From Zoogloea oleivorans (GTDB lineage Bacteria; Pseudomonadota; Gammaproteobacteria; Burkholderiales; Rhodocyclaceae), in assembly GCF_008107625.1 (NCBI RefSeq), contig NZ_SDKK01000021.1, positions 1 through 52,907 on the forward strand: 52,907 nucleotides of DNA, in the 5' to 3' direction. Both the position numbers and the translations under genes were made by a program. The notes below the pieces were generated by a model, which saw only the letters and a program-made list of their open reading frames with translations, did no database searches and was not told the DNA's origin. Shown one piece after another: positions 1 through 52,907 of the stretch; position 1 is the stretch's first letter; the number at the start of each line of letters is the position of its first letter.

Positions 1-834
1 CTAGTCAGTTTCGTCCATGCCGGTTTCAGTGATCTGCCGGTGATTGTGCTGCATGCCGATGACGGACTCACTGCCGGCAACGCCGTGAGTGCCAGCCTTT
101 CCTTCGCACCGACTGCCGGCCAGCCCTCGCTGACTCCCATAGTGATCGTCGAAAGCCCGCCATCCACCCCGCAGGCGGCGCAACTGATCGTTCCGGCGGA
201 GCCCGCCAGTAGTTCGCCTGCCCTAGTCAAGCCTGTTGTTGCGCAGAAGGCTGTCGTCCCGCTCACCTCTGTTGGCATGCAGGAGAGTCGGACCGTCCAG
301 GACGCCGAGACGGGAGTGGGGATGATGCCAACGCTGAACGTGGATATGTCGTCAAACGACAGGCCGGAAGTGAGGCGTCAGGCAGCGGGGGGACTCGTCC
401 GCTTTGCTCAGGCACAGATCAAGCTCACTCTTGGTGCCAGTCCGGAAGGGCCCCTGATGGCGTTCCTGCTGACAGGGGGAGATGCCGCAGCCGGCACAGC
501 GTCTGCTGCATCGCGGAGTTTCGACAGCACGCCCAAGCTGCCGCCCCTTGATGACGGTGCCTATGCCGATGTGCAGGTGGTTCTGCAGGCCGCTCAATTA
601 ACCGGCGTGGCGCTTTCCGTGGGTGCCGTGTGGTGGGCCAGTCGTGCCGGGGGACTGGTAGCCAGTTTGCTGATGGCGGCACCGGCATGGCGGACCTTCG
701 ATCCGCTACCGGTACTTGGGCCGGAAGACGAAGACGAACGGGATTGGGGGGAGGACATGGATGATGAGACAGCGCGGGACGAGCAGGGTGCGGCGGACTT
801 GTTAGACGAAGCCAGAGAGGGAATGCACTCGTGA
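1..834 (+). CDS. C-terminal end of a large repeat (cadherin/Ig-like) surface protein, 5' truncated
   Basis: The frame is open from base 1, so only the last 277 residues are present. The first ~40 residues (ending in an alternating D-G-L-T-A-G-N-A-V pattern) look like the end of a beta-sandwich repeat. A long Ala/Pro/Val-rich linker follows, then a hydrophobic stretch near residues 200-225 with paired Trp and Gly-Gly (VGAVWWASRAGGLVASLL), and a strongly acidic tail (EDEDERDWGEDMDDE). That end architecture (hydrophobic block, PLPVLG, acidic tail) is one I associate with giant cadherin/VCBS-type exoproteins of proteobacteria, but no catalytic motif confirms it. The stop codon overlaps the start of the following diguanylate cyclase gene by 4 bases, implying translational coupling and a shared role in surface attachment (inference). 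Confidence 0.5.
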   Translation, partial: LVSFVHAGFSDLPVIVLHADDGLTAGNAVSASLSFAPTAGQPSLTPIVIVESPPSTPQAAQLIVPAEPASSSPALVKPVVAQKAVVPLTSVGMQESRTVQDAETGVGMMPTLNVDMSSNDRPEVRRQAAGGLVRFAQAQIKLTLGASPEGPLMAFLLTGGDAAAGTASAASRSFDSTPKLPPLDDGAYADVQVVLQAAQLTGVALSVGAVWWASRAGGLVASLLMAAPAWRTFDPLPVLGPEDEDERDWGEDMDDETARDEQGAADLLDEAREGMHS

Positions 835-2386
835 GTTTCAGGTTTTTTTCCTTCAGCCTCAGCCCGGTTGCCCGGATATCCCTTGGGTTGGTGGCGCTGT
901 TGCTGTCCCTGCTGATGGTGGTGGACATGGTCTTTGGCCTGATTCCCGATCGCGCCAAACTGGTGCGCGACGTGCGCCAGCAAAGCAGCGAAAGCCTGGC
1001 CGTGCAGGTTGCGGTGATGCTGCAGGCGGGAGACGTCAGCACCTTGCAGCGCACGTTGCGGGAGGTGCTGGAACGCAACAAGGACTTGCGTTCGGTGGCC
1101 GTGCGCGAGGAGGGGGGCAGCATTACCGCCCAGGCCGGCGAGCATGCACGCTACTGGGCACCGCCGGAGGATGGATCGTCCACCCTGACCCAGGTGCGCG
1201 TGCCGGTGCTGGCCGACGGCAGACCGTGGGGAACGGTGGAACTGGCTTTTCGCCCGGTTTTGCCGGAAACCTTTATCGAGTGGCTTACCTATCCGTCGCT
1301 GGTCGCCCTGGTGGTGATCGGTCTGGGCGCCTTTCTTGCCTTTTACCTGTACATGCGACGGGTACTCGAATATCTCGATCCGGCCAAGGCGATTCCCGAC
1401 CGGGTCCGGACAGCCTTCGATACCCTCGCTGAAGGGGTGCTGATTCTCGACAAGCAGGGGCGGGTCGTACTGGCCAACAAGACGTTTCGCAACTTCCACC
1501 CGGCAGCCCAGGAGGACATGACCGGCAAGCATGTGCTTGAACTGGAGTGGCTGGTGAATGGCTTTCATGTGTCGCCGGATGATTTTCCCTGGTCCCGTGC
1601 GATGGCGTCCGGCACCAACCTGGGAGATGAGACTCTGGAGATCAACCAGCCTGGGGAGGCTTCGGAGCCGCTGCGGACCATCGTCAGCTGTGCGCCGATC
1701 CAGGATGGTCATGGGCGTCTGCGGGGTTGTATGGTGAGCTTTTCCGACGTCACGATGCTGCATCGCATTAATGATCAGTTGCTGATCACGCTGACCGATC
1801 TGGAGGCTTCGAAGGAGGAGATCCGTCACCAGAACGAGGAACTGCATCGTCTGGCGACGCGTGATCCGATGACCGGTTGCCTCAACCGCCGGGCCTTCTT
1901 CGGTGCTGCCGACCCCCTTTACGCGACCCTGCAGGCAGAAGGTGAAGAGGTGTGCTGCATCATGAGCGACATCGACCACTTCAAGTCATTTAACGACCGT
2001 TACGGCCATGCGGTTGGCGACCAGGTCATCAAGTCGGTGGCCAAGTGCCTCGGCTCCGAACTGCGCGAAGTGGACATGCTGTGCCGCTACGGCGGCGAGG
2101 AGTTCTGCATCATGCTGCCCGGCTCCACCGCCGAGCAGGCTGCCGAAGTGGCCGAGAGGCTGCGTTTCTCGATCGAGAACCATGCCGGGGCCGCTGTGCG
2201 CGATATCCCCGGCATTCGCATTACCTCGAGCTTCGGCGTGGCGTCGATCAAGCTGGGGGCGAAAGACCCGGCCGAGCTTATCGACCAGGCTGACAACGCC
2301 CTCTACCAGTCGAAGCAGACCGGCCGCAACAAGGTGTCTGTCTGGGCCGGTGAGCGTTCGGTAAGTTCAACGGTGGAAGCCACGCA

Positions 2387-2802
<416 letters not shown>

Positions 2803-2806
<4 letters not shown>

Positions 2807-3531
2807 CGTGCTTCCTTCCGGGCGGGCAGGGGATGGAGGTTGGCCGGGGTCTTGCGTACTTTGCCGCCGGTGACCAGGAAGGCATGCAGGTCGTGGGCGA
2901 AGTGCTTCAGGCGGGCCAGGATTTCCTTGTTGCCGCGCACCAGGGCGTTGTAGCCGAGCACCGCCGGAATCGCCACGGCCAGGCCGCCGGCGGTCATCAC
3001 CAGCGATTCACCCACCGGGCCGGCGACCTTGTCGAGAGTCGCCTGACCGGCGGCGCCGATGCCGATCAGCGCGTGGTAGATGCCCCACACCGTGCCGAAC
3101 AGGCCGATGAACGGTGCCGTGCTGCCTACCGAGGCGAGAATCGACAGCCCGCCCTGCATGCGGCCGGTGGCATCGTCGATCGACTGGCGCATGGTGCTGG
3201 TGATCCAGTCGTTCAGGTTGAGCACGCCGTGCAGCTCGTTCTGGTGATTGACGTGGTGATTGACGGCCTCGGTGCTGAGGGTGGCCAGGGCGTGGAAGGG
3301 GTTGTCGTCCTTGTTCGGGCTGAGGGCCGCCATGCCTTCATCGAAACTGGTGGCGTGCCAGAACTGCTTGGCGCCGCTGCTCATCCGGCGTAACTGCACC
3401 AGACTCCAGGCCTTCACGAAGATCACCGACCAGGAGGCCAGCGACATGAGGATCAGGATGATGGCGACGGCGTGGGATACCGTGTCGCCCTGGGCCCAGA
3501 TCTGGCCAAAACTGAAAGTGGATTCGTTCAT
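2803..3531 (-). CDS. exbB: MotA/TolQ/ExbB proton channel family protein ExbB
   Basis: Partner of ExbD in the inner-membrane proton channel that energises TonB. The 242 residues contain one N-terminal helix (about 15-38), a long cytoplasmic loop and two further helices with the family signature (LASVGSTAPFIGLFGTVWGI, then GLAVAIPAVLGYNALVRGN). The gene has a clear ribosome site (AAGGA six bases before the ATG at 3531) and follows tonB by 12 bases. TolQ is unlikely because no tol-pal genes are near. Confidence 0.93.
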
Positions 3532-3543
3532 GGGGTTTCCTTC

Positions 3544-4299
3544 CTAGGACGCAGAGTTGAGTGTGTAAATGATGGGTACCTTGACGCTGCCGGCAACAGC
3601 CTGGTCGCCTTGCCGGGCGGGCACGAAGCGCCAGTGGCGCAGCACTGTTTCGCGGGCCGAATCGTCGAGCCGCGGGAAGCCGCTGCTCTGGGCGATGCTG
3701 ACCTCCAGCGGACGACCGTCGGCACCCACATGGACCTTGAGCAGCACGCGGCCTTCTTCACCCATGCGTTTTGACGGCGTGGGGTAGGGTGGCGCCGGGT
3801 TGGACAGGTAAGCCGCGTCGAATTTTGGGGAAACCATGGCCACCGGGGCTTCTTTCGCCGGGCCCGGTGCGGGGGGCGTAGAGGGTGCGGCTTGCGCAAC
3901 TGGTGCAGAGATTTCCACCGGATTAGCGGCAGTGGCCGCGGAGGTGAGAATGGTTTGCTGCGTCGGTTTGCTGGCTGCGACCGGCTTGGGCTGGACGGTC
4001 GGAGTCGGCTTGCTTTCCTTCGTCTTGACGGGCTCGGGGCGCGGAGCCGGTTTTGGCGTCGGCTCGCTGGGGGAAACCAGGCTGACCGTCATGTAGGGCT
4101 GCGGCGGCGTGATCGGTTCGCTGAATTCGCCGATGTTGGCAACAATCACGGCCAGCAGCGTCCCGTGGAGCAGGGTGGCCACGCCCATGCCAACAAGGCT
4201 GCGGCGGGCAGAGGAAGCCCTTCCGGCCGGAGCCTGAGTCGGGAAGGGGGCCTGCAGTTGTGGCACTGCGGCACGTGGCGCGGGGATGGCTGCATTCAT
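3544..4299 (-). CDS. tonB: TonB energy-transducing protein
   Basis: Couples the ExbBD proton channel to outer-membrane receptors. I favour the ATG at 4299 (251 residues), preceded by GGAG at 7 bases; an upstream in-frame ATG at 4341 would add 14 residues but has a poorly placed ribosome site. Visible parts: a cytoplasmic start, one membrane helix (SLVGMGVATLLHGTLLAVIV), a Pro/Lys-rich and then Pro/Ala-rich periplasmic spacer, and a C-terminal TonB domain (PPYPTPSKRMGEEGRVLLKV, ending with ...RHWRFVPARQGDQAV). First gene of tonB-exbB-exbD and divergent from the receptor gene; the intervening region carries a Fur-box-like palindrome, so iron repression of both directions is expected. Confidence 0.93.
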   Translation of the reverse strand: MNAAIPAPRAAVPQLQAPFPTQAPAGRASSARRSLVGMGVATLLHGTLLAVIVANIGEFSEPITPPQPYMTVSLVSPSEPTPKPAPRPEPVKTKESKPTPTVQPKPVAASKPTQQTILTSAATAANPVEISAPVAQAAPSTPPAPGPAKEAPVAMVSPKFDAAYLSNPAPPYPTPSKRMGEEGRVLLKVHVGADGRPLEVSIAQSSGFPRLDDSARETVLRHWRFVPARQGDQAVAGSVKVPIIYTLNSAS

Positions 4300-4413
4300 G
4301 TCGGTCTCCAGTCGGGAAGCATCCTGGCTGGCTTGCGACATGCCCTTTGGCTGTAGCTGGCTGGCTGAGATTTGTTCGCATCACAAGTCGTGACCTGACT
4401 GGCCTGCTCGATT

Positions 4414-4438
4414 AATGCAAATGCGAACGATTTGCATT
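4414..4438. promoter_or_regulatory. Candidate Fur box between tonB and the TonB-dependent receptor
   Basis: Perfect inverted repeat: AATGCAAAT (4414-4422), a 7-base spacer, ATTTGCATT (4430-4438). The inner 19 bases from 4420 match the commonly seen Fur-site form AATGAGAATGATTCTCATT at 15 of 19 positions (my hand alignment). It lies 115 bases before tonB and 119 before the receptor start, where it could repress both. Fur is the inferred binder. Confidence 0.65.
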
Positions 4439-4556
4439 CTATTGCTCACGCTGCGCTGCGTCAAGCGCAAGCCCGCGTCGGGAATTTCTCCCATAGTGAA
4501 ATCACCGCTCCTTGCGTAGCCTTCGCGGAAATACAAAAACCGGAGGCAGACAAGCC

Positions 4557-7094
4557 ATGCAGCACCCCAAGCGCGATATTTCCGTCCACGTTTCCCGCCA
4601 GTCTCAAGCCCCTGGCCTGCGTCTTCGCCCGCTGGTACTCGCCCTCGGCGCCGCCTTCGCCGTTACGGCCCAGGCGGCTGATGAGCTGACCGGTGTGGCG
4701 CCGACCGTGACCGTCATCGGCCAGACCCCGCTGCCTGGCCTGGAGCTGCCGATCAGCCACATTGCGGCGCCGGTGCAGGCCGTCACCGCACAGGACATCG
4801 ACAACAGTCAGGCGCTGGATGTCGCCTCCTTCATGAACCGCAAGCTGAACGGCGTGCACGTCAATGAAGTGCAGGGCAATCCCTTCCAGATGGACGTTAA
4901 CTACCGCGGCTATACCGCCTCGCCGCTCCTTGGCACGCCTCAGGGGCTGTCGGTGTACCTCGACGGGGTGCGTATCAACCAGCCCTTCGGCGACGTGGTG
5001 AGCTGGGATCTGATTCCCAAGGCGGCGATTGCCTCGATGAACATGATGCCGGGTTCCAATCCGCTGTTCGGCCTTAACACGCTGGGTGGTGCGCTGGCCA
5101 TCCAGACCAAGGAAGGGCGCAGTCATCCGGGCTCGTCGGTGCAAGTCACGGCCGGCTCCTACGGGCGTCGCTCCATCGAGATCGAGCACGGCGGCTTCAA
5201 CGACAAGGGTCTGGAGTGGTTCATCACCGCCAATCAGTTCCAGGAGAACGGCTGGCGCACCAATTCCCCGTCCGAGATTCGCCAGGTGTTCGGCAAGTTT
5301 GGCTGGCAGGATGCCCGTAGCGACCTGGATCTGGCCATTTCCTACGCCGACAACAAGATGAACGGCAACGGCTTGCAGGAAGGTCGTTTGCTGGAGCAGG
5401 ACTACAGCGGCATTTACACCCAGCCGGACATTACCAAGAACCGGTCGATGTTCCTGAACCTGACCGGCAAGCACAGCCTCAACGACACCACGCTGCTGTC
5501 GGGCAACGTGTATTACCGCAAGATCAACAGCTCGACCTATAACGGCGATCTGAACGAGAACGCCCTCGAGAACCAGGTCTATCAACCGAATCAGACCGAA
5601 CGGGATGCGCTGACGGCTGCTGGCTACAGCGGTTTCCCTACCGCCGGCGCGAATGCGGGCAATACGCCTTTTCCTTACTGGCGCTGCATCGCCAACACCC
5701 TGCTGGCTGACGAGCCGAACGAGAAATGTACGGGCCTGATCAACACCACCCGAACCTCGCAGGAAAGCCTTGGCCTGTCCGGACAGCTATCCCTGTCGAA
5801 TGACCTGGCCGGGCGCAAGAACCTGTTCATCGCCGGCGCCGCGTACGACCAGAGCAACATCCACTTCGAACAGTCTGGCCAGTACGGCTACATCAACGCC
5901 GATCGTAGCGTGACGCCGGTGAATGCCTATGCTGACGGCTCCCAGAATGCGGGTGCCGGCGAGTCCGCCCTCGATTCACGGGTGAACCTGGGTGGTCGTA
6001 CCCGCACCTGGAGCCTCTTTGCCACCGACACGCTGTCGCTCAATCGGCACTGGCATGCCACCTTGTCGGGCCGCTACAACCGGACCGTGATCAAGAACCA
6101 GGACAACCTGAACCCGGGTGGCGGCATCGACTCCCTCGACGGCAACCACACCTTCGACCGCTTCAATCCCGCACTTGGCCTCACCTTCGCCCCGTCCCCT
6201 GCCTGGAACGCCTACGTGGGTTACAGCGAAGGCAGCCGCACCCCGACCTCCGTCGAACTGGGCTGTGCCAACCCGGACAACCCCTGCAAGCTGCCCAACG
6301 CCATGGCCGGAGATCCGCCCCTCAAGCAGGTCGTGACCAAGACTTGGGATCTGGGTTTGCGCGGACAACTTAACGCCAACACTGTCTGGAATGCCGGCCT
6401 GTTCCGCGCCGACAACCATAACGACATTCTTTTCGTGGCCGATGACCAGTCCGGTTTCGGCTACTTCAAGAACTTCGGCAAGACGCGCCGGCAGGGCCTT
6501 GAACTGGGTGGCAGTACCCGTCTGGGTGCCCTCAGCCTGGCAGTCAACTACACTTGGCTCGATGCGACCTACCAGACCCCGGAGGAGGTCGGTGGCACCG
6601 GCAACAGCACCAACGAAGAGGGGGCCGGCCTGGAAGGGGCGATCCAGATCAAGCCGGGTAACCGCATTCCGCTGATTCCCGAGCATCTGCTCAAAGCCTC
6701 GGCCAACTACCGTGTCAATTCTGCGCTGACCGTCGGGACCGACCTGATCGGCGTTTCAGGTTCCTATGCGCGCGGCAACGAAAACAACCAGCACCGGGCG
6801 GATGGCTCCCACTACCTCGGCTCCGGGCGCTCGGCGGGTTACACGGTGATGAACCTGACCGCCCGCTACCAGGTCAGCCGCGGCCTGCAGGTCTTTGGCC
6901 AGGTCAACAACCTGTTCGACCGTGAGTTCACCACCGCGGCCCAACTGGGTTCCACGGCGTTTTCTGCCAGCGGCGGAGTGCTCACTCAGCCCTTCGGGCA
7001 AAACGCGGGCGGCGATTACCCGCAGGTCGGCTCGACCTTCTACGCTCCGGGCGCCCCGCGCACCCTGTGGGTAGGGCTGCGCTACACGCTTTGA
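4557..7094 (+). CDS. TonB-dependent outer-membrane receptor
   Basis: Outer-membrane gated porin, probably for a ferric chelate or other metal ligand; the substrate cannot be named from sequence. Start chosen at ATG 4557, which has GGAGG 10 bases upstream, rather than an upstream in-frame codon at 4512. The 845 residues comprise a signal peptide ending near VTAQA-A (about residue 40), a plug domain (VYLDGVRINQPFGD, then LFGLNTLGGALAIQTKEG) and a ~650-residue beta-barrel with repeated aromatic-ended strands. A probable extracellular loop carries two Cys (WRCIAN ... EKCTG) that may form a disulfide. Divergent from tonB-exbB-exbD, with a Fur-like site between, and followed within 21 bases by a two-component system. 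Confidence 0.92.
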   Translation: MQHPKRDISVHVSRQSQAPGLRLRPLVLALGAAFAVTAQAADELTGVAPTVTVIGQTPLPGLELPISHIAAPVQAVTAQDIDNSQALDVASFMNRKLNGVHVNEVQGNPFQMDVNYRGYTASPLLGTPQGLSVYLDGVRINQPFGDVVSWDLIPKAAIASMNMMPGSNPLFGLNTLGGALAIQTKEGRSHPGSSVQVTAGSYGRRSIEIEHGGFNDKGLEWFITANQFQENGWRTNSPSEIRQVFGKFGWQDARSDLDLAISYADNKMNGNGLQEGRLLEQDYSGIYTQPDITKNRSMFLNLTGKHSLNDTTLLSGNVYYRKINSSTYNGDLNENALENQVYQPNQTERDALTAAGYSGFPTAGANAGNTPFPYWRCIANTLLADEPNEKCTGLINTTRTSQESLGLSGQLSLSNDLAGRKNLFIAGAAYDQSNIHFEQSGQYGYINADRSVTPVNAYADGSQNAGAGESALDSRVNLGGRTRTWSLFATDTLSLNRHWHATLSGRYNRTVIKNQDNLNPGGGIDSLDGNHTFDRFNPALGLTFAPSPAWNAYVGYSEGSRTPTSVELGCANPDNPCKLPNAMAGDPPLKQVVTKTWDLGLRGQLNANTVWNAGLFRADNHNDILFVADDQSGFGYFKNFGKTRRQGLELGGSTRLGALSLAVNYTWLDATYQTPEEVGGTGNSTNEEGAGLEGAIQIKPGNRIPLIPEHLLKASANYRVNSALTVGTDLIGVSGSYARGNENNQHRADGSHYLGSGRSAGYTVMNLTARYQVSRGLQVFGQVNNLFDREFTTAAQLGSTAFSASGGVLTQPFGQNAGGDYPQVGSTFYAPGAPRTLWVGLRYTL

Positions 7095-7115
7095 GTGTTT
7101 TGCAGGGGCCCGTTC

Positions 7116-8441
7116 ATGGACATGACCAGCCTCCTGATGCGCCGCGCGGCGTGGATTTCTGCGGCCTGCTTCAGCGTCGTGCTGGCGCTGGCCGCCGCGC
7201 GGGCCCAACTCGACATCCGCCAGGAAAGCCAGGGGGCTGACCAGGTGGCCCGGCTTGTCGGCGAACTGGCAGCCCTGCAGAGCGTTGACCGCCAGGCGCT
7301 CGATCAACAGGTGGACAAGCTGCGGGAGATCAGTCGCTCCGGCGTCCTGCGCCACCTGGATTTTCAGCTGCAGGACGACGCCGGGCAGATCCTCATCCCC
7401 ACCGCACTGGCCACCGATGCCGGCCAGACCCGCCTGCAACTGCGTCGGGCCGACGGCAGCAGCTTCCAGGCCACGCTGATTTCCAACCCGGCCAGCGAGA
7501 AAGCGGAAGCCCTCGCCAACATCGCCGGCATGGCCGGCCTGTTCCTCGCCTATGGTCTGGCCATGCTGGCCGGCCTCTACTGGGCAGTGCGCTACGCGTT
7601 TGTGCCGCTGCGCGGCATCGTCGGAGCGATTGCCACCTATCGCAAGCGCGATTTCAGCATCCGTCTGCCGCGTCTGCCGGTGAAGGAACTGGACCACATC
7701 GCAGGGGCTCTCAATCACCTGGCTGAAGCCCTTGCCACGGCCGAGGCGCAGCAGAAGCGCCTGTCCTTGCAGATGCTGACCCTGCAGGAGGACGAAAGGG
7801 CGCGTCTGGCCATTGAACTTCACGAGCAGTTTGGCCAGGGGCTGACAGCCCTGCGCGCCAATGTGGCCTACCTGATGCGCCAGACGGCGGACAATCCGCG
7901 CGTGCATGGCGTGGTGCTCGATCTGGAAAGCCAGAGTGCGACGATCCACCATGGAATTCGCACGCTGCTGCGTCAGTTGCAGCCCCAAGGGGCAACGGAC
8001 GATGTGCCGGAGACGGTGAGCCTGCCCCCGCTTCTGCACGAACTGGTCAAAAGCTGGCAGGATGCACCCGGTCAGCGCAGTGCCTACCGTCTCGCCGTGG
8101 AGCCGGTGGATCTGCGCCTTCCCCGCGAACTCAGCCTGACCCTCTACCGCATGACCCAGGAAGCCCTTGCCAATATTGCCCGCCACGCCGATGCCCGTCG
8201 GGTGGACATCTCCCTGCGCCTTTCCACTGATTCGCCCAACACGCTGTGCTGGACAGTGAGTGACGACGGCGTGGGCATTGCCGTCCTCGAAACGGCGATC
8301 TGCCACGGCAACGGACTGGCCGGCATCCGCGAGCGGGTATGGGCCCACGGCGGATACATCGACATCGGCCCGGCCACGGAAGGCGCGGCACGCCCCGGCC
8401 TGTGCCTGGCGGCCCGACTGCCGGTGGAGACTGCACGGTGA
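7116..8441 (+). CDS. NarL-family sensor histidine kinase with LapD/MoxY-like periplasmic domain
   Basis: Inner-membrane kinase of a two-component system. I take ATG 7116 (441 residues); a GTG at 7095 directly abutting the receptor stop is possible. Order: N-terminal helix (about 12-30), a periplasmic segment of ~120 residues resembling the LapD/MoxY N-terminal domain, a second helix (about 131-153), a HAMP-like linker, a HisKA_3 dimerisation helix (EDERARLAIELHEQFG) with the phospho-accepting His at 236, and a HATPase domain (TQEALANIARHA, SDDGVGI, GNGLAGIRERV). Its stop overlaps the start of the response regulator (GTGA). Placement directly after the receptor suggests it responds to envelope or metal state, but that is inference. 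Confidence 0.85.
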   Translation: MDMTSLLMRRAAWISAACFSVVLALAAARAQLDIRQESQGADQVARLVGELAALQSVDRQALDQQVDKLREISRSGVLRHLDFQLQDDAGQILIPTALATDAGQTRLQLRRADGSSFQATLISNPASEKAEALANIAGMAGLFLAYGLAMLAGLYWAVRYAFVPLRGIVGAIATYRKRDFSIRLPRLPVKELDHIAGALNHLAEALATAEAQQKRLSLQMLTLQEDERARLAIELHEQFGQGLTALRANVAYLMRQTADNPRVHGVVLDLESQSATIHHGIRTLLRQLQPQGATDDVPETVSLPPLLHELVKSWQDAPGQRSAYRLAVEPVDLRLPRELSLTLYRMTQEALANIARHADARRVDISLRLSTDSPNTLCWTVSDDGVGIAVLETAICHGNGLAGIRERVWAHGGYIDIGPATEGAARPGLCLAARLPVETAR

Positions 8442-9073
8442 GCGGCAAGCTGCGGGTCGTGCTGGCCGACGATCACGCGGTCGTGCGTACCGGTTACCGG
8501 CGCCTGCTGGAACTCGAAGACGACATGGAAGTGGTGGCGGATTTCGGCGACAGCGATGCCGCCTGCCAGTGGTTCGCTTCCCACGCGGCCGACGTGCTGG
8601 TGCTGGATCTGTCGATGCCCGGTCGTGGCGGGCTCGAAACCCTGGCTCGCGTGAAGCTGCGCCGGCCGGGCCTGCGCGTGCTGATCTTCTCCATGCACGA
8701 CAGCCCGGCCATGGTCGGTCAGGCCCTGCGGGCGGGGGCCGATGGCTATCTCACCAAAAGCAGCGATCCGGATTCGCTGATCGAAGCGGTGCGCCAGGTG
8801 GCCCGGGGAGAACGCCCCCTGTCGCCTGATGTGGCCGGGGCGCTGTCAGCGGGCGGGACGCCGTCGCATCTGGCACTGTCACTGCGCGAGTTCGAGATTT
8901 TTCGTCTTCTGGCTGCGGGCCGGACGGTGGAGGAGATTGCGATCCGTCTGTTCCTGAGCGCCAAGACGGTGGCCAACTACCAGACCGGTATTCGCCAGAA
9001 GACGGGCCTGTCGAGTGTTCTCGACATGTACCGTCATGCCGAGGCGCACAAGCTTCTCGACGGCACCGAATAG
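8438..9073 (+). CDS. LuxR/NarL-type response regulator
   Basis: DNA-binding partner of the preceding kinase. GTG start at 8438 overlaps the kinase stop by 4 bases; 211 residues. Receiver domain with acidic pocket D11/D12, phospho-acceptor D57 (VLVLDLSMPG) and conserved Lys (GYLTKSS); then a LuxR-type helix-turn-helix (LSLREFEIFRLLAAGRTVEEIA ... SAKTVANYQTGIRQK) near residues 145-195. The coupling to the kinase fixes the pairing; target genes cannot be read from sequence, though the upstream receptor is a natural candidate. Confidence 0.9.
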   Translation: MSGKLRVVLADDHAVVRTGYRRLLELEDDMEVVADFGDSDAACQWFASHAADVLVLDLSMPGRGGLETLARVKLRRPGLRVLIFSMHDSPAMVGQALRAGADGYLTKSSDPDSLIEAVRQVARGERPLSPDVAGALSAGGTPSHLALSLREFEIFRLLAAGRTVEEIAIRLFLSAKTVANYQTGIRQKTGLSSVLDMYRHAEAHKLLDGTE

Positions 9074-9078
9074 GCAGG

Positions 9079-9111
9079 AAAAAGGCCTGGCGGGGCAGGG
9101 CGCCCCGCCGG
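9079..9111 (-). terminator. Rho-independent terminator after lplT
   Basis: GC-rich stem 9087-9096 / 9102-9111 (core GGCGGGGC/GCCCCGCC, one wobble in the outer part) with a 5-base loop. On the minus strand it is followed by a run of five T (9083-9079). It lies immediately beyond the lplT stop, and its stem could also slow the convergent regulator transcript. Confidence 0.8.
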
Positions 9112-9116
9112 ATGAA

Positions 9117-10379
9117 TCAGTGGTGTTCTTCGTTCAACTCGGCAACCGAATCGAACTCTCGCTGGTTGGCGTCGTGGCGACGCTTGACCATGTACATGGT
9201 GCCTGCCACGAACAGACCGAAGGCAATAACGACCGTATTGATGGAGAAGTCCGAGCTGATCAGGAAGGCGTACAGCCCCGTCATGATCAGGATCGACAGG
9301 TTTTCGTTGAAGTTCTGGACGGCGATGGAATGGCCGGCCCCCATCAGGATATGCCCGCGGTGCTGCAGCAGCGCATTCATCGGCACCACGAAGAAACCGG
9401 ACAGGGCACCGATCAGCACCATCAGGGCCATGGCCAGATTGATGTCGGTGACAAAGACCATCACATTCACGATGATCCCCATGGCGATGCCCAGAGGAAT
9501 CACCTTGACCGATGCCTTCATCGATACCATTTTGGCCGCCAGGATCGCGCCGATCGCTACCCCGATGGCGACCACGCCCTGAAGCATGGAAGCCTTTGAC
9601 AGGTCGAGATGCAGCGCCTGCTCGGCCCACTTGATCACGATGAATTGCAGGGTCGCGCCAGCCCCCCAGAAGAGGGTGGTGGTTGCCAGGGAGATCTGAC
9701 CCAGCTTGTCGCGCCACAAGAGACGCAGACAGTGGTTGAAGTCGTGCAGCAGGTAGAGGGGGTTTTTCTTGAGGACTTTATGGTCAACCCCGGTATCCGG
9801 CACCTTGAGGTTGAACAGGGCGGCTGTCAGGTAGAGGATGCCGACCACGGTCAGCGCCATTTCGGGCACGGTGTCTATGCCGGTATCGATCAGGGGCAGA
9901 TCAAACCCGAGGAGGGTCTGGGAGATGGCCGGCTTGATGAGCATGCCGCCTACCAGCGTCCCGAGGATGATTGCGCCCACCGTCAGGCCTTCGATCCAGC
10001 CGTTCGCCACCACCAGCAGGCGATGGGGCAGGTACTCGGTAAGAATGCCGTACTTGGCGGGCGAATAGGCCGCCGCGCCGAGCCCGACAATGGCGTAGGC
10101 GGCCAGCGGATGGATACCGAAAAACATCATCGAGCAGCCGAAGATCTTGATGGTGTTGCTGATCAGCATCACCCGCCACTTGGGCATCGAGTCCGCAAAG
10201 GCGCCCACAAAGGCCGCCAGCAGCACGTACGACAGGGTGAAGAACAGCTTGAGCAGCGGTTCGTATTCCTGGGGGGACTGCATCTCCCGAAGCACATAGA
10301 TGGAAGCAATCAGCAAGGCATTGTCGGCGAGCGCAGAAAAGAACTGCGCAGCCATGATCATGTAGAAACCGAAGGGCAT
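9117..10379 (-). CDS. lplT: Lysophospholipid transporter LplT (MFS family)
   Basis: Flips lysophospholipids across the inner membrane for re-acylation. The 420 residues contain about 12 hydrophobic helices. The N-terminal AAQFFSALADNALLIASIYV and the motif GLGAAAYSPAKYGILTEYLP (residues ~95-115) are characteristic of LplT rather than drug-export MFS proteins. In many enterobacteria lplT lies next to the acyltransferase gene aas; here no acyltransferase is adjacent, and it instead sits divergent from lysR-alr-radA. A strong terminator follows its stop. Confidence 0.88.
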   Translation of the reverse strand: MPFGFYMIMAAQFFSALADNALLIASIYVLREMQSPQEYEPLLKLFFTLSYVLLAAFVGAFADSMPKWRVMLISNTIKIFGCSMMFFGIHPLAAYAIVGLGAAAYSPAKYGILTEYLPHRLLVVANGWIEGLTVGAIILGTLVGGMLIKPAISQTLLGFDLPLIDTGIDTVPEMALTVVGILYLTAALFNLKVPDTGVDHKVLKKNPLYLLHDFNHCLRLLWRDKLGQISLATTTLFWGAGATLQFIVIKWAEQALHLDLSKASMLQGVVAIGVAIGAILAAKMVSMKASVKVIPLGIAMGIIVNVMVFVTDINLAMALMVLIGALSGFFVVPMNALLQHRGHILMGAGHSIAVQNFNENLSILIMTGLYAFLISSDFSINTVVIAFGLFVAGTMYMVKRRHDANQREFDSVAELNEEHH

Positions 10380-10483
10380 CGCCGGGAGATGGAAGCTCGG
10401 TGAATTTTATGGACGGCGCTTTATACCACGAAGGCCATGACCACTTCTGGCGACGAGATCAATGTTGTGATTCAATAGGGTAT

Positions 10484-10502
10484 TCATAAACCGGATTTAT
10501 GA
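10484..10502. promoter_or_regulatory. Palindrome just before lysR (candidate autoregulatory operator)
   Basis: Perfect arms TCATAAA (10484-10490) and TTTATGA (10496-10502) with a 5-base centre, ending 3 bases before the lysR ATG. LysR-type regulators usually bind dyads of this kind near their own promoter, often between divergent genes (lplT lies on the other side). Location over the ribosome-binding region would suit autorepression; the assignment is inferred. Confidence 0.45.
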
Positions 10503-10505
10503 GCC

Positions 10506-11420
10506 ATGGCGGATCGTCGTCTCCAGGTTTTTCACGCGGTTGCCCGGCACGGTTCGTTTACCCGTGCCGCCGAAGCCTTGTTCATGACGCAGCCGGCGGT
10601 GACCTTCCAGATCAAACAGCTGGAAGAGCAATACAACACCCGCCTGTTCGATCGGGGTCACGGGCGGGTCACCCTGACGGCGGCCGGCGAGCTGGTCATG
10701 GCCTACGCCGAACGAATCCTCGGCCTGACCGACGAGCTCGAGTCGCGAGTCTCCGAGTTGACCGACGAACTCTCCGGCATTCTTCACCTGGGCACCAGCA
10801 CGACCATCGCCGGCTACTGGCTGCCCTTCCTGCTGGAAGGTTTCAAGCGGCGCTATCCGCGGGTCATCCCGCGGGTCTCGGTGGGTAACTCCCAGTTGAT
10901 CGAAAGCCGGGTGATGGACCGCAACCTGGACGTCGGCCTGATCGAGATCGTTACCGAGCAGCCGACCCTCGACCGGCGCCGGGCTGGCACGGATGAACTG
11001 CAACTGATCGTGGCCCCCGACCATCCGCTGGCCGGCGAAAAGTCAGTGCGGGCCGAGCAATTGGTGATGTATCCGCTGATCCATCGGGAACCGGGCAATG
11101 CCATTCGCGATTTGGTGGACCAGTTCTTTGCCTCCGCCGGAATCCCCTTCGAAGACCTCAACGTCACCGCCGAACTCGGCAGTCTGTCTACGGTCAAGCA
11201 CATGGTTGCCAAGGGGTTCGGTGTCGCGATCGCTTCGGCGGCGGCCATCCGCAGTGCGGTGAAGGCCGGGCGACTGGTGGGCATTCCTCTCGAGCCTCGC
11301 CTGTATACCCCGCTTGAAGTCATCGTGCTGAAGGACAAGTTCCGCTCTCGCCTCGTCAATACCTTTGCCGATTTCGTCACCGAGGAAATCGTCCGCATGT
11401 CGTCTGCCACCAAAAACTGA
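10506..11420 (+). CDS. LysR-family transcriptional regulator
   Basis: A 304-residue regulator with the canonical N-terminal winged helix-turn-helix (residues 1-60; SFTRAAEALFMTQPAVTFQI, then LEEQYNTRLFDRGHGRVTLT) and a C-terminal periplasmic-binding-protein-like effector domain (about 90-295). The substrate domain gives no certain ligand; the overall type resembles CysB/CbbR-like regulators. It is divergent from lplT and only 5 bases upstream of alr, so it may be co-transcribed with alr and radA. The unusual point is a regulator gene heading an alr-radA cluster. Confidence 0.88.
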   Translation: MADRRLQVFHAVARHGSFTRAAEALFMTQPAVTFQIKQLEEQYNTRLFDRGHGRVTLTAAGELVMAYAERILGLTDELESRVSELTDELSGILHLGTSTTIAGYWLPFLLEGFKRRYPRVIPRVSVGNSQLIESRVMDRNLDVGLIEIVTEQPTLDRRRAGTDELQLIVAPDHPLAGEKSVRAEQLVMYPLIHREPGNAIRDLVDQFFASAGIPFEDLNVTAELGSLSTVKHMVAKGFGVAIASAAAIRSAVKAGRLVGIPLEPRLYTPLEVIVLKDKFRSRLVNTFADFVTEEIVRMSSATKN

Positions 11421-11425
11421 AAACC

Positions 11426-12511
11426 ATGCCTCGTCCGATCCGTGCCTCCATCGACCTGGAGGCCCTGCGTCACAACTATCTTCTCGCCAAAAAACGTGCC
11501 GGCCATGCCCGGGCCTTTGCCGTCATCAAGGCCAACGCCTACGGCCACGGCCTCGATCAGGCGCTCCGCGCCCTCGGTGACATCGCCGACGGCTTCGCGC
11601 TGCTCGATCTTGCCGAAGCCCGTGCCGTGCGCGCTGCCGGCCTGACCCAGCCAATCGCCCTGCTGGAAGGTTTTTTCGAGCCGACCGACCTGGCTGAGGT
11701 GGTCGCCCTCGGGCTGACCCCGGCGATCCACAGCGAAACCCAGCTGGCCATGCTCGAACGGGCGGCACTGGCCGGACCGCTGGACGTACTGTTAAAGATC
11801 AATTCCGGCATGAACCGGCTGGGCTTTCGCGCCGACGACTTTGCGACTGCCCTGGCGCGTCTGCGTGCGGTGCCCGGGGTGCGCGAGATCACCCTGATGA
11901 CCCATTTCGCCCGTGCCGACGATGAGACGGGCGTGGGGACCCAGCTGGCCTTCTTCAAGCGCCTGACCGAGGGGCTTGAGCTGCCCGTCAGTCTCGCCAA
12001 TTCGGCCGCGCTGTTGCGCTTCCCGGAAGCTGTCGGGCACATCGTGCGGCCCGGCATCATGCTCTACGGCGGCTCGCCGATGCCCGGCATGCTGAGCGCC
12101 GAGGCCATCGGCCTGCGTCCGGTCATGACCCTCACCAGCGAGATCATCGGTGTGCAGGAGATCGACGCCGGTGACCGGGTGGGCTACGGTGGCACTTTCG
12201 AGGCAACAGGGCCGACGCGTGTTGGTGTTGTGGCCTGCGGGTATGCCGACGGCTACCCGCGCCATGCCCCCACCGGTACACCGATCCTCGCCGGCGGGCG
12301 CCGCACGCGCATCCTCGGGCGGGTGTCGATGGACATGCTCGCCTGCGACCTGACCCACCTCCCGGATGTCGGCATCGGCACGTCTGTCACCCTTTGGGGG
12401 GATGGCCTGTCCGCCGACGAGGTGGCTACCGCCGCCGGCACCATCAGTTACGAGTTGTTCTGTGCGCTGGCTGCGCGGGTACCGGTGACGGTACGCGGAG
12501 CACAGGCCTGA
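11426..12511 (+). CDS. alr: Alanine racemase
   Basis: PLP enzyme converting L-alanine to D-alanine for peptidoglycan. 361 residues, the usual length. PLP-binding Lys35 lies in FAVIKANAYGHG, and the second catalytic base Tyr254 lies in DRVGYGGTFEA. A substrate-binding Arg is likely in NSGMNRLGFR. Its stop overlaps the radA start by one base (TGATG), so translation is probably coupled. Only one racemase gene is visible here, so the biosynthetic Alr versus catabolic DadX question rests on context: no dadA nearby favours Alr. Confidence 0.95.
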   Translation: MPRPIRASIDLEALRHNYLLAKKRAGHARAFAVIKANAYGHGLDQALRALGDIADGFALLDLAEARAVRAAGLTQPIALLEGFFEPTDLAEVVALGLTPAIHSETQLAMLERAALAGPLDVLLKINSGMNRLGFRADDFATALARLRAVPGVREITLMTHFARADDETGVGTQLAFFKRLTEGLELPVSLANSAALLRFPEAVGHIVRPGIMLYGGSPMPGMLSAEAIGLRPVMTLTSEIIGVQEIDAGDRVGYGGTFEATGPTRVGVVACGYADGYPRHAPTGTPILAGGRRTRILGRVSMDMLACDLTHLPDVGIGTSVTLWGDGLSADEVATAAGTISYELFCALAARVPVTVRGAQA

Positions 12512-13893
12512 TGGCCAAGACGAAAACGGTCCATGTGTGCTCCGAGTGCGGTGGCAAGTCGCCCCGCTGGCAAGGTCAGTGCCCCCACTGCCAGGCCTGG
12601 AACACCCTGATCGAGTCCATCGTCGAACCCGAAGCGCCACCGGTGGCCAAGCGCTTCAATGCCCTTGCCGGTGAAACCGGGCGCCTGCAGACGCTGGCCG
12701 ACATCAGCCCGCGAGAATCTCCCCGCGTGCCGACCGGCATCGACGAATTCGACCGGGTGCTGGGCGGCGGCCTGGTGCCGGGCGGGGTGGTGCTGATCGG
12801 CGGCGATCCGGGCATCGGCAAGTCCACGCTTTTGCTACAGGCCCTGTCGCTCCTTTCGGGCACACTCAAGGCGCTCTACGTGAGCGGTGAGGAGTCGGCC
12901 GAGCAGGTGGCCCTGCGGGCCTCACGCCTGCAGCTGGACGCCCGCAGCCTGCAACTGCTGCCGGAAATCAACCTGGAACGTATTCTCGGCACCTTGCGTG
13001 CCGAGCGTCCCGACGTGGCGGTGATCGACTCGATCCAGACCGTCTATTCCGAATCCCTTGGCTCGGCGCCGGGCTCGGTGGCACAGGTCCGCGAATGCGC
13101 AGCCCAGCTCACACGCTTTGCCAAGCAGAGCGGCACCACGCTGATCCTGGTCGGCCACGTTACCAAGGATGGCACTCTGGCCGGTCCGCGGGTGCTCGAG
13201 CACATCGTCGATACGGTGCTGTACTTCGAGGGTGACACCCACTCCAGCTTCCGGCTGGTGCGGGCGTTCAAGAACCGCTTTGGTGCGGTGAACGAGCTGG
13301 GCGTTTTCGCGATGACTGACAAAGGCCTGAAGGGCGTTTCCAACCCGTCGGCAATCTTTCTGTCCCAGCACGGACAGCAGCAGGTACCCGGATCCTGTGT
13401 ACTGGTCACTCAGGAGGGCACGCGACCGCTGCTGGTGGAGATTCAGGCGCTGGTCGATACCGCCCACAGCCCCAGTCCGCGGCGCCTGTCAGTCGGGCTG
13501 GAGCAGAACAGGCTGGCCATGCTGCTGGCAGTGCTGCACCGGCACGCCGGCGTGGTGTGCTTCGACCAGGACGTGTTCGTGAATGCGGTCGGTGGTGTGA
13601 AGATTGCCGAGCCGGCAGCCGATCTGGCCGTGCTGCTGGCGATCGTCTCGTCGCTGACCAATCGGCCGCTGCCGCGCGAGCTGGTGGTGTTTGGCGAGGT
13701 GGGCCTGGCGGGAGAGATCCGGCCGGCACCACGCGGTCAGGAACGCCTCAAAGAGTCGGCCAAACTGGGCTTCACAGTGGCGTTGGTGCCCAAGGCGAAT
13801 GCGCCGAAGCACGAGATCCCGGGGATGCGGGTGGTGGCCGTAGACCGCATAGAGGAAGCCCTGGAACGCATGCGTGAGCTGGCTTTGGCGTGA
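12511..13893 (+). CDS. radA: DNA repair protein RadA
   Basis: RecA-like ATPase that promotes branch migration of recombination intermediates. Start ATG 12511 is chosen because it sits on the alr stop and yields the family N-terminus; 460 residues. N-terminal four-Cys zinc finger (CSECGGKSPRW ... CPHC), Walker A GGDPGIGKST near residue 100, the RadA-specific KNRFG motif in the middle, and a C-terminal Lon-like domain (VGGVKIAEPAADLAVLLAI). All expected elements are present. Last gene of the lysR-alr-radA cluster. Confidence 0.97.
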   Translation: MAKTKTVHVCSECGGKSPRWQGQCPHCQAWNTLIESIVEPEAPPVAKRFNALAGETGRLQTLADISPRESPRVPTGIDEFDRVLGGGLVPGGVVLIGGDPGIGKSTLLLQALSLLSGTLKALYVSGEESAEQVALRASRLQLDARSLQLLPEINLERILGTLRAERPDVAVIDSIQTVYSESLGSAPGSVAQVRECAAQLTRFAKQSGTTLILVGHVTKDGTLAGPRVLEHIVDTVLYFEGDTHSSFRLVRAFKNRFGAVNELGVFAMTDKGLKGVSNPSAIFLSQHGQQQVPGSCVLVTQEGTRPLLVEIQALVDTAHSPSPRRLSVGLEQNRLAMLLAVLHRHAGVVCFDQDVFVNAVGGVKIAEPAADLAVLLAIVSSLTNRPLPRELVVFGEVGLAGEIRPAPRGQERLKESAKLGFTVALVPKANAPKHEIPGMRVVAVDRIEEALERMRELALA

Positions 13894-14063
13894 AAGCATG
13901 GGTTTCAGGCGACAAAGTTGCGGAAATCCTCGAGATTGGTGCCACAGCTGGAAAAGAGCAAGGTAAGCTACCGCCCGCGGGTGGTGTAATGCGCTGCAGG
14001 CGTAAGGCGTCACCTGTTTCAGCTCCTGTATCCACCCATTTCTTTCATTACTAATTACGAGCT

Positions 14064-14339
14064 ATGAACAAGACTGAATTGATCGATGCGCTGGCTGGCA
14101 AGAGTGGTTTGACCAAGGCTGATGCCGGCCGTGCCGTTGATGGCGTTATTGAAACCATTACCGAAGCTCTGGCCAAGGGCGAAAGCGTGACCCTCGTCGG
14201 TTTCGGCACCTTCGCCGTTGGCGAGCGTGCTGCCCGTGTCGGTCGTAACCCGCAAACTGGTGCTGAAATCCAGATTTCCGCTTCCAAGCAACCCAAGTTC
14301 TCTGCCGGCTCCAAGCTGAAGGACGCGGTCAACAAGTAA
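14064..14339 (+). CDS. hupB: HU-family nucleoid DNA-binding protein
   Basis: A 91-residue histone-like protein that bends DNA and compacts the nucleoid. Signature [20 protein letters not shown], the [21 protein letters not shown] arm and terminal lysines match HU-beta. IHF subunits are less likely, given the start and arm sequence. Codon use is of the highly expressed type. It stands alone, 170 bases after radA, with a terminator 48 bases after the stop. Confidence 0.95.
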
Positions 14340-14387
14340 GACCGTGTTTGCCCCGGGCGTGCCAATGCACGCTGCGGGACACAATGC

Positions 14388-14420
14388 AAAATGGCGACCC
14401 TCGCTGGCCGCCATTTTTTT
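14388..14420. terminator. Bidirectional terminator between hupB and prc
   Basis: Nine-base-pair stem AAAATGGCG (14388-14396) / CGCCATTTT (14409-14417) with a 12-base loop. On the plus strand it runs into seven T (14414-14420); the A-run on the left gives T on the minus strand. It separates the convergent hupB and prc genes. Confidence 0.8.
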
Positions 14421-14443
14421 GCCTGCTGAAACTGTCAGGGGCT

Positions 14444-16594
14444 TTAACGAATGGCCTGACCGGCCGCCTTGGCCTTTTCGCGCATGGCAAGCTGGGGCTT
14501 GGCGTTGCTCAGTTCGGCCTCGTCGGCGACGATGCGGGCGGCTTCGTCAAGCAGTACATCCTTGACGTCCTTACGGGCTTTTTCGGCGGCCAGATCGGCG
14601 GCGAGACTGCGTTCACCCGATTGCAGGCCGTCGTCACGGATGGCGGCCAGCTTGTCCTTGGCATCACCCTTTTCGCGGGCCTTCAGGCGAGCTTCCTGGG
14701 TCTCCTTTTCCTTGCGCCGCTCTGTCTCGTTGAGTGAGATAAGCTTGGTTTCGCGCAGACGCCGGATTTCAGCGACGTCTTCGAGCAGCAACTGAAACTC
14801 CTTGTCCTTGCCGATGCGGGCCTGGTGGCGGCTCTGCAGAGCGGGCACGACGTCCTTCAGGTTGCCGGCTGGCTTGAAGGTCGCAGCATCGATCTGGATC
14901 CACGGCAGGGCGTTGTCGTAGCTCGATTCGCCATAGCTGTCCGGATCGGCGATGGACGGGAAGCGGATGTCCGGCGTGACGCCCTTCAATTGGGTCGTGC
15001 CGCCATTGACCCGGAAGAACTGGGCCACGGTCATCTTCAGTTCGCCGAACTTTGGCTTGTCGTTCTTGGCAACTTCATCGAGGTTGATGAGGGTCTGGAC
15101 CGTACCCTTGCCGAAGCTGGATTCGCCGATGATCGGTGCGCGGCCGTAATCCTGCAGCGCCGCTGCGAAAATTTCGGATGCCGATGCGGAGCCCCGGTTG
15201 ATCAGTACCGCCATCGGGCCGTCCCACGCCACGCCGGCATTGTCGTCGCTTTCCACGCCGATCTTGCCGTCCGGACGACGTTGCTGGACCACCGGCCCCT
15301 TGTCGATGAAGAGCCCGGTCAGTTCAACGGCCTCGCGCAGCGAACCACCACCGTTGTTGCGCAGATCGATCAGGAGCCCGTCCACTTTTTCCTTCTTCAG
15401 CTCATCGATAAGACGCACCACATCGCGGCTGGCGCTGCGGAATTCCTTGTCGCCACGCCGGCGGCCTTCGAAGTCTTCGTAGAAGGTGGGCAGGGTGATG
15501 ACGCCGACCTTGCGCTGGACGGCGCCTTCGCTGACCTTGATGACCGACTTTTTGGCAGCCTGCTCTTCGAGCTTGATCTTGTCACGGACGAGTGAGATGA
15601 GCTTGTGCTTGCCGTCCGGGCCGCTCTCGGCGGGCAGGATGTCGAGCAGGACCTTGGTGTCCTTGGTGCCGCGGATCAGCTTGACGACTTCATCCACCCG
15701 CGAACCAACCACGTCGGAGACGCTGCCGTCGGCCTGACCCACGCCGACGATGCGGTCGCCCACCGCGAGCTTGCCCGACTTGGCCGCCGGACCGCCTGCG
15801 ACCAGTTCACGGATGGTGATGTACTCGTCCCGCTCCTGCAGTACCGCGCCGATCCCGACCAGGGACAGGCGCATGGAAATGTCGAAATCGTCCGATGCGC
15901 TACGCCCCAGGTAGTTGGTGTGGGGCTCGATGGACATCGCGAAGGCGTTCATGAAAATCTGGAAAACGTCGTCGCTCTTGTTGCGCTGGGTGCGCGCCAG
16001 ATAGTTGTCGTAACGTTTTTCGAGGGTTTCGCGGATCGCCTTGTCGTCCTTGCCGGCGAGCTTCAGGCGCAGCCAGTCGTTCTTGGCACGCTTGCGCCAC
16101 AGGTCGCGGGCTTCGGCATCGTCCCGCGGCCACGGGGCCTTGTCGCGGGCGTAAGGGTAGCTTTCCTTCTGGCTGAAGTCGAAGCCCTGCTTGAGCTGCT
16201 CGCGGGCGGTGCTCAGGCGCTCGACCGCACGTTGTTCATAGCGCTGGAACATGGCGAAGGGAACCGCCAGGTTGCCTCGCTGGATCGCGTCGTCGAGGCG
16301 GGTGCGCGCCTCGGAAAACGCATCCACATCGCTCTGGGTGAAGAACAGCCGTTCCGGATCGAGGGATTTGAGATAGCGGTCGAAAATCTTTTCCGACAGC
16401 GCATCGTCGAGGGGCTGGGTCTTGTAATGGTAACGGCCCAGAAGCTGTGCGCTCAGGTAAGCCGTCTGGGCTTGTTCCTTGGTCGGCGCGAGGCGCAGTG
16501 TCGAGGACGGCTCCAAGGAGATCGCCTGCGTTGAGAACGCGACAGTCAGAAGGGCCAGGATCAAGCTTTTTTTCACTCGTTTACTCCGCTGCAT
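14444..16594 (-). CDS. prc: Tail-specific (carboxy-terminal processing) protease Prc
   Basis: Periplasmic S41 protease that trims or degrades proteins from their C-terminus, including peptidoglycan hydrolases and tagged proteins. 716 residues, the long Tsp/Prc type. Signal peptide of about 24 residues (LALLTVAFSTQAIS), a helical N-terminal domain, a PDZ domain (VGIGAVLQERDEYITIRELV, then GDRIVGVGQ), and the Ser/Lys catalytic pair: Ser in INRGSASASEIFAAAL and Lys in GESSFGKGTVQTLI. A Lys/Glu-rich C-terminal helical region follows. Single gene between a shared terminator and a ~300-base upstream region. Confidence 0.95.
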   Translation of the reverse strand: MQRSKRVKKSLILALLTVAFSTQAISLEPSSTLRLAPTKEQAQTAYLSAQLLGRYHYKTQPLDDALSEKIFDRYLKSLDPERLFFTQSDVDAFSEARTRLDDAIQRGNLAVPFAMFQRYEQRAVERLSTAREQLKQGFDFSQKESYPYARDKAPWPRDDAEARDLWRKRAKNDWLRLKLAGKDDKAIRETLEKRYDNYLARTQRNKSDDVFQIFMNAFAMSIEPHTNYLGRSASDDFDISMRLSLVGIGAVLQERDEYITIRELVAGGPAAKSGKLAVGDRIVGVGQADGSVSDVVGSRVDEVVKLIRGTKDTKVLLDILPAESGPDGKHKLISLVRDKIKLEEQAAKKSVIKVSEGAVQRKVGVITLPTFYEDFEGRRRGDKEFRSASRDVVRLIDELKKEKVDGLLIDLRNNGGGSLREAVELTGLFIDKGPVVQQRRPDGKIGVESDDNAGVAWDGPMAVLINRGSASASEIFAAALQDYGRAPIIGESSFGKGTVQTLINLDEVAKNDKPKFGELKMTVAQFFRVNGGTTQLKGVTPDIRFPSIADPDSYGESSYDNALPWIQIDAATFKPAGNLKDVVPALQSRHQARIGKDKEFQLLLEDVAEIRRLRETKLISLNETERRKEKETQEARLKAREKGDAKDKLAAIRDDGLQSGERSLAADLAAEKARKDVKDVLLDEAARIVADEAELSNAKPQLAMREKAKAAGQAIR

Positions 16595-16893
16595 TCGTTG
16601 GTGAGCCTTGAGAGGCAGACGCTACATGCTTCCATGGCTTCAGTCGACTGGGGAGAACCGGATTCGTTCGCATCGCGAACAAGGTAAACAAACGGGAAAG
16701 ACAGGCTGGAGGCCGCTTTTGCGCAGTGGCTCGGGGGCTGGGTTTAAATGTCCGCTTACAAGTTGCCGGTGCAGAAGTGACGTCTTTGCGCTGCCCCTGC
16801 CTGTCGGCACCTGACGTTTCAAAGCCTGAACGGCCTGGTTCGCACAATAAAATGCGAAGCCAGACCGTTCAGGTCTGCTGTGCGTCGAAACGG
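16595..16893. other. Gene-free stretch between prc and the BCAM0308-like gene
   Basis: About 300 bases without a credible gene. It should hold the prc promoter. A small dyad GTTCGC-atc-GCGAAC (16666-16680) lies ~70 bases upstream of prc and could be an operator. Its far end contains the large hairpin at 16825-16873, listed separately. Confidence 0.5.
16825..16873 (-). terminator. Long stem-loop after the BCAM0308-like gene
   Basis: Arms 16825-16844 and 16853-16873 pair over 19 base pairs with one bulged G and one mismatch, around an 8-base A-rich loop. It begins 20 bases past the stop of the minus-strand gene. The T run afterwards is only three bases, so it is either a weak intrinsic terminator or an mRNA 3'-end stabiliser. 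Confidence 0.6.
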
Positions 16894-17394
16894 TCAGCGT
16901 GCCCAGTGGACCCGGAGAATCTCCTCCTCCGGGTTGTAATGAAGCTGGAAATCGCCCCTGTAGGCGTGGTGGATGGCTTCGCCAATGGCGCGGGCAAGAT
17001 GGGTATCGGTTGTCGTGACGATCACGCCGCCGTCCTGATGTTCGACACTCATGATTCGCTTGAGCGGGTCGTGTTGCCGTGCGCACAGTTCCTCATTGCG
17101 CAAGAGTCCCATGATTTCCGAGCGATGCACCGCGAAAAACGGCCCCGTCAAAGTGACGATGCCAGCCGGACAACGGTCATTCTCGCGGTGGCAGGCTGGG
17201 CAGATCGTATAGTTGGCATTGTCAGGAATGGAATTCCATGTCCAGTGCCCCTGTGAGAAGACCGCATGGCAATGCAGGCAGGCCGTCGGATCCGGCAGCT
17301 GCTCCCTGGTCTTGTACGCATCGTGTTTTTTCGCTGGAAAAATTCGATCAGGGCGGACTGGATGGAATCCAGGGGGAATGGCAATGTTTGACAT
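16894..17394 (-). CDS. Zinc-ribbon protein of the BCAM0308 type
   Basis: 166 residues. The N-terminal half carries paired CxxC motifs (C39-x-x-C42 and C65-x-x-C68, plus C75) that should bind zinc. The C-terminal half includes a segment reading MSVEHQDGGVIVTTTDTHLA followed by ARAIGEAIHHAYRGDF, which looks like a small alpha/beta domain. I recognise this layout as the uncharacterised BCAM0308 family common in betaproteobacteria; no reaction is known to me. Monocistronic, with a long hairpin at its 3' end. Function left open. Confidence 0.7.
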   Translation of the reverse strand: MSNIAIPPGFHPVRPDRIFPAKKHDAYKTREQLPDPTACLHCHAVFSQGHWTWNSIPDNANYTICPACHRENDRCPAGIVTLTGPFFAVHRSEIMGLLRNEELCARQHDPLKRIMSVEHQDGGVIVTTTDTHLARAIGEAIHHAYRGDFQLHYNPEEEILRVHWAR

Positions 17395-17570
17395 CTCTTA
17401 TTCTCCAGTGCAAAAAATACTCTGCAAATCGTTGATCCGGAGGTAAAAGTTCCGGCTCCCTCGGCGTGATTTCTTGTAGATTTGTTTTCTTATGCGGATA
17501 GATATTAAATTTGTTCTCTTTTCGATAACAATACGGAAATCAGACTAATTAAATTACTAGTAAGTGTGTA

Positions 17571-17762
17571 GTGGTTGGTGCTGCTGTCGCCGAAAAGCCT
17601 AGGATATTCCGGTTTGTGAACGTACCAAGTTTTCTTGAATTCCTTGAAAAGTCAGGATTCACAGCTTGCGACTACTCACTTTGCAGTAGTGAAAATACGA
17701 AAAATGTGTATTTTTGTGGTTTTCTACAGGACGTATTCTTCTGTCTTATCCCTCTTTTATGA
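17571..17762 (+). CDS. Small hypothetical protein in AT-rich patch
   Basis: A possible 63-residue ORF with a GTG start, no obvious ribosome site, and a hydrophobic C-terminal end (VFFCLIPLL). Base composition is much richer in A+T than the surroundings. It ends 15 bases before the next ORF, which gives some support for a small operon. No family recognised; it may be chance. Confidence 0.25.
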   Translation: MVGAAVAEKPRIFRFVNVPSFLEFLEKSGFTACDYSLCSSENTKNVYFCGFLQDVFFCLIPLL

Positions 17763-17777
17763 GCAGAAAGGTTTTTA

Positions 17778-18110
17778 ATGATCATGAGTTGCAGGGACTT
17801 TGCAACGAAGTCGCGTCAGCCGGATCTGGATGCTTTATCGGGGGTTGATTCCGATTTGCCGGTTATTGACCGGATAAAAATGATCTCGGAAAATTACGGG
17901 AAAGTGATCGGCGTATTCCGGATTCCGGAGTCGATCATTGGTCATAGCAAAAGCCGTTTCTTTTTTGTTGATTTCTCCACACCCATTGAAGCAATTCGTG
18001 CCGCGCGGGCGATGCAATGCGAACTCTGCGGCCTGTCGACACTCGTTGTTGTCGTTTCACAGAAAAGACTTGACGCATTGCCAGTGCTCACCGGCAGTGG
18101 AATTCAATAG
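17778..18110 (+). CDS. Hypothetical protein upstream of cfa
   Basis: 110 residues starting at ATG 17778 with AAAGG six bases upstream. The sequence has a mixed alpha/beta look (VIGVFRIPESIIGHSKSRFF, FFVDFSTPIEAIRAARAM, then LSTLVVVVSQKRL), without a motif I recognise and without a signal peptide or membrane helix. Its TAG stop shares a base with a GTG that could start cfa, suggesting coupling. Codon use is less GC-rich than in neighbouring genes, pointing to recent acquisition or weak expression. Confidence 0.5.
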   Translation: MIMSCRDFATKSRQPDLDALSGVDSDLPVIDRIKMISENYGKVIGVFRIPESIIGHSKSRFFFVDFSTPIEAIRAARAMQCELCGLSTLVVVVSQKRLDALPVLTGSGIQ

Positions 18111-19342
18111 TGTTCTCCGGGCCAAAGCCAAACGGGATTCCCGTGGAATCGGCCATGTTCACCTCGCCAAGCTCGGAGACGCGAAGTGCGATGGCCCGGC
18201 GCAGGTGGAAGAGACCGTCGGCAAGCGCTTCGCAGCTCATGTCGGATTTGCTCGCCGAAGTCGACGTCAAGATCAATGGCGGCCGTTCTTATGACATGCT
18301 TATCCATCATCCGCAGACCGCGGAGCGGATACTGGCCTGCGGAAGTCTCGGGCTGGGTGAAAGCTACATGGATGGCTGGTGGGATTGCCCGCGGCTGGAT
18401 GAGTTCATCGCCCGAATCCTCGCGGCGCGCCTTGACGAACAGGTGAACAATTTTTCCGTGTTGATGCAGGGCCTGCGGGCACGCCTGTTCAACCTGCAAA
18501 ACATACGTCGTGCCTGGCGGGTAGGCGAGCATCACTATGATCTTGGCAATGATTTTTTCGCGGCCATGCTCGACAGCCACCTGACCTACAGTTGCGGCTA
18601 CTGGGCCGAAACCAACTCCCTTGAGGCCGCGCAGACCGCCAAGCTCGACCTCATCTGCCGCAAACTCGGACTACAGCCGGGAATGCGTCTGCTGGATATC
18701 GGTTGCGGTTGGGGCAGCCTCATGAAGTTCGCGGCAGAGAACTATGGCGTGCAATGCCTGGGCCTGACCATTTCACGCGAGCAGGCCGAGCATGGCAGCC
18801 TCCGCTGTGCCGGTTTGCCGGTCGAGTTTCGTTTGCAGGATTACCGGGAGTTCAATCGCAGTGGCCACCAGCGCTTCGAGCGGGTTGCTTCTGTGGGCAT
18901 GTTCGAGCACGTGGGGCGCAAGAACCACCAGGGCTTTTTCGAGATGGTCCGGCGTAGCGTGAGTGACGACGGGGTATTTCTTTTGCACACAATTGGCAGA
19001 AACGCTGGCCGGATCCCGACCGATCCCTGGATCGATCGCCATATTTTTCCCAATTGCGAATTGCCTTCACTGAGCCAGATTTTTGATTCTTGCGAGCAAG
19101 GATTTCTCATTGAGGATGTGCAGCATTTCGGTGCCGACTACGATCCCACTCTGCTGGCTTGGCATGAGCGCTTTGAGCAGGCGTGGCCTTCCTTTGCTCC
19201 CCGTTACGGCGAGCGCTTTCGTCGTATGTGGCGCTTTTACCTGCTGGCCTGTGCAGGCAGCTTCCGGGCCCGCGTCAATCAACTCTGGCAGCTTGTCCTG
19301 TCGCCGAAAGGAGTACCCTGCGGCTATCGGCGCCAGCTTTGA
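18110..19342 (+). CDS. cfa: Cyclopropane-fatty-acyl-phospholipid synthase
   Basis: Adds a methylene group from S-adenosylmethionine to unsaturated acyl chains of membrane lipids, a stationary-phase/stress modification. The body aligns with Cfa throughout: GSLGLGESYMDGWWDCPRLD, VGEHHYDLGNDFF, the AdoMet loop LLDIGCGWGSLMKFAAENYG, and MFEHVGRKNHQGFF. Starts at GTG 18110 (410 residues), ATG 18155 (395) or ATG 18191 (383) are all open; the last gives the usual length, the first couples it to the upstream ORF. A weak hairpin (19342-19358) with a T run at 19365-19369 follows the stop and may terminate it. Confidence 0.93.
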   Translation: MFSGPKPNGIPVESAMFTSPSSETRSAMARRRWKRPSASASQLMSDLLAEVDVKINGGRSYDMLIHHPQTAERILACGSLGLGESYMDGWWDCPRLDEFIARILAARLDEQVNNFSVLMQGLRARLFNLQNIRRAWRVGEHHYDLGNDFFAAMLDSHLTYSCGYWAETNSLEAAQTAKLDLICRKLGLQPGMRLLDIGCGWGSLMKFAAENYGVQCLGLTISREQAEHGSLRCAGLPVEFRLQDYREFNRSGHQRFERVASVGMFEHVGRKNHQGFFEMVRRSVSDDGVFLLHTIGRNAGRIPTDPWIDRHIFPNCELPSLSQIFDSCEQGFLIEDVQHFGADYDPTLLAWHERFEQAWPSFAPRYGERFRRMWRFYLLACAGSFRARVNQLWQLVLSPKGVPCGYRRQL

Positions 19343-19571
19343 ACTCACTCGATGAGTTGTCTGATTTTTATATGGAACTACGTCACTTGACAGTGGCGGT
19401 AAAAATAAAATTTCGTTTTCCGTTAGCTCGCCTCGATTGTCGCCAAGGACTTGTTTAACACGCTTGCGCGATTCTGGAAAGTGTCCGAAACTTACCAATA
19501 AAGACCCCGGCATCAGAGAGTCGGGAACTGCTCGCATCTGTACTCATGCGAGCGAGGGTGCTGAGCGAATT

Positions 19572-22500
19572 GTGAGAGTGAGTATTTTGCCTGCCAAAGC
19601 TATTCCCAGGCGTCGCGTCAAGAGCGCCCACAGCATCGATACCAAGAATGCAAGACCCGATTCTTTAGAGCCATCCTTTCAGGAGCCTTCCTCTTCAGGG
19701 CCATGTGTCGCCGGGATCGGCGCTTCTGCAGGGGGCTATGACGCCATTCGCAAGTTGTTCAGGGTGATGCCTGCCGATACCGGCATTGCGTTTGTGGTTC
19801 TTCAGCACCTGGATCCAAGTTTTGCCAGCCTGGCGGTAGAGCTGTTCGGCAAGTGCACGAGCATGCCGGTGAAGGAAGCCGAGAACGGAATGCTGCTCGA
19901 GGCGAATCACGTGTACGTGTCGCCTTCGAACAAGGACATCGAAGTGCGCAAGGGCTGCGTGGTCCTCATCGCACGCAGCAACCTGCAGCGCCCCAGATTA
20001 CCGATTGACCACCTCTTTCAAACGCTCGGCGATGACTGTGGTGCCAGGGCTATCGGCATTCTGTTGTCAGGCACGGGAACCGACGGTACGCTGGGTCTGA
20101 AAACCATCTCTGCCAATGGTGGCATTGTGCTTGTTCAAGACCCGGCGACAGCCCAGTTCGACGGGATGCCACGCAGTGCGATCGGCTCCGGCATGACCAA
20201 CTACGTGTTGCCGGTAGAGAAAATGCCTGAGGTGCTGGTGCGCTATGCCCGGCACCCCTACGCCACAAGCCCGGAGTCACCCACTCAGGAAGGCAGTGGC
20301 GGCAGTGCATTGCTGGACATGCTCGCCATCGTCAAGGGACAGCGCGGTTACGATTTTTCAGGCTACAAGCGCGGCACCTTGCGACGGAGAATCCAGCGCA
20401 GGATGAGTTTGCGCGGTGTGCTGCACGAGGCCGACTATGCACAGGTCCTGAAAAATGAACCAGGTGAGGTCGACGCACTGTTTCGTGACCTGCTGATTGG
20501 CGTAACGGAGTTTTTCCGGGACGCCGAAGCCTGGAAAATCCTTGAGACGGAGGTCATTGCTCCGCTCGTAGCCGGCAAAAATCGGGACGAGCCGATCCGC
20601 ATCTGGATTCCGGGGACATCGAGCGGAGAAGAGGCCTACTCGATGGCCATGCTGGTGCTCGACAATCTGCGCCAGGCGCGCAAGACGTGCCCCGTACAGA
20701 TTTTTGCTACCGACACCAGTGACGAAGCGCTGGAGATCGGCCGTCGTGGTCGTTATCCGATGGGGATTGCCACGCAGATTTCGCCGGCACGGCTGCGCCG
20801 CTACTTCGTGGAAGTCCCGGACCATCAGTGCTTCCAGGTCAGCCAGACGCTGCGCGAGGCGGTGGTCTTCGGCGTTCAGAACCTGTTTGCCGACCCGCCT
20901 TTTGCGCGGGTGGACTTGATCAGTTGCCGGAATGTCCTGATCTACCTGGAGCCCGAGGTTCAGCGCCGGATCATCGGCATTTTCCATTTTGCCTTGAGGC
21001 CGGAGGCCTGCCTTTTTCTGGGGAGTGCCGAGTCGATTGGCGGGCATAACGAGCTTTTCAAGACGATATCCGCAACGTGGCGCATTTACCGGCGCGAGGG
21101 CAGGGCACGCAGCGTTGCGCCAGCCTTGACGCCGCAAGCCGGCGAAGTGCGTGCCGGTAGCACATTCACATCGACACGCAGCGCGCCACGTCTGACCCAG
21201 GCGAGCAGCATCGCCCAGCAATTGATCCTTGATCGCTTCGCGCCTGCCTCCGTGCTGGTCAACAGCAATTACGAAGCGCTGTACTTTTGTGGCCCGACCG
21301 AAGAGTTCCTGGTTCGTCCGCGGGGAACGCCGACTCAGGATTTGCTGGCCATGGTGCGTGATGGCTTGCGTTCCCGGGTGCGTTCCGCGCTGCGCGAAGC
21401 CGCCTTGCGGGATGCACCGGTCACGGTTGCCGATGCGCGCATGAAACGTGGCGACGGCTTTGAGCCCCTGCAGGTGACGGTCACTCCTGCTCCGGGGGGG
21501 GATCTGGGAGCCCTGTTTCTGGTGGTTTTTCAGCGTGAGCCGAAGCCCGCCCTGATCCCTGGAGACAAAAGCGCTGAAGGGGCGCTGGTTCGCCAGCTCG
21601 AGGATGATTTGCGGGCGACCCGCGACGATCTCCAGAGTACGATCGAGTGCCTTGAGGTCTCCAATGAGGATCTCACCATCTCCAATGAAGAGGTGGTTTC
21701 CGTCAACGAGGAGTTGAGATCCCTCAACGAAGAGCTGGAAAGCTCCAAGGAAGAGCTGCAGTCGCTCAATGAGGAACTGACCACGGTCAATCAGCAGCTC
21801 CAGGCGAAACTCCATGAACTGGAGATTTCCAACGACGATCTCGAGAACCTGCTGGCCAGCAGTGACATCGCCACGATCTGCCTGGACCTGGAGTTCCGGA
21901 TCAAATGGTTTTCGCCAGCGACCCAGAAGCTGTTCAATTTCATTCCCAGCGACATCGGCCGGCCGATCCGCAACTTTTCTTCGTCCTTTGGCGGGGCCGA
22001 CCTGATAGAGGTGGCAGAAAAGGTTCTTGTGAATGCGGCGTCGATACAGTCTGAATTTCAAACCGAACAGGGGCGTTGGTATCTCCGCTGCGTGATGCCT
22101 TACCGCACCGAGGAGACGCGAATCAGTGGCGTCATCATGACTTACACAGACATCACTGAAAGCCGTGCGGCGGCTGAAACAGCGCGGGTGACCAGCAGCA
22201 ACCTCGACGAAGCGCACGAACGGGAGCGGGAGTTGCGCGAGCGTTCCGAAAAACTCCGGGCACTCGCTGCCGCTCTGGCCATGGCGGAGGAACGGGAACG
22301 CCGACTGCTGGCGCAGGATCTGCACGACGATCTTGGGCAACTGATCGCGGTGATCAAGCTGAAACTCTCTGCGCTGGGCGCGATGGATCTGTCTGCCGCC
22401 CAGCGTCAGGCGCTGGACGACAGCCTGACCGTGGTTGAGCAGGCCGTGCGGACCTTGCGAACCATGTCCTTCAAGCTGAGTCCACCGATGCTCTACGATC

Positions 22501-22949
22501 TTGGACTGGTTTCGGCGCTTGAGTGGCTGGCTGACGAGATTCGCTACGTCTACAAGCTCGAGGTGCACATCGAGGATGACGGCGCCGCCAAGCCGCTGGA
22601 TCCTGCCGTGGGTGCGACGCTGTTCCGGGCTGTGCGCGAACTGCTGATCAACGTTGTCAAGCACGCCAAAGTGACTGCTGCGACGATCAGTGCGAAAGTG
22701 GAAAATGGCCAGCGCCTGATCGTCGAAGTCAGTGATGCGGGTGTCGGTTTTGACATCGATGCGTTGCCCGTCACTAACGGTGGGCCACGCTTCGGGCTCC
22801 TCAGCTTGCGTGAGCGTCTGGGTTACCTGGATGGAACGGTAGGTGTCCGCAGCATCCCCGGCGACGGCACCTCTGTAACCCTTAACGTTCCCTTGCAGGG
22901 AACCACGACCAACGCAGACCAACGCATTACACAGGAGTGGCAGAAATGA
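19572..22949 (+). CDS. CheB-CheR-PAS hybrid histidine kinase
   Basis: A soluble multi-domain signalling protein; start uncertain (GTG 19572 gives 1125 residues; a TTG at 19437 would add 45). Order: CheB methylesterase domain (GIGASAGGYDAI; LSGTGTDGTLGL), CheR methyltransferase (VTEFFRDAEAWKIL; WIPGTSSGEEAYSMAML; SCRNVLIYLEPEVQ), a PAS-like segment, a long heptad coiled coil with tandem N-E-E-L repeats (SLNEELESSKEELQSLNEEL), another PAS, then HisKA_3 with His918 (LAQDLHDDLGQL) and a HATPase domain. No membrane helices. Overlaps the response regulator gene by 4 bases. Such proteins are known in many proteobacteria; whether the CheB/CheR parts act on receptors or internally is unknown. No chemoreceptors are encoded nearby. 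Confidence 0.9.
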   Translation: MRVSILPAKAIPRRRVKSAHSIDTKNARPDSLEPSFQEPSSSGPCVAGIGASAGGYDAIRKLFRVMPADTGIAFVVLQHLDPSFASLAVELFGKCTSMPVKEAENGMLLEANHVYVSPSNKDIEVRKGCVVLIARSNLQRPRLPIDHLFQTLGDDCGARAIGILLSGTGTDGTLGLKTISANGGIVLVQDPATAQFDGMPRSAIGSGMTNYVLPVEKMPEVLVRYARHPYATSPESPTQEGSGGSALLDMLAIVKGQRGYDFSGYKRGTLRRRIQRRMSLRGVLHEADYAQVLKNEPGEVDALFRDLLIGVTEFFRDAEAWKILETEVIAPLVAGKNRDEPIRIWIPGTSSGEEAYSMAMLVLDNLRQARKTCPVQIFATDTSDEALEIGRRGRYPMGIATQISPARLRRYFVEVPDHQCFQVSQTLREAVVFGVQNLFADPPFARVDLISCRNVLIYLEPEVQRRIIGIFHFALRPEACLFLGSAESIGGHNELFKTISATWRIYRREGRARSVAPALTPQAGEVRAGSTFTSTRSAPRLTQASSIAQQLILDRFAPASVLVNSNYEALYFCGPTEEFLVRPRGTPTQDLLAMVRDGLRSRVRSALREAALRDAPVTVADARMKRGDGFEPLQVTVTPAPGGDLGALFLVVFQREPKPALIPGDKSAEGALVRQLEDDLRATRDDLQSTIECLEVSNEDLTISNEEVVSVNEELRSLNEELESSKEELQSLNEELTTVNQQLQAKLHELEISNDDLENLLASSDIATICLDLEFRIKWFSPATQKLFNFIPSDIGRPIRNFSSSFGGADLIEVAEKVLVNAASIQSEFQTEQGRWYLRCVMPYRTEETRISGVIMTYTDITESRAAAETARVTSSNLDEAHERERELRERSEKLRALAAALAMAEERERRLLAQDLHDDLGQLIAVIKLKLSALGAMDLSAAQRQALDDSLTVVEQAVRTLRTMSFKLSPPMLYDLGLVSALEWLADEIRYVYKLEVHIEDDGAAKPLDPAVGATLFRAVRELLINVVKHAKVTAATISAKVENGQRLIVEVSDAGVGFDIDALPVTNGGPRFGLLSLRERLGYLDGTVGVRSIPGDGTSVTLNVPLQGTTTNADQRITQEWQK

Positions 22950-23596
22950 GTATTCGAGTGCTGTTGGTTGACGATCACGTAATGATCCGAGAGGCTCTGC
23001 GAACCCTGTTGGAAAGAACTCCCGACATCGAGGTTGTGGGTGAAGCAAGTGATGGGGGAGAAGTTGAGGAGCTGGTACTGGCCTTGTCACCCGACGTGGT
23101 GGTCATGGATGTCAGCCTGCCCACCATCAGTGGTATTGAAGCTACCCGTGAGCTGCTTGCCCATCACACAAAGGTGCAGGTCGTTGGTTTGTCGGCATTT
23201 GTCTACAAGCGCTTTGTGCTTGAAATGATGTCGGCTGGTGCCCTGGGCTATGTGGCCAAGTCCGCAGCCTGTGATGAACTGGTGCGCGCCATCAAGAACG
23301 TCGCCCAGGGCAAGACCTATATTTGCCCAGAAGCCGCCGCGACACTCGTCGACGCCACCCGACGTGACGAAAGGGCTCCCCGTGGTCCGTCCAAGGACAG
23401 CCGTCTGGGCCGGCGCGAACGCGAGGTGCTGTGCCTGCTGGCCGAAGGCAAGACGGCCCCGCAAATCGCCCAGGTGCTGTTCATCGCGCCAACCACCGTC
23501 AATGTGCACCGTCGCAACATCATGCGAAAACTCAATCTCCATGGTGTGGCAGAGCTGACCAAGTACGCGATTCGTGAGGGCCTTATTTCAACCTGA
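22946..23596 (+). CDS. LuxR/FixJ-type response regulator
   Basis: Cognate regulator of the CheB-CheR kinase. ATG 22946 has AGGAG eight bases upstream and overlaps the kinase stop (ATGA); 216 residues. Receiver with D9/D10, phospho-acceptor D55 (VVVMDVSLPT) and Lys in GYVAKSA; C-terminal LuxR helix-turn-helix (LGRREREVLCLLAEGKTAPQ, TVNVHRRNIMRKL). Direct targets unknown; the next gene downstream encodes a PAS-GGDEF protein with its own promoter region. Confidence 0.92.
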   Translation: MSIRVLLVDDHVMIREALRTLLERTPDIEVVGEASDGGEVEELVLALSPDVVVMDVSLPTISGIEATRELLAHHTKVQVVGLSAFVYKRFVLEMMSAGALGYVAKSAACDELVRAIKNVAQGKTYICPEAAATLVDATRRDERAPRGPSKDSRLGRREREVLCLLAEGKTAPQIAQVLFIAPTTVNVHRRNIMRKLNLHGVAELTKYAIREGLIST

Positions 23597-23651
23597 ATTC
23601 CGCGAGCGCGCACCGTTTGCTCCCTTCGAAACTACCCTGTTCAGGGTAGAA

Positions 23652-23674
23652 AAAATACCGATCACCGGTATTTT
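23652..23674. terminator. Rho-independent terminator after the response regulator
   Basis: Perfect 9-base-pair stem AAAATACCG (23652-23660) / CGGTATTTT (23666-23674) with loop ATCAC. The T/A ends give a U-tract on either strand. It lies 55 bases after the response-regulator stop and directly follows a second small dyad at 23632-23649. Confidence 0.7.
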
Positions 23675-23917
23675 CATGACATCTCCCGGTCCTTAATCTT
23701 GACCTTGTAGCCTTCTAAAAGCGCTTCCTGCCTACGCGTGGGAAACGACATAAGGCCTGGACATAAAGTCGGTATGGAAATTCATATGAAGTATTTTTTC
23801 ATATTTATCATTTTTCTCAAAAGTCATAAAAACAGGATTTTTCTGTGAAATATCTGTGTGACTTATGGGTTAATTAATAGTTTTTAAGTATTTCTGGCGG
23901 AATACTCCTGCGGTAAC

Positions 23918-23934
23918 TTGGACAAGGTGTTGCT
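23918..23934 (+). promoter_or_regulatory. Sigma-54-like promoter element upstream of the PAS-GGDEF gene
   Basis: TTGGACAAGGTGTTGCT keeps the invariant -24 GG and -12 GC with exactly ten bases between them, and the TTGC of the -12 box. The CACG half of the -24 box is not matched. A transcript from here would start near 23945, 34 bases before the gene. No enhancer site was identified, so this is only a candidate. Confidence 0.35.
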
Positions 23935-23978
23935 CTTATAAGTACTTAACAAGACCACGTTGCCAGGGGTTCAGAAGG

Positions 23979-25394
23979 ATGGAAACCAAACTCGATCCGA
24001 TGCATGCCTTGTTCCGAGAGGGCAACTTGTCCTTCGTAAGAGGGGATGTAGACTCTGCATCCAGATCTTCAGATGCAGAGCGGCCGATGGTCTTGCTGGA
24101 CAAGCATGGTGTCGTCAGATTCTGCAATCCGTCCATGGAGCTACTTTTCAACTGCAGAAAAGGTGAGCTGGATGGATGCGATGTCGCGAAACTGCTCCCA
24201 TCCTTGCCCCTGCGCAAAAAAACACCTGGTTACAACCTTGCCTTCGCTACCTTCTGGGAGCAGGAGGCCTTGCAGTTGAATCTCAATGGACATACGACCA
24301 CGGGTGGAAGTCTTCTTCTGACCGTTTCGGTCAGAAGAGTCAGTGTTGAGCGGCACCACTTCATTCTCCTGAGTCTTTTCCGCGCCACTCAGCACCTGGG
24401 GCAGGACAGGGAGCTGGAATCACTGATGGCTGCCGCCGAGGTGAAGAGCGACATGGTGATCGTGACCGACACAGAAGGTACTATTTGCTATGTGAATGCG
24501 GCCTTTGAGCGGATCAGCGGCTATTCGCGCAACGAAGTGCTTGGACAGCCCGCCAGAATCATGAGATCGGGTCTTCACGATGCCGACTTCTACAAGCATC
24601 TCTGGGCAACGGTAAAAAGCGGAAATGATTTCCGCGCAGTCTTCTTCAACCGGCGCAAGAACGGTGAAATCTTCAATGAAGACAAGCATATTCGTCCCTT
24701 CATGAACCGGCAGGGCAAGGCAACCCATTTTGTTGCAACGAGTCGGGAACTGGACGAACCTTTACGCAGCACCCTGTTGCGACTACAGCACGAGGCCAAT
24801 CACGACGCGCTGACCGGCTTGCCAAACAGGAATCTCTTTATGGATCGGCTGGGCCAGGCCTTGTTCATGGCATCACGCAAGAACGCCGGTTTTGCTGTCG
24901 TGTTTGTCGATCTGGACGGCTTCAAGGCAATCAACGACAACCACGGCCATGCTGCTGGCGATGCCGTTTTGTGCGCGGCCGCCGAGCATATGCGCAATAG
25001 CGTTCGCGACCAGGACACCGTGGCCCGTCTGGGCGGTGACGAGTTCGCACTCATTTTGCTGGATATTCAACATCGGGAGGATGTCCAGACGGTTCTTGGC
25101 AAGTTGTTGAGTGTATTTGCCACCGGCACCACCTTTGAAAAGAAGCATTTCTCCATCAATGCAAGTCTGGGGGCTGACATTTATCCGGCTGGGGGAGGGG
25201 ATATTGAAACCCTCATAAGGCATGCCGATCTCGCCATGTATGGCGCCAAGGCTGCAGGAGGCGCGTGCCTGCACTTCTTCAAGGAGCAGGATCAGCGTGA
25301 TGCACCGCTGTCCGACAAGACGGCAAGCCGGAGGTGCTCCAGCAAGACTGCAAGGTTAATGATGCCCCGATCTTCATCGCTCAGGTCAAGCTAG
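23979..25394 (+). CDS. Soluble PAS-PAS-GGDEF diguanylate cyclase
   Basis: 471 residues, no signal peptide or membrane helix. Two PAS-type domains (about 20-135 and 145-260; the second contains VTDTEGTICYVNAAFERISG) followed by a GGDEF domain (HDALTGLPNRNLFMDRLG) with an intact GGDEF at 352-356 and an RxxD inhibitory site five residues before it. Active, product-inhibited c-di-GMP synthesis is expected. No EAL domain follows; the last ~25 residues after the GGDEF fold are Ser/Arg-rich and of unclear purpose. Upstream lies a terminator and a possible sigma-54 promoter. It ends 39 bases before the phasin gene. Confidence 0.9.
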   Translation: METKLDPMHALFREGNLSFVRGDVDSASRSSDAERPMVLLDKHGVVRFCNPSMELLFNCRKGELDGCDVAKLLPSLPLRKKTPGYNLAFATFWEQEALQLNLNGHTTTGGSLLLTVSVRRVSVERHHFILLSLFRATQHLGQDRELESLMAAAEVKSDMVIVTDTEGTICYVNAAFERISGYSRNEVLGQPARIMRSGLHDADFYKHLWATVKSGNDFRAVFFNRRKNGEIFNEDKHIRPFMNRQGKATHFVATSRELDEPLRSTLLRLQHEANHDALTGLPNRNLFMDRLGQALFMASRKNAGFAVVFVDLDGFKAINDNHGHAAGDAVLCAAAEHMRNSVRDQDTVARLGGDEFALILLDIQHREDVQTVLGKLLSVFATGTTFEKKHFSINASLGADIYPAGGGDIETLIRHADLAMYGAKAAGGACLHFFKEQDQRDAPLSDKTASRRCSSKTARLMMPRSSSLRSS

Positions 25395-25433
25395 CAGGTA
25401 TTGTTTTGTAGATTCAATCAAAAGGAGTCAATG

Positions 25434-25973
25434 ATGTTTGTAATCAACAATCCGTTTTCGATGACCAGCGATGTCGGTTTTGAAACCATTACATCCCTCG
25501 CACACTACGCATTCGAAGCGACCGAGCGGCTGACCGAGCTCAATACCAGTTCTGCCCGCTCCCTTCTGGAAAACACCGTGTCCAACACGCGTGCGTTGAT
25601 GAACGTGAAGACCCCCGAGGATCTGCTGTCCTTTCCCTCGGAACTGAGCAAGCCGTTGATTAGTCAATCGCTGGACTACACCCGTGACTTCTGCGACATC
25701 ACCTTCAAGAATAATGAAGAGCTTTTGGCGCTCCTGGATCGCGAGATGGTCTCGTTCAAGAAGAACTTCTCCAGCAGTTTCGACAAGTTCATGAAAGCGA
25801 GCCCCTTGAATTCGGATGTCAGCGCTGCAGCAAGCAAATCCTTGATTGCTGTCACGAACAGCGTTTGCGAGAGCATGGCAAAAACTGCTCAACAGCTTTC
25901 CGATATGGCCAACGCCAACCATGCGGCAATCGCCAGCTCAGTCTCGGCGACCCGCAGTAAAAAGGCCGCGTAG
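25434..25973 (+). CDS. Phasin family protein (PHA granule-associated)
   Basis: Coats polyhydroxyalkanoate granules and controls their size and number. Start ATG 25434 is placed six bases after AAGGAG (an ATG three bases earlier is too close); 179 residues. N-terminal NPFSMTSDVGFETITSLAHY and the mostly helical, Ser/Ala/Asn-rich body with LTELNTSSARSLLE fit the phasin_2 family; the Ala/Lys C-terminal end is also typical. No phaC is present in the window. The IS element begins 31 bases past its stop and appears to have separated the gene from its terminator. Confidence 0.85.
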   Translation: MFVINNPFSMTSDVGFETITSLAHYAFEATERLTELNTSSARSLLENTVSNTRALMNVKTPEDLLSFPSELSKPLISQSLDYTRDFCDITFKNNEELLALLDREMVSFKKNFSSSFDKFMKASPLNSDVSAAASKSLIAVTNSVCESMAKTAQQLSDMANANHAAIASSVSATRSKKAA

Positions 25974-26000
25974 TTCGTCGTCGCTGGTTGTGAAAGATGG

Positions 26001-26003
26001 CGA
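26001..26003. repeat. Left copy of IS target-site duplication
   Basis: CGA directly before the left inverted repeat, matched by CGA at 27346-27348 after the right one. Three-base duplications are usual for IS3-family insertions. Confidence 0.75.
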
Positions 26004-26030
26004 TGACCCGTCCTAACCCAGGTTGACACC
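26004..26030. repeat. IS left terminal inverted repeat
   Basis: Begins TGACCCGTCC and ends GTTGACACC. Aligned with the reverse complement of 27319-27345 it is identical over the outer 10 and inner 9 bases, with differences in the middle. Confidence 0.85.
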
Positions 26031-26051
26031 TGTTGTGACGGATAAGCAGGC

Positions 26052-26888
26052 CTAACGGTTGGCCTGCAAAGACGCCCGATGAACTTCATCGGGCGTCTTC
26101 AATTGTAGCGAGCAATGCGGTCGCTCCGTGTTGTAGATGGCGATCGACTGACGAACCATGTGCCGGGCCTGATTCAGATCGTCGGGCAGTTGGAGCAGAA
26201 ACTCGTGCTTGAGAATGCCATTGACCCGTTCCGCCAAGGCATTCTGATAGCAGTCGTAGCCGTCGGTCATCGAACAGATCAGTCCGTGTTTCTGGTGAAT
26301 GGCCTGGTACTCATGGGCGCAGTATTGGATGCCGCGATCGGAATGATGAACCAGCGGCTGCTGTCCCTGGCGCCCCTTGAGGGCCATCTTCAAGGCCTGG
26401 CTGACCTCGGCTGTGTGCAGGCTGTCATGGACGTGGTAACCGACGATCTTGCGGGAGTAGGCATCGGTGACCAGGCTCAGGTAGGCGCAGCGCTCCCGGG
26501 TCGGCAGATAGGTGATGTCGGCGACCCAGACCTGCTCGCTGGCTTCGGCCTGAACCTGTTCCGGCCCCGCCTTAAGTAAATTCGGGTGGCGCCGGAAACG
26601 ATGGTGACTGTCCGTCGTCTTGTGATACGCCCGCCGGGGCCGGACCAGCAGACGATTCCCGCGCAAGAGATCGAACAAGGCATCACGCCCGATGCCCAGG
26701 CCTTCGGCCATCAGCGCCGGGCGAATCAGGTGGTGCAGCTTGCGCGTGCCTAAGCGGGGCTGGCGCAAGCGCTTCTCCTTCACCAGGCCCACAATCCGTT
26801 CGTGCCGGGCTTCGTCGCACGCCCGACGGCGCTGCCATTGGTAGTGCGCCTGCCGGCTGATGCCCATGTAGCGGCAAGCCCTCGACAC
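26052..26888 (-). CDS. IS3-family transposase OrfB (DDE integrase core)
   Basis: 278 residues as an independent GTG-started ORF, but normally made as an OrfAB fusion by -1 frameshifting. Catalytic triad D124 (VWVADITYLP), D184 (VHHSDRGIQY) and E220 (NALAERVNG), with 35 residues between the second Asp and Glu, the exact DD(35)E spacing. An HTH_21-like N-terminal part precedes it, and a C-terminal YNTERPHCSLQLKTPDEVH motif is typical of IS3 OrfB. No stop or deletion is visible. Confidence 0.95.
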   Translation of the reverse strand: MSRACRYMGISRQAHYQWQRRRACDEARHERIVGLVKEKRLRQPRLGTRKLHHLIRPALMAEGLGIGRDALFDLLRGNRLLVRPRRAYHKTTDSHHRFRRHPNLLKAGPEQVQAEASEQVWVADITYLPTRERCAYLSLVTDAYSRKIVGYHVHDSLHTAEVSQALKMALKGRQGQQPLVHHSDRGIQYCAHEYQAIHQKHGLICSMTDGYDCYQNALAERVNGILKHEFLLQLPDDLNQARHMVRQSIAIYNTERPHCSLQLKTPDEVHRASLQANR

Positions 26889-26890
26889 CT

Positions 26891-27292
26891 TCAGCCCTTC
26901 GACGGACTTTTGCGCGAGGACTTGCCCACAGGCTTTTTTACGACGTGCACCCCATAGTCCGTCTTCAGCACCTCGATCACCGCTTCAAAGAACCGGGATT
27001 TCTCCCGGGCCTCCTTGAGCTGGACTTCCAGTTCCTTGATCCGCTGCTCGGGCGTGAGCGTCGGGCTGTTCGGGCTTGGGTTCGGCTTACTCATGCGGCC
27101 GTAGTGTGCCATCGGCCCCCAGTTCTGGCGACCGTGCTTGCGTAGCCAGACCAGCACCGTTGATCGACCCTGGATGCCGTACCGGTCCTGCGCCTGCTTG
27201 TAGGTCAGTTCGCCTTTTTCCACTTGCTCGACCACCGCCAGTTTAAAAGCCAGCGTGTAGTCCTTCTGCGTCCTCTTGATCCCTGAGTCCAT
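26891..27292 (-). CDS. IS3-family transposase OrfA
   Basis: 133 residues: N-terminal helix-turn-helix (RTQKDYTLAFKLAVVEQVEK, then GIQGRSTVLVWLRKHG) that recognises the IS ends, followed by a leucine/glutamate-rich coiled coil (LTPEQRIKELEVQLKEARE). In its last part, codons GTA AAA AAG form the A AAA AAG heptamer where ribosomes slip -1 into the orfB frame. OrfA alone usually regulates transposition. Confidence 0.93.
   Translation of the reverse strand: MDSGIKRTQKDYTLAFKLAVVEQVEKGELTYKQAQDRYGIQGRSTVLVWLRKHGRQNWGPMAHYGRMSKPNPSPNSPTLTPEQRIKELEVQLKEAREKSRFFEAVIEVLKTDYGVHVVKKPVGKSSRKSPSKG
26933..26939 (-). promoter_or_regulatory. Programmed -1 frameshift site (A AAA AAG) between orfA and orfB
   Basis: Minus-strand heptamer AAAAAAG in phase with OrfA (GTA AAA AAG). 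Slipping back one base opens directly into the reading frame of OrfB without a stop; orfB codon positions are in the -1 frame relative to orfA. This is the standard IS3 strategy for making OrfAB transposase. Confidence 0.85.
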
Positions 27293-27318
27293 CTGACTTC
27301 CCCTCTCTTGACAGAAAA

Positions 27319-27345
27319 GGTGTCAACTTCTTTCAGGACGGGTCA
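27319..27345. repeat. IS right terminal inverted repeat
   Basis: Reverse complement reads TGACCCGTCC at the outer end and GTTGACACC at the inner end, pairing with 26004-26030. The second CGA of the target duplication (27346-27348) follows. Confidence 0.85.
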
Positions 27346-27350
27346 CGACC

Positions 27351-27387
27351 ATGCAAAAAGCCGGCTGCAAGAGCCGGCTTTTTGCAT
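27351..27387. terminator. Strong hairpin terminator, probably of the phasin gene before IS insertion
   Basis: Perfect 16-base-pair stem (27351-27366 / 27372-27387) containing AGCCGGCT and an A5/T5 block, with a 5-base loop GCAAG. It works for either strand, so it also serves the convergent proQ-like gene. Removing the IS and one target copy would put it about 32 bases after the phasin stop, the normal place for a terminator. Confidence 0.88.
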
Positions 27388-27432
27388 TGAGGGGAGCCGA
27401 TAGCCCCCAAACGAGCTGGCCCTGGCCGGAAT

Positions 27433-27870
27433 TTACCGGCGGGAGAATTTCTCGGAAAGCTTGGTCAGTTTTTCTGCGCGTTCGCGCTCTGCTGCCTCGG
27501 CAGCGGCGGCGGCTTGTTTCTCGGCTTCTTTTTCCTTGCGCTTGGCTGCCAGTTGCTTGAAATGCTCGCGTAGTGTCTGTGCCGCCAGAGCCTTGTGTTC
27601 TGCACTCACTGCATCGGCCGGGCTGCCATCCAGGTTAAAGCGTGTCGCCGCGTTTTGCAGCACCTTGAGGTAGGGCACTGAGCGAGTGTGCATACCGAGG
27701 GTGGATCTCAGCACTTTCTTGCTGATATCAGGCCGCAGCAGCAAGAGTTGCTTGTCGATGCCGATAGCCAACGGCAGGAAATCATGAAAAACCGGGAAGG
27801 CGCCTTGAAGCTCCGAGAGCAAACCCTTTGCGGTCTGTGCGGGAGCTACGCTCTTGTCTGATTCAACCAT
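27433..27870 (-). CDS. ProQ/FinO-family RNA chaperone
   Basis: 145 residues. The ProQ/FinO core spans about residues 15-100 (FPVFHDFLPLAIGIDKQLLL, STLGMHTRSVPYLKVLQ, then FNLDGSPADAVSAEHKALAA), followed by a charged Lys/Glu/Ala helix (residues 105-145) that would add RNA binding. Such proteins bind structured RNAs and mRNA 3' ends, and modulate sRNA action; plasmid relatives (FinO) regulate conjugation. Lies alone between the phasin terminator and the first recombinase gene. Its size fits chromosomal minimal ProQ proteins of betaproteobacteria as well as plasmid types. Confidence 0.85.
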   Translation of the reverse strand: MVESDKSVAPAQTAKGLLSELQGAFPVFHDFLPLAIGIDKQLLLLRPDISKKVLRSTLGMHTRSVPYLKVLQNAATRFNLDGSPADAVSAEHKALAAQTLREHFKQLAAKRKEKEAEKQAAAAAEAAERERAEKLTKLSEKFSRR

Positions 27871-28006
27871 TGAAAATACCGATGCTTTTTTTGAGAAGGC
27901 GATGATCTTAGCACTGACTACGGCTTGTGCCGGACTATGGTCGTTCTCTCAAGGGCTCAAAGTCCCTATTTAAGTGATGAGGACCAACTTGCAGAGCATT
28001 TCCACA

Positions 28007-29371
28007 TCAGCGGTTTATGTGCTCATCCACAGCATCGACGCTTTGCGCGCGCTCTTCGTCCTGGATATGTACATAGTAGTTGGCCGTGGTCCTGGGATCC
28101 TTGTGGCGCAGTTGATCCGCTGTGGTGGCGATGGGAATGTTGGCAAGCGCAAAATGCGTGCCGCGGGTGTGCCTCAAGGCGTGGGAGGCTGCGCGGCGCA
28201 AGTGCGCTTCCCATTCCGGGTCGACCTGGCCAGCAAAGGGCGCGGCGTAGTGAAAATAGCGTTGCAGTTCCTTGTTCAGATGATCGGCGCTGACGCCGGG
28301 TCCGGTCGCTAACTGGCGATTTTTACGGATGCGCAGAGGCGTCAGCTTGGCAATCAGCGGTACGTCCTTCTCTGTGCTGTCCGGGTAGGCAGGTAATCCT
28401 CGGGCGATCCGGTAACGCATCAAGGCATTCATCGCCGCTTCATTCAGTGTCACGCGATCGGGCGCGTCGACGGCTTTTCTTCCCTTGCCAACAACCTTCC
28501 AGACCCAGCGCTGACCGCTTCGAACAACTGCGTTCATTGTTGTCTCGGCAAGTTCGGCGCGGCGCCCGGCCGAGGCGTAACCAAAAAGCAGCATGCAGCG
28601 GAGTCTTTCCTGGCGCTCAATGGGCCAGCGGGGTAGGGGAGGCATGTCGTCTCGTTTGCCAGTCTCGCCCGGATCAGGAATCCGCCAGTCGTTTTCGGGT
28701 GCATCGAGAAAGCCTGTCAGCCACCGCCACATATCTGGCGAAAACGCCTTGTCTGCCTTGCTGTTATCCCGGGCGATGGCCTCCTGTCGTTGCTGACGGG
28801 TGTAAGCCTCGGGCGTCAACGCCAGGCTCTGCAAGGCCTCCTGGCTGATTTCCTCTCCGGTCAGCTTACCCAGGCGCAGGTAAGGATTCATGGCCAGGTA
28901 GCCACCTTCATGGAGGTACTTGAAAAAGCCCTTGATAGTGCTGTCGGCCCGTTGGCGACTGCCGATGGCCAGCCCCTGCAGCACCCGCAAGCCGGAACCC
29001 GGTGGGGTTTCCATCAGCTTGAACGGAAGGTAATCGGCAGGCCAGCCTTGCGTGGGTAATTCCGGGTTCGTGAGCCAGACCCGGAAAGCTTCGAGATCAC
29101 CGTCGGTGGCACTCGAAATCGCCCGCCCGCGAATCCACACCATGAATGCCAGAAAGCGTCTTATTTCAAGTAGATAAGCCCGTCGGGTGTGGTTGTTTTT
29201 GGCTTTGGTGCTCAACCATATCAGGATGGCCTGCACATCGTTGTCAGCCCCCAGGGAGTTCGTCGTCGGCAGACCGCGCTGGGTCCCGTTTGCACCGATG
29301 AGGGCTTCAGGCAAGCCGGCAAACCAATGTCCGGCTTGGTCTGGATCAACAGTCAGGGCGCAGGAGGGCAT
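28007..29371 (-). CDS. Tyrosine recombinase (int1)
   Basis: 454-residue site-specific recombinase. N-terminal SAM-like DNA-binding region (AILIWLSTKAKNNHTRRAYL), then a catalytic domain with the full active-site set: Arg in AGRRAELAET, Lys in VVGKGRKAVD, HALRHTRGTH (H-x-x-R), His in QLRHKDPRTT and nucleophile Tyr in TTANYYVHIQ. It carries an extra ~60 residues between core and N-terminus compared with int2 and int3 below, to which it is related. Divergent from kfrA1; the 180-base gap between them holds nested palindromes. No tRNA or obvious att site adjoins it. Substrate site unknown. Confidence 0.9.
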   Translation of the reverse strand: MPSCALTVDPDQAGHWFAGLPEALIGANGTQRGLPTTNSLGADNDVQAILIWLSTKAKNNHTRRAYLLEIRRFLAFMVWIRGRAISSATDGDLEAFRVWLTNPELPTQGWPADYLPFKLMETPPGSGLRVLQGLAIGSRQRADSTIKGFFKYLHEGGYLAMNPYLRLGKLTGEEISQEALQSLALTPEAYTRQQRQEAIARDNSKADKAFSPDMWRWLTGFLDAPENDWRIPDPGETGKRDDMPPLPRWPIERQERLRCMLLFGYASAGRRAELAETTMNAVVRSGQRWVWKVVGKGRKAVDAPDRVTLNEAAMNALMRYRIARGLPAYPDSTEKDVPLIAKLTPLRIRKNRQLATGPGVSADHLNKELQRYFHYAAPFAGQVDPEWEAHLRRAASHALRHTRGTHFALANIPIATTADQLRHKDPRTTANYYVHIQDEERAQSVDAVDEHINR

Positions 29372-29469
29372 ATGAGGCTTGATGTGTGCATTCTTCTATT
29401 TTACAGGTGCAGCTCGGATATGGCTAAAAATTCTGATAATTACGATACTCACGATTATTTGTTACATAA

Positions 29470-29496
29470 GCGCAATTAAATTGCGCAATGGCGCAA
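29470..29496. promoter_or_regulatory. Nested palindromes before kfrA1 (candidate operator)
   Basis: GCGCAATT-a-AATTGCGC (29470-29486) is a perfect 8-base dyad, overlapped by TTGCGC-aatg-GCGCAA (29481-29496). They lie between the divergent int1 and kfrA1 genes. Plasmid KfrA proteins repress their own promoter through such dyads (family knowledge), so this is a good binding-site candidate, but binding is inferred. Confidence 0.55.
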
Positions 29497-29551
29497 ATTT
29501 ATGGACAATCCATGCAAAATTAAACTAATGAACCAAGGCGGCTGGAAAACG

Positions 29552-30598
29552 ATGGCAAGCGCAATCACTTACGAAATGGTCGAAAAGGCCTGCAACGATC
29601 TTCAGGCGGCCGGTGAAAAAGTGACCTACCTGAAAATTCATGAACACCTCGGGCAAGGTTCGACCCGAATCGTGACGGCGCATATGCGGCGCTGGCGCGA
29701 GGCACACATGACTGCAGCGCGTGCCGGCGAGGACCTGCTTTTCCAGGAGTGGCCCGAGGCGCTCAAGCTGCGTGCGAAAAGCCTCTTCGATGCTTTGCGG
29801 GAGGTATCGGCCGATGCCGCAACGGCCTGCATAGAGACGGCACAGGCCCAGATGGCGTTGAAGGAGGCTGAGTTGCGCACGTGTGTCGTTGACGCAGAGG
29901 TCCAGCGCGAGCAAGCGCTGGACCAGTTGCGGTCAGAGCAGGCCAATTCCAGCCGGCTGCAGGCAGAGCTGGAGTCGGTCAGGGAAACGCTGGATGTGCA
30001 GCGCGCCACTATTGATGACCTGCTTGGTCAGCGGGAACGCATGGTGGCCAACGAGCGTGCGCTGAAGGAGCATCTGGAAAGCGTTCAGCGGGAACATGAA
30101 GGGCACATCCGCGAACTTGGCGAGCAAACCCGTGTTGAGCGGGAGCGCCTGATCGACGAAGTCCGCAAGGAGCAGGAGCGCGCCGCCGGAGAGCGGGAGC
30201 ACCTGATGCGTCAGACCGACCGGCTGCGCCAGGACTACGCAACCCAGGTTCAGGAGTTTCGCGGAAAGCTGCTGGCCATTGAGACAAAGGAAATCAAAAC
30301 GCGGGAGCAACTCGCTGAGGCCAGCGGACTCAACCGTGAACGCCTGGCCACGATTCGTCAGTTTGAAACCCGGGTCGCCGAATTGAGCGCAAGCGTCGAG
30401 AAGCTTCAGGCCGAAGCCGGCACCCTGGCACAGACACGGACGGGCGATACCGCCAGGTTGTACGCGCTGGAAATGCAGCTGGTTTTGCAGGAGAAGGCGT
30501 TATCCCGCGAAACCGAGCGTGCCAACCGTGCCGAAGAGCGCTTGCAGCAAGTCACCCTGCAGCGGATTCAAGCACAGGATTCGACACCGGACGTGTAG
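29552..30598 (+). CDS. KfrA_N-domain coiled-coil DNA-binding protein (kfrA1)
   Basis: Start ATG 29552 chosen by alignment with the second copy (kfrA2), giving 348 residues; in-frame ATGs at 29501 and 29528 lack ribosome sites. Residues 1-100 form a KfrA_N type helix-turn-helix domain (ITYEMVEKACNDLQAAGEKV, IHEHLGQGSTRIVTAHMRRW). The rest, about 240 residues, is almost pure Glu/Gln/Arg/Leu coiled coil. Plasmid KfrA is an autoregulating, oligomerising protein linked to stable inheritance. Here it is chromosomal and paired with int1 (divergent) and int2 (convergent, 9 bases apart). Confidence 0.82.
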   Translation: MASAITYEMVEKACNDLQAAGEKVTYLKIHEHLGQGSTRIVTAHMRRWREAHMTAARAGEDLLFQEWPEALKLRAKSLFDALREVSADAATACIETAQAQMALKEAELRTCVVDAEVQREQALDQLRSEQANSSRLQAELESVRETLDVQRATIDDLLGQRERMVANERALKEHLESVQREHEGHIRELGEQTRVERERLIDEVRKEQERAAGEREHLMRQTDRLRQDYATQVQEFRGKLLAIETKEIKTREQLAEASGLNRERLATIRQFETRVAELSASVEKLQAEAGTLAQTRTGDTARLYALEMQLVLQEKALSRETERANRAEERLQQVTLQRIQAQDSTPDV

Positions 30599-30607
30599 TT
30601 CAGTCCT

Positions 30608-31795
30608 TCACCACGCGAGGCGGTGTTTCTCCTCGGTATCCTTGTGGCGGCGGTCATCTTCGGAATGCAGGTATTTGCTGGTCGTGGAGATCGACTCGTG
30701 CCCGAGGTTGTCGCGCACATGCCGCAGATCCATTGCTGCGCTCAGCATGTTCGATCCCGCCGTGTGGCGCAGCCAGTGCGCCGACGCGGCGCGCAGCCGT
30801 TGGGCGCGCTCGGTGGATTCAATCCTGCCGTCGTCTTCGATGCGCCGCGCCGCGCTTTCAAAGACCTGCTTGACGATCAGATGCACCGCGCTACGGGTCA
30901 TGGCGCGCTGTTTGCTGCCAATCGGCAAAAGAAGCGGCGTCGATTCGCCGGCCAGTGGATAGGGTGTCAGGCCGTTTTCGCGGCGAAAGCGGGCCAACTC
31001 AATCATGAGCTCGGCGGTGGCCGGAAGAATTCGCGTCTTGTCGCCCTTGCCGACGATCTCCAGCCACCAGCGGTGTTCGCCGTCCGTGTCCGTGCGGCCA
31101 AAAAAGCCGCCCATGGTGTTGCCGATGACCTCCGAAATGCGCATCCCGGTGAGATAGAGCAGTGAAAACAGCCAGCGCACGCGAAAATAGTGCTGGCGCT
31201 CCCGGTCTGTTTCCCGGGGCATGCTGTCAATGCTGGTTTTGACCGCCTGCCACAAGTCCTGATCGAGGTAGCGGGTGATGCGTGGCTGGGCCTTGCGCTG
31301 GCGCTGTCGGGACAGGGACAAGGGATTGCCGGCCAGATAACCTGCATGAACCAGCCAGCCGAACAGCGAATTCAGGATAATGATGGCCTGACGCTGGCTG
31401 GTAGGGGCCAGAGGGCCGGCGAAGGGGCGCCATTCGGGTTCGGAGCGCGCCCATTTTCGGCCGGTTTTCATGACCCAGTGCTCGGCGGGTTGAGGGTCGG
31501 CGAGAAAGCGCTGATACACGAGCAGATCTTCGTGGATAAGCGAGGAGAGAGGTTTGCCGAGTTCAACCACCGACCACAGCAGGAGCCGTTCGGCTTCCTT
31601 CCGGTAGCTGTCGAAGGTGGTCTTCTTGTCGGCAAAGCGTGCCAGCCAGGCGCGAAGGGCGTCCACGTCATGCTGTGCAGCGATTTGCGGGTGGGTACCT
31701 GTGCCGCGGTTACTGCCGTTGCGGCCATCAAGATCCTCGGACAAATCAAGGGATTCGATGGGCACCGGCGCCATAAGTCGTGTGAGCTTGCTCAA
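30608..31795 (-). CDS. Tyrosine recombinase (int2)
   Basis: 395 residues from a TTG start, or 388 from ATG 31774; neither has a clear ribosome site. Related to int3 along its whole length (both share DSYRKEAERLLLWSVVELGK-type and WRPFAGPL segments). Catalytic set complete: Arg in TGMRISEVIG, Lys in IVGKGDKTRI, HWLRHTAGSN, His in DNLGHESIST and Tyr in TSKYLHSEDD. It faces kfrA1 tail to tail with 9 bases between stops. Upstream lies a long gene-free region whose first 100 bases contain inverted repeats. Confidence 0.9.
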   Translation of the reverse strand: MSKLTRLMAPVPIESLDLSEDLDGRNGSNRGTGTHPQIAAQHDVDALRAWLARFADKKTTFDSYRKEAERLLLWSVVELGKPLSSLIHEDLLVYQRFLADPQPAEHWVMKTGRKWARSEPEWRPFAGPLAPTSQRQAIIILNSLFGWLVHAGYLAGNPLSLSRQRQRKAQPRITRYLDQDLWQAVKTSIDSMPRETDRERQHYFRVRWLFSLLYLTGMRISEVIGNTMGGFFGRTDTDGEHRWWLEIVGKGDKTRILPATAELMIELARFRRENGLTPYPLAGESTPLLLPIGSKQRAMTRSAVHLIVKQVFESAARRIEDDGRIESTERAQRLRAASAHWLRHTAGSNMLSAAMDLRHVRDNLGHESISTTSKYLHSEDDRRHKDTEEKHRLAW

Positions 31796-31840
31796 GGTTG
31801 CGTCTACCGGGTTTGCGGACCAGCTTGTCCGTCAAGATGA

Positions 31841-31875
31841 CTGTATATTTCGACAGTATAAGGATAATGTCGAAA
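31841..31875. promoter_or_regulatory. Dyad cluster upstream of int2
   Basis: TTTCGACA (31848-31855) and TGTCGAAA (31868-31875) are perfect complements 12 bases apart. The preceding CTGTATAT (31841-31848) recurs upstream of int3 at 36163-36170. Position 46-80 bases before int2 suits a promoter/operator or a recombinase-binding site. Confidence 0.4.
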
Positions 31876-32420
31876 GTTATGCAGATTTCTGAAGCGGGGC
31901 ATGTGCACTTCAGCCGCAACCCGTTGTTTGCGCCACCATTTTCAGAAATACCGTACATACGCAAGTGAATCGACCGTGTGCGTGCCTGGCTCAATCAACC
32001 CTGATTTGCCCTGACGCAAACACTTTGCAGGGTTGCTGAGATCGGCTCCTCCGAAGGCTTTGATGCGCCAGACGGGGAGAAAAGTATCAGCCCAATTGGT
32101 CATGAAAGAAGGAGTCAGCATCAAGACTCTCTCCCGTATCGACCTTGACCGTACCCCGCTTGGGGAACGTGGAACGGGTCAAACAAAGGCCTTATCAAGG
32201 CCGGGAAGACATGTGGCCTCTTCGCCGAGTACGGTTTGTCGTCGATCTGGCGGCGTGCGCCAATCTAACCGGGATCCTGAGCATCCTCCCCGATACTGCT
32301 GACGTGTGAAAGCCAGCTTGCTCAGAGACCAGGTGGAGGACAACTCATAAAGGCTACAGAGCACCAAACGTTGAACTACCGCGCTTCTGCCGTCAGCAAG
32401 GCTAAATTTCATGCATTATA

Positions 32421-32454
32421 TTAACTTCTGAAAATTACTGTTTTCAGAAGTTAA
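32421..32454. repeat. Perfect 14-bp AT-rich inverted repeat before prpF
   Basis: Arms TTAACTTCTGAAAA and TTTTCAGAAGTTAA around the 6-base centre TTACTG. Its TTTTCAGAA half is also present at 31939-31947. It could be an operator, a recombinase core site with two half-sites, or a weak terminator; the sequence does not decide. Confidence 0.6.
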
Positions 32455-32531
32455 AGTTAAATAAAGCTTTAGATAAGCTCTCTTGTACTCTGTTTCATAA
32501 TGTTTGCTTTTTGCAGCTCTCCTCCAAACCC

Positions 32532-33689
32532 ATGACCCAGCTCCGCATCCCTGCTGTTTATATGCGTGGGGGCACTAGTAAAGGTGTCTTCTTCCTGGCA
32601 GACGATCTTCCTGTAGACCTCGCCGCTCGTGACCGCATTCTGCTTCGGGTCATCGGCAGTCCCGACCGCTACGGCAAGCATATCGACGGGATGGGCGGTG
32701 CGTCGTCGAGTACCAGCAAGGTTGTGCTGGTGTCCCGCTCGCAGCGGCCGGATTGTGATGTGGACTACCTGTTCGGTGCAGTCGCCGTGAACAAGCCGGT
32801 CATCGACTGGTCGGGCAACTGCGGCAACCTGAGTGCTGCCGTCGGACCTTTTGCGATTCACGCCGGTTTGCTGAATGCGCCGGCGGATGGTGTGGCAACG
32901 GTGAGAATCTGGCAGGCCAACATTGGCAGAAAAATCCTGGCACATGTCCCGATGGTTGATGGCAAGGTGCAGGAAAACGGTGACTTTGAACTGGATGGCG
33001 TTACGTTTCCGGCAGCGGAAATCCGGCTCGAATTTCTGGACCCTGGCGCCTGCGATGACGCCAATGGTTGCAATCTCTTTCCAACCGGCTCGCTGGTCGA
33101 CACCCTGATGGTGCCTGGGCTGGGAGGGATTCCGGCAACGCTGATCAACGCCGGCAATCCGACGATTTTCATTGAAGCCGGGTACCTTGGTTTGAGTGGC
33201 ACGGAGCTGCCAGCTGCGGTAAATGGCAATCCGGGTCTGCTTGCCCATGCCGAAACGATTCGTGCTGCCGGTGCCGTTGCGATGGGCCTGGTGAGCACCG
33301 CTGCTGAAGCAACGAAAACGCGTCCGCACACGCCCAAGCTTGTGCTGGTGGCGCCGCCCGACACCTATCGGGCCTCAGACGGTAAGCAGGTAATGGCCGC
33401 AGATATCCAGTTGCTGGTGCGGATTTTCTCGATGGGCCAGCTACATCACGCCATGACAGGGACCGGCGCGGTCGCCATCGCGGCGGCAATGGCAATTCCA
33501 GGGACGATGGTTCAACAGGTGGCGACCCCGGCCCCAGCCGGACAGACCTGCTTTGGTCACCCGTCCGGCACTTTCAGGGTAGGGGCCGAGGCCTACGAGA
33601 CAGCCGATGGGTGGAAGGTGAGCAAAGTCATCATGAGCCGCTCCGCGCGGATTCTGATGGAAGGCTGGGTGCGAGTACCTGCCGACTGA
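32532..33689 (+). CDS. prpF: PrpF-family isomerase (2-methylaconitate/3-methylitaconate type)
   Basis: 385 residues from ATG 32532. Diagnostic N-terminus (IPAVYMRGGTSKGVFFLADD), then IDGMGGASSSTSKVVLVS, VDYLFGAVAV and NCGNLSAAVGPFAI, as in PrpF, which shifts the double bond of 2-methylaconitate in the 2-methylcitrate route of propionate use. PrpF relatives act on other unsaturated di/tricarboxylates, so the substrate is not fixed. Neither prpB, prpC nor acnD is near; the gene is isolated between int2 and kfrA2 and converges on kfrA2 with an 18-base gap. Possibly cargo of the accessory region. Confidence 0.85.
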   Translation: MTQLRIPAVYMRGGTSKGVFFLADDLPVDLAARDRILLRVIGSPDRYGKHIDGMGGASSSTSKVVLVSRSQRPDCDVDYLFGAVAVNKPVIDWSGNCGNLSAAVGPFAIHAGLLNAPADGVATVRIWQANIGRKILAHVPMVDGKVQENGDFELDGVTFPAAEIRLEFLDPGACDDANGCNLFPTGSLVDTLMVPGLGGIPATLINAGNPTIFIEAGYLGLSGTELPAAVNGNPGLLAHAETIRAAGAVAMGLVSTAAEATKTRPHTPKLVLVAPPDTYRASDGKQVMAADIQLLVRIFSMGQLHHAMTGTGAVAIAAAMAIPGTMVQQVATPAPAGQTCFGHPSGTFRVGAEAYETADGWKVSKVIMSRSARILMEGWVRVPAD

Positions 33690-33707
33690 AGCCCTGCCCT
33701 CCTCCGT

Positions 33708-34751
33708 TCAGGCGCCCTGTTTTTTCAATATGCCGAGCTCGACCAGAGCTTCGGCGAGTGCCGCTTCGGCCCGGTGGGCGCGGGCAGTTTCGGCCAGACG
33801 CACATCCTCCACGGCCCGGGCCCGCGCTTCAGCCGCTGCGACAGCCGATTCCTTGCCGTGGGCTGCTTCGCTGGCCACCTTGAGCTGAGCCTGCAAGCGT
33901 TCGATACGGCCTTCGGCTGCAGCCAGCGATGTTTCGCTCTGACGAGTGCGGGACACCGCTTCACGCAGGGCGGCCTTCGCTTCCTCGGTCTGTTCGCGCT
34001 GCTTGGTTTCACGCTCTTCGCGGTTAGCAATTTGCTGACGCATGGAGGTGATTTCGGCCAGCTTTTCCTGGCGGGCCTGGTCAATTTGGCGCATCAGCAG
34101 CTCACGGTCTACCGCGCTGCGATCCTGCTCCTCTTTCAGGGACGCGGCGTAGCGGTCCCGGTCGTTCTGCAAAAGACGGGTCAGGCGCTCGGATTCGGTA
34201 ACGAATTTCTGATCACGAACGTCCACCGCCTCTTCAAGCTGTTTAATCCGGATCTCCAACGCCTCGCGTTGACGGTGCAATTCCAGAGCCTGGCTACGCA
34301 ACTCGGAAATCGTGCTTTCGCAGGCCTGGACGCCCTGATTGAGGGCTCCGATGTGCGCTGTTGCCTGGGCGGCTTCGGCTTCCATTTGCAGAATGCGCTC
34401 ATCAGCAGCTTGCAGTCTGGCGCGGACACTTTCCTGCTCTTTTTCCAGTTCCTCGCGCTGAGTGGCAAAAACCAGGTCGGCGCTCTGCAATGCCAGCGAC
34501 CAGATGCGGGCCATGAAGGCATCCACGGAGGGCACCAGCTCGTCGGGCATGCCGGGTATGCTGCGTTGACGAAAGAAGGCCGCACCGGTTTCCCGTCGCC
34601 ACTGGTCCATGTAGCGTTGGACGATTTCGCTGGAGCCCTTGTTGCCGAGCTCCGCGTAGACCAGATTGAAAGACGGGTTCTCTCCCTGGGAGAGTAACTG
34701 GAAGCAGATCTGTTCAACTGACTCAAAGTTGACGCTGCTGCTACGTGCCAT
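33708..34751 (-). CDS. KfrA_N-domain coiled-coil DNA-binding protein (kfrA2)
   Basis: Second KfrA-like protein, 347 residues from ATG 34751 (GGGAG ten bases upstream; an ATG seven codons earlier is less likely). The N-terminal domain (VNFESVEQICFQLLSQGENP, YAELGNKGSSEIVQRYMDQW) aligns with kfrA1 without gaps over ~45 residues. A long Glu/Gln/Arg coiled coil follows (residues ~105-330). It lies downstream of int3 on the same strand with a 127-base gap containing direct repeats that may be its operator. A structural, nucleoprotein-forming role is inferred. Confidence 0.82.
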   Translation of the reverse strand: MARSSSVNFESVEQICFQLLSQGENPSFNLVYAELGNKGSSEIVQRYMDQWRRETGAAFFRQRSIPGMPDELVPSVDAFMARIWSLALQSADLVFATQREELEKEQESVRARLQAADERILQMEAEAAQATAHIGALNQGVQACESTISELRSQALELHRQREALEIRIKQLEEAVDVRDQKFVTESERLTRLLQNDRDRYAASLKEEQDRSAVDRELLMRQIDQARQEKLAEITSMRQQIANREERETKQREQTEEAKAALREAVSRTRQSETSLAAAEGRIERLQAQLKVASEAAHGKESAVAAAEARARAVEDVRLAETARAHRAEAALAEALVELGILKKQGA

Positions 34752-34826
34752 GAAACAGACTCCCTCGTTCACTTACATTGCAAAAAAGTGCTTCAAGGGA
34801 ACGATAGCATACGTCCAGCCCCGTAA

Positions 34827-34848
34827 AACGTTACATTTATAACGTTAC
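34827..34848. promoter_or_regulatory. Direct repeats upstream of kfrA2 (candidate operator)
   Basis: AACGTTAC occurs at 34827-34834 and 34841-34848, 14 bases apart; its AACGTT core is itself palindromic. The pair lies 76-97 bases upstream of kfrA2, between it and int3. Consistent with an autorepression site of a KfrA-type protein; not proven. Confidence 0.45.
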
Positions 34849-34878
34849 TAAAGAGACGCTTCTTGTTTCGGGCGAGCT

Positions 34879-36093
34879 TTATTTTTCTCCTGCCCAAGGC
34901 AGACGTTGCTTCTGGGCTTCGTCGTGCCAGCGTTCTTCCTCTTCGTGGATGTAGCGCTGGGTGGTACGGGCATCCGAGTGGCGAGCGTCTTTTTGCACAA
35001 AGCGCTCGTCGATTCCACTGTCGAGCTTGGCGGTGATACCTGTGTGGCGGCCCCAGTGGGCCGAGGCGGCACGCAACTTTTCCTTTTTGTATTCGACCTC
35101 CGGCGGCAGCAAGTCGGCCGCTGCGTTAAAAATCTTCTTCAGAATCTGGTTGAGGCGTCGGGCGGTAATGGGGCTTCCATCCTTCACCGAGACGAGAATC
35201 GGGGTGGTGTCGTCGCGCCGCGGGATGGCGGTGAGGCCAAGATATTTGCGGTAACGGATCAGCGCTTGAAGCATGTCTTCGGCTACCGGCACCTTGGCTT
35301 TCTTGCCGCCCTTTCCGACCACGTGCCACCACCACAGGCCACGTTCTTCGCGGAAACTGTTCATGCGGTGGCTTTCGAGTTCGCCAGCCCGGGGCGCGAG
35401 CATGTAGAGCGTGGCGGCGAGGAAACGCGCCCGCTCGTACTCGTCACGCCCCCGTTCGGTGTCTCGGGGCATGGCTTCGATGGCGGCGGTGACGGCTTCC
35501 CACATCTGCCGATCGAGGAAACGCTCGATCTTTTCGACTTCCTCGGTGCTGGCCACCGCACGCAACGGGCCAGTGGCTTCAGCCGACATCTTGCGGCGGC
35601 GCTGGCGAATCAGGCCAAGGGGATTCCCCAGCAGATAGCCCGCATCGACCAGGTAGCGCATCAGGGAATTGATGGCAGCCATGGCGGTGAGCGTGGCGCT
35701 CTCGCTGAGGGGGCCGACGAAAGGGCGCCACCGCTCGGAGATGCGCTCTGCTTTTGGTCCGCACCATACTGCTGACGGTTGGGGGTCAGCGAGAAAGTTG
35801 AGATAGCCTTCGAAATCCTGCCGGTTGAGGCTCGACAGGGGCTTGCCGCAATCGATCAGTGACCACAGCAGCAGACGCTCGCATTCCCGCTGGTAAATCC
35901 GGTAGGTGCCCGGAGAGCGGTCGTATTCGACCAGAAAGCAGCGGATTGCGTCGGCGTCGCAGTTGGCACTGATTTGCAAGCGTGCCGGGTCGGCCCGGTT
36001 GTCGCCGTGGCGACCATCCAGTGCGGGGGGGATACTCACCTCGTCAAGGGGGCGGACGGGGATGATCGTGGCGGCGGGAGTCGTCGTTTCCAT
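34879..36093 (-). CDS. Tyrosine recombinase (int3)
   Basis: 404 residues from ATG 36093; the frame is open to 36213, but those codons cover the likely promoter. Homologous to int2 throughout (YQRECERLLLWSLIDCGKPL, WRPFVGPLSES). Catalytic residues: Arg in LAPRAGELES, Lys in VVGKGGKKAK, HWGRHTGITA, His in DARHSDARTT and Tyr in TTQRYIHEEE. Upstream half-sites TACAG / CTGTA / TACAG (36151-36178) could bind a recombinase or regulator. Followed by kfrA2 on the same strand. Confidence 0.9.
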   Translation of the reverse strand: METTTPAATIIPVRPLDEVSIPPALDGRHGDNRADPARLQISANCDADAIRCFLVEYDRSPGTYRIYQRECERLLLWSLIDCGKPLSSLNRQDFEGYLNFLADPQPSAVWCGPKAERISERWRPFVGPLSESATLTAMAAINSLMRYLVDAGYLLGNPLGLIRQRRRKMSAEATGPLRAVASTEEVEKIERFLDRQMWEAVTAAIEAMPRDTERGRDEYERARFLAATLYMLAPRAGELESHRMNSFREERGLWWWHVVGKGGKKAKVPVAEDMLQALIRYRKYLGLTAIPRRDDTTPILVSVKDGSPITARRLNQILKKIFNAAADLLPPEVEYKKEKLRAASAHWGRHTGITAKLDSGIDERFVQKDARHSDARTTQRYIHEEEERWHDEAQKQRLPWAGEK

Positions 36094-36150
36094 GCGTGAG
36101 AGTGTATCGCGCAGAACGACAGGCGCACGACTTCCCTCGACAGACTTGCA

Positions 36151-36178
36151 TACAGTGAAGTGCTGTATATAATTACAG
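36151..36178. promoter_or_regulatory. Alternating TACAG/CTGTA half-sites upstream of int3
   Basis: TACAG (36151-36155), CTGTA (36163-36167) and TACAG (36174-36178) form two overlapping dyads sharing the central half. The CTGTATAT octamer (36163-36170) also occurs before int2. They lie 58-85 bases upstream of the int3 ATG. Confidence 0.4.
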
Positions 36179-36279
36179 TTACCGAGCGCGTAACAACAAC
36201 ACCGGGCAAGCATCCCGAATCACGGCGCGTTCATCCTTGAGCCCTGCGGGGCGTCAATCTCTTTACTAAGGAGTCGATG

Positions 36280-36462
36280 ATGGAAGTCCTGATTTGCCGG
36301 ATTTTACTGGCGAGTGGCCTGGTTGTTGGCGTTCTGCTGGCTGGAGGGCAGGGAGAACAAGCCCTGGCGCCTGTTCTCCTGGTGCTGCTTGGTGTGGCCC
36401 TGCTGCGGCGGATAGCACCGTCGCTGCCCTGGCGTCTGGGGCACGGCCGGCGCTACTACTAA
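36280..36462 (+). CDS. Small membrane protein (60 residues)
   Basis: ATG 36280 is six bases after a strong AAGGAG; an ATG three bases earlier is also possible. Two hydrophobic segments (RILLASGLVVGVLLAGG and LAPVLLVLLGVALL) are separated by a short polar turn, and the C-terminus is basic (LPWRLGHGRRYY). Unknown function. Its stop overlaps the convergent ankyrin gene by 4 bases. The good ribosome site argues that it is real despite its size. Confidence 0.55.
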   Translation: MEVLICRILLASGLVVGVLLAGGQGEQALAPVLLVLLGVALLRRIAPSLPWRLGHGRRYY

Positions 36463-37160
36463 TTGATCTCGATACGAAGCTGCTTGCCGCGGGCTGCACG
36501 GCTCTTGCGTTCCGCCTGAATCAACTCGGCAATGTCAGTGTTGCGGTTCTTGGCGGCCCAGGTGTCAGCGGTTTCGTTCTGGTCATTCTTCCAGTCGAGA
36601 TCGGCTCCAGCCTTGAGCAGAAGAATGACAACATCCTCGTGACCGTTGCGGGCGGCAAACATCAGCGCTGTCGTTCGGTTAGGAGCAAGCGCGTTCGGAT
36701 TGGCGCCCTTGGCGAGCAATTTTTCGACGATTGCCAGACGACCTTCGAAAGCGGCATAGAGCAGTGGATTCCAGCCTTCGTGTTCGAAAGCCGCGCCTGC
36801 AGCAAGCAGTTGTTCAACGATGCCGGTATAGCCCCGCAGGCTGGCGAGCATCAAGGCGCTGTCACCGGCTGCGTTGCGTGCATCCAGCTTCACGCCCCGC
36901 TGCTTGATCAATTCGGCAACCACCTTGGGCTGTTCTTCACGGGCGGCCAGAATCAGCAAGGTATTGCCGGACTGGTCGGTCGAGTTGGTGTCCATGCCGC
37001 GGGCGATCAACTGGGCAACTTCACCGGCATCGCCGAGCTTGGCGGCATTGAGCAGATCATCCAGAGAAGCCGCGGCAACCGGCAGCGAAAGCTGCAAACT
37101 GAAGAGCAGCGCGGCAACGGTGCGGAGTCGAAGGAAAGAAGATCGAGCGACAGGCTTCAT
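36459..37160 (-). CDS. Exported ankyrin-repeat protein
   Basis: 233 residues with a signal peptide (LRTVAALLFSLQLSLPVAAA, cleaved near residue 30) and about five ankyrin repeats between residues 35 and 205 (for example GNTLLILAAREEQPKVVAEL, GDSALMLASLRGYTGIVEQL, TTALMFAARNGHEDVVILLL). A basic tail follows. Ankyrin proteins mediate protein contacts; the partner in the periplasm is unknown. Its start overlaps the tatD stop by 4 bases, making it the last gene of the mltG-tmk-holB-pilZ-tatD operon. Confidence 0.9.
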   Translation of the reverse strand: MKPVARSSFLRLRTVAALLFSLQLSLPVAAASLDDLLNAAKLGDAGEVAQLIARGMDTNSTDQSGNTLLILAAREEQPKVVAELIKQRGVKLDARNAAGDSALMLASLRGYTGIVEQLLAAGAAFEHEGWNPLLYAAFEGRLAIVEKLLAKGANPNALAPNRTTALMFAARNGHEDVVILLLKAGADLDWKNDQNETADTWAAKNRNTDIAELIQAERKSRAARGKQLRIEIN

Positions 37161-37930
37161 GATGGTTTGGCGTCCTTGAAAAGACGAAAGAAATTGCGGG
37201 TGGTGACATCGGCGATGGTTTCCAGCGTTTCACCCCGGGCCGCGGCCACTGCTTCAGCCACATGCCGGACATAAGCAGGCTGATTGGTTTTGCCGCGGTA
37301 GGGCATTGGTGCCAGATACGGAGAGTCGGTTTCCACCAGCAGACGGTCGGCTGGCACAAAACGAGCCACGTCGCGCAGGGATTCGGCATTCTTGAAACTG
37401 ACGATGCCGGAAAAGGAAATGTAGAAACCGAGGTTCAGGGCCTGCTCCGCGACGTCACGGGTTTCAGTGAAACAGTGCATCACGCCCCCCGCCTGCTCGG
37501 CGCCCTCCTCCTGCATCAAACGAATGGTGTCTTCGGCCGAACTGCGGGTGTGGATGATCAGCGGCTTGGCGCAGCGTCTGGCGGCGCGAATATGGGTGCG
37601 AAAACGCTCCCGCTGCCATTCGGGGGCATCCTTGTGCCAGTAGTAGTCGAGTCCGGTTTCACCAATGGCGACGACCTTCGGGTGGTTGGCGAGGTCAAGA
37701 AGGCGGGCTTCATCCGGCTCTTCGCAGTCAGCGTTGTCCGGGTGAACACCGACAGAGGCGAACAGGTGGGGATGACGTTCGGCAAGGCCGATCACTGCAG
37801 GCAGGGTTTCCAGTTTGACGCTGACGCACAAGGCGTGCGTGACGCCGTTTTCGGCCATTCTGGCCAGAACGTCCGCTTCGTTTTCAATCAGGTCGGGAAA
37901 GTCGAGATGGCAGTGGGAGTCGACAAGCAT
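37157..37930 (-). CDS. tatD: TatD-family metal-dependent hydrolase
   Basis: 257 residues from ATG 37930, which gives the family start MLVDSHCHLDFPDL; longer in-frame starts would overlap pilZ. Metal ligands visible: HCHLD, the Glu in GETGLDYY, His in LIIHTRSSAED, His in GVMHCFTE and Asp in LVETDSPYLAP. TatD proteins are 3'-5' exonuclease/DNases of the TIM-barrel amidohydrolase type. Fourteen bases after pilZ and overlapping the ankyrin gene. Confidence 0.93.
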   Translation of the reverse strand: MLVDSHCHLDFPDLIENEADVLARMAENGVTHALCVSVKLETLPAVIGLAERHPHLFASVGVHPDNADCEEPDEARLLDLANHPKVVAIGETGLDYYWHKDAPEWQRERFRTHIRAARRCAKPLIIHTRSSAEDTIRLMQEEGAEQAGGVMHCFTETRDVAEQALNLGFYISFSGIVSFKNAESLRDVARFVPADRLLVETDSPYLAPMPYRGKTNQPAYVRHVAEAVAAARGETLETIADVTTRNFFRLFKDAKPS

Positions 37931-37944
37931 GCAGTGTGTAAGCG

Positions 37945-38313
37945 TCAGATGGTGTGGGTTGGGCGGGACGAGCCCAGGTGGCCTGCGAGTATTTGCTCGA
38001 TGCGGTTGCGCAGCACGAGTCCAGCTTCGTCTCCACTGAACTGGACACCGATGCCCTGGGTCTTGTTCCCCTGGGCACCTGCGGGCGTGATCCACACAAC
38101 GTTTCCGGCAACCGGATGCTTGGTTACGTCGTCCATGATCTGCAACAGCATGAAAATTTCATCGCCCTGATTGTATTCGCGGGCCGTCGGCACAAAGATT
38201 CCGCCATTCTTGATGAAGGGCATGTAGGCCGCGTAGAGGGCCGATTTGGAACTGATGTTCAGGGACAGGACGCTGGGGCGCGCCTGGGTCGTCCGTCTGA
38301 TGGGTTCGTTCAT
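37945..38313 (-). CDS. pilZ: Type IV pilus assembly protein PilZ
   Basis: 122 residues closely resembling the founding PilZ of Pseudomonas (SALYAAYMPFIKNGGIFVPT, AGNVVWITPAGAQGNKTQGI, and the terminal RPTHTI), in the same holB-pilZ-tatD gene order. The RxxxR and D/NxSxxG motifs used by other PilZ-domain proteins to bind c-di-GMP are absent, as in the canonical pilus PilZ, which instead works through protein contacts (PilB/FimX in Pseudomonas and Xanthomonas). Start overlaps the holB stop by 4 bases. Implies the organism makes type IV pili, although no pil structural genes are in the window. Confidence 0.92.
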   Translation of the reverse strand: MNEPIRRTTQARPSVLSLNISSKSALYAAYMPFIKNGGIFVPTAREYNQGDEIFMLLQIMDDVTKHPVAGNVVWITPAGAQGNKTQGIGVQFSGDEAGLVLRNRIEQILAGHLGSSRPTHTI

Positions 38314-39371
38314 TTGCGCACCGCCGGAGCGGCGGCCTGGAGGTTCCGGGCATACCGCAAAAGCATGTCTTCAAGGAAGAGTCGCGCATTGAGCGGATGC
38401 TGGGCAACTCGTCGCGACTGGGTGATTTCATTGTAGCAGCCAAGGGCCGAATCGACGGACAGCCGACTCGCCAGTCCTCTCAGTACGTCCTGACGATCGG
38501 GAAAGAAGCGCACCGGACCACCGAGGCGCAGGCTGACCAGATCGGTTACCCAGCGCTGCATCCAGCCCACCAGGGTCGGCATGTCGAAGCCACCGGCCAG
38601 GGAATCCTTGTTTTTCAGCCAGCTTTCCCACTCTCCGGCCAGCTTGAGCGGGGTCTTGGCTGGCAGGCTGGCTACATCGTCCACGAAACGACGACGTGCT
38701 GCTGCGCCGCCGCCTTCGGCCAGTTCTGCCGCGGCAAGGGGCATGCCACCCGAAAAAGCCAGCAGCGATGCGGCGTCCGGCACCTTGCGTTCGGCCAGCC
38801 AGCGCGCCGCTGTTTCGGCCGGAGGACGCGGGAAGGACCAGGTCTGGCAACGGCTGCGAATCGTTGGCAACAGGCGTTTGGGTGCGGATGAAATCAGCAG
38901 GAACTGAACGTTGGTGGTCGGTTCTTCTAGCAGCTTGAGCAGTGCGTTGGCGGTGAACAGGTTCATCGCCTCAGCCGGATCAACAATTGCCACCCGACGG
39001 CTACCCCGGTGACCGCCGGTGGTTAGAGCCTGCTGCAAAATGCGGATTTGTTCGATAACGATCTGGCGACTGGCTGCCTTGCCGCCCTCGGCCTTTTCGA
39101 CTGGAGCGTCGGTGCGCTCTTCCTGGTCGGCTTCCGGGACGATGCGCAGCAGGTCCGGGTGGTTGCCTGCCAGGCGCCACAGGCAATCCTCACAAACGCC
39201 GCAGGCGTGGCCGTCGGGGCCGGGTTGGAGGCACAGGATGCGGGCCGCCACGGCTTCGGCAAAAATGCGCTTGCCACCACCGGCCGGACCGGAAAAGAGC
39301 AGTGCGTGGGGCATTCGCTCGGCGCTCTCCAGGACTCGCTGCCAAAGCCCGCTGTGCCACTCGAAAATCAT
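38310..39371 (-). CDS. holB: DNA polymerase III subunit delta'
   Basis: Clamp-loader subunit. Start ATG 39371 overlaps tmk by 4 bases; 353 residues. AAA+ fold with a degenerate P-loop ([11 protein letters not shown]), a four-Cys zinc module (C47, C57, C60, C63), [20 protein letters not shown], and LKLLEEP with the arginine-finger motif IRSRCQTW. This matches the family, in which delta' does not itself hydrolyse ATP. Confidence 0.95.
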
Positions 39372-39985
39372 TGGAAACAGCTTTCTAGCAAGATTTCTTG
39401 AAGTTCTTTGCGAATCTCGTCCGGAGTCTGGCTGGCGTCGATAACCTTGACCCGGCATGGGTCGGCGGCCGCCCGACGCAAATAGGCATTGCGAACCCGC
39501 TCGAAAAAATCGGCTTTTTCGCGCTCGAAACGATCAGGGGCGTTGCCAGTGCCGGCCAGACGACGAGCGGCGACTGCCGGGTCGAGGTCGAAGATCAGCG
39601 TCAGGTCGGGCTGCAGATGGGGATGCACCCAGTTCTCCAGCGCAGAGAAACGCACCTCATCGAGGCCGCGGCCACCCACCTGATAAGCGTAAGTGGCGTC
39701 GGTGAAACGGTCGGACACCACCCATTTTCCGGCAGCAAGCGAGGGTTCTATCAATGCAGCCAGATGCTCACGACGGGCGGCGAACATCAGCATGGCCTCG
39801 GTTTCAAGGTGCATGGATTCGTGGAGCAGGAGTTCGCGCAGTTTTTCGCCGAGTGGCGTGCCACCGGGTTCGCGGGTCTGCACGACGGGGATGCCACGGG
39901 ACTCGATGAGGGCCACGGCAGCGGCGATCTGGCTGCTCTTGCCGGCGCCGTCGATGCCTTCAAAGGTAATGAAGCGGGATTTCAC
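39368..39985 (-). CDS. tmk: Thymidylate kinase
   Basis: Phosphorylates dTMP to dTDP for DNA synthesis. 205 residues; P-loop [11 protein letters not shown], the dTMP-binding [11 protein letters not shown] loop, [16 protein letters not shown], and the lid region. It overlaps mltG upstream and holB downstream by 4 bases each, so the three are translated as a chain. Confidence 0.96.
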
Positions 39986-40983
39986 GGGGTACTTTTCCGG
40001 ATGTACCGGGCAACAGCCCGGTTGTGTTCGTCCAGGTTGCGGGAGAAAGCGCTGGAGCCGTCACCGCGCGCGACAAAATACAGGTAATTACTCGCGGGCG
40101 GGTTGAGCGCTGCGCGCAGGGCCGGTATGCCGGGCATGGAGATGGGCGTTGGCGGCAGCCCCGGCTGGGTGTAGGTGTTGTAGGGTGTGTCGGTTTGCAG
40201 GTCGCGTTTGCGAAGATTGCCGTCAAACGTGCTACCCAGGCCGTAGATTACCGTTGGGTCGGTTTGCAGCAGCATGCCGGCCCGCAGGCGATTGATGAAG
40301 ACCGAGGCCACCATCGGTCGATCGGCAGCCTGCCCGGTTTCCTTTTCGACGATGGAGGCCATGATCAGGGCCTGGTAAGGATCCTTATAAGGCAAGCCTT
40401 CCGCGCGCAACGCCCATTCACGCAACAGCATTTTTTGCTGGTTGCGGTAGGCGCGCCGGAGCACGTCCAGGTCGCTGGTCTTGCGGGCAAACAGGTAGGT
40501 GTCGGGGAAGAACAGGCCTTCCGGATGACGGGCCGCGGCACCGATGCGCTCGAGAATCTGCGCGTCGGTCAGGCCGAGGCTGTCGTGGATGAGGTCTGGG
40601 TGACGATCCAGAGCGGCGCGGAACTGGCGGAAATTCCAGCCTTCTATCAGTGCCAGATCAGCCTGGGTGACATCGCCGCGCGTCAGTTTGTTCAGCAGTG
40701 CCCGCGGCGTGATGCCTGCCTCGAACTCATAGCTGCCCGCCTTGATTCCGTTGGCCTGACGGGTCACTCTGGAAAGGAAGACCAGCGCAAAGAGCTGTAC
40801 ATCGACGCCCGCCTCCACCAGTTGACGGGCGACCTGCTTCATCGACGACCCGGGCTCGATGGTTACGTCGAGGGGGCTTTGGCGCAAACCGACTGGCGTG
40901 TGTGCGAACCACGCCAAAAGTCCGGCCAGGCAGGCAACGCTGATGAGCGCAGTGACAAATAAACGAAAAAACAGGCGCTTCAT
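39982..40983 (-). CDS. mltG: Endolytic murein transglycosylase MltG
   Basis: Inner-membrane lytic transglycosylase that ends glycan-strand polymerisation. 333 residues: membrane anchor (residues 5-27), LysM-like periplasmic part, YceG domain with catalytic Glu in [11 protein letters not shown], then the [35 protein letters not shown] and [18 protein letters not shown] motifs. First gene of the minus-strand operon and divergent from ygfZ. Confidence 0.95.
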
Positions 40984-41104
40984 CAGGGAACTTGGCGCTT
41001 CCGGAACGAACGAATGGGGTGAATAAAGAAGAGGGAGCCGGCAAATTACGAGGGCTTGATTATTGCTTCGAGTGCGCTTGGCAACCCCCGTGCGGCGACG
41101 CCCC

Positions 41105-41110
41105 TATAAT
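41105..41110 (+). promoter_or_regulatory. Possible -10 element (TATAAT) of ygfZ
   Basis: Exact consensus hexamer 46 bases before the ygfZ ATG, in the mltG/ygfZ divergent region. No good -35 lies at the right distance; TTGGCA at 41078-41083 is four bases too far. Confidence 0.35.
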
Positions 41111-41155
41111 AGCGCAAACCGCTTTAAGACTCGTTTTTGCGACAGGACCAGACAG

Positions 41156-42187
41156 ATGAATGCAACTTGGCAATCCCATCTCGGCGCTAACGGCGCACAG
41201 TTTTCGGACTACTCCGTCAAGTTCAATGACGACGAACGGCAAGATGTTGCCCTCGCCACGCAGGGCACCGTCGTCGTGCCGCTGCAGCATCTCGGCGCCA
41301 TTCGCGGCACCGGGGAAGATGCGAGCCTGCTGCTCCACAACCTCTTCTCCAACGATGTGAAGAAGCTCGGCCCCAACGAGGCCCAGTTCACCAGCTTCAA
41401 CAGCCCCAAGGGCCGCATGCTGGCCAATATCCTGTTGTGGCGGGAAGGCGGCGACTATCTGCTGGCCCTGTCGGCCGACATCCACGCGGCCATGCTCAAG
41501 AAACTGTCCATGTACATCCTGCGCTCCAAGGTGCGACTGATGGATGACAGCACCGACAGCGTACTGATCGGCTTGGCCGGCCCACAAGCCGGCGCTGTGC
41601 TCGAAGCCGCGGGCCTGCACATTCCCGGCGCACCGCGTGCCACGGCATCCGGCCTAGCCACGGTGGTGCGCCTGGATGGGGCGCGTTTCATCGTATCGGC
41701 GCCGCTCTCCGAAGCGCTGGCTTTGTGGGACAAGTTCGTCGCTGCCGGCGCCGCACCGGCCGGCACCGCAGCCTGGCGCTGGCTGGATATCTCCGAAGGT
41801 CTGCCGACAGTCACCCTGCCGATTCAGGAAGAGTTCGTCGCCCAGATGCTCAACTTCGATCTTATCGGTGGCGTGAGCTTCAACAAGGGATGCTACCCTG
41901 GTCAGGAAATCGTGGCCCGCACCCATTACCTGGGCAAGCTCAAAAAGCGCATGTTCCGCGTGCACATTGAAACCGATGTTCTGCCGACGCCGGGCACGGA
42001 TGTGTACTCCCCCGAGTTCGGCGAGCAGTCGGCCGGCAAGGTGGTACTTGCGACCCCGGCACCGACCAGCGGCTATGACGCACTGGTCGTGCTGCAGACG
42101 TCCAGCGCGGAGTCCACTGACGTGCACCTGGGTTCGACTGCCGGTCCCGGTGTGCGCTTCCTGCCCCTTCCTTACGCTCTGCCCTGA
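41156..42187 (+). CDS. ygfZ: tRNA-modifying / iron-sulfur cluster protein YgfZ
   Basis: Folate-binding protein of the aminomethyltransferase fold, needed for maturation or repair of some iron-sulfur enzymes and linked to tRNA modification. 343 residues from ATG 41156 (AGGA upstream). The signature KGCYPGQEIVARTHYLGKLK with its essential Cys is present. Divergent from mltG, as in many betaproteobacteria, and heads ygfZ-DUF4936-NRDE. Confidence 0.93.
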   Translation: MNATWQSHLGANGAQFSDYSVKFNDDERQDVALATQGTVVVPLQHLGAIRGTGEDASLLLHNLFSNDVKKLGPNEAQFTSFNSPKGRMLANILLWREGGDYLLALSADIHAAMLKKLSMYILRSKVRLMDDSTDSVLIGLAGPQAGAVLEAAGLHIPGAPRATASGLATVVRLDGARFIVSAPLSEALALWDKFVAAGAAPAGTAAWRWLDISEGLPTVTLPIQEEFVAQMLNFDLIGGVSFNKGCYPGQEIVARTHYLGKLKKRMFRVHIETDVLPTPGTDVYSPEFGEQSAGKVVLATPAPTSGYDALVVLQTSSAESTDVHLGSTAGPGVRFLPLPYALP

Positions 42188-42196
42188 GTACAGCTT

Positions 42197-42487
42197 TTGT
42201 TACCGTCCAGCTATTACATCTATTACCCGGTGCGGATCGGCATGGAAAACGATCTGAGCCGGGCACTTTACAACCTTCAAGGTGAAATCGCCGAAAAAAC
42301 GGGCATCGCCGGACGCTTTCTGCGCAAGGCTGACGACCCGTGGACCTGGATGGAAATCTACGAAAACGTGATGGATGTGACCGCTTTTGATGCCATGCTG
42401 AAGCAGGCTGTTGAACGTCACGGTCTTGATCGTTTTGTCGAGGATGGGGGACGTCGACATACGGAACGCTTTATCTCATGTGCCTGA
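42197..42487 (+). CDS. DUF4936 family protein
   Basis: 96 residues. Start TTG 42197 is chosen because family members begin shortly before the YYIYY strand seen here (SSYYIYYPVRIG); GTG 42230 or ATG 42242 would cut it. Small alpha/beta ferredoxin-like pattern with DDPWTWMEIYENV. Function unknown. Commonly found between ygfZ and the NRDE gene in betaproteobacteria; it overlaps the NRDE gene by 10 bases and follows the ygfZ stop by 9, so it is probably co-translated. Confidence 0.75.
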   Translation: MLPSSYYIYYPVRIGMENDLSRALYNLQGEIAEKTGIAGRFLRKADDPWTWMEIYENVMDVTAFDAMLKQAVERHGLDRFVEDGGRRHTERFISCA

Positions 42488-43245
42488 TTCTCCTCGCCTG
42501 GCGGGCTGACCCGGATTACCCGCTGGTTGTGGCTGCCAATCGGGACGAGTTTTTTGCCCGGCCGGCGGCCGAGGCGGGCTGGTGGCAGGATGTGCCCGCC
42601 GTGTTTGCCGGACGTGATCTGGAAGCCGGTGGCACATGGCTCGGCCTGAGTCGTAACGGCCGTTTCGCAGGCTTGACCAACTTCCGCGACCCGAAGCGCA
42701 ACCGCAGCGGCACGCCGTCACGAGGGGCCTTGGTGGCAGACTTTCTGGCGAGCCACGAAAGCACGGCCGAATCTTTAGCCCGCCTCACGCTCGAAGGTCC
42801 ACGTTATAACGCTTTCAACCTCTTTGTTTCAGACGGCAAAACCCTCGGCATCTACGAAAGCGAAAGCGGCGCGGCCCGTGTTCTTGAGCCTGGCCTCTAC
42901 GCGCTTTCCAATCACCTCCTCGACACGCCCTGGCCCAAGGTGGTGGCCGGTAAATCCCGGCTCGCCAACGCCTTGCGCGCCCTGCCCGACGACACACCGC
43001 TGTGCGAACTCCTGCGCGACGACCGTCCGGCTGCGGATGCCCACCTGCCGCGAACCGGCGTCAGCCTCGCCTGGGAGCGCATGCTCTCCAGCGCGTTCAT
43101 TCGCGCACCCGGCTACGGCACACGCTGCTCAACAGTCATCCGCCGCAACCGCCATGGCTGGACCCACGTCATCGAATCCACCTGGAATGCTGTTGGCGTT
43201 GAAACCGGCAGGGTCGCCGAAACATTCCAGGTCGCCCGAGGCTAA
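42478..43245 (+). CDS. NRDE (TANGO2-like) family protein
   Basis: 255 residues. Starts MCLILLAWRADPDYPLVVAA and contains the family-defining NRDEFFARP, followed by GGTWLGLSRNGRFAGLTNFR and near the C-terminus GTRCSTVI. Cys2 could become an N-terminal nucleophile if Met is removed. Eukaryotic TANGO2 has been linked to haem/lipid handling; the bacterial role is unsettled. Overlaps the DUF4936 gene and precedes mfd by 52 bases. Confidence 0.9.
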   Translation: MCLILLAWRADPDYPLVVAANRDEFFARPAAEAGWWQDVPAVFAGRDLEAGGTWLGLSRNGRFAGLTNFRDPKRNRSGTPSRGALVADFLASHESTAESLARLTLEGPRYNAFNLFVSDGKTLGIYESESGAARVLEPGLYALSNHLLDTPWPKVVAGKSRLANALRALPDDTPLCELLRDDRPAADAHLPRTGVSLAWERMLSSAFIRAPGYGTRCSTVIRRNRHGWTHVIESTWNAVGVETGRVAETFQVARG

Positions 43246-43297
43246 GCCCTGGCGCCTATAATCCGCCTCTTGATTTTCCCCCGCAGCACGCCTCCGC

Positions 43298-46200
43298 ATG
43301 ACCGCCTCCAGCCCTCTCAGCGCCCTCCTTCCGACCCTCGACGCTTTTGCCCGTGCCAAGCCTGGCCAACGCCTCGACCTGCCGGCCCTCGCCGGTTCGG
43401 CCGACGCCCTCGCCATTGCCCGACTGGCTGGCGGCGGACGGATGCTGGTGGTGATCACCGCCAACCCGCTCGACGCCCAGCGCCTGTCGGACGAGATCGC
43501 GTGGCTGGCGCCGGGCCTGCGGACCCACCTGCTGCCCGACTGGGAAACCCTGCCCTACGACAGCTTCTCGCCGCACCAGGACCTGATCTCCGAGCGCCTG
43601 TCGACGCTTTACGCCATCAGCCGTGGCGAGGCCGACATCGCCCTCGTGCCGGCCTCCACCGCGCTCTACCGCCTTGCACCGCCGGCTTTCCTGGCGGGCT
43701 ACACCTTTTTCCTCAAACAAGGCGCCAAGCTCGACGTGGATGGCCTGCGCATGCAGATGACCGTGGCCGGCTACGCCCACGTTACCCAGGTTATGTCGCC
43801 TGGTGAATACAGCGTGCGCGGCGGCCTGGTGGATCTGTTTCCCATGGGCGCCGCGCTACCTTACCGCATCGATCTTTTCGACGAAGAAATCGAGAGCATC
43901 AAGACCTTCGACCCGGATACCCAGCGCACCGTCTTTCCGGTGAAGGAAGTGCGTCTCTTGCCGGCGCGGGAATTTCCGATGGACGAAAAGGGCCGTACCC
44001 GTTTTCGCGGGCGCTTCCGGGAAACCTTCGAGGGCGACCCATCCCGCTGCATGGTTTACAAGGACGTCTCCAACGGCATCGCCCCGGCCGGCATCGAGTA
44101 CTACCTGCCGCTGTTCTTCGACGAGACGGCAACGCTCTTCGATTACCTGCCCGAGAGCGCCCCGATCTTCCTGCACCGGGACGTGCCCGGCGCCATCGAA
44201 GCCTTCTGGAAGGACGCCCGCAGCCGACATCATTTGCTGGGAGGCGACAAGACGCGGCCGATTCTCCCGCCGGAACAACTCTTCCTGTCGGACGAAGCGT
44301 TCTTCATTGCCCTCAAAGAACGCACCCGCCTGGCCCTGCCGGCGGGCGGCACGGATGGCCTGGCTGAAGCGCTCCCGGACATCTCGGTCGAGCGCAAGGC
44401 CTCCGACCCACTGCACCGCTTCAAGGCCTTTTGCGGCCGCTTTCCCGGTCGTGTGCTGGTGCTCGCCGAATCCGCCGGTCGTCAGCAGACGATTGCCGAG
44501 TACTTCGCCGAGTACGCCCTCAAACCCAATGCCAATGCCGACTTTGACGCCTTTCTGACGGGTGACGCCCGCCTGGCCCTCGGTACCGGGCCACTGGCCG
44601 CCGGTTTTGTGCTGCCGGAGGCGGGCCTCGCCGTCATCACCGAGTCCGAGCTCTACGCCGCCACCGCCCGCACCCGCACGCGCCGCGACAGCCGCAAGGC
44701 GGCGACGATGGAAGGCTGGCTGCGTGACCTTTCCGAACTCAAGCCCAACGACCCCGTGGTGCACTCCAGCCACGGCATCGGCCGCTACATCGGCCTGGTG
44801 CACATGGATCTGGGCGAAGGCGACACCGAATTCCTGCACCTCGAATACGCCAACGAAGACAAGCTCTACGTGCCGGTGTCCCAGCTGCACGTGATCACCC
44901 GTTACGCCGGCGCCGACCCGGAGGCCGTGCACCTGCACACCCTCGGCTCCGGCCAGTGGGAAAAGGCCAAGAAAAAGGCCGCCCAGCAGGTGCGCGACAC
45001 CGCTGCCGAACTGTTGGCCCTGTACGCCACCCGTGCCGCGCGCAAGGGCCACGCCTTCGACTTCAAGCAACACGACCTGGAAGCCTTCTCGGACGGCTTC
45101 GGCTTCGAGGAGACTCCCGACCAGATGGCGGCCATCGAGGCCGTGGTGGCCGACATGAAGTCGGGCCGGCCGATGGACCGCCTGGTGTGCGGCGACGTGG
45201 GTTTCGGCAAGACCGAGGTAGCCCTGCGCGCCGCCTTCATCGCCGTGGCCGACGGCAAGCAAGTGGTTGTGCTGTGCCCCACCACACTGCTGGCCGAACA
45301 GCATTACCAGACCTTCGCCGACCGCTTCGCCGACTGGCCGATCAAGGTTGCCGAACTGTCGCGCTTCAAGAGCGCCAAGGAACAGGCTGAAGCTATCAAG
45401 CTGCTCAGCGAGGGCAAGGTAGACATCCTCATTGGCACCCATCGCCTGCTGCAGAAAGACGTCACCTTCAAGCGTCTCGGTCTGGTAATCATCGACGAGG
45501 AACACCGTTTTGGCGTGCGCCAGAAGGAAGCCCTCAAGGCCCTGCGCAGCGAGGTGGACATCCTCACCCTTACCGCCACGCCGATTCCCCGCACCCTCGG
45601 CCTGGCTCTCGAAGGACTGCGCGAATTTTCGGTGATCGCCACCGCGCCGCAAAAACGCCTCGCCATCAAAACCTTCGTGCAGCGCCACAGCAAGGGCATC
45701 ATCCGTGAGGCCGTGATTCGCGAGTTCAAGCGTGGCGGGCAGGTGTACTTCCTCCACAATGAAGTGGAGACCATCGAAAACACCAAGGAAGCACTGGAAG
45801 AACTGCTGCCGGAAGCGCGCATCGTGGTGGGTCATGGCCAGTTGCCCGAGCGGGAACTGGAGCGCGTGATGCGCGACTTCACCACGCAGAAGGCCAACCT
45901 GCTGCTGTGCACCACCATCATCGAGACGGGCATCAACATCCCGACCGCCAACACCATCATCATCCACCGCGCCGACCGCTTCGGCCTGGCCCAGCTTCAC
46001 CAGTTGCGCGGCCGTGTTGGACGCTCGCACCACCAGGCCTACGCTTATCTGCTTACCGACGCCCACGCCAAGCCCTCAGCCCAGGCCCAGAAACGTCTGG
46101 AAGCCATCACCATGATGGAGGAGCTGGGTTCCGGCTTCTACCTGGCGATGCAGGATCTGGAGATTCGCGGTGCCGGCGAAGTGCTCGGCGACAACCAGTC

Positions 46201-46741
46201 TGGTGAAATCCAGCAGGTTGGTGTGAGTCTCTACACCGAGATGCTCAAGCGCGCCGTACGTGATTTGCAGCAGGGCAAGGAACCCGACCTCAGCCAGCCG
46301 CTGGATGTGGTCTCCGAGATCAATCTCCACGCTCCCGCGCTGCTGCCCAGCGATTATTGCAGCGACGTGCAGGAACGCCTCACGCTCTACAAGCGTCTCG
46401 CCAACTGCGAGGCCGACGAGGAGCTGCGCGACATTCAGGAAGAGCTGATCGACCGTTTTGGCGAGATGCCGGCACAAACCCGCACCCTGCTCGAAACCCA
46501 CCGCCTGCGCATGATGGTCAAGCCCTACGGCGTGCAGAAGCTGGATGCCTCTGAAAGCCAGATCACCGTGCAATTCGGCAAGGATGCGGCCATCGACCCG
46601 GTGAAGGTCATCATGCTGATCCAGAAGGATCGCACGACCCGCATGTCCGGCCCCGACAAGCTGATTCGCAAGATCGCCACGCCGGAGCTGAAAGAACGGG
46701 TTGTTGCCGTGAAGGCACTGCTGGATGCGGTGAGGGCGTAA
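43298..46741 (+). CDS. mfd: Transcription-repair coupling factor Mfd
   Basis: Translocase that removes stalled RNA polymerase from damaged DNA and recruits UvrA. 1147 residues, full length. UvrB-like N-terminal modules (LLPDWETLPYDSFSPHQDLI), RNA-polymerase-interacting domain (LKPNDPVVHSSHGIGRYIGL), helicase motifs (GDVGFGKTEVALRAAFIA; DEEHRFG; TATPIPRTLGLAL; LCTTIIETGINIP; QLHQLRGRVGRS) and a C-terminal TRCF domain. Ends 8 bases from the convergent receiver gene without a visible terminator. Confidence 0.97.
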   Translation: MTASSPLSALLPTLDAFARAKPGQRLDLPALAGSADALAIARLAGGGRMLVVITANPLDAQRLSDEIAWLAPGLRTHLLPDWETLPYDSFSPHQDLISERLSTLYAISRGEADIALVPASTALYRLAPPAFLAGYTFFLKQGAKLDVDGLRMQMTVAGYAHVTQVMSPGEYSVRGGLVDLFPMGAALPYRIDLFDEEIESIKTFDPDTQRTVFPVKEVRLLPAREFPMDEKGRTRFRGRFRETFEGDPSRCMVYKDVSNGIAPAGIEYYLPLFFDETATLFDYLPESAPIFLHRDVPGAIEAFWKDARSRHHLLGGDKTRPILPPEQLFLSDEAFFIALKERTRLALPAGGTDGLAEALPDISVERKASDPLHRFKAFCGRFPGRVLVLAESAGRQQTIAEYFAEYALKPNANADFDAFLTGDARLALGTGPLAAGFVLPEAGLAVITESELYAATARTRTRRDSRKAATMEGWLRDLSELKPNDPVVHSSHGIGRYIGLVHMDLGEGDTEFLHLEYANEDKLYVPVSQLHVITRYAGADPEAVHLHTLGSGQWEKAKKKAAQQVRDTAAELLALYATRAARKGHAFDFKQHDLEAFSDGFGFEETPDQMAAIEAVVADMKSGRPMDRLVCGDVGFGKTEVALRAAFIAVADGKQVVVLCPTTLLAEQHYQTFADRFADWPIKVAELSRFKSAKEQAEAIKLLSEGKVDILIGTHRLLQKDVTFKRLGLVIIDEEHRFGVRQKEALKALRSEVDILTLTATPIPRTLGLALEGLREFSVIATAPQKRLAIKTFVQRHSKGIIREAVIREFKRGGQVYFLHNEVETIENTKEALEELLPEARIVVGHGQLPERELERVMRDFTTQKANLLLCTTIIETGINIPTANTIIIHRADRFGLAQLHQLRGRVGRSHHQAYAYLLTDAHAKPSAQAQKRLEAITMMEELGSGFYLAMQDLEIRGAGEVLGDNQSGEIQQVGVSLYTEMLKRAVRDLQQGKEPDLSQPLDVVSEINLHAPALLPSDYCSDVQERLTLYKRLANCEADEELRDIQEELIDRFGEMPAQTRTLLETHRLRMMVKPYGVQKLDASESQITVQFGKDAAIDPVKVIMLIQKDRTTRMSGPDKLIRKIATPELKERVVAVKALLDAVRA

Positions 46742-46749
46742 CTCACGCT

Positions 46750-47556
46750 TCAGCCAACCTGCCTCATGATGCCGGCCAGCACCTGCTGCAGGATGGTCGG
46801 CTCGAAGGGCTTGTCGCAGATACCCGATACGCCAGCCTCTTCCACCGCAGCCAGCCGGCTTTCGTCGGCTTCGCTGGTCACCATCAGAATCGGCACTGAC
46901 TGCTGCCAGCTTCGGGTGCGCACGTATTCGACGAACTCGCGACCATCCATCTCCGGCATGTTGTAGTCGGTCACGATCAGGTCGACCATCGTTTCCTCCA
47001 GCAAGGCCACTGCCTCCTTGCCGTTGGCCGCTTCGATGAAATGCTGCAAGCCCAGGTTGCTCAGTACCCGACGAATAAAACGTCGCGCATTGGGGCTGTC
47101 ATCCACCAGTAGCACCCGCAACGATTCCAGGTCGAAATCGTCGTCCAGCGTGTGGCAGGTACCGAGCAAGTCCAGCGTACGGCCCAGCGCGGTAGCCAGT
47201 TGGGCTGCCGTAAACGGTTTGGGAAGAATGCTGCAGGCGCCGGACTGTCTCACCGGGTCGAGAGCCTGGGGACGAGTCTCGCTGGAGATCAGGACAAAAG
47301 GCAGGTCCGCCAGATTCACTTCAGCCCGCATCGCCTCAACCAGATCTGTACCCGTGCCGTCTGGAAGATAAAGTGCTGACAGGGTTACGTCGGGCCGGGA
47401 TGCATGCATGGCGGCAAGGGCGTCAGCAAGTGTTCCTACCACGACGACCTTTGTGAGACCGATTTCATCACATTCGGCCCGGATGATTTTCGCCTGCAAG
47501 GCGGAGGGCTCCACGAGCAGAGCCTGAAGTTTTTCGAAACGCGCGCTGCTGGCCAT
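46750..47556 (-). CDS. Double receiver protein; first receiver degenerate
   Basis: 268 residues from ATG 47556. Second receiver (about 146-268) is intact: D152/D153, phospho-acceptor D197 (LIVTDYNMPEMDG) and K249 (GICDKPF). First receiver (about 10-130) keeps the fold and the Lys (SILPKPF) but reads VEPS for the acidic pair and TLSALYLPDG where Asp should be, so Ala61 replaces the phosphorylation site. No output domain: it likely acts by protein contact, for example in chemotaxis or pilus control. The partner kinase is not adjacent. Confidence 0.88.
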   Translation of the reverse strand: MASSARFEKLQALLVEPSALQAKIIRAECDEIGLTKVVVVGTLADALAAMHASRPDVTLSALYLPDGTGTDLVEAMRAEVNLADLPFVLISSETRPQALDPVRQSGACSILPKPFTAAQLATALGRTLDLLGTCHTLDDDFDLESLRVLLVDDSPNARRFIRRVLSNLGLQHFIEAANGKEAVALLEETMVDLIVTDYNMPEMDGREFVEYVRTRSWQQSVPILMVTSEADESRLAAVEEAGVSGICDKPFEPTILQQVLAGIMRQVG

Positions 47557-47633
47557 CGTTATTGCCTGTAAGGGTAATTGCAACAATGGATTAGCGAACG
47601 AAATCCGGAAAGCTTGAGGGCAAGCGGAGCCGA

Positions 47634-47942
47634 TTATTTTCTTCGCGATACGGCCGCTGCCTGTTGCTGGCCCCACCAGGCCCCGAGTCGACTGGCCGGG
47701 TAACGCTTCGAGAGCGCCTCCAGAAACATGTGCCCGGTCGCCAACATCAGAAAGGCGTAGAACAGCATTCCCCACCAGGTATCGAGCACAACCAGCCCGA
47801 CCATCACGGCCAACTGGAATACGGCAAATGCGGCCCCCTTGGCCTGGCATGCCAAACCCGCTGGCCCACCATCGGCCAGTTTCACTGCCATTGCCCACCC
47901 GGTCGGCAACACCACCAGAAGGGCCAGAGTCGCCATTGTCAT
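47634..47942 (-). CDS. Small hydrophobic protein of unknown function
   Basis: 102 residues from ATG 47942 (AAGGA about 8 bases upstream). Three hydrophobic segments (TLALLVVLPTGWAMAV; AAFAVFQLAVMVGLVVL; GMLFYAFLMLATGHMFL) predict a membrane protein; the C-terminus is polar with Gln/Ala and Arg-Arg-Lys. Follows the lipoprotein gene by 22 bases on the same strand, so the two may form an envelope operon. No family recognised. Confidence 0.6.
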   Translation of the reverse strand: MTMATLALLVVLPTGWAMAVKLADGGPAGLACQAKGAAFAVFQLAVMVGLVVLDTWWGMLFYAFLMLATGHMFLEALSKRYPASRLGAWWGQQQAAAVSRRK

Positions 47943-47964
47943 GTCTTGCTTCCTTGATGCATGT

Positions 47965-48543
47965 TCACGGCAGGTTGATAACAGATTCCCCTGCCCCCTG
48001 CAGCGGCCCGAGAGGATTGCGGCGCAATTCGGTTTCTTCGATGCGGGGGCGACCACTCCACTGTTTGTAGACGACCATGTTGTCGATAACGACAATCAAT
48101 GCGCCAAACTTCCAGCCGGTGACCTGCGTATTACGCTTGAAATTGAGGAAGTCCAGGAAGAAATTTCCGTCCCGTTTGCGGTCAATGCGGCTAGGCTCCA
48201 TGAGATAGCCCGTACAAGCCTCCTGCGCTCTCATGCAGGCCAGAATTCCCTTCGGAATGGACGCTAATTCCTGCAGTGGCGACGGTAGCACTGCACGCAC
48301 CACCTGGGAATGATTGAGAATCTGCACATTGGGGGTCATGTTGGGGTCAAACCCCAATTCGCGCACCGTGTCCATGTTGGTACGGTACGGAACAATCAGG
48401 TCGAAGCTTTTTTTGGCGTCCTCGAAATCGTGCCACTTGTTGCTCACATCCTGCTTGGCGGTTGGCAATAAACTGGCACAACCAGCCAATAAACCGGCAA
48501 CGAAGAGTAGCGAAAAAACCTTCACGGCCAAAATCCTTCTCAA
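47965..48543 (-). CDS. Lipoprotein of unknown function
   Basis: 192 residues with a lipoprotein signal peptide ending in LLAGC (Cys22), followed by a folded region with conserved-looking NMDTVRELGFDPNMTPNVQI, IPKGILACMRAQEACTGYLM and GALIVVIDNMVVYKQWSGRP. One segment (TNMDTVRELGFDP) recalls BamE/SmpA-like TV-R-LG patterns, but the match is slight. Upstream of the small membrane protein gene. Location inner or outer membrane is unclear; residue +2 after Cys is Ala, favouring export to the outer membrane. Confidence 0.75.
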   Translation of the reverse strand: MRRILAVKVFSLLFVAGLLAGCASLLPTAKQDVSNKWHDFEDAKKSFDLIVPYRTNMDTVRELGFDPNMTPNVQILNHSQVVRAVLPSPLQELASIPKGILACMRAQEACTGYLMEPSRIDRKRDGNFFLDFLNFKRNTQVTGWKFGALIVVIDNMVVYKQWSGRPRIEETELRRNPLGPLQGAGESVINLP

Positions 48544-48672
48544 AACGAAGGCGGCCCCCGCACTTAAGGGGAACGTCGGAAGCGTGGAGTCTCTGTTCCA
48601 AGCTTAGTGCGCATCAGTGGTATCAACAAGTCTTGAAAGCTGACTCAATCAGCCTGGGAACCGCGGTTTACG

Positions 48673-48722
48673 CCAAAACGGTTACCGTCACGCGTTCGAA
48701 CCGCGCGGGGTAACCGTTTTGG
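48673..48722. repeat. Perfect 14-bp inverted repeat beyond the guaA stop
   Basis: CCAAAACGGTTACC (48673-48686) and GGTAACCGTTTTGG (48709-48722) around 22 bases that are themselves GC-rich and contain the palindrome TTCGAA. It lies 50 bases after guaA and 130 before the lipoprotein gene. A transcript from guaA would fold it, but no T run follows, so a terminator function is doubtful. Confidence 0.65.
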
Positions 48723-48771
48723 AACACCACACAAGCTGTCAGCAATTAATGGCGACAATTCCTCAAACTAT

Positions 48772-50334
48772 TCATTCCCACTCGATCGTTGCCGGCGGTT
48801 TGCCCGAGATGTCGTACACCACCCGGTTGATCCCACGCACTTCATTGATGATGCGGTTGCTCACCTTGCCCAGCAGGCTGTGCGGCAGTTCGGCCCAGTG
48901 GGCAGTCATGAAGTCGGCAGTTTGCACGGCGCGCAGTGCAACGACGTATTCGTAGGTGCGGCCGTCGCCCATCACGCCGACGCTCTTTACCGGCAGGAAG
49001 ACGGCGAAGGCCTGACTGGTCTTGTCGTACCAGTCAGCGGCGCGCAGTTCGTCGATGAAAATCGCGTCGGCACGGCGCAGCAGGTCGGCAAAGTCCTGGC
49101 GGACTTCGCCAAGAATGCGCACACCCAGGCCCGGGCCCGGGAAGGGATGGCGATAAACCATTTCCCGCGGCAGACCGAGAGCCACGCCCAGTTCGCGGAC
49201 TTCGTCCTTGAACAGTTCGCACAGGGGTTCGAGCAGCTTGAGGTTGAGGGTATCCGGCAGGCCGCCCACGTTGTGGTGGCTCTTGATGGCGTGGGCCTTG
49301 CCGGTCTTGGCGCCGGCAGATTCGATCACGTCCGGGTAGATGGTGCCCTGGGCCAGCCACTTGGCGTTGGGCAGCTTGGCGGCTTCGGCCTGGAAGACTT
49401 CGACGAATTCGCGGCCGATGATCTTGCGCTTGGCTTCCGGGTCGGACACGCCTTTCAGGTGGCCCATGAACTGCTCGGAAGCATCCACATGGATAACCTT
49501 GACACCCAGGTTGCGGGCAAACATTTCCATGACCATGCTGCCCTCGTTAAGGCGCAGCAGGCCATTATCGACGAACACGCAGGTCAGCTGATCGCCAATC
49601 GCCTTGTGCAGCAGCGCCGCAACCACGGAGGAATCGACGCCGCCGGACAGGCCGAGGATGACTTCATCCTTGCCCACCTGGGCGCGCACCTTTTCGATGG
49701 CCTCATTTACGTAATCAGGCATGTTCCAGTCGTGCTGGCAGCCACAGATGTCGTGGACGAAGCGGGCCAGCATTTCACGGCCCTTGATGGTGTGGGTGAC
49801 TTCCGGGTGGAACTGCACCGCGTAGAACTTGCGGTCTTCGTCGGCCATGGCGGCCAGCGGGGTGGATTCGTTGGAGGCGATGACCTTGAAACCCGGGGGC
49901 AGCGCGGTGACCTTGTCGCCGTGGCTCATCCACACGTCGAGCAGGCCGTGGCCTTCGTCGTTGACGCGGTCCTGAATGTCGCGGAACAGGGCCGAGTGAC
50001 CACGGGCACGGATTTCAGCGTAGCCGAACTCACGCTTGCCGGAGCTTTCCACCTTGCCGCCCAGCTGCGAAGCCATGGTCTGCATGCCGTAGCAAATGCC
50101 GAGCACAGGCACGCCAATCTCGAAGACAGCCTGGGGCGCCTTGACCTCTTCGGCCGCATAGACCGAGTTCGGGCCGCCGGACAGGATGATCCCCTCGGGC
50201 GCAAAGCTGCGGATGAAGTCGTCCGACACGTCGTAGGGATGGATTTCGCAGAACACCTGTTGCTCGCGCACGCGACGGGCGATGAGCTGGGTGACCTGGG
50301 AGCCGAAATCGAGGATCAGGATTTTCTTGTGCAC
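48772..50334 (-). CDS. guaA: GMP synthase (glutamine-hydrolysing)
   Basis: Converts XMP to GMP with glutamine and ATP. GTG 50334 is chosen since it yields the family N-terminus ([20 protein letters not shown]); 520 residues. Class I glutaminase triad: Cys81 (GICYGMQ) and the His/Glu of [13 protein letters not shown]-pyrophosphatase loop [15 protein letters not shown], and the C-terminal dimerisation domain ending in [10 protein letters not shown]. guaB is not adjacent. The 3' end of guaA is a known integration spot for genomic islands; no integrase borders it here. Confidence 0.97.
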
Positions 50335-50430
50335 GGCGGTTTCCGTAGGATGGAAGACAGGAAGCGCGCAATTATAACGTCTGGCGGGACCTGACGAGCC
50401 GAGCAGAGCGTGGCAACGTAAAATGAAGGG

Positions 50431-51585
50431 ATGCATTCCACCGCTTTTCATCCCGTATCAGACTTGTTCCCGTCGATGTCACAGAGCGAACTCTCCGCGC
50501 TCATCGAAGACATCCGGATTAATGGACAACAGGAACCCATCCTTCTTTTCGAAGGGCTGGTCGCCGATGGCCGGCACCGCTGGATGGCGTGCTCGTCCCT
50601 GGGCATCACGCCAAAAACCGTTTTGTGGAACGGAGACGAGGAAACCCTGATCAGACACATCATCTCGGTCAACCTGCATCGCCGCCATCTCTCCCCGACC
50701 GACCGGGCCATTCTGGCCATGCGCTATGCAAACCTGCCCAAGGGGACAAACCGATTCACTATAGGTACCGCTGCAGCGGCATCTATGACTCAGGGCAACG
50801 CCGCGCGTCTTTTTTCGGTCTCGGCAGACTCGATACAACGGGCCCGAAAAGTCTCGGCCCAAGGCTCGGCAGAGTTGCTCGAAGCCCTCAGTGGTGGGCA
50901 GATTTCCCTCTCCGAGGCGGCCAGGCTGGCGAAACTGTCGAAAGAGCAGCAAAAGGAAGTGCTGGCCGCTGCCACCCTGGTCAGGGCCCGGCAACTGGAA
51001 GCCCGACGAACAAGGGCCAGAGAGGCCATTGAAGCCCGAAAGGGTGTATACGATCCGGCCTTTCCGGATGGCGAGTTCGATATTGCCATCATAGATCCCC
51101 CGTGGGACTACGGGAACAGCGCCTTGTCGACAAACTGCTCGCCGGGGTTTCATCGCGGGCTGATGTCTGTCCAGGAAATTGCGGCGATGCGTTTGCCACT
51201 GGCCCACGATGCGCTCGTCTTCGTGTGGGTGCCTTCCTATTTTCTCTCCGACGTGATGACGACAATTCTGCCCGCCTGGGGTTTGCATTACGCAGGCTGT
51301 GCAGTGTGGAAAAAAGTGAATGGCGTCGTCGGGGCCGGAATGTTCCGGATGACTCATGAAATGGTCATCGCCGCACGAAAAGGCGCAGGTGTTGGCAAGC
51401 CGGACCGGCAACTGCCTTCGGTCTTCGAGGCCGACCCCGCCCGGCAATCCGGAAAGCCTCCGATCCTGGCGAACTGGGTCGATCTGGCGTTTCCAGACTG
51501 GCTGCGTCGTATCGAAATTTTCTCGCAGAACAAACGCAGCGGCTGGGCAATGTTCGGCGCAGACCGCCCGACAGCGACACACTGA
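50431..51585 (+). CDS. ParB-domain / MT-A70 adenine methyltransferase fusion
   Basis: 384 residues. N-terminal ParB/Srx-like nuclease fold (about 5-95: [20 protein letters not shown], then [11 protein letters not shown] and [17 protein letters not shown]), a helical DNA-binding segment with a ParB-like helix-turn-helix ([20 protein letters not shown]), and a C-terminal MT-A70 domain with catalytic DPPW (222-225, [10 protein letters not shown]). Predicted N6-adenine methyltransferase acting on DNA (or possibly RNA). No restriction enzyme gene is adjacent, so it is an orphan. ParB-methyltransferase fusions are commonest in phages and mobile elements (my knowledge). Divergent from guaA with 96 bases between starts, and 161 bases before mutS. 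Confidence 0.85.
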
Positions 51586-51746
51586 CACCATTCGGCAGTG
51601 CATCCTTGCAATGGATCAGGCGGCCCTGCCCCGGTACACTTGCGCGCTGCGCCAGACTAGTCGAATCGCCATGCGCCCACTTGCGGCCGCAAGCATTCAC
51701 TAACGCCCGAATCTCCGGACCACCCATAAAGGTTTTAGGTAATAGA

Positions 51747-52907
51747 TTGATCTCCAAAGAAAAAGCCGGCACAACGACGACACTGGAAGAACGCCTCCAG
51801 GGGCATACGCCCATGATGCAGCAATATCTTCGCATCAAGCACGACCACCCCGACACCCTCCTCTTCTACCGGATGGGCGACTTTTACGAGTTGTTCTTCG
51901 AGGATGCCGAGAAGGCTTCGCGCCTGATGGACATCACGCTAACCACCCGCGGGGCGTCGGCCGGGCAGCCGATCAAGATGGCCGGCATTCCTTACCACGC
52001 GGTGGAGCAATACCTGGCGCGGCTGGTCAAGCTCGGTGAATCGGTGGTGATTGCCGAGCAGGTGGGCGACCCGGGCGCGACCAAGGGGCCGATGGAGCGG
52101 GCGGTGGCGCGCATCGTCACGCCGGGCACGCTCACCGACGCGGCGCTGCTCGACGACAAGGCCGACGCGCCGCTGCTGGCCGTCAACCTGCACCGGGGCG
52201 TGCTGGGCCTGGCCTGGCTGAACCTCGCCAACGGCGACTTCCGCGTGCTCGAATGCGACGCGCCGCACCTGGCTGCGCAATTTGAACGCCTGCGCCCGGC
52301 CGAGGTGTTGATTCCTGACGGCCTGCGCCTGCCGCTGCTCGAGCATCTGTCGCCCAGCCTGCGTCGTCTGGCCGACTGGCAATTTGACGCCGAAACCGCC
52401 CGACGCCTCCTCACCACGCACTTTGGCACCCGCGATCTGGCCGGCTTTGGCGCCGACGACATGCCGGTGGCGCTGGCCGCCGCCGCGGCCCTTTTCGACT
52501 ACGCCCGCTCCACCCAGCGCCAGGCCCTGGCCCACATCACGGCGCTGACGGCCGAGCGCGACAGCGCTTACCTGCGCCTCGACGCCGCCACCCGGCGCAA
52601 CCTGGAGCTCACCGAAACCCTGCGCGGCGAGGCGGCGCCCACGCTGCTGTCGCTGCTCGACACCTGCGCCACCAGCATGGGCACCCGCTGGCTGCGTCAC
52701 GCGCTGCATCACCCACTGCGTGACCGCGCCGCCGCGAGTCACCGCCATGCGGCCGTCGGCGAACTGGGCGAAGGCCCGGCCGAAGTCATCCGTCGCGTGT
52801 TGCGCGGCGTCTCCGACGTGGAACGCATCACTGCCCGCGTGGCCCTGCGCAGCGCCCGGCCGCGGGATCTGTCGGCCCTGCGCGATAGCGTCGGCCAACT
52901 CCTTCCA
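51747..52907 (+). CDS. mutS: DNA mismatch repair protein MutS, N-terminal part (runs off window)
   Basis: Open to the last base, so no stop is seen: 387 codons of roughly 850-870 expected. Start TTG 51747 gives a leader before the conserved [12 protein letters not shown]; the first in-frame ATG (51813) would cut inside that motif. Mismatch-recognition F-x-E is present ([13 protein letters not shown]), then [38 protein letters not shown], connector and core domains up to the lever region. AGG lies seven bases before the TTG. Confidence 0.95.

Follow-up and report, generated by a model that had tools for sequence, protein, structure and literature searches.

Genes and repeats at the locus

The window, a stretch of 52,907 nucleotides from Zoogloea oleivorans, contains a cluster of recombinase and coiled-coil protein genes with several inverted repeats between them:

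28007..29371, minus strand: int1, tyrosine recombinase from a lineage of its own, transcribed divergently from kfr1 (Pfam, neighbourhoods, tree)
29552..30598, plus strand: kfr1, KfrA_N coiled-coil protein, frame open from 29501 (Pfam)
30608..31795, minus strand: int2, tyrosine recombinase from a third lineage, its 3' end facing that of kfr1 (Pfam, tree)
31848..31875, no strand: 11-6-11 inverted repeat upstream of int2, 10/11 arm pairs
32424..32451, no strand: dif-like site ACTTCTGAAAA-TTACTG-TTTTCAGAAGT, 28 bp, 11-6-11, with perfect 14-bp arms over 32421-32454, between int2 and prpF
32511..33689, plus strand: prpF (2-methylaconitate isomerase), bystander between the dif-like site and kfr2
33708..34751, minus strand: kfr2, KfrA_N coiled-coil protein, frame open to 34772, co-directional with int3
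34827..34846, minus strand: S2, an inverted repeat, AACGTTATAAATGTAACGTT, lying upstream of kfr2; a putative operator for Kfr2 or an accessory site
34879..36093, minus strand: int3, tyrosine recombinase of 404 aa, frame open to 36213, proposed single dimer-resolution recombinase
36163..36178, minus strand: S1, CTGTAATTATATACAG, upstream of int3, LexA-box-like

An earlier note on this DNA had described three tyrosine recombinases, all intact, along with two coiled-coil proteins of the KfrA_N type, and this description holds. Each of the five genes has an open frame at or close to the positions then given (ORF list), the recombinases match Phage_integrase (int1 1.2e-10, int2 3.2e-18, int3 4.4e-12) and the coiled-coil proteins match KfrA_N (3e-13 and 1.1e-19; all Pfam). 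R235, K261, H346, R349, H372 and Y381 in int3 numbering, which we take to be the catalytic residues, are invariant in a 14-row alignment including int1, int2 and int3, and in 20/20 Zoogloea int3 genes. The homology noted between int2 and int3 is likewise evident at 37.5% identity, with int1 at about 27% to either and the two KfrA proteins at about 29%. The three recombinases form distinct lineages in the tree and are not recent duplicates. No Rfam or tRNA match was found within the window; against defence families kfr2 gave just weak coiled-coil matches, and no kfr2 match was found among phages.

The cluster is not one system, as the earlier note had treated it, and comprises several modules: int3-kfr2 belongs to the conserved core of the genus, while int1/kfr1 and int2 are separate and vary among Zoogloea genomes.

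Conservation of int3 and absence of XerC/XerD

The int3 gene is carried by 21 of 23 Zoogloea genomes and by all 15 of good quality; the two genomes without it, G018 and G017, are 86% and 80% complete. Identity within the genus is 86-90%, the neighbourhood behind the holB-tatD cluster is constant, and the order of int3 and kfr2 is kept at most loci. With a dN/dS of 0.063 vs 0.073 for tatD, int3 is under purifying selection. Dimer resolution by a single recombinase calls for a core gene that encodes a tyrosine recombinase with all its active-site residues, and int3 is such a gene.

In the same set of 23 draft genomes, the best match to the XerD model reached 176.5 bits against a cut-off of 329.6, and a XerC/XerD-level match was found in 0/23. 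XerA/integron-like recombinases of the Z. oleivorans genome were considered as XerC/XerD and rejected, being far under the cut-off, with matches at E <=1e-40 in just 7/23 genus genomes. Elsewhere in the family and order, 34/37 genomes have a XerD-model match of at least 281 bits. An int3 orthologue occurs in two of the three non-Zoogloea genomes of the order that lack XerCD, G027 (79%) and G051 (72%), the third, G054, having neither; among the 34 XerCD-bearing genomes there is no orthologue and no int3 match above 141 bits. Further int3 bearers lacking XerCD are G085 (64%) and G154 (42%), and G127 carries int3 at 50% with a best XerD match of merely 192 bits. These counts include related genomes, which are not independent points. 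More distant int3-like recombinase and KfrA_N pairs (218-360 bits) are present in the XerCD-positive G115, G252, G423 and G331, and G283 has an int2-like pair. The FtsK gamma domain is retained in 49/49 good genomes.

A dif-like palindrome and its position

The palindrome at 32424-32451 has dif geometry, occurs once in the window and does not arise in shuffled window sequences. It is present in 12/22 Zoogloea genomes, and in G027, which belongs to another genus, a copy that differs in one arm base stands 6 kb away from int3. Variants adjoin int3 homologues in G085, Variovorax, L262 and L284. No copy was found in 797 kb of scattered samples of G006 and G027, and viral contigs held no exact copy. 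In 8/22 Zoogloea genomes the site is missing from the fetched surroundings of int3; three were still without it after 7-16 kb more, and in G001 the contig ends. G019 and G020 have just one arm and the centre, and in G009 and G013 the site is beside an int1-kfr1 pair, away from kfr2. It was not found in the flanks (about 5 kb) of the Methyloversatilis loci, nor in 9 kb beside the int3 of G051.

By sampled GC skew, in two genomes, int3 lies near the shift from plus to minus: in G006, an assembly of 10 contigs, and in G027, where small patches of positive skew at 1-20 and 110-120 kb mean that the shift is placed only within about 3.84 to 0.12 Mb. The terminal location expected of a dif/Xer-type site is seen in these two genomes, as judged from sampled skew.

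The earlier note does not mention the inverted repeats of the interval, including the dif-like site in the gap that separates int2 from prpF. S1 has the form CTG-N10-CAG in 20/21 genus loci; it was not found in 479 kb of G027 samples (<=3 mismatches) nor at 13 orthologue loci (<=4 mismatches). It was read first as a LexA box and then as a dif core, and either reading is tentative. S2 is based on an alignment of loci, the automatic repeat finder having picked different repeats at several of them, and has one copy in its own genome at <=3 mismatches. It was also considered as the recombination core, and was set aside once the 32424-32451 palindrome turned out to be common to several genera. The repeat at 31848..31875 is probably the core site of int2 itself; between the divergent int1 and kfr1, the best 11-6-11 repeat has 9/11 arm pairs.

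Recombinase and KfrA_N genes are paired in many genomes

The pairing of recombinases with KfrA_N genes exceeds chance and recurs widely, as a check proposed in the earlier note bears out. Outside the genus, 18 of 43 KfrA_N genes follow a divergent recombinase gene that overlaps them or lies at most 214 bp upstream, one has a recombinase at 2.9 kb, and 24 have none detected by the seeds used. Conversely, KfrA_N is present at 45/79 int3-homologue loci, 38 of them adjacent divergent pairs.

A proposed single-recombinase system for chromosome dimers

We consider it likely, reasoning from sequence comparison, that int3 and the 32424-32451 palindrome together resolve chromosome dimers as a single-recombinase system, and that this system has taken the place of XerC/XerD/dif in Zoogloea and in some of its relatives. 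Dimer resolution or segregation had been among the earlier guesses. The gene content, the conservation, the site, its position near the skew shift and the lack of XerC/XerD-level genes are the observations on which the proposal builds. Once homologous recombination has fused sister chromosomes into a dimer, each of the two site copies would be bound by Int3 at both arms; Int3 would then cut with Tyr381 and swap strands across the 6-bp centre, restoring monomers. Any control by FtsK would be part of this proposed scheme. By analogy with TnpT at its accessory site, Kfr2 would act at S2, probably as an accessory protein that regulates its own expression. It is not essential everywhere, since some genomes carry int3 without KfrA_N. 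S1 may make the int3 operon SOS-inducible. The int1/kfr1 and int2 genes would be other recombinase modules that came to lie next to the site, perhaps as elements exploiting it.

We think it improbable that int3-kfr2 is instead a resolution module left over from an old plasmid or transposon, with no housekeeping role, XerCD loss being unrelated and dimers resolved otherwise. Its composition does resemble TnpS-TnpT, related pairs occur on plasmids and in genomes that also have XerCD, and the eight genomes with no site found near int3 would fit. Against this, int3 is a core gene whose dN/dS is that of a housekeeping gene, it keeps its place behind holB-tatD, it lies close to the skew shift in members of two genera, and its distribution is opposite to that of XerCD. 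Very unlikely, in our view, is that the palindrome serves only for the attachment of mobile elements and that int3 is an integrase acting on it. Int1-kfr1 pairs abut the palindrome in L060, L073 and L074, and int1, kfr1 and int2 lie beside it in the window, yet most site-bearing genomes have no element flanked by two copies, there is no second copy around the int1-kfr1-int2 cluster, and int3 is core and not mobile. The palindrome could be both host site and element target, by analogy with dif, a target of IMEX elements in the accessible part of PMC5357621. A DNA-inversion switch with several recombinases, inversion having been among the earlier guesses, is scarcely credible: three recombinases do lie inside 8 kb, but nothing seen in the sequences compared supports a switch, the window holds one site copy with no inverted partner, and int3/kfr2 order is constant at most genus loci.

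The dimer-resolution reading also accounts for the gathering of recombinase and KfrA modules at the locus. In the available text of Carnoy and Roten (PMC2731167), dif was not found in 12.2% of the proteobacterial species studied, and the question of substitute systems is raised. The present locus provides a candidate substitute, with gene, site and position, for Zoogloea, for the separate genus to which G027 belongs and for further groups, and ties KfrA-type proteins to recombinase control. It also suggests a possible origin of single-recombinase Xer systems from plasmid or transposon resolution modules. In its broadest form the idea is tentative, and we would sooner doubt than assert it: modules of a tyrosine recombinase and a KfrA_N filament protein would have been taken over more than once from plasmids or transposons to resolve chromosome dimers, in place of XerCD/dif, in several lineages of proteobacteria, with the Zoogloea version SOS-inducible and its KfrA partner helping to order terminus sites.

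Comparison with known systems

The earlier note knew of no described system of this composition. One exists: TnpS-TnpT-rst of Tn4651, with a palindromic core and an accessory site according to the portions available of PMC7157771 and PMC4619425, and TnpT proved to be a KfrA_N protein (E 2.6e-26). The role of int3 looks new, the pairing itself being already known. Among the top-ranked literature matches listed, with most subscription journals outside coverage, we noticed no description of a Zoogloea system of this kind or of KfrA with Xer. Both systems place a tyrosine recombinase beside a KfrA_N coiled-coil helper. TnpS, however, is not detectably similar to int1-3 (no phmmer match; separate tree groups), and its genes diverge around the core site, whereas int3-kfr2 is co-directional and chromosomal; no tnpA was seen among the ORFs of 20-44 kb (list read by eye).

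With proteobacterial XerCD/dif, Zoogloea shares a 28-bp 11-6-11 site near the terminus and the kept FtsK gamma domain. It differs in having one recombinase, nearly symmetric arms of another sequence and no XerC/XerD-level genes, and int3 stands apart from XerD in the tree. XerS/difSL and XerH/difH, as far as the accessible text of PMC2731167 and PMC9765430 describes them, use a single recombinase with a site near its own gene, an arrangement like the present one (XerS was compared by description). Compared with PDB entries, the int3-family profile matches XerD best and XerH more weakly.

The dif/XerL system of Legionellales has, in the available part of PMC9765430, one recombinase of about 400 aa with catalytic Y387/Y389, XerC/XerD being absent. 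Zoogloea too has one recombinase of that size (Y381) and lacks XerC/XerD, and the symmetric, uninterrupted arms and a site near the skew extreme are likenesses drawn from the same partial source. The differences are that Zoogloea belongs to the Betaproteobacteria, that int3 has a KfrA_N partner, and that the site is usually close to the recombinase, against more than 400 kb away for XerL in that text. XerL was likened to int3 by description, and Legionellales are represented in the tree by L301 and the Aquicella recombinase L247. These two, each encoded next to a KfrA_N gene, make up the sister branch of int3 together with L284 (support 94/78).

Conservation of int3 and kfr2 in Zoogloea

The tyrosine recombinase gene int3 and its partner kfr2, encoding a KfrA_N coiled-coil protein, are core in Zoogloea. 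int3 was found in 21/23 genomes, including 15/15 of the good ones, with identities of 86-90%; it is absent from G017 (80% complete) and G018 (86% complete), and is broken by a frameshift or stop in the draft of G015 (locus L050). Wherever the contig extends that far, ygfZ, mltG, tmk, holB, pilZ, tatD and ank precede int3, and kfr2 follows next in the same direction, the exceptions being G020 (~19 kb between them) and G019 (different contigs). The G020 gap (contig C32, 28.1-47.1 kb; L180/L056) contains an ORF that appears NifN-like by eye, and a 507-bp gap in G016 (L064) contains an apparent remnant of it. Median dN/dS was 0.063 for int3 (n = 20 genes), 0.114 for kfr2 (n = 18) and 0.073 for tatD (n = 19). 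KfrA_N occurs in 22/23 Zoogloea genomes versus 0/13 other genera sampled in the family. It is probably an accessory: G027 and G051, which belong to other genera, have int3 without KfrA_N.

Recombinase lineages in the window

The window comes from a Zoogloea genome, on a contig of 85 kb. The three recombinases and two KfrA_N genes claimed for it by an earlier note are all real, with open reading frames and agreeing Pfam domains (Phage_integrase in int1, int2 and int3; KfrA_N in kfr1 and kfr2). In the tree the three recombinases fall into different groups, and int3 clusters with neither XerD nor TnpS of Tn4651 (deep joins involve long branches). int2 has its own 11-6-11 repeat, resembling those of its relatives. 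Further int1-kfr1 pairs were found at loci L060, L071, L073 and L074; in L060, L073 and L074 they abut the dif-like site, the 28-bp palindrome proposed for dimer resolution by Int3, with 55-85 bp between this site and the int1 stop. From these sequences, we read the window as a putative core dimer-resolution locus beside which other recombinase-KfrA modules have settled.

A ProQ/FinO-domain gene adjoins int1-type recombinases at three loci (window 27433-27870, L044 10961-11368, L073 11228-11659). Next to it in the window are two neighbouring minus-strand ORFs (26052-27292), IS3-type transposase-like by eye. The same genome encodes three XerA/integron-like recombinases of 300 aa (G000:C38:260518, C38:277522 and C94:1907; L181-L183).

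Close int3 orthologues and XerC/XerD

Genes at the level of XerC and XerD are missing from Zoogloea. With a XerD model that also detects XerC (second matches 206-301 bits), the best match of any Zoogloea genome was 176.5 bits (n = 23), while 34 of 37 other family or order genomes reached at least 281 bits, the exceptions being G027, G051 and G054. G027 and G051 have int3 orthologues (79%, 731 bits; 72%, 654 bits). G054 has none (best match 119 bits), and all int3 matches in the 34 genomes positive for XerC and XerD (XerCD) were at most 141 bits. Fisher tests of int3 against XerCD, uncorrected for kinship, gave 0.0045 outside the genus and 1.1e-13 over all 60 genomes. FtsK gamma is present in 57/60, and in 49/49 good ones.

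Outside the genus, 37 KfrA_N-positive genomes were searched with the XerD model (the best 34 of 60 class genomes with KfrA_N matches, weaker ones omitted, plus 3 from another search); 10 gave no match and G127 just 192 bits. Among these 11, int3-like genes of 311-540 bits occur in G085 (64%), G127 (50%) and G154 (42%) and one of 211 bits in G353, the remaining genomes giving at most 131 bits or none. XerCD-positive G115, G252, G423 and G331 have int3-like pairs (229-360 bits), and the exclusion is therefore true of close orthologues, not of the whole int3 family. KfrA_N without a XerC/XerD-level match or close int3 orthologue was observed in G054, G109, G248, G353, G162, G279, G379 and G173, which may hold further substitute systems.

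A dif-like site near the GC-skew terminus

By the usual rule, a positive-to-negative shift of GC skew is taken here as the putative terminus. In the complete G027 genome, 9/9 samples at 0.195-1.755 Mb were negative and 10/10 at 1.95-3.705 Mb positive; finer samples were positive up to 3.843 Mb and negative thereafter, apart from short positive stretches at 1-20 and 110-120 kb. int3 lies at 3.8368-3.8379 Mb. On contig C7 of Zoogloea G006, where int3-kfr2 occupies 375-378 kb, sampled skew was positive as far as 382 kb and of mixed sign from there to ~412 kb; beyond, most samples were negative, with some distant positive ones.

Three stretches around G027 int3 were searched for 11-6-11 repeats with at least 10 arm pairs, and the sole match was AGTTCTGAAAA-ttactg-TTTTCAGAAGT at 3,844,139. 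The window palindrome (32424-32451) differs from it by one arm base and has an identical centre. Across the 3.74 Mb of sequence retrieved, some of it overlapping, matches with at most 4 arm mismatches and the one required TCTG or CAGA quartet occurred solely at recombinase loci of this kind; the site was absent from 797 kb of scattered G006/G027 samples. In the 22 Zoogloea genomes for which an int3 or kfr2 locus was retrieved, both 10-bp arms were exact in 10 (G000, G004, G010, G011, G012, G013, G014, G016, G021, G022), G006 had one mismatch, G009 two and an altered centre, and G019 and G020 retained just one arm and the centre; the site was not found in the fetched surroundings of 8 (G001, G002, G003, G005, G007, G008, G015, G017). 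Its usual position is directly behind kfr2 or behind prpF (window 32511-33689, plus strand), but G009 and G013 have it beside an int1-kfr1 pair. Variants occur ~50 bp upstream of a Variovorax int3 homologue, in the recombinase-KfrA gap of G085 and L284, and in L262, 3.1 kb from int3.

In the wider family, an 11-6-11 repeat (at least 10/11 arm pairs) lies upstream of the recombinase in 21/76 loci, many of them related, versus 0.0 in shuffles (79 loci minus three too near contig ends). Spacers of 4, 8 and 10 scored 15, 15 and 10, mostly because these repeats were picked up again in a shifted register; odd spacers scored low (1, 3, 0, 0).

Two further repeats accompany the genes:

34827-34846, S2, inverted repeat before kfr2; its arms change between loci yet still match
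36163-36178, S1, repeat upstream of int3; CTG-N10-CAG form in 20/21 loci

S2 accompanies kfr2 even where int3 is elsewhere. S1 lies 86-123 bp from the int3 start, varying by locus, and the genome's own lexA promoter holds CTGTATAAAATTACAT, one letter off S1. The outer six positions of S1 pair in 64/126 cells, which would not be required of a simple LexA box.

Recombinase-KfrA_N pairing and known systems

The suggestion that no described system has this composition does not hold, as Tn4651 on pWW0 has the recombinase TnpS and a divergent KfrA_N protein, TnpT. By size and order, we take these to be two genes of locus L080:

L080:30642-31613, TnpS, divergent from TnpT; recorded as site-specific integrase
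L080:29463-30461, TnpT, divergent from TnpS; recorded as DNA-binding protein

TnpT contains a KfrA_N domain (E 2.6e-26), and TnpS gave zero phmmer matches to int1, int2 or int3. A 2020 paper (PMC7157771) describes TnpT as without apparent homology; in the rst region of Tn4651, TnpS has a core and TnpT an accessory palindrome (PMC4619425).

The pairing itself recurs beyond the window. Outside the genus, 18/43 KfrA_N genes (the 40 best-scoring without the own genome, plus 3 from another search) have a divergent recombinase upstream that overlaps them or lies at most 214 bp away, and 1 more has one at 2.9 kb; for 24/43 none was detected by the seeds used, several contigs being short. KfrA_N is present at 45/79 loci that the int3-family alignment matched in GTDB genomes: 38 are adjacent and divergent, 6 co-directional (1 upstream, 5 downstream) and 3 elsewhere. 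Pairs also occur on one Aquicella and one Azonexus plasmid. TnpS-like recombinase-KfrA_N pairs were seen in G109 and G353. Variovorax sp. WDL1 (L249/L263; 816-kb plasmid record) has a 65% int3 homologue that is preceded at ~50 bp by its own palindrome and lacks an annotated KfrA_N neighbour.

Int3 and its site are predicted to work as dif/Xer systems with a single recombinase do. Among described cases, XerL of Legionellales appears to be the nearest; in the tree, sequences from Legionellales and a Myxococcota MAG form the sister group of the int3 clade (94/78).
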